Positions 1-11,213 of a DNA stretch of 11,213 nt are shown here, in pieces. The first letter of the stretch is position 1. Each line of letters begins with the position of its first letter. The notes beneath the pieces are model-generated. The model saw nothing but the letters and a program-made list of their open reading frames with translations, ran no database searches and was not told the origin of the DNA. Origin of the DNA: Aequorivita sp. (GTDB lineage: Bacteria; Bacteroidota; Bacteroidia; Flavobacteriales; Flavobacteriaceae); the NCBI GenBank assembly GCA_002733915.1, contig NVXN01000007.1, positions 56,473 to 67,685 of the forward strand. The letters are read 5' to 3'. Made by a program: the position numbers and the translations under genes.

Positions 1-340
1 ACAGTTGCATTTGGAAATAACCGAAAAGGATGAAAATTCCTGTTCCCTCCATGGTTTTTTTGGGCCGAACCCCACGGTTTGGACCCTATTTATGTTTCTG
101 CATGTAGCCGTGGGAATTCTATTTATGGTGAATTTCACATGGCTTTATTCAAATTATAAACTGGGGAATGCCATTGGACTTCAGATAAGCATCTCGATTA
201 TTTTAATCCTGACTTGGATTTTACTGTACATTGCCGGAAGCATGGGAAAGAAAAAAGGAAAACCGGGAATGCGCGAGCTTTATGATTTTATGAATGAGAT
301 TGTTGAAAATTCCAAATTTCAAGCACCAAATTCCAAATAA
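1..340 (+). CDS. C-terminal part of an unknown membrane protein
   Basis: The reading frame is open to the left edge, so this is the 3' end of a longer gene. The first possible start, TTG at 5, is probably internal. About 111 residues are visible. Counting from that TTG, two hydrophobic segments lie near residues 25-47 and 57-78, followed by a basic stretch (GKKKGK), which suggests that the C-terminal tail is cytoplasmic. The last ten residues (NSKFQAPNSK) are encoded by an AATTCCAAA-type repeat and look like a recent extension rather than conserved protein. The stop codon at 338-340 lies inside a 14-bp inverted-repeat arm. I do not recognise the family. It is convergent with era. Confidence 0.7.
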   Translation, partial: QLHLEITEKDENSCSLHGFFGPNPTVWTLFMFLHVAVGILFMVNFTWLYSNYKLGNAIGLQISISIILILTWILLYIAGSMGKKKGKPGMRELYDFMNEIVENSKFQAPNSK

Positions 341-512
341 ATTCCAAAATCCAAGACATCCCCGTAGCCCCCTTCAAAGGGAAAATTACTGCTTCTCTTT
401 GGAAGGGTTGGGGTAGGACTTTTTCAAACTCCATATTCAAAAGAGTTGGGTTCGGTACCGGCCCATCGACAGGCGAGCGTGGAATTTGGAATTTGGGATT
501 TGGAATTTATTT
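309..512. repeat. Composite inverted repeat between convergent gene ends
   Basis: The outer arms are rows of AATTCCAAA-like words on the left (309-350) and their complement, GGAATTTGG-like words, on the right (481-512). A 14-bp segment at 335-348 is perfectly complementary to 499-512. Inside lies a second imperfect hairpin, with CCCCCTTCAAAGGG at about 369-382 pairing with CTCTTTGGAAGGGTTGGGG at about 395-413. The left arm holds the stop codon of the upstream membrane protein and the right arm holds the stop codon of era. The structure could end transcription from both sides, although it lacks a classic hairpin plus T tract. The remaining segment, 414-480, shows no gene. Confidence 0.75.
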
Positions 513-1394
513 CTGGTTGTACCCAAATCGCCGAAGCTGCTTTTCATTGCTGCGCCAATCTTTATTCACCTTCACATAAAGTTCGAGGTGTATTTGCTTT
601 CCGAAGAATTTTTCCAAATCCTTTCGAGCCTCTACTCCCACTCTTTTTAATGCCGAGCCTTTGTGACCGATGATGATTCCTTTTTGCGTTTCGCGCTCTA
701 CCATAATTACACTGCGGATTCGGATTATATTCTCATCTTCGAAAAATTCCTCTGTATCAATTTCTACGGAATAGGGAATTTCCTTTTTATAGTGCATCAA
801 TATTTTCTCTCGGATGGCTTCATTTACAAAAAAACGCTCCGGCTTATCGGTCAATTGGTCTTTTGGATAAAACGGCGGCGATTCGGGCAACAGTTCTATT
901 ATTCGATTGAAAACTTCGGGAACACCGAAATTTTGAAGCGCGGAAATAGCGAAAATTTCAGCATTCGGAACTTTTTCCTGCCACATTTTTAAAGCTTCGG
1001 AAAGCAGTTCCTCATTGCCTTTGTCTATTTTATTTATCAGCAGTAAAACCGGAATTTTTGCGTTGGTTATTTTGTTGAAAAACGCTTCGTCCTTCAATTC
1101 CTTTTCGCCCAATTCAACCAAATACAGCAGAATATCGGCATCCTCAAAGGCAGATTTCACAAAATCCATCATACTTTCCTGAAGTTGATATGCAGGTTTT
1201 ATAATTCCCGGTGTATCGCTCAGTAGCACTTGAAAATCATCCCCGTTCACGATTCCCAAAATTCGGTGGCGAGTAGTTTGTGCCTTGGAAGTGATTATGG
1301 ATAGCCGCTCGCCCACAAAAGCATTCATTAATGTACTCTTTCCCACGTTTGGGTTGCCAATAATATTTACGAATCCGGCCTTGTGTTTTGTCAT
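507..1394 (-). CDS. era: GTPase Era, 30S ribosome assembly factor
   Basis: Era binds GTP and the 3' end of 16S rRNA during small-subunit maturation. The length of 295 residues is normal. The GTPase domain shows G1 GNPNVGKS (13-20), the switch-I region with TTRHR (40-44), G3 DTPG (60-63) and G4 NKID (121-124), followed by a SAL motif as G5. The C-terminal KH RNA-binding domain carries its GHKG loop at 243-246 and the typical ending motif VNKDWR (276-281). No key residue is missing. The ATG at 1394 fits the family N-terminus and lies about 18 bases downstream of a good Bacteroidota promoter. The stop codon falls in a repeat arm, and the last Lys codon plus stop mirror those of the convergent gene. 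It is transcribed divergently from the DUF5522-hutU unit. Confidence 0.97.
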   Translation of the reverse strand: MTKHKAGFVNIIGNPNVGKSTLMNAFVGERLSIITSKAQTTRHRILGIVNGDDFQVLLSDTPGIIKPAYQLQESMMDFVKSAFEDADILLYLVELGEKELKDEAFFNKITNAKIPVLLLINKIDKGNEELLSEALKMWQEKVPNAEIFAISALQNFGVPEVFNRIIELLPESPPFYPKDQLTDKPERFFVNEAIREKILMHYKKEIPYSVEIDTEEFFEDENIIRIRSVIMVERETQKGIIIGHKGSALKRVGVEARKDLEKFFGKQIHLELYVKVNKDWRSNEKQLRRFGYNQK

Positions 1395-1411
1395 TATTGT
1401 TCAATTTTCCA

Positions 1412-1439
1412 CAAATTTAAGGCTTAAATCCCAAAACAA
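1412..1439 (-). promoter_or_regulatory. Candidate Bacteroidota promoter of era
   Basis: Read on the minus strand, 1419-1412 is TAAATTTG, an exact match to the flavobacterial -7 consensus TAnnTTTG. A TTG at 1439-1437 is spaced 17 bases upstream, as expected for the -33 element. The era ATG is about 18 bases downstream of the -7 element, which implies a very short leader. Confidence 0.6.
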
Positions 1440-1480
1440 TGGATTTGGTTCAATTTTAAAACTTTCAGCATTGAAATCCT

Positions 1481-1488
1481 TACTTTTG
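1481..1488 (+). promoter_or_regulatory. Candidate -7 promoter element for the DUF5522-hutU unit
   Basis: TACTTTTG is an exact match to TAnnTTTG. The ATG of the small downstream gene starts only five bases after it, so transcription would begin at or next to the start codon. No well-spaced TTG -33 element is visible, which lowers confidence. Confidence 0.5.
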
Positions 1489-1492
1489 TGAA

Positions 1493-1663
1493 ATGCTTTT
1501 TCCAAAGAAAAAAATAGAGCTCGAAGAAGGCGATTATTACCTTACACCCGAAGGCTACAAGTGTTTTACGGAACAATACCACTTAAAACGTGGATATTGC
1601 TGTGAAAGTGGCTGCCGTCATTGTCCGTACGGCTTTGACAAAAAAACTGGGAAGCATCAATAA
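1493..1663 (+). CDS. Small Cys-rich DUF5522-like protein
   Basis: This 56-residue open frame reads MLFPKKKIELEEG at the start and carries the core FTEQYHLKRGYCCESGCRHC. I recognise this as the small DUF5522 type common in Bacteroidota, whose function is not established. The cysteines at 36, 37, 41 and 44, with a nearby His at 43, form a compact CC-x3-C-x-H-C cluster that could bind a metal; this is inference. The frame is closed upstream by a TGA at 1472, so ATG 1493 is the only ATG start available. It lies 15 bases before hutU on the same strand and is probably co-transcribed with it. A TAnnTTTG element ends five bases upstream of the ATG, so the transcript may be leaderless. Confidence 0.85.
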   Translation: MLFPKKKIELEEGDYYLTPEGYKCFTEQYHLKRGYCCESGCRHCPYGFDKKTGKHQ

Positions 1664-1678
1664 AAATATTTTTAGAAA

Positions 1679-3661
1679 ATGACTTTTAAAGAACAAATTC
1701 AACAAGGCATTCCATCAGTTTTACCTGAAAAAAAACCTTACGATCCATCCATAAACCACGCACCAAAACGAAAGGAAATCCTTTCAAAGGAAGAAAAGGA
1801 ACTCGCGCTGCGCAACGCCCTTCGCTATTTTGAGCCAAAACACCACGCAACGCTCCTACCCGAATTTCGTGAGGAGCTGGAAAAATACGGGCGTATTTAT
1901 ATGTACCGTTTCCGTCCCGATTATAAAATGTACGCACGGACAATTGAGGAATATCCCGGAAAATGTGAGCAGGCAAAGGCGATTATGCTGATGATTCAAA
2001 ACAATTTGGATTATGCCGTGGCGCAACATCCGCATGAGTTGATTACCTATGGCGGAAATGGCGCGGTATTTCAAAACTGGGCGCAGTATCTTTTGGTGAT
2101 GAAATACCTTTCGGAAATGACCGAAGAACAAACTTTGGCAGTGTATTCGGGCCATCCGCTAGGGTTGTTTCCATCGCATAAAGATGCGCCGCGCGTGGTT
2201 GTAACCAACGGAATGATGATTCCGAATTATTCAAAACCTGACGATTGGGAAAAATTCAATGCACTTGGTGTAACACAATATGGCCAAATGACGGCAGGAA
2301 GCTATATGTACATCGGCCCACAAGGAATTGTTCACGGAACCACGATTACGGTTTTAAATGGTTTCAGAAAAATTAAAAAAGAACCAAAGGGCGGTTTGTT
2401 CGTAACTTCCGGTCTCGGCGGAATGAGCGGCGCACAACCCAAAGCTGGAAATATTGCGGGATGCGTTACGGTCTGCGCTGAAGTGAATAAAAAAGCCACC
2501 GAAACAAGACACAGCCAAGGTTGGGTTGATGAAGTGATTTCAGATTTAGATGCACTTTCAAAACGTGTAAAAGAAGCAATGGCGAATAAGGAAACCGTTT
2601 CAATTGCTTACGATGGAAATGTGGTGGAAGTTTGGGAAAAATTTGCGGAGGAAAATATTCATATCGATTTGGGAAGCGACCAAACCTCATTGCACAATCC
2701 GTGGGCCGGTGGCTATTATCCGGTGGGGTTGACGTATGGAGAAGCCAACGAAATGATGGCGAATAATCCGGAAAATTTCAAAAAAGAAGTGCAGAAAAGT
2801 TTGCGCCGCCAAGTGGAAGCAATCAATAAGCACACCGCAAAAGGCACCTATTTCTTTGATTATGGAAATGCATTTCTTTTGGAAGCCTCGCGTGCTGGTG
2901 CCGATGTTCTTTCCGATGAAAAAAATAAGGAATTCAAATATCCTTCCTATGTTCAGGACATAATGGGGCCTATGTGCTTTGATTATGGTTTTGGACCTTT
3001 CCGTTGGGTTTGTGCATCCGGTAAAGCTGAAGATCTTCTGAAAACAGATGAAATAGCTTGTAAGGTTTTGGAAGAATTGATGAAAAATTCACCAAAAGAA
3101 ATTCAGCAGCAGATGCAGGACAACATCACTTGGATAAAAGGCGCTCAGGAAAATAAATTGGTTGTTGGTTCGCAGGCACGCATACTTTACGCAGATTCAG
3201 ACGGGCGTGTGGAGATTGCTTCGGCATTCAATAAAGCTATTTCCGAAGGAAAAATTGGCCCGGTAGTTTTGGGGCGTGACCATCACGATGTTTCGGGAAC
3301 GGATTCGCCCTATCGTGAAACCTCCAATATTTATGATGGCAGCAGGTTTACGGCCGATATGGCAATACAAAACGTAATTGGCGATAGCTTCCGTGGTGCT
3401 ACTTGGGTGAGCATCCACAACGGCGGCGGTGTAGGTTGGGGCGAGGTAATAAACGGAGGATTCGGCATGGTTCTTGATGGTAGTACAGATGCGCAACGAC
3501 GTCTTGAAAATATGCTGTTTTGGGATGTGAATAATGGAATAGCTAGACGCAGTTGGGCACGGAATGACGAAGCTGTTTTCGCAATAAAACGAGCAATGCA
3601 AAATAATCCGTATTTAAAGGTTACGCTTCCTAATTTTGTTGACGATAATCTTTTCAACTAA
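1679..3661 (+). CDS. hutU: Urocanate hydratase (urocanase), long form
   Basis: The enzyme catalyses the second step of histidine breakdown, converting urocanate and water to 4-imidazolone-5-propanoate in the cytoplasm, with tightly bound NAD+ as an electrophilic cofactor. Visible motifs are the glycine-rich NAD-binding stretch GLGGMSGAQ from residue 245, FDYGNAF from 393, and FDYGFGPFRWVC from 434, whose Cys445 probably matches the conserved active-site-region cysteine of characterised urocanases. At 660 residues it is about 100 longer than the classical Pseudomonas-type enzyme (about 557) and closer in length to the animal enzyme, a form also seen in Bacteroidota. ATG 1679 follows the DUF5522-like gene by 15 bases. 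No hutH, hutI, hutG or hut regulator is in the window, so the pathway would have to be completed elsewhere. Confidence 0.96.
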   Translation: MTFKEQIQQGIPSVLPEKKPYDPSINHAPKRKEILSKEEKELALRNALRYFEPKHHATLLPEFREELEKYGRIYMYRFRPDYKMYARTIEEYPGKCEQAKAIMLMIQNNLDYAVAQHPHELITYGGNGAVFQNWAQYLLVMKYLSEMTEEQTLAVYSGHPLGLFPSHKDAPRVVVTNGMMIPNYSKPDDWEKFNALGVTQYGQMTAGSYMYIGPQGIVHGTTITVLNGFRKIKKEPKGGLFVTSGLGGMSGAQPKAGNIAGCVTVCAEVNKKATETRHSQGWVDEVISDLDALSKRVKEAMANKETVSIAYDGNVVEVWEKFAEENIHIDLGSDQTSLHNPWAGGYYPVGLTYGEANEMMANNPENFKKEVQKSLRRQVEAINKHTAKGTYFFDYGNAFLLEASRAGADVLSDEKNKEFKYPSYVQDIMGPMCFDYGFGPFRWVCASGKAEDLLKTDEIACKVLEELMKNSPKEIQQQMQDNITWIKGAQENKLVVGSQARILYADSDGRVEIASAFNKAISEGKIGPVVLGRDHHDVSGTDSPYRETSNIYDGSRFTADMAIQNVIGDSFRGATWVSIHNGGGVGWGEVINGGFGMVLDGSTDAQRRLENMLFWDVNNGIARRSWARNDEAVFAIKRAMQNNPYLKVTLPNFVDDNLFN

Positions 3662-3689
3662 AATTTCTTTAACTTTAAAAGAAAAACGG

Positions 3690-3707
3690 CAGAAGTAAAA
3701 TCTTCTG
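3690..3707 (+). terminator. Small hairpin after hutU, possible weak terminator
   Basis: CAGAAG (3690-3695) and CTTCTG (3702-3707) form a perfect 6-bp stem with a six-base loop. The downstream sequence is A-rich rather than a T tract, so termination would be weak at best. It may only be a pause or processing site between hutU and the lipoprotein gene. Confidence 0.25.
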
Positions 3708-3729
3708 TAAAATTTAAAAAAACAAAGCT

Positions 3730-4269
3730 ATGAAAGCACTTAATTTCTTACCCCTATTGTTGCTTTTTGTGTTCGCTTCCTGCTCCACCGTGCGCGTGGC
3801 AACGGATTTTGACAAAGAAGTAAATTTTAATCAGTACAACTCCTTCGCTTTTTTTAAGCCGGGAATAGACAGAGCTGAAATCAGTGACCTTGACAAAAAA
3901 CGTATTCTTCGAGCCATTGAGGCTAATCTTTCCACAAAAGGAATGTTAAAATCTACAACTCCAGATTTACTCGTTAGCATTTTCACCAAAGAACGTGAGC
4001 GCGTAGATGTTTACAACAATAATTTTGGTTATGGTTGGGGCTGGAATCCTTGGTATTATGGTGGCTATTACGGCGGAAGCCACGTTTCCCGTTCTACCGA
4101 AGGCACCCTTTATATTGACCTAATTGACGCTAAAACCAATAATTTGGTATGGCAAGGTATGGGCAGCGCAGATTTGGTTACCAGTGATATGGAACGAAAA
4201 GAAGAACGCATTCGTGAAATTGTAATGAAAATTTTAGCAGAATATCCGCCAGGAACGTTGAAGAAATAA
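3730..4269 (+). CDS. DUF4136-type lipoprotein
   Basis: This 179-residue protein starts with a lipoprotein signal peptide: MKA, a Leu/Phe-rich core and the lipobox FASC with Cys18 as the lipidated residue. The mature part has the features of the DUF4136 family: a start like FDKEVNFNQYNSFAFF (27-42), alternating basic and helical segments, and the ending EGTLYIDLIDAKTNNLVWQG (124-143) followed by a helical tail. The family is widespread in Bacteroidota envelopes and its function is unknown. A striking Gly/Tyr/Trp-rich low-complexity loop spans about 96-116. No acidic lipoprotein export signal follows the Cys, so I infer that it faces the periplasm. ATG 3730 gives the full signal peptide. A strong terminator follows immediately, so the gene probably ends a transcript. 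Confidence 0.88.
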   Translation: MKALNFLPLLLLFVFASCSTVRVATDFDKEVNFNQYNSFAFFKPGIDRAEISDLDKKRILRAIEANLSTKGMLKSTTPDLLVSIFTKERERVDVYNNNFGYGWGWNPWYYGGYYGGSHVSRSTEGTLYIDLIDAKTNNLVWQGMGSADLVTSDMERKEERIREIVMKILAEYPPGTLKK

Positions 4270-4274
4270 TTTTG

Positions 4275-4312
4275 AAAAGGCTTTTATGCAAATGTATAAA
4301 AGCCTTTTTTTT
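4275..4312 (+). terminator. Rho-independent terminator after the DUF4136 gene
   Basis: A perfect 13-bp stem (AAAAGGCTTTTAT at 4275-4287 with its complement at 4296-4308) closes an eight-base loop and runs into eight consecutive T residues at 4305-4312. Confidence 0.92.
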
Positions 4313-4378
4313 ATCTTTATAAATAATTTTTTGGACTCTTTCAGAAGGGCAGTAACGTAAAAAATAATCAAGAAAGAA

Positions 4379-4924
4379 ATGATAAAACTTTCAAAATACA
4401 ACCAGCGATCATTATATGGCGGATTAATTGCTGCAATTATCACCGGAACCGGAGTATTTCTTTTGGGAAATATTTCAGGATATGAAGCAAAAAAATTGAT
4501 TACTTCTTCACTACCTGGAATAAACATGCTCTGCAACACCATTGTGTTGGCTTCTGCAACTATTTTGGCACTTTTGTTAACTCTTTTGGGAATAAGTTCA
4601 GGATCCAAATCAAAATTAAAGCAAGCCCATTATACACAAGTAATGACTATTGCTAAGTTAGATACCATACTTTTTATTATAGCCATTATACTTTTTCAAA
4701 TTTTTAATATTCCCATTACGGAATCAGAAGAGTTACCTACCTCGTGGTATTCCACCATTTATTGGGCAACGCTGTTTCTTTCCTCATTGCTCAGCGGTGG
4801 TATGGTTTCGGTTATTTTAATGCTTTATAACACTGTTATCAATATGATAAAAATCGTTGGGCTGGGTGAAAAAGATCATCCCCTTGTTTTTCATGAAGAT
4901 AATAAAGATAAAGAGGAAGGATAA
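4379..4924 (+). CDS. Four-helix inner-membrane protein, unknown function
   Basis: I do not recognise this 181-residue protein. It has four hydrophobic segments near residues 12-31, 50-72, 94-112 and 127-157. A basic N-terminus (KLSKYNQR) and a basic loop between the second and third helices (SGSKSKLKQ, 74-82) point to both ends and that loop being cytoplasmic. The C-terminal tail is short and charged (DNKDKEEG). There is no signal peptide, no obvious metal-binding or catalytic motif, and no similarity I can name to transporters. It stands alone between two terminators, so it is probably its own transcription unit. ATG 4379 starts just before the first helix. The open frame, membrane pattern and clean terminator support a real gene. 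Confidence 0.75.
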   Translation: MIKLSKYNQRSLYGGLIAAIITGTGVFLLGNISGYEAKKLITSSLPGINMLCNTIVLASATILALLLTLLGISSGSKSKLKQAHYTQVMTIAKLDTILFIIAIILFQIFNIPITESEELPTSWYSTIYWATLFLSSLLSGGMVSVILMLYNTVINMIKIVGLGEKDHPLVFHEDNKDKEEG

Positions 4925-4957
4925 AAAAGTCTTCCCATAGAACAGAAAGACTTTTTT
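4923..4957. terminator. Bidirectional terminator between convergent genes
   Basis: AAAAAAGTCTT (4923-4933) and AAGACTTTTTT (4947-4957) form a perfect 11-bp stem. There is an A tract on one side and a T tract on the other, so it can work in both directions. It serves the membrane protein gene (stop at 4924) and the minus-strand secreted protein gene (stop at 4976). Confidence 0.88.
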
Positions 4958-4975
4958 CAAATAAGCATATATGCC

Positions 4976-6577
4976 TTATTTTTTAATTATTTTCATTCTC
5001 TTTACGCCTCCTTTATTCGTAGAAATGTTCATAAAATAAATTCCAGTATTCCACTTTTGGGTGTTGATTTTTATTTCGTTTTCACCTTTATATTTTTTGC
5101 CAAATAACTGTTGCCCTCGAATATTAAATATTTCAATTTCTGCAATATCTGAATTACTTTTCAAAACCATTTCATCTTCCACGGGGTTTGTAAAAAAGAC
5201 GGAAACATTTGAAAAATCTTCAATTTCAGCAGTCTCGTCAACTACATTTTGTGCGTAAATTTCTTTTCCGTTGCCTTTGTCCTCAACAAAAACAGCCACA
5301 TTTTGCATATTGCCTTCTTCTGTGAAATTCACCCTGCTCTTAGCGGCCGCAAAGGTGGCGACCGGCCTTGTTTCTTCCGGCCAGGCAAAGTTTCCATTTT
5401 CATCCAGATAAACCACGTTTAGAGTGGTTGGCGTAGCTCCATTGTTTTCTCCTTCTTCCATCAAGAAAAGAGGACTGCCATCTCTTAGCCGAAGTGACCC
5501 TTGATGTGACTTATCATTTCCCAAAGGAAATAAAACCTTTGCATTATCTGTGAATTCACGCGCTCCGGAATCTTTATCAAATTTCTGTACGTATTCCCCA
5601 CGCTCACTTTGGGTAGCATTGCGGTAGGTAGAAATAGACCACACATACTGTGACCCTGGCTGAAAAGCAATTTCAGTTTCCATTTCATAATCGGTTTGAT
5701 TTATATCGAAATCTGAACCATTAATTCCCCATGGAAGTGATCCATCCGGGTTTATTCGCTGTAAATAAGAATCGAAACGGTTACCGGTAGAAGAAAAATA
5801 GCCCATATAAACCACATCTCCATCCTGTACACCTGTATAAGCGCGGTTAAAGGCAGTAGCACCATCTGCAATTTGAACAGCATTTGACCAAACCGGGTTC
5901 CCATCGTCATCGTATCGTTGGGCATATAAAAATGAATTTATTCCGCTTAAAATGGAATGATAAACCACTTCAAAATCATTATTGGAGAGTTCAAATAAAT
6001 TGGCAGCCGTTGTATTTCCCGAACCAATTGTTTTTGTGTCCGGCCAAACGGCATTCCCGCTAGAATCGTATTTTTGCATTACTGCCGCACCGGAATCATG
6101 CCAAGAAATAATGGCATCTCCAGAAGATAATGGCAATATGGTCACCGGTACTCCGGTTCCTAAATTGATACCGTTAGCACCCCAAAGTTGGTTTCCGTCA
6201 CTATCCATTTTAAAAGCATAGGCCGAAAAATCTGTAGTTCCAGTAACTCCTATATATAAATTATTATCTGCATCAACAACAGTATTCATAATAACCGTAA
6301 ATGTGCTCATTGGTAGTTGATCGCTTACAAGCATTCCATCCTCGCCAAACTTTCGGTTGCCATCTGCATCCATAACCTGCATTCTAAGTTCAATATTGGT
6401 CGGTGCTCCAACATTTTTCCAATATACCGCATAGGTCTGTCCGTCAGATGTTCCGCGAGCCTGAACATCGAGTTCGCCAGATTCGGCCACCAGCGTATTT
6501 GCATCCGTATCTGTAGTCCATTGTGCAGTGGCAACAAACATTGTTAAAAAGCAAGAAATTGTAATAAGTGTTTTCAT
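4976..6577 (-). CDS. T9SS-secreted protein with seven propeller-like repeats
   Basis: This 533-residue protein has a type I signal peptide (MKTLITISCFLTMFVATA), with likely cleavage after Ala18 leaving Gln19 at the N-terminus. That agrees with the Bacteroidetes Q-rule, in which the new N-terminal Gln becomes pyroglutamate. The mature part carries seven copies of a D-x-D-G-N-x-x-W/F motif starting near residues 70, 125, 171, 223, 276, 334 and 392, most preceded by an aromatic or basic strand such as YAQRY. The mean spacing of about 54 residues fits a seven-bladed beta-propeller. Residues from about 460 to 533 form a type A T9SS sorting domain (FTNPVEDEM, IEIFNIRGQQL, NTGIYFMNI, and a KRMKIIKK end), so the protein should cross the outer membrane and be anchored or released. 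Ligand or activity is unknown. It follows E1 by 115 bases on the same strand. Confidence 0.88.
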   Translation of the reverse strand: MKTLITISCFLTMFVATAQWTTDTDANTLVAESGELDVQARGTSDGQTYAVYWKNVGAPTNIELRMQVMDADGNRKFGEDGMLVSDQLPMSTFTVIMNTVVDADNNLYIGVTGTTDFSAYAFKMDSDGNQLWGANGINLGTGVPVTILPLSSGDAIISWHDSGAAVMQKYDSSGNAVWPDTKTIGSGNTTAANLFELSNNDFEVVYHSILSGINSFLYAQRYDDDGNPVWSNAVQIADGATAFNRAYTGVQDGDVVYMGYFSSTGNRFDSYLQRINPDGSLPWGINGSDFDINQTDYEMETEIAFQPGSQYVWSISTYRNATQSERGEYVQKFDKDSGAREFTDNAKVLFPLGNDKSHQGSLRLRDGSPLFLMEEGENNGATPTTLNVVYLDENGNFAWPEETRPVATFAAAKSRVNFTEEGNMQNVAVFVEDKGNGKEIYAQNVVDETAEIEDFSNVSVFFTNPVEDEMVLKSNSDIAEIEIFNIRGQQLFGKKYKGENEIKINTQKWNTGIYFMNISTNKGGVKRMKIIKK

Positions 6578-6692
6578 TTCAGTTTGATTTTGAATTATTT
6601 TTTATATTGAGAGCCATATCTGATCGTTTTTACAATTTATAATAAAGTCTGATTTACTAGGGTTAAATTTTGCAAACAAAAGATACGGAAAA

Positions 6693-8747
6693 TCAATAGT
6701 TCAAAATTTCTAAAATCTTTTTCTTTACTTTTTCTGTAGAAGGAATCATTGTTTCCTCCAAAGTGGAATTTAGCGGGATTGCCGGCATATTTTCAGAACC
6801 AATCAACATCACTGGGGCATCCAATTGCTGAAAACATTCTTCTTGAATCTTCCCCTGAAGCCCTCTGCTGAAACCGTTTTCGGAGGGTTCTTCCGTTACA
6901 ACCAGACATTTTCCGCATTTTTTCACACTTTTGAAAACCGTTTCATAATCCAAAGGATGAAGCGTCCGCAGATCGACAACTTCAATCTTCTCCTGCATTC
7001 CAAGTTCCTCGGAAGCGTTCATCGCCCAATGTACGCCCATTCCGTAGGTAATTATTGAAAGTGTTTCCTCCTCTTCCTGTTTCCAGATTTCCTGCAAAAC
7101 CCAAGCTTTTCCAAAGGGTAAAATATAATCTTCCGAAGGCATCAGCGAAGTCGCTCCTTTTGTTCCTTTCACTTTGCTCCAATACAAACCTTTGTGCTCA
7201 AAAATCACCACGGGATTTGGGTCGTAATATGCTGCTTTTAGCAATCCCTTTAAATCTGCACCGTTGCTCGGGTAGGCAATTTTCAATCCGCGGATATTTG
7301 TAACGACACTTTCCACGGAAGATGAATGATATGGGCCACCGCTGCCGTAGGCCCCAATCGGCACACGTAAAATCATTGAAACTGGCCATTTTCCATTGGA
7401 AAGGTAACAGCTTCGGGAAACTTCAGTAAAAAGTTGGTTTAGCCCGGGCCAAATATAATCGGCAAACTGAACCTCAACAATTGGTTTCAGTCCAACGGCA
7501 CTCATTCCAACAGTACTTCCAACGATAAACGCCTCTTGAATTGGCGTATTAAAAACGCGATTGTCACCAAATTTCTGGGCCAAAGTCGCCGCTTCGCGAA
7601 ACACACCGCCCAAGCGTCCGCCCACATCCTGTCCATATAGCAGACACTCTTTGTGCTTTGCCATCAATTCTTCAATGGCAAAAAGGGCACAATCAACCAT
7701 CACCACTTTTTCACCGCCTTTTGGGGAACGATCACCACTTTCTTCAGTAATTTCAGTCGGTGCAAAATCGTGTGTAAATAAATCTTCCGGCTTTGGGTCT
7801 TCAGCTTTTAAAGCTTTTTCTAAACTATCACTCACTTCTTTTTTTGCAGAATTTTCAATTTCTGAAAGTTCTTTTTCTTCAAAACCATTTTCCAAAAGCA
7901 ACTTCTTCAATTTGGGATAGGGGTCACGGCTTTTTGCTTCTTCCAAATCATCGCGATAAAATTCCATGCGAACTCCAGAAGTATGGTGATTTAAAAGCGG
8001 AACTTTCGCGTGCACTAAAAACGGCCTGCGCTCTTTTCTTATTTTTGAAATAACATTTTGAATGGTATTATAACTTTCTTCAAAATCGGTTCCATCTATT
8101 GAAACCGCTTCCAAACCGTGAAAACCTGCGGCGTATTCAAAAGCGTTTTGCGCTCGGGTTTCCGCAGCATTTGCGGAAATATCCCAACCGTTATCCTGAA
8201 CCAAATAAAGAATCGGCAGTTGTTTTAACGCAGCCATTTGAAAAGCTTCCGCTATTTCGCCTTCAGTAACTGATGCATCACCCAAAGAACAAACCACAAT
8301 GGGCAATTCTGAATTCTGAATTCTGAATTCTGAATTAAAAGATTCTTTATACCAAAAACCCATTGCCACACCCGTGGCTGGAATTGCTTGCATTCCCGTA
8401 GCAGAACTTTGATGTGGGATTTTCGGCTTATCATCATCCCTCAAACTTGGATGCGAATAATACGTTCTTCCACCAGAAAATGGATCATCCTTTTTCGCTA
8501 AAACCTGCAGCATCAATTCGTAAGGTTTCATCCCGATTGCAAGCAACATTGAATCATCCCGATAATATGGAAAAGCGTAATCCTGCGGTAAAAGCTGCAT
8601 TCCTACTGCAGTTTGGATTACCTCATGCCCGCGGGAAGTTGCGTGCACATATTTTGAAACTACTTTAAAATTCTCTTCATAAATCTCGGTCATCGCCTTG
8701 GCAGTAACGAGATTTTTGAAGGCTTTTTTTAATATATCTTTATTCAT
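6693..8747 (-). CDS. 2-oxo acid dehydrogenase E1, fused alpha/beta subunits
   Basis: This thiamine diphosphate (ThDP) enzyme decarboxylates a 2-oxo acid and passes the acyl group to lipoyl-E2. The alpha part (about 1-315 of 684) has the cofactor motif, GDASVTEGE at 156-164 through DNGW at 185-188, plus HHTS near 254. An acidic linker (about 316-346) leads to a full beta part with NTPIQEAFIVG, EVQFADYIWPGLNQL and RVPIGAYGSGGPYHS. The alpha/beta fusion and neighbouring E2 favour the branched-chain type, but pyruvate or mixed specificity cannot be excluded. I chose ATG 8747 (MNKDILKKAF). A longer start at 8789 would add 14 residues encoded by a palindromic repeat, which are unlikely to be real. 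Residues 137-148 (FNSEFRIQNSEL) come from a 7-bp tandem repeat and interrupt the segment before the ThDP motif. Confidence 0.92.
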   Translation of the reverse strand: MNKDILKKAFKNLVTAKAMTEIYEENFKVVSKYVHATSRGHEVIQTAVGMQLLPQDYAFPYYRDDSMLLAIGMKPYELMLQVLAKKDDPFSGGRTYYSHPSLRDDDKPKIPHQSSATGMQAIPATGVAMGFWYKESFNSEFRIQNSELPIVVCSLGDASVTEGEIAEAFQMAALKQLPILYLVQDNGWDISANAAETRAQNAFEYAAGFHGLEAVSIDGTDFEESYNTIQNVISKIRKERRPFLVHAKVPLLNHHTSGVRMEFYRDDLEEAKSRDPYPKLKKLLLENGFEEKELSEIENSAKKEVSDSLEKALKAEDPKPEDLFTHDFAPTEITEESGDRSPKGGEKVVMVDCALFAIEELMAKHKECLLYGQDVGGRLGGVFREAATLAQKFGDNRVFNTPIQEAFIVGSTVGMSAVGLKPIVEVQFADYIWPGLNQLFTEVSRSCYLSNGKWPVSMILRVPIGAYGSGGPYHSSSVESVVTNIRGLKIAYPSNGADLKGLLKAAYYDPNPVVIFEHKGLYWSKVKGTKGATSLMPSEDYILPFGKAWVLQEIWKQEEEETLSIITYGMGVHWAMNASEELGMQEKIEVVDLRTLHPLDYETVFKSVKKCGKCLVVTEEPSENGFSRGLQGKIQEECFQQLDAPVMLIGSENMPAIPLNSTLEETMIPSTEKVKKKILEILNY
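8305..8336. repeat. 7-bp tandem array (AATTCTG x4.6) inside the E1 gene
   Basis: Four perfect AATTCTG units plus AATT lie in the alpha part of E1. On the coding strand they read NSEFRIQNSE in frame. Because the unit is 7 bp, gain or loss of one or two units would shift the frame, and only changes of three units keep it. The array ends about eight residues before the ThDP motif. Confidence 0.95.
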
Positions 8748-8760
8748 TGTTTGTTTTTTT

Positions 8761-8843
8761 GAATCACGAAACACGATGTTTGGAATCACGACTTATAAAC
8801 ATCGTGATTCGGGCAGTGAACGCAGCGAACGATCGTGGTTCAA
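8761..8843. repeat. Palindromic repeat, copy A, next to the E1 start
   Basis: The core at 8783-8843 (61 bp) aligns over its whole length, in the same orientation, with copy B at 9259-9320; most differences are transitions. The ends GAATCACGA and TCGTGGTTCAA are near-complementary. An extra left part adds two perfect inverted repeats: CACGATGTTT (8772-8781) with 8797-8806, and GAATCACGA (8761-8769) with 8802-8810. It lies just upstream of the E1 start codon. Confidence 0.85.
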
Positions 8844-8857
8844 CAAGTGTTTTTATA

Positions 8858-9223
8858 TTAATTGTTAGGTTTTAGCATATCCATAAAATTCGATATTTTA
8901 CTCTGCAACGCTTGCACTTTATCTTCCAATTCTAAAAATAACTCTTTAGAAATAAACTCTTGACGGTAGCAAACAATCAATTGTGTTTCCCATTCATAGG
9001 CAGAACCTAACCTATCATCTAAAAATTTGATAAAGTGCCTATCAGTTCTTTTACTTGAACCCTCTGAAATATTTGAAGCAATTGACACAGAACAGCGATT
9101 CATTTGGGTTCGCAAACCAAATTTTTCATAGTCCGGAAATGTTGAAGTCAGCTTATAATTCTCGTCGATTAACTCAATGGCCAATTGCCAAATTTGGAGT
9201 TTTTTAAAATTGTGCCTTCTCAT
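8858..9223 (-). CDS. Four-helix-bundle protein, 23S rRNA IVP family
   Basis: This 121-residue protein matches the four-helix-bundle family first found in 23S rRNA intervening sequences. Diagnostic segments are FKKLQIWQLAIELID near the start, TFPDYEKFGLRTQMNRCSVS in the middle, then SNISEGSSKR and a GSAYEWETQL helix. Four amphipathic helices fill the length. Members are small and have no known enzymatic activity. They are often found in repeat-rich settings, and relatives serve as accessory proteins in diversity-generating retroelements, but no reverse transcriptase or variable repeat is seen here. ATG 9223 (MRRHNFKKL) matches the family start. A longer start at 9265 would add residues overlapping repeat copy B. 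It lies inside the E2-E1 cluster on the same strand, so it is probably transcribed with it, though nothing suggests a role in 2-oxo acid oxidation. Confidence 0.9.
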   Translation of the reverse strand: MRRHNFKKLQIWQLAIELIDENYKLTSTFPDYEKFGLRTQMNRCSVSIASNISEGSSKRTDRHFIKFLDDRLGSAYEWETQLIVCYRQEFISKELFLELEDKVQALQSKISNFMDMLKPNN

Positions 9224-9256
9224 ATTATTATTTTTTGAAGCTTGAAACCCGACCGA

Positions 9257-9320
9257 TTGAATCACGACTTCTGAACCTCGTGGCTCGTGCAGCGAGCACC
9301 AGCGAGCGGTCGTGGTTCAA
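9257..9320. repeat. Palindromic repeat, copy B, overlapping the E2 stop codon
   Basis: The end arms TTGAATCACGAC (9257-9268) and GTCGTGGTTCAA (9309-9320) pair over 12 positions with one G-T wobble. An inner hairpin is formed by GCTCG (9283-9287) and CGAGC (9293-9297). About 50 of 62 aligned positions match copy A by eye. The E2 stop codon (TGA, 9319-9317) lies in the right arm. Confidence 0.85.
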
Positions 9321-10603
9321 AACGTCCTTTCAACATCAAACTGTTCCATATAATCCGCAATTTTCCGTAAAAAAGAACCCGCCAAATATCCATCTACAAT
9401 GCGATGGTCGAAAGAAAGGGATAGGTACATCATTTGTCTGATTTCAATAGTATCACCTTCTTCCCGTTCAATTACTTCAGCACGTTTTTTTATAATTCCC
9501 GTTGCGAGAATCGCGGCTTCAGGCTGGTTGATTATGGGTGTTCCCATCAAACTTCCAAAAGTCCCCACATTGCTAATTGTGAATGTGCTGCCTTGGGTAT
9601 CATCACCTTTCAGCTTATTATCACGGGCTTTTACAACAAGTTCATTTGTTGTTTCGGCCAATTCTTTTAAATCTTTCTTATCGGCACTTTTTACAACGGG
9701 AACAATCAGATTTCCCGAGGGAAGCGCCGTCGCCATTCCGATATTTATTACGTCTTTTACAATGATATTTGTTCCATCAAGCGTGGAATTTATCATCGGG
9801 AAATCTGTAATCGCTTTCGCCACACATTCAATAAAGAGTGGCGTGAACGTGAGTTTTTCCTTATATTTTTTCTGAAAAGCGACTTTGTTATTATTACGCC
9901 AATTTGCCATTTCTGTTAAGTCTGCTTCAACGTAAGCGGTTACGTGCGGTGAAGTATGTTTGCTGAAAACCATGTGATCCGCAATCATTTGGCGCATACG
10001 ATCCATCTCAACAATTTTACCTTTTCCTTTATCAAATTTTAGATCGGGGATTTGAAAACCAGAAACCTCAGGAACGGACTGTGCAAACTGAAACGGACGA
10101 CCGTTTTCCAAATAGTTCATAACATCACTTTTTCGCAAACGGCCCTCTTTTCCTGTTCCTGGAATTCGGGCAAGTTCTTCGTAACTGATATGATTTTTAC
10201 GAGCAATCGCGTCAACCAAAGGTGAAATAAAAACGTTTTCGTTTACTTTAAAGGATGCTGGCCTCGAAACTTGTTTTTGCGCTTTTGGTTTTTCGGAAGT
10301 TTCAGTTTTAGAAACTTTTTTTTCTGAAGTCTTTCCCGAAGCTTTTGAAGCTCCTTTTTCCCCGGAAAGCTCTAAAATAGCAATCACTTTCCCAACGGGC
10401 ACCACATCCTTTGCTTTAAATTTTTGTTCAAGCATTTTTCCAGAAGCTGGGGCGGGAACTTCATTATCCACTTTATCCGTTGCAACCTCCAAAAGAATAT
10501 CGCCTTCCTCGAACGAATCGCCTTCGTTTACTAGCCAATTGAGAATGGTTCCTTCTGTAATGCTTTCGCCCATTTTGGGCATTTTAAATTCTGTTTTCGA
10601 CAT
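9317..10603 (-). CDS. 2-oxo acid dehydrogenase E2, dihydrolipoamide acyltransferase
   Basis: E2 forms the cubic or dodecahedral core and transfers the acyl group from lipoyl-Lys to CoA. Its 428 residues show, in order, one lipoyl domain (about 2-79) with the lipoylated Lys44 in EVATDKVDNEVP, a Lys/Ser/Glu-rich flexible linker (80-120), the peripheral subunit-binding domain that holds E3/E1 (FISPLVDAIARKNHIS from 125, ending about 165), a second linker, and the catalytic domain (about 195-428) with the active-site motif DHRIVDG and His400. No domain is broken. A single lipoyl domain and an E1 alpha/beta partner nearby favour the branched-chain type. ATG 10603 is eight bases after the stop of the upstream PaaY-like gene, so the two are co-transcribed. 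The final stop codon is supplied by a repeat element. Confidence 0.94.
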   Translation of the reverse strand: MSKTEFKMPKMGESITEGTILNWLVNEGDSFEEGDILLEVATDKVDNEVPAPASGKMLEQKFKAKDVVPVGKVIAILELSGEKGASKASGKTSEKKVSKTETSEKPKAQKQVSRPASFKVNENVFISPLVDAIARKNHISYEELARIPGTGKEGRLRKSDVMNYLENGRPFQFAQSVPEVSGFQIPDLKFDKGKGKIVEMDRMRQMIADHMVFSKHTSPHVTAYVEADLTEMANWRNNNKVAFQKKYKEKLTFTPLFIECVAKAITDFPMINSTLDGTNIIVKDVINIGMATALPSGNLIVPVVKSADKKDLKELAETTNELVVKARDNKLKGDDTQGSTFTISNVGTFGSLMGTPIINQPEAAILATGIIKKRAEVIEREEGDTIEIRQMMYLSLSFDHRIVDGYLAGSFLRKIADYMEQFDVERTF

Positions 10604-10611
10604 AGTTGCCT

Positions 10612-11213
10612 TTATTCTTTTATCTCTTTTCTGAATTCAGAAATGGTTTTATAAAAATCTTCCTGTATTGGCCTGTTCTTCGGAATCTCCCGCAACGGTT
10701 CCACTTCTTTCAAACTTTCGTAACAATCCGTTGGCAATTGCTGGTATAATCGTGTTCCGGCCGTTTTCCACGCAATCATTTCATCACTGATATCTTTTAT
10801 AGCTTTCGCCGGGTTGCCCACAATCAATTTCCGCTTTGGAAATTTTTCTTCGGCTTTTACAAAACTCATGGCCCCTACGATACATTCATCACCAATTTCG
10901 GCATCGTCCATAATCACGCTGTTCATCCCGATCAAGCAATTTTTGCCCAAATTCGCCCCGTGAATTATCGCGCCGTGCCCTACGTGTGCGCTTTCTTTCA
11001 ACACAATGCTTTTACCTGGAAACATATGGATGGTGCAGTTTTCCTGCACATTCACGCCATCCTCCAAAATGATTTCACCCCAATCGCCGCGAATTGCCGC
11101 ACCGGGACCGATATAGCAATTTTTCCCAATGATCACATTGCCAGTAACAGCCGCCAAGGGGTGAACGAAACTGCTTTCGTGAACTACTGGAATATGGCCT
11201 TTGAAACTGAAAA
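10612..11213 (-). CDS. paaY: PaaY/CaiE-like hexapeptide-repeat protein, 5' end missing
   Basis: This is a left-handed beta-helix protein of the gamma-carbonic-anhydrase group. The coding frame stays open to the right edge and reads FSFKGHIPVVHESSFVHP before the visible TTG at 11157, which matches the family N-terminus. The true start is therefore only a few codons beyond the window, and TTG 11157 is not the start. Hexapeptide turns (VIIGKNCYIGPGAAI, NLGKNCLIGMNSVI) are clear. Three probable zinc ligands occur as TIH, VGH and IIH, with the last two five residues apart (His44, His61 and His66 counted from the TTG). The C-terminal part with WKTAGTRLYQQL resembles PaaY and CaiE rather than true Cam carbonic anhydrases. 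PaaY is described as a thioesterase that clears dead-end CoA adducts. Position at the head of the E2-E1 cluster suggests a CoA-thioester role here, which is inference. Confidence 0.85.
   Translation of the reverse strand, partial: FSFKGHIPVVHESSFVHPLAAVTGNVIIGKNCYIGPGAAIRGDWGEIILEDGVNVQENCTIHMFPGKSIVLKESAHVGHGAIIHGANLGKNCLIGMNSVIMDDAEIGDECIVGAMSFVKAEEKFPKRKLIVGNPAKAIKDISDEMIAWKTAGTRLYQQLPTDCYESLKEVEPLREIPKNRPIQEDFYKTISEFRKEIKE

Follow-up and report, generated by a model that had tools for sequence, protein, structure and literature searches.

An IVP-family gene cassette between E2 and E1 of a 2-oxo acid dehydrogenase operon, and the short-repeat arms of related loci

The window analyzed is a stretch of 11,213 nucleotides of Aequorivita sp. 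(GenBank assembly GCA_002733915.1, contig NVXN01000007.1, positions 56473-67685), part of a 3.14-Mb draft genome. Three minus-strand genes are transcribed in the order E2, IVP, E1. The gene 5' of the cassette in transcription encodes the 2-oxo acid dehydrogenase acyltransferase (E2; 9317-10603; PF00198 at 8.6e-76, PF00364 and PF02817), and the gene 3' of it is a fused E1 alpha/beta gene (6693-8747, with the start at 8747 taken from the reading frame; PF00676, PF02779 and PF02780). The gene between them (8858-9223) encodes, as the initial annotation of this DNA had proposed, a four-helix-bundle protein of the IVP family; it is intact and codes for 121 amino acids. It matched PF05635 at 2.3e-31 and 1.6e-31 with two chosen starts (108.6 bits against a curated cut-off of 33.8) and TIGR02436 with a score of 101.6 (cut-off 24); PF05635 was its sole Pfam match over cut-off. 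The bAvd family PF22296 matched weakly (E 0.013, below cut-off), and the nearest solved structure by sequence was 2gsc (E 8.4e-17). The NCBI model name is only 'four helix bundle protein'. As a protein family the IVP is ordinary; its operon and arm setting is not. Seven same-site orthologs form 21 pairs, of which 14 yielded a dN/dS estimate, in every case 0.02-0.07 with dS mostly saturated; the gene is under purifying selection.

Two repeats of about 61 bp in the same orientation flank the IVP gene, as first described, one on its 3' side (copy 1; 8783-8843) and one on its 5' side (9259-9320), with 50 of 61 aligned positions identical. Local alignment of the flanks in direct orientation scored 77, and the maximum in 2000 mononucleotide shuffles, which preserve base content and not dinucleotide content, was 27 (0/2000 reached 77). 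The description of the repeats as palindromic holds in part: each copy is partly self-complementary, copy 1 contains a perfect 9-bp stem (GAATCACGA...TCGTGATTC), and fold z-scores ranged from -1.3 to -3.9, varying by copy and strand. The inverted score of the two flanks was 18, a value reached by 116/2000 shuffles (not significant). The cassette had also been said to fill the interval from the E2 stop to the E1 start without harm to either gene. It does lie between the genes, but the upstream copy overlaps the E2 stop (9317-9319), and an extra partial repeat unit (8761-8782, with GAATCACGA at 8761) intervenes between copy 1 and E1. The last two E2 codons and stop (9317-9325, minus strand) are ACG TTT TGA, which we read as an insertion scar; most empty sites carry AAA ATT TAA. 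A genome-wide repeat without a link to IVP genes was rejected, since two repeat-derived patterns, allowing up to 3 mismatches, matched only the window locus in this genome.

An E2 search of 59 genomes returned 30 loci, of which 28 belong to the own genome and 27 congeners. Site classes (IVP type, hairpin class or remnant) were assigned by eye, and by these assignments 7/28 E2-E1 junctions carried a window-type IVP (own genome included; the six congener proteins were 78-93% identical to that of the window), one carried a different IVP subfamily (PF05635, 4.5e-24), three held repeat remnants without the gene, and 17 had no IVP, with spacers of 34-186 nt and in many cases other hairpins. Empty sites therefore exist, and the gene is not fixed at this place in all relatives. 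An E2 C-terminus of the form ..TF* with TGA was found at 6/7 IVP-occupied, 2/3 remnant and 0/17 empty sites; it tracks occupied and remnant sites, and the element therefore overlaps the last codons of E2. The element appears to have been lost from the remnant sites L026 and L031. In the E2 DNA tree, seven changes were needed to account for the seven occupied rows, all forced by well-supported branches: IVP presence at this junction is patchy, with no phylogenetic clustering. Among six same-site orthologs of the window IVP the inverted score of the flanks was 24-49, the arms of one ortholog matched those of another as well as its own, and in several congeners the repeat arrays between IVP and E1 were longer.

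The own genome had nine IVP matches by protein search and 14 by profile, and arms were studied at the nine. Each of these has a gene of its own strand to either side. By eye, eight (all except that of the window) carried tandem arrays of short repeats on one flank and the reverse complement of these on the other; by score, 7/9 passed the level set for inverted arms. A sample of 149 loci was then assembled from the best-scoring matches in each source (nine own, 30 from relatives, 80 named loci from the genome collection and 30 from the phylum), a non-random set, mostly Bacteroidota, in which orthologs make counts non-independent; six of the 80 named loci fell outside Bacteroidota by record title and are possibly mislabeled or contaminated metagenome bins. 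Both flanks were available at 145 of these loci; there, each upstream flank was aligned with its downstream counterpart in reverse complement, and swapped flanks served as control. The mean inverted-arm score was 30.5 for own flanks and 17.1 for swapped flanks (maximum 18.5 in 10,000 permutations); 99/145 loci exceeded the 95th percentile of the swapped set, 52 exceeded the 99th, and 46 fell below the 95% level. Among non-IVP genes in the stretches of the own genome that were read, 6/128 reached a score of 26, and the top two of these adjoin IVP genes; five IVP genes in the same test scored 13 (the window's), 34, 35, 40 and 58. The paired same-orientation repeats described in the initial annotation are present at the E2-E1 site of the window but are a peculiarity of that site and not quite right as a general rule, inverted short-period arms, of a sequence that varies by site, being commoner.

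The arms have a common anatomy. At the 92 loci with a score of at least 26, a period of 7 was dominant in 72, as against 26/145 control stretches; the 5' arm was rich in G (0.24 G, 0.10 C), with the 3' arm as its mirror. Arms began a median of 3 nt past the upstream stop and ended a median of 7 nt ahead of the next start, and thus nearly fill the intergenic gap. The upstream gene was co-directed at 139/145 loci and the downstream gene at 114/142 by a simple ORF picker, and at 138/146 and 132/145 by a second picker; for control genes of the own genome the upstream neighbor was co-directed in 172/242. Taken together, the loci suggest that a small element shapes the spacers of operons in many Bacteroidota, with a PF05635 match present in 116/148 sampled genomes.

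Arm motif and IVP lineage were compared over pairs of loci without any homologous neighbor gene. The mean cross-arm score was 16.8 at 40-50% IVP identity (n=5302), 20.7 at 60-70% (n=84) and 32.8 from 70% upward (n=16; 12 of these pairs scored above 24, and eight of the 16 derive from five loci), and the score in the opposite orientation hardly climbed (16.1 to 17.7). Arms were thus common to 12/16 unrelated-site pairs at IVP identity of at least 70%, as against about 2% at 40-50%; the four close pairs without common arms all came from one pair of IVP groups. The Mantel correlation of arm likeness with IVP identity was 0.20, a value reached in 0/2000 permutations. The TAGAATA-type arms of L170 and L153, for example, also occur in L127 and L119, where the flanking genes are unrelated, and in an IS/MITE comparison an arm motif was common only to close IVP relatives across sites. 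The motif is tied to IVP lineage, and because arms follow IVP identity at unrelated sites, arms and IVP gene tend to behave as one unit.

Heptamer-type arrays also occur away from IVP genes, with 16 noncoding arrays in 300 kb of the own genome. Twelve of these were compared with arm sets (four dropped, two shortened); the score was 29.2 against own IVP arms and 20.4 against 60 random arm sets of other genomes, 0/60 of which reached 29.2, a difference to which same-genome base make-up may contribute. An abundance of solo hairpins in the own genome was rejected, as 1/87 tandem spacers (40-350 nt, 300-kb sample) scored at least 32.

Predicted RNA paired both arms (at least 10 pairs) in 53/70 sampled loci, compared with 26/70 when the 3' arm was swapped, and RNase III-like excision is therefore possible. 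The window cassette, folded whole, had arms that paired mainly within themselves. Selection on RNA pairing as the force maintaining the arms was rejected: arm mismatches compatible with G-U numbered 154, as against 188 of the opposite kind, giving no G-U bias in sense RNA, and the arm duplex energies of sense and antisense strands were equal (-52.55 and -52.56, p 0.95). These two results together point to arm complementarity that seems to be made or kept at the DNA level.

Plasmids yielded 16 records with IVP matches, mainly cyanobacterial, and 8/13 of the plasmid loci read exceeded the swapped 95th percentile of that set. In one of these, L245 on a plasmid of Azospirillum lipoferum 4B, the IVP lies inside a 23S rRNA gene (RF02541, 2529 bits). 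Its 5' arm consists of four 7-nt units (GACGGAT GACAGAG GACGGAG GACAGAA), and the opposite side has the inverted partner; these are arms of the same kind as those of the operon cassettes, and the comparison with 23S rRNA arms is that one locus. At three cyanobacterial plasmid loci (L236, L237 and L239) the IVP is antisense to both neighbors, and co-direction with the host operon is thus usual and not obligatory. We assign a probability of about 0.6 to the reading that the window cassette belongs to a widespread class of IVS-like mobile elements outside rRNA. That many IVP relatives carry similar short-repeat borders suggests that the 23S rRNA inserts are one face of a larger mobile-element family.

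Host junctions recur across distant species. Over 146 loci, 26 lay at one junction, which we take to be 3-hydroxyacyl-CoA dehydrogenase / thiolase of beta-oxidation (also called fadB-fadA below), 18 at the next, presumably thiolase / acyl-CoA dehydrogenase, and six after E2. Others lay between subunit genes that, as we assume, resemble cysD/cysN, mutA/mutB and nuoC/nuoD. A resolved IVP tree for counting site changes was rejected (too few columns, 72/145 inner branches open); on the poorly resolved tree the fadB-fadA site needed 14 changes, a figure that is indicative only. Such recurrence (26/146, 18, and six after E2) is also what would be expected if IVP and arms resided in particular operons as a device for RNA processing or for balancing expression, retained for host benefit and often lost where unneeded, and the low dN/dS of the pairs that gave a value (0.02-0.07) and the upstream co-direction at 139/145 loci agree with such a host regulatory module. 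We nevertheless consider it unlikely, as one junction holds different IVP types and arms, or none, within a single genus, the IVP is antisense to both neighbors on three cyanobacterial plasmids (L236, L237, L239), and presence at the E2-E1 junction shows no phylogenetic clustering.

Near-identical cassettes were found between diverged flanks. Between L033 and L038, identity was 98.1% in the IVP genes, 94.5% in the left arms and only 67% in the right arms; it was 76.5% in E2 (85.5% over the last 200 bases) and 85.5%, dropping to 77%, in E1. At the fadB-fadA junction, with classes assigned by eye, 20 genomes of the genus (own included) held four IVP types in eight, heptamer-type hairpins without IVP in nine and other hairpins in three; among eight order-level relatives with both genes, an IVP was present in one, and in five the gap measured 0-9 nt. 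The IVP cassettes of L213 and L220 were 96.3% identical over 540 nt between flanks of 80 and 83%, and the gene-less hairpins of L210 and L216 were 98.9% identical between flanks of 83%, with the remaining 20/22 same-class pairs at this junction 75-92% identical. Some identical tracts extended into neighboring genes by tens of bases, about 120 at most, and junctions with and without an IVP were alike in this. Exchange of cassettes and hairpins between species is therefore well supported, with the IVP no more than a candidate driver of it. A phage vehicle for the IVP was rejected, as the phage collection gave no match at 1e-5.

At the E2-E1 junctions of L022, L029 and L035 the spacer measures 51 nt, has no IVP and contains a GGTCGAG hairpin; it was 98-100% identical between species, with flanking genes about 57-93% identical in 60-nt windows.

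Given that IVP-free hairpins are exchanged and that tracts enter coding sequence, ordinary recombination could suffice as the means of exchange. The IVP might then be a passive passenger that rides along in the quick turnover of hairpins between cistrons and of heptamer arrays prone to slippage. The IVP-free hairpins exchanged between species (the 98.9% pair with 83% flanks; L022, L029, L035), the lack of G-U bias in the arms and the heptamer arrays elsewhere in the own genome are all in keeping with this account, but it does not explain two-sided arms that match each other and the IVP lineage across unrelated sites, or the rarity of such arms at control genes, and we judge it improbable. Chance or artefact, in which the window repeats would be a lone duplication and the other IVP loci compositional noise, draws on the non-significant inverted score of the window, is already disfavoured by the swapped-flank and permutation controls and by a direct repeat reached in 0/2000 shuffles, and is very improbable.

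Under the preferred reading, that of a widespread IVS-like element class outside rRNA, the element would consist of an IVP gene and, on either side of it, an arm made of short repeats, mainly 7 nt long, with the two arms in most cases mutually inverted, nearly filling the gap between two usually co-directed genes. It would be transcribed along with the host operon; the arms could loop out the IVP message, which host RNase III or a similar enzyme might cut away, and excision would leave both neighbor genes expressed. The IVP protein may act on its own arms and so favor maintenance or spread of the element. Movement between cells would be by host recombination or by an enzyme in trans other than a reverse transcriptase of the own genome. 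The initial annotation had suggested a small mobile unit that might rely on an enzyme in trans; the cassette does look mobile and is patchy in the genus, but no reverse transcriptase (PF00078) that could act in trans was found in the own genome (draft, 96.3% complete), and that candidate was rejected. PF00078 was likewise not found in the IVP-rich congeners G013, G016, G020 and G026 (17-21 IVP matches each), and a reverse transcriptase in trans is therefore unlikely here. A broader and more doubtful possibility is that IVPs are the recognition proteins of a large unrecognized mobile class: each lineage would read its own heptamer, the ends would be inverted heptamers, ORF-less hairpins would be non-autonomous members, 23S IVSs would be the members that landed in rRNA, and the elements would re-invade cognate intercistronic sites in a homing-like manner, with no known recombinase or reverse transcriptase of their own.

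To our knowledge, the role of the IVP protein and the spread of rRNA intervening sequences are old open questions. The IVP loci described here supply natural pairs of a protein and a matching arm motif, gene-less counterparts and apparent recent transfers, with which binding, excision and transfer are directly testable. Intervening sequences of 23S rRNA with an S23/IVP ORF reportedly also occur in Leptospira. In another arrangement, that of REP/REPIN sequences with RAYT, palindromic or inverted short repeats enclose a single gene, and hairpins lacking the gene occur elsewhere; the window cassette is like it in having a single gene between short repeats and gene-less hairpins as well, and unlike it in that the gene encodes a four-helix-bundle protein and no Y1 (HUH) transposase and the repeats vary by locus. 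In Coxiella a 23S rRNA IVS is cut out by RNase III at its stem (PMC4990558); it shares with the present cassettes the protein family and a sporadic distribution and, with those that have inverted arms, an ORF within inverted repeats that could form a stem. Unlike that IVS, the window cassette lies between the protein genes E2 and E1 and not in rRNA, and its repeats are direct rather than clearly inverted. Gene-bearing and gene-less hairpins at one junction resemble the ORF-bearing and ORF-less rRNA insertions, with IVP, of CPR bacteria (PMC11270868). Avd proteins of diversity-generating retroelements are a related four-helix bundle (PMC10053308), a likeness that for the window IVP stands at the below-cut-off PF22296 match (E 0.013); unlike such a retroelement, the draft own genome (96.3% complete) had no match to the PF00078 reverse transcriptase.

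IVP genes between protein genes are known from CRISPR-cas loci (PMC3936711), in passages that do not mention repeat arms or mobility; L241 and L247, two such loci in our plasmid set, have inverted arms. Intergenic 7-nt tandem repeats have been described as TAACTGA heptamer arrays in Bacteroidetes and cyanobacteria, mostly direct and before start codons (PMC4679880); the main text of that paper contains none of the terms helix bundle, S23 and intervening. No account of heptamer or inverted-repeat arms around IVP genes outside rRNA was found in the open-licence literature searched.

Several minor observations concern individual loci. On cyanobacterial plasmids, IVP genes lie within cas operons at L241, L247 and L238 (cas6/cas4, cas10/cmr3); the first two exceed the level set for inverted arms, and at L238 the AAAGCTA arrays are direct. 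The antisense IVP of L237, on a Nostoc edaphicum plasmid, lies between the ribonucleotide reductase beta and alpha genes, and its arms are near-perfect inverted TAGGGAG arrays. A second IVP gene of the own contig (L002; contig 67749-68093), 50% identical to the window IVP, lies just right of the window, two genes further upstream, and has its own AAAAGGAT-type arms; the neighbor gene at window 10612-11157 was preceded by an IVP match in 10/27 congener loci read. At the other end of the window, inverted TTTGGAA-type heptamer arms (307-354 and 477-512) lie between two convergent genes and enclose no IVP gene. Within E1, window 8306-8334 (codons about 139-151) contains in-frame heptamer-type repeats (NSEFRIQNSEL), in a loop that is hypervariable among congeners, some of which carry repeat-like peptides such as DSRLRG; repeat turnover of the heptamer type may reach into the E1 coding sequence.
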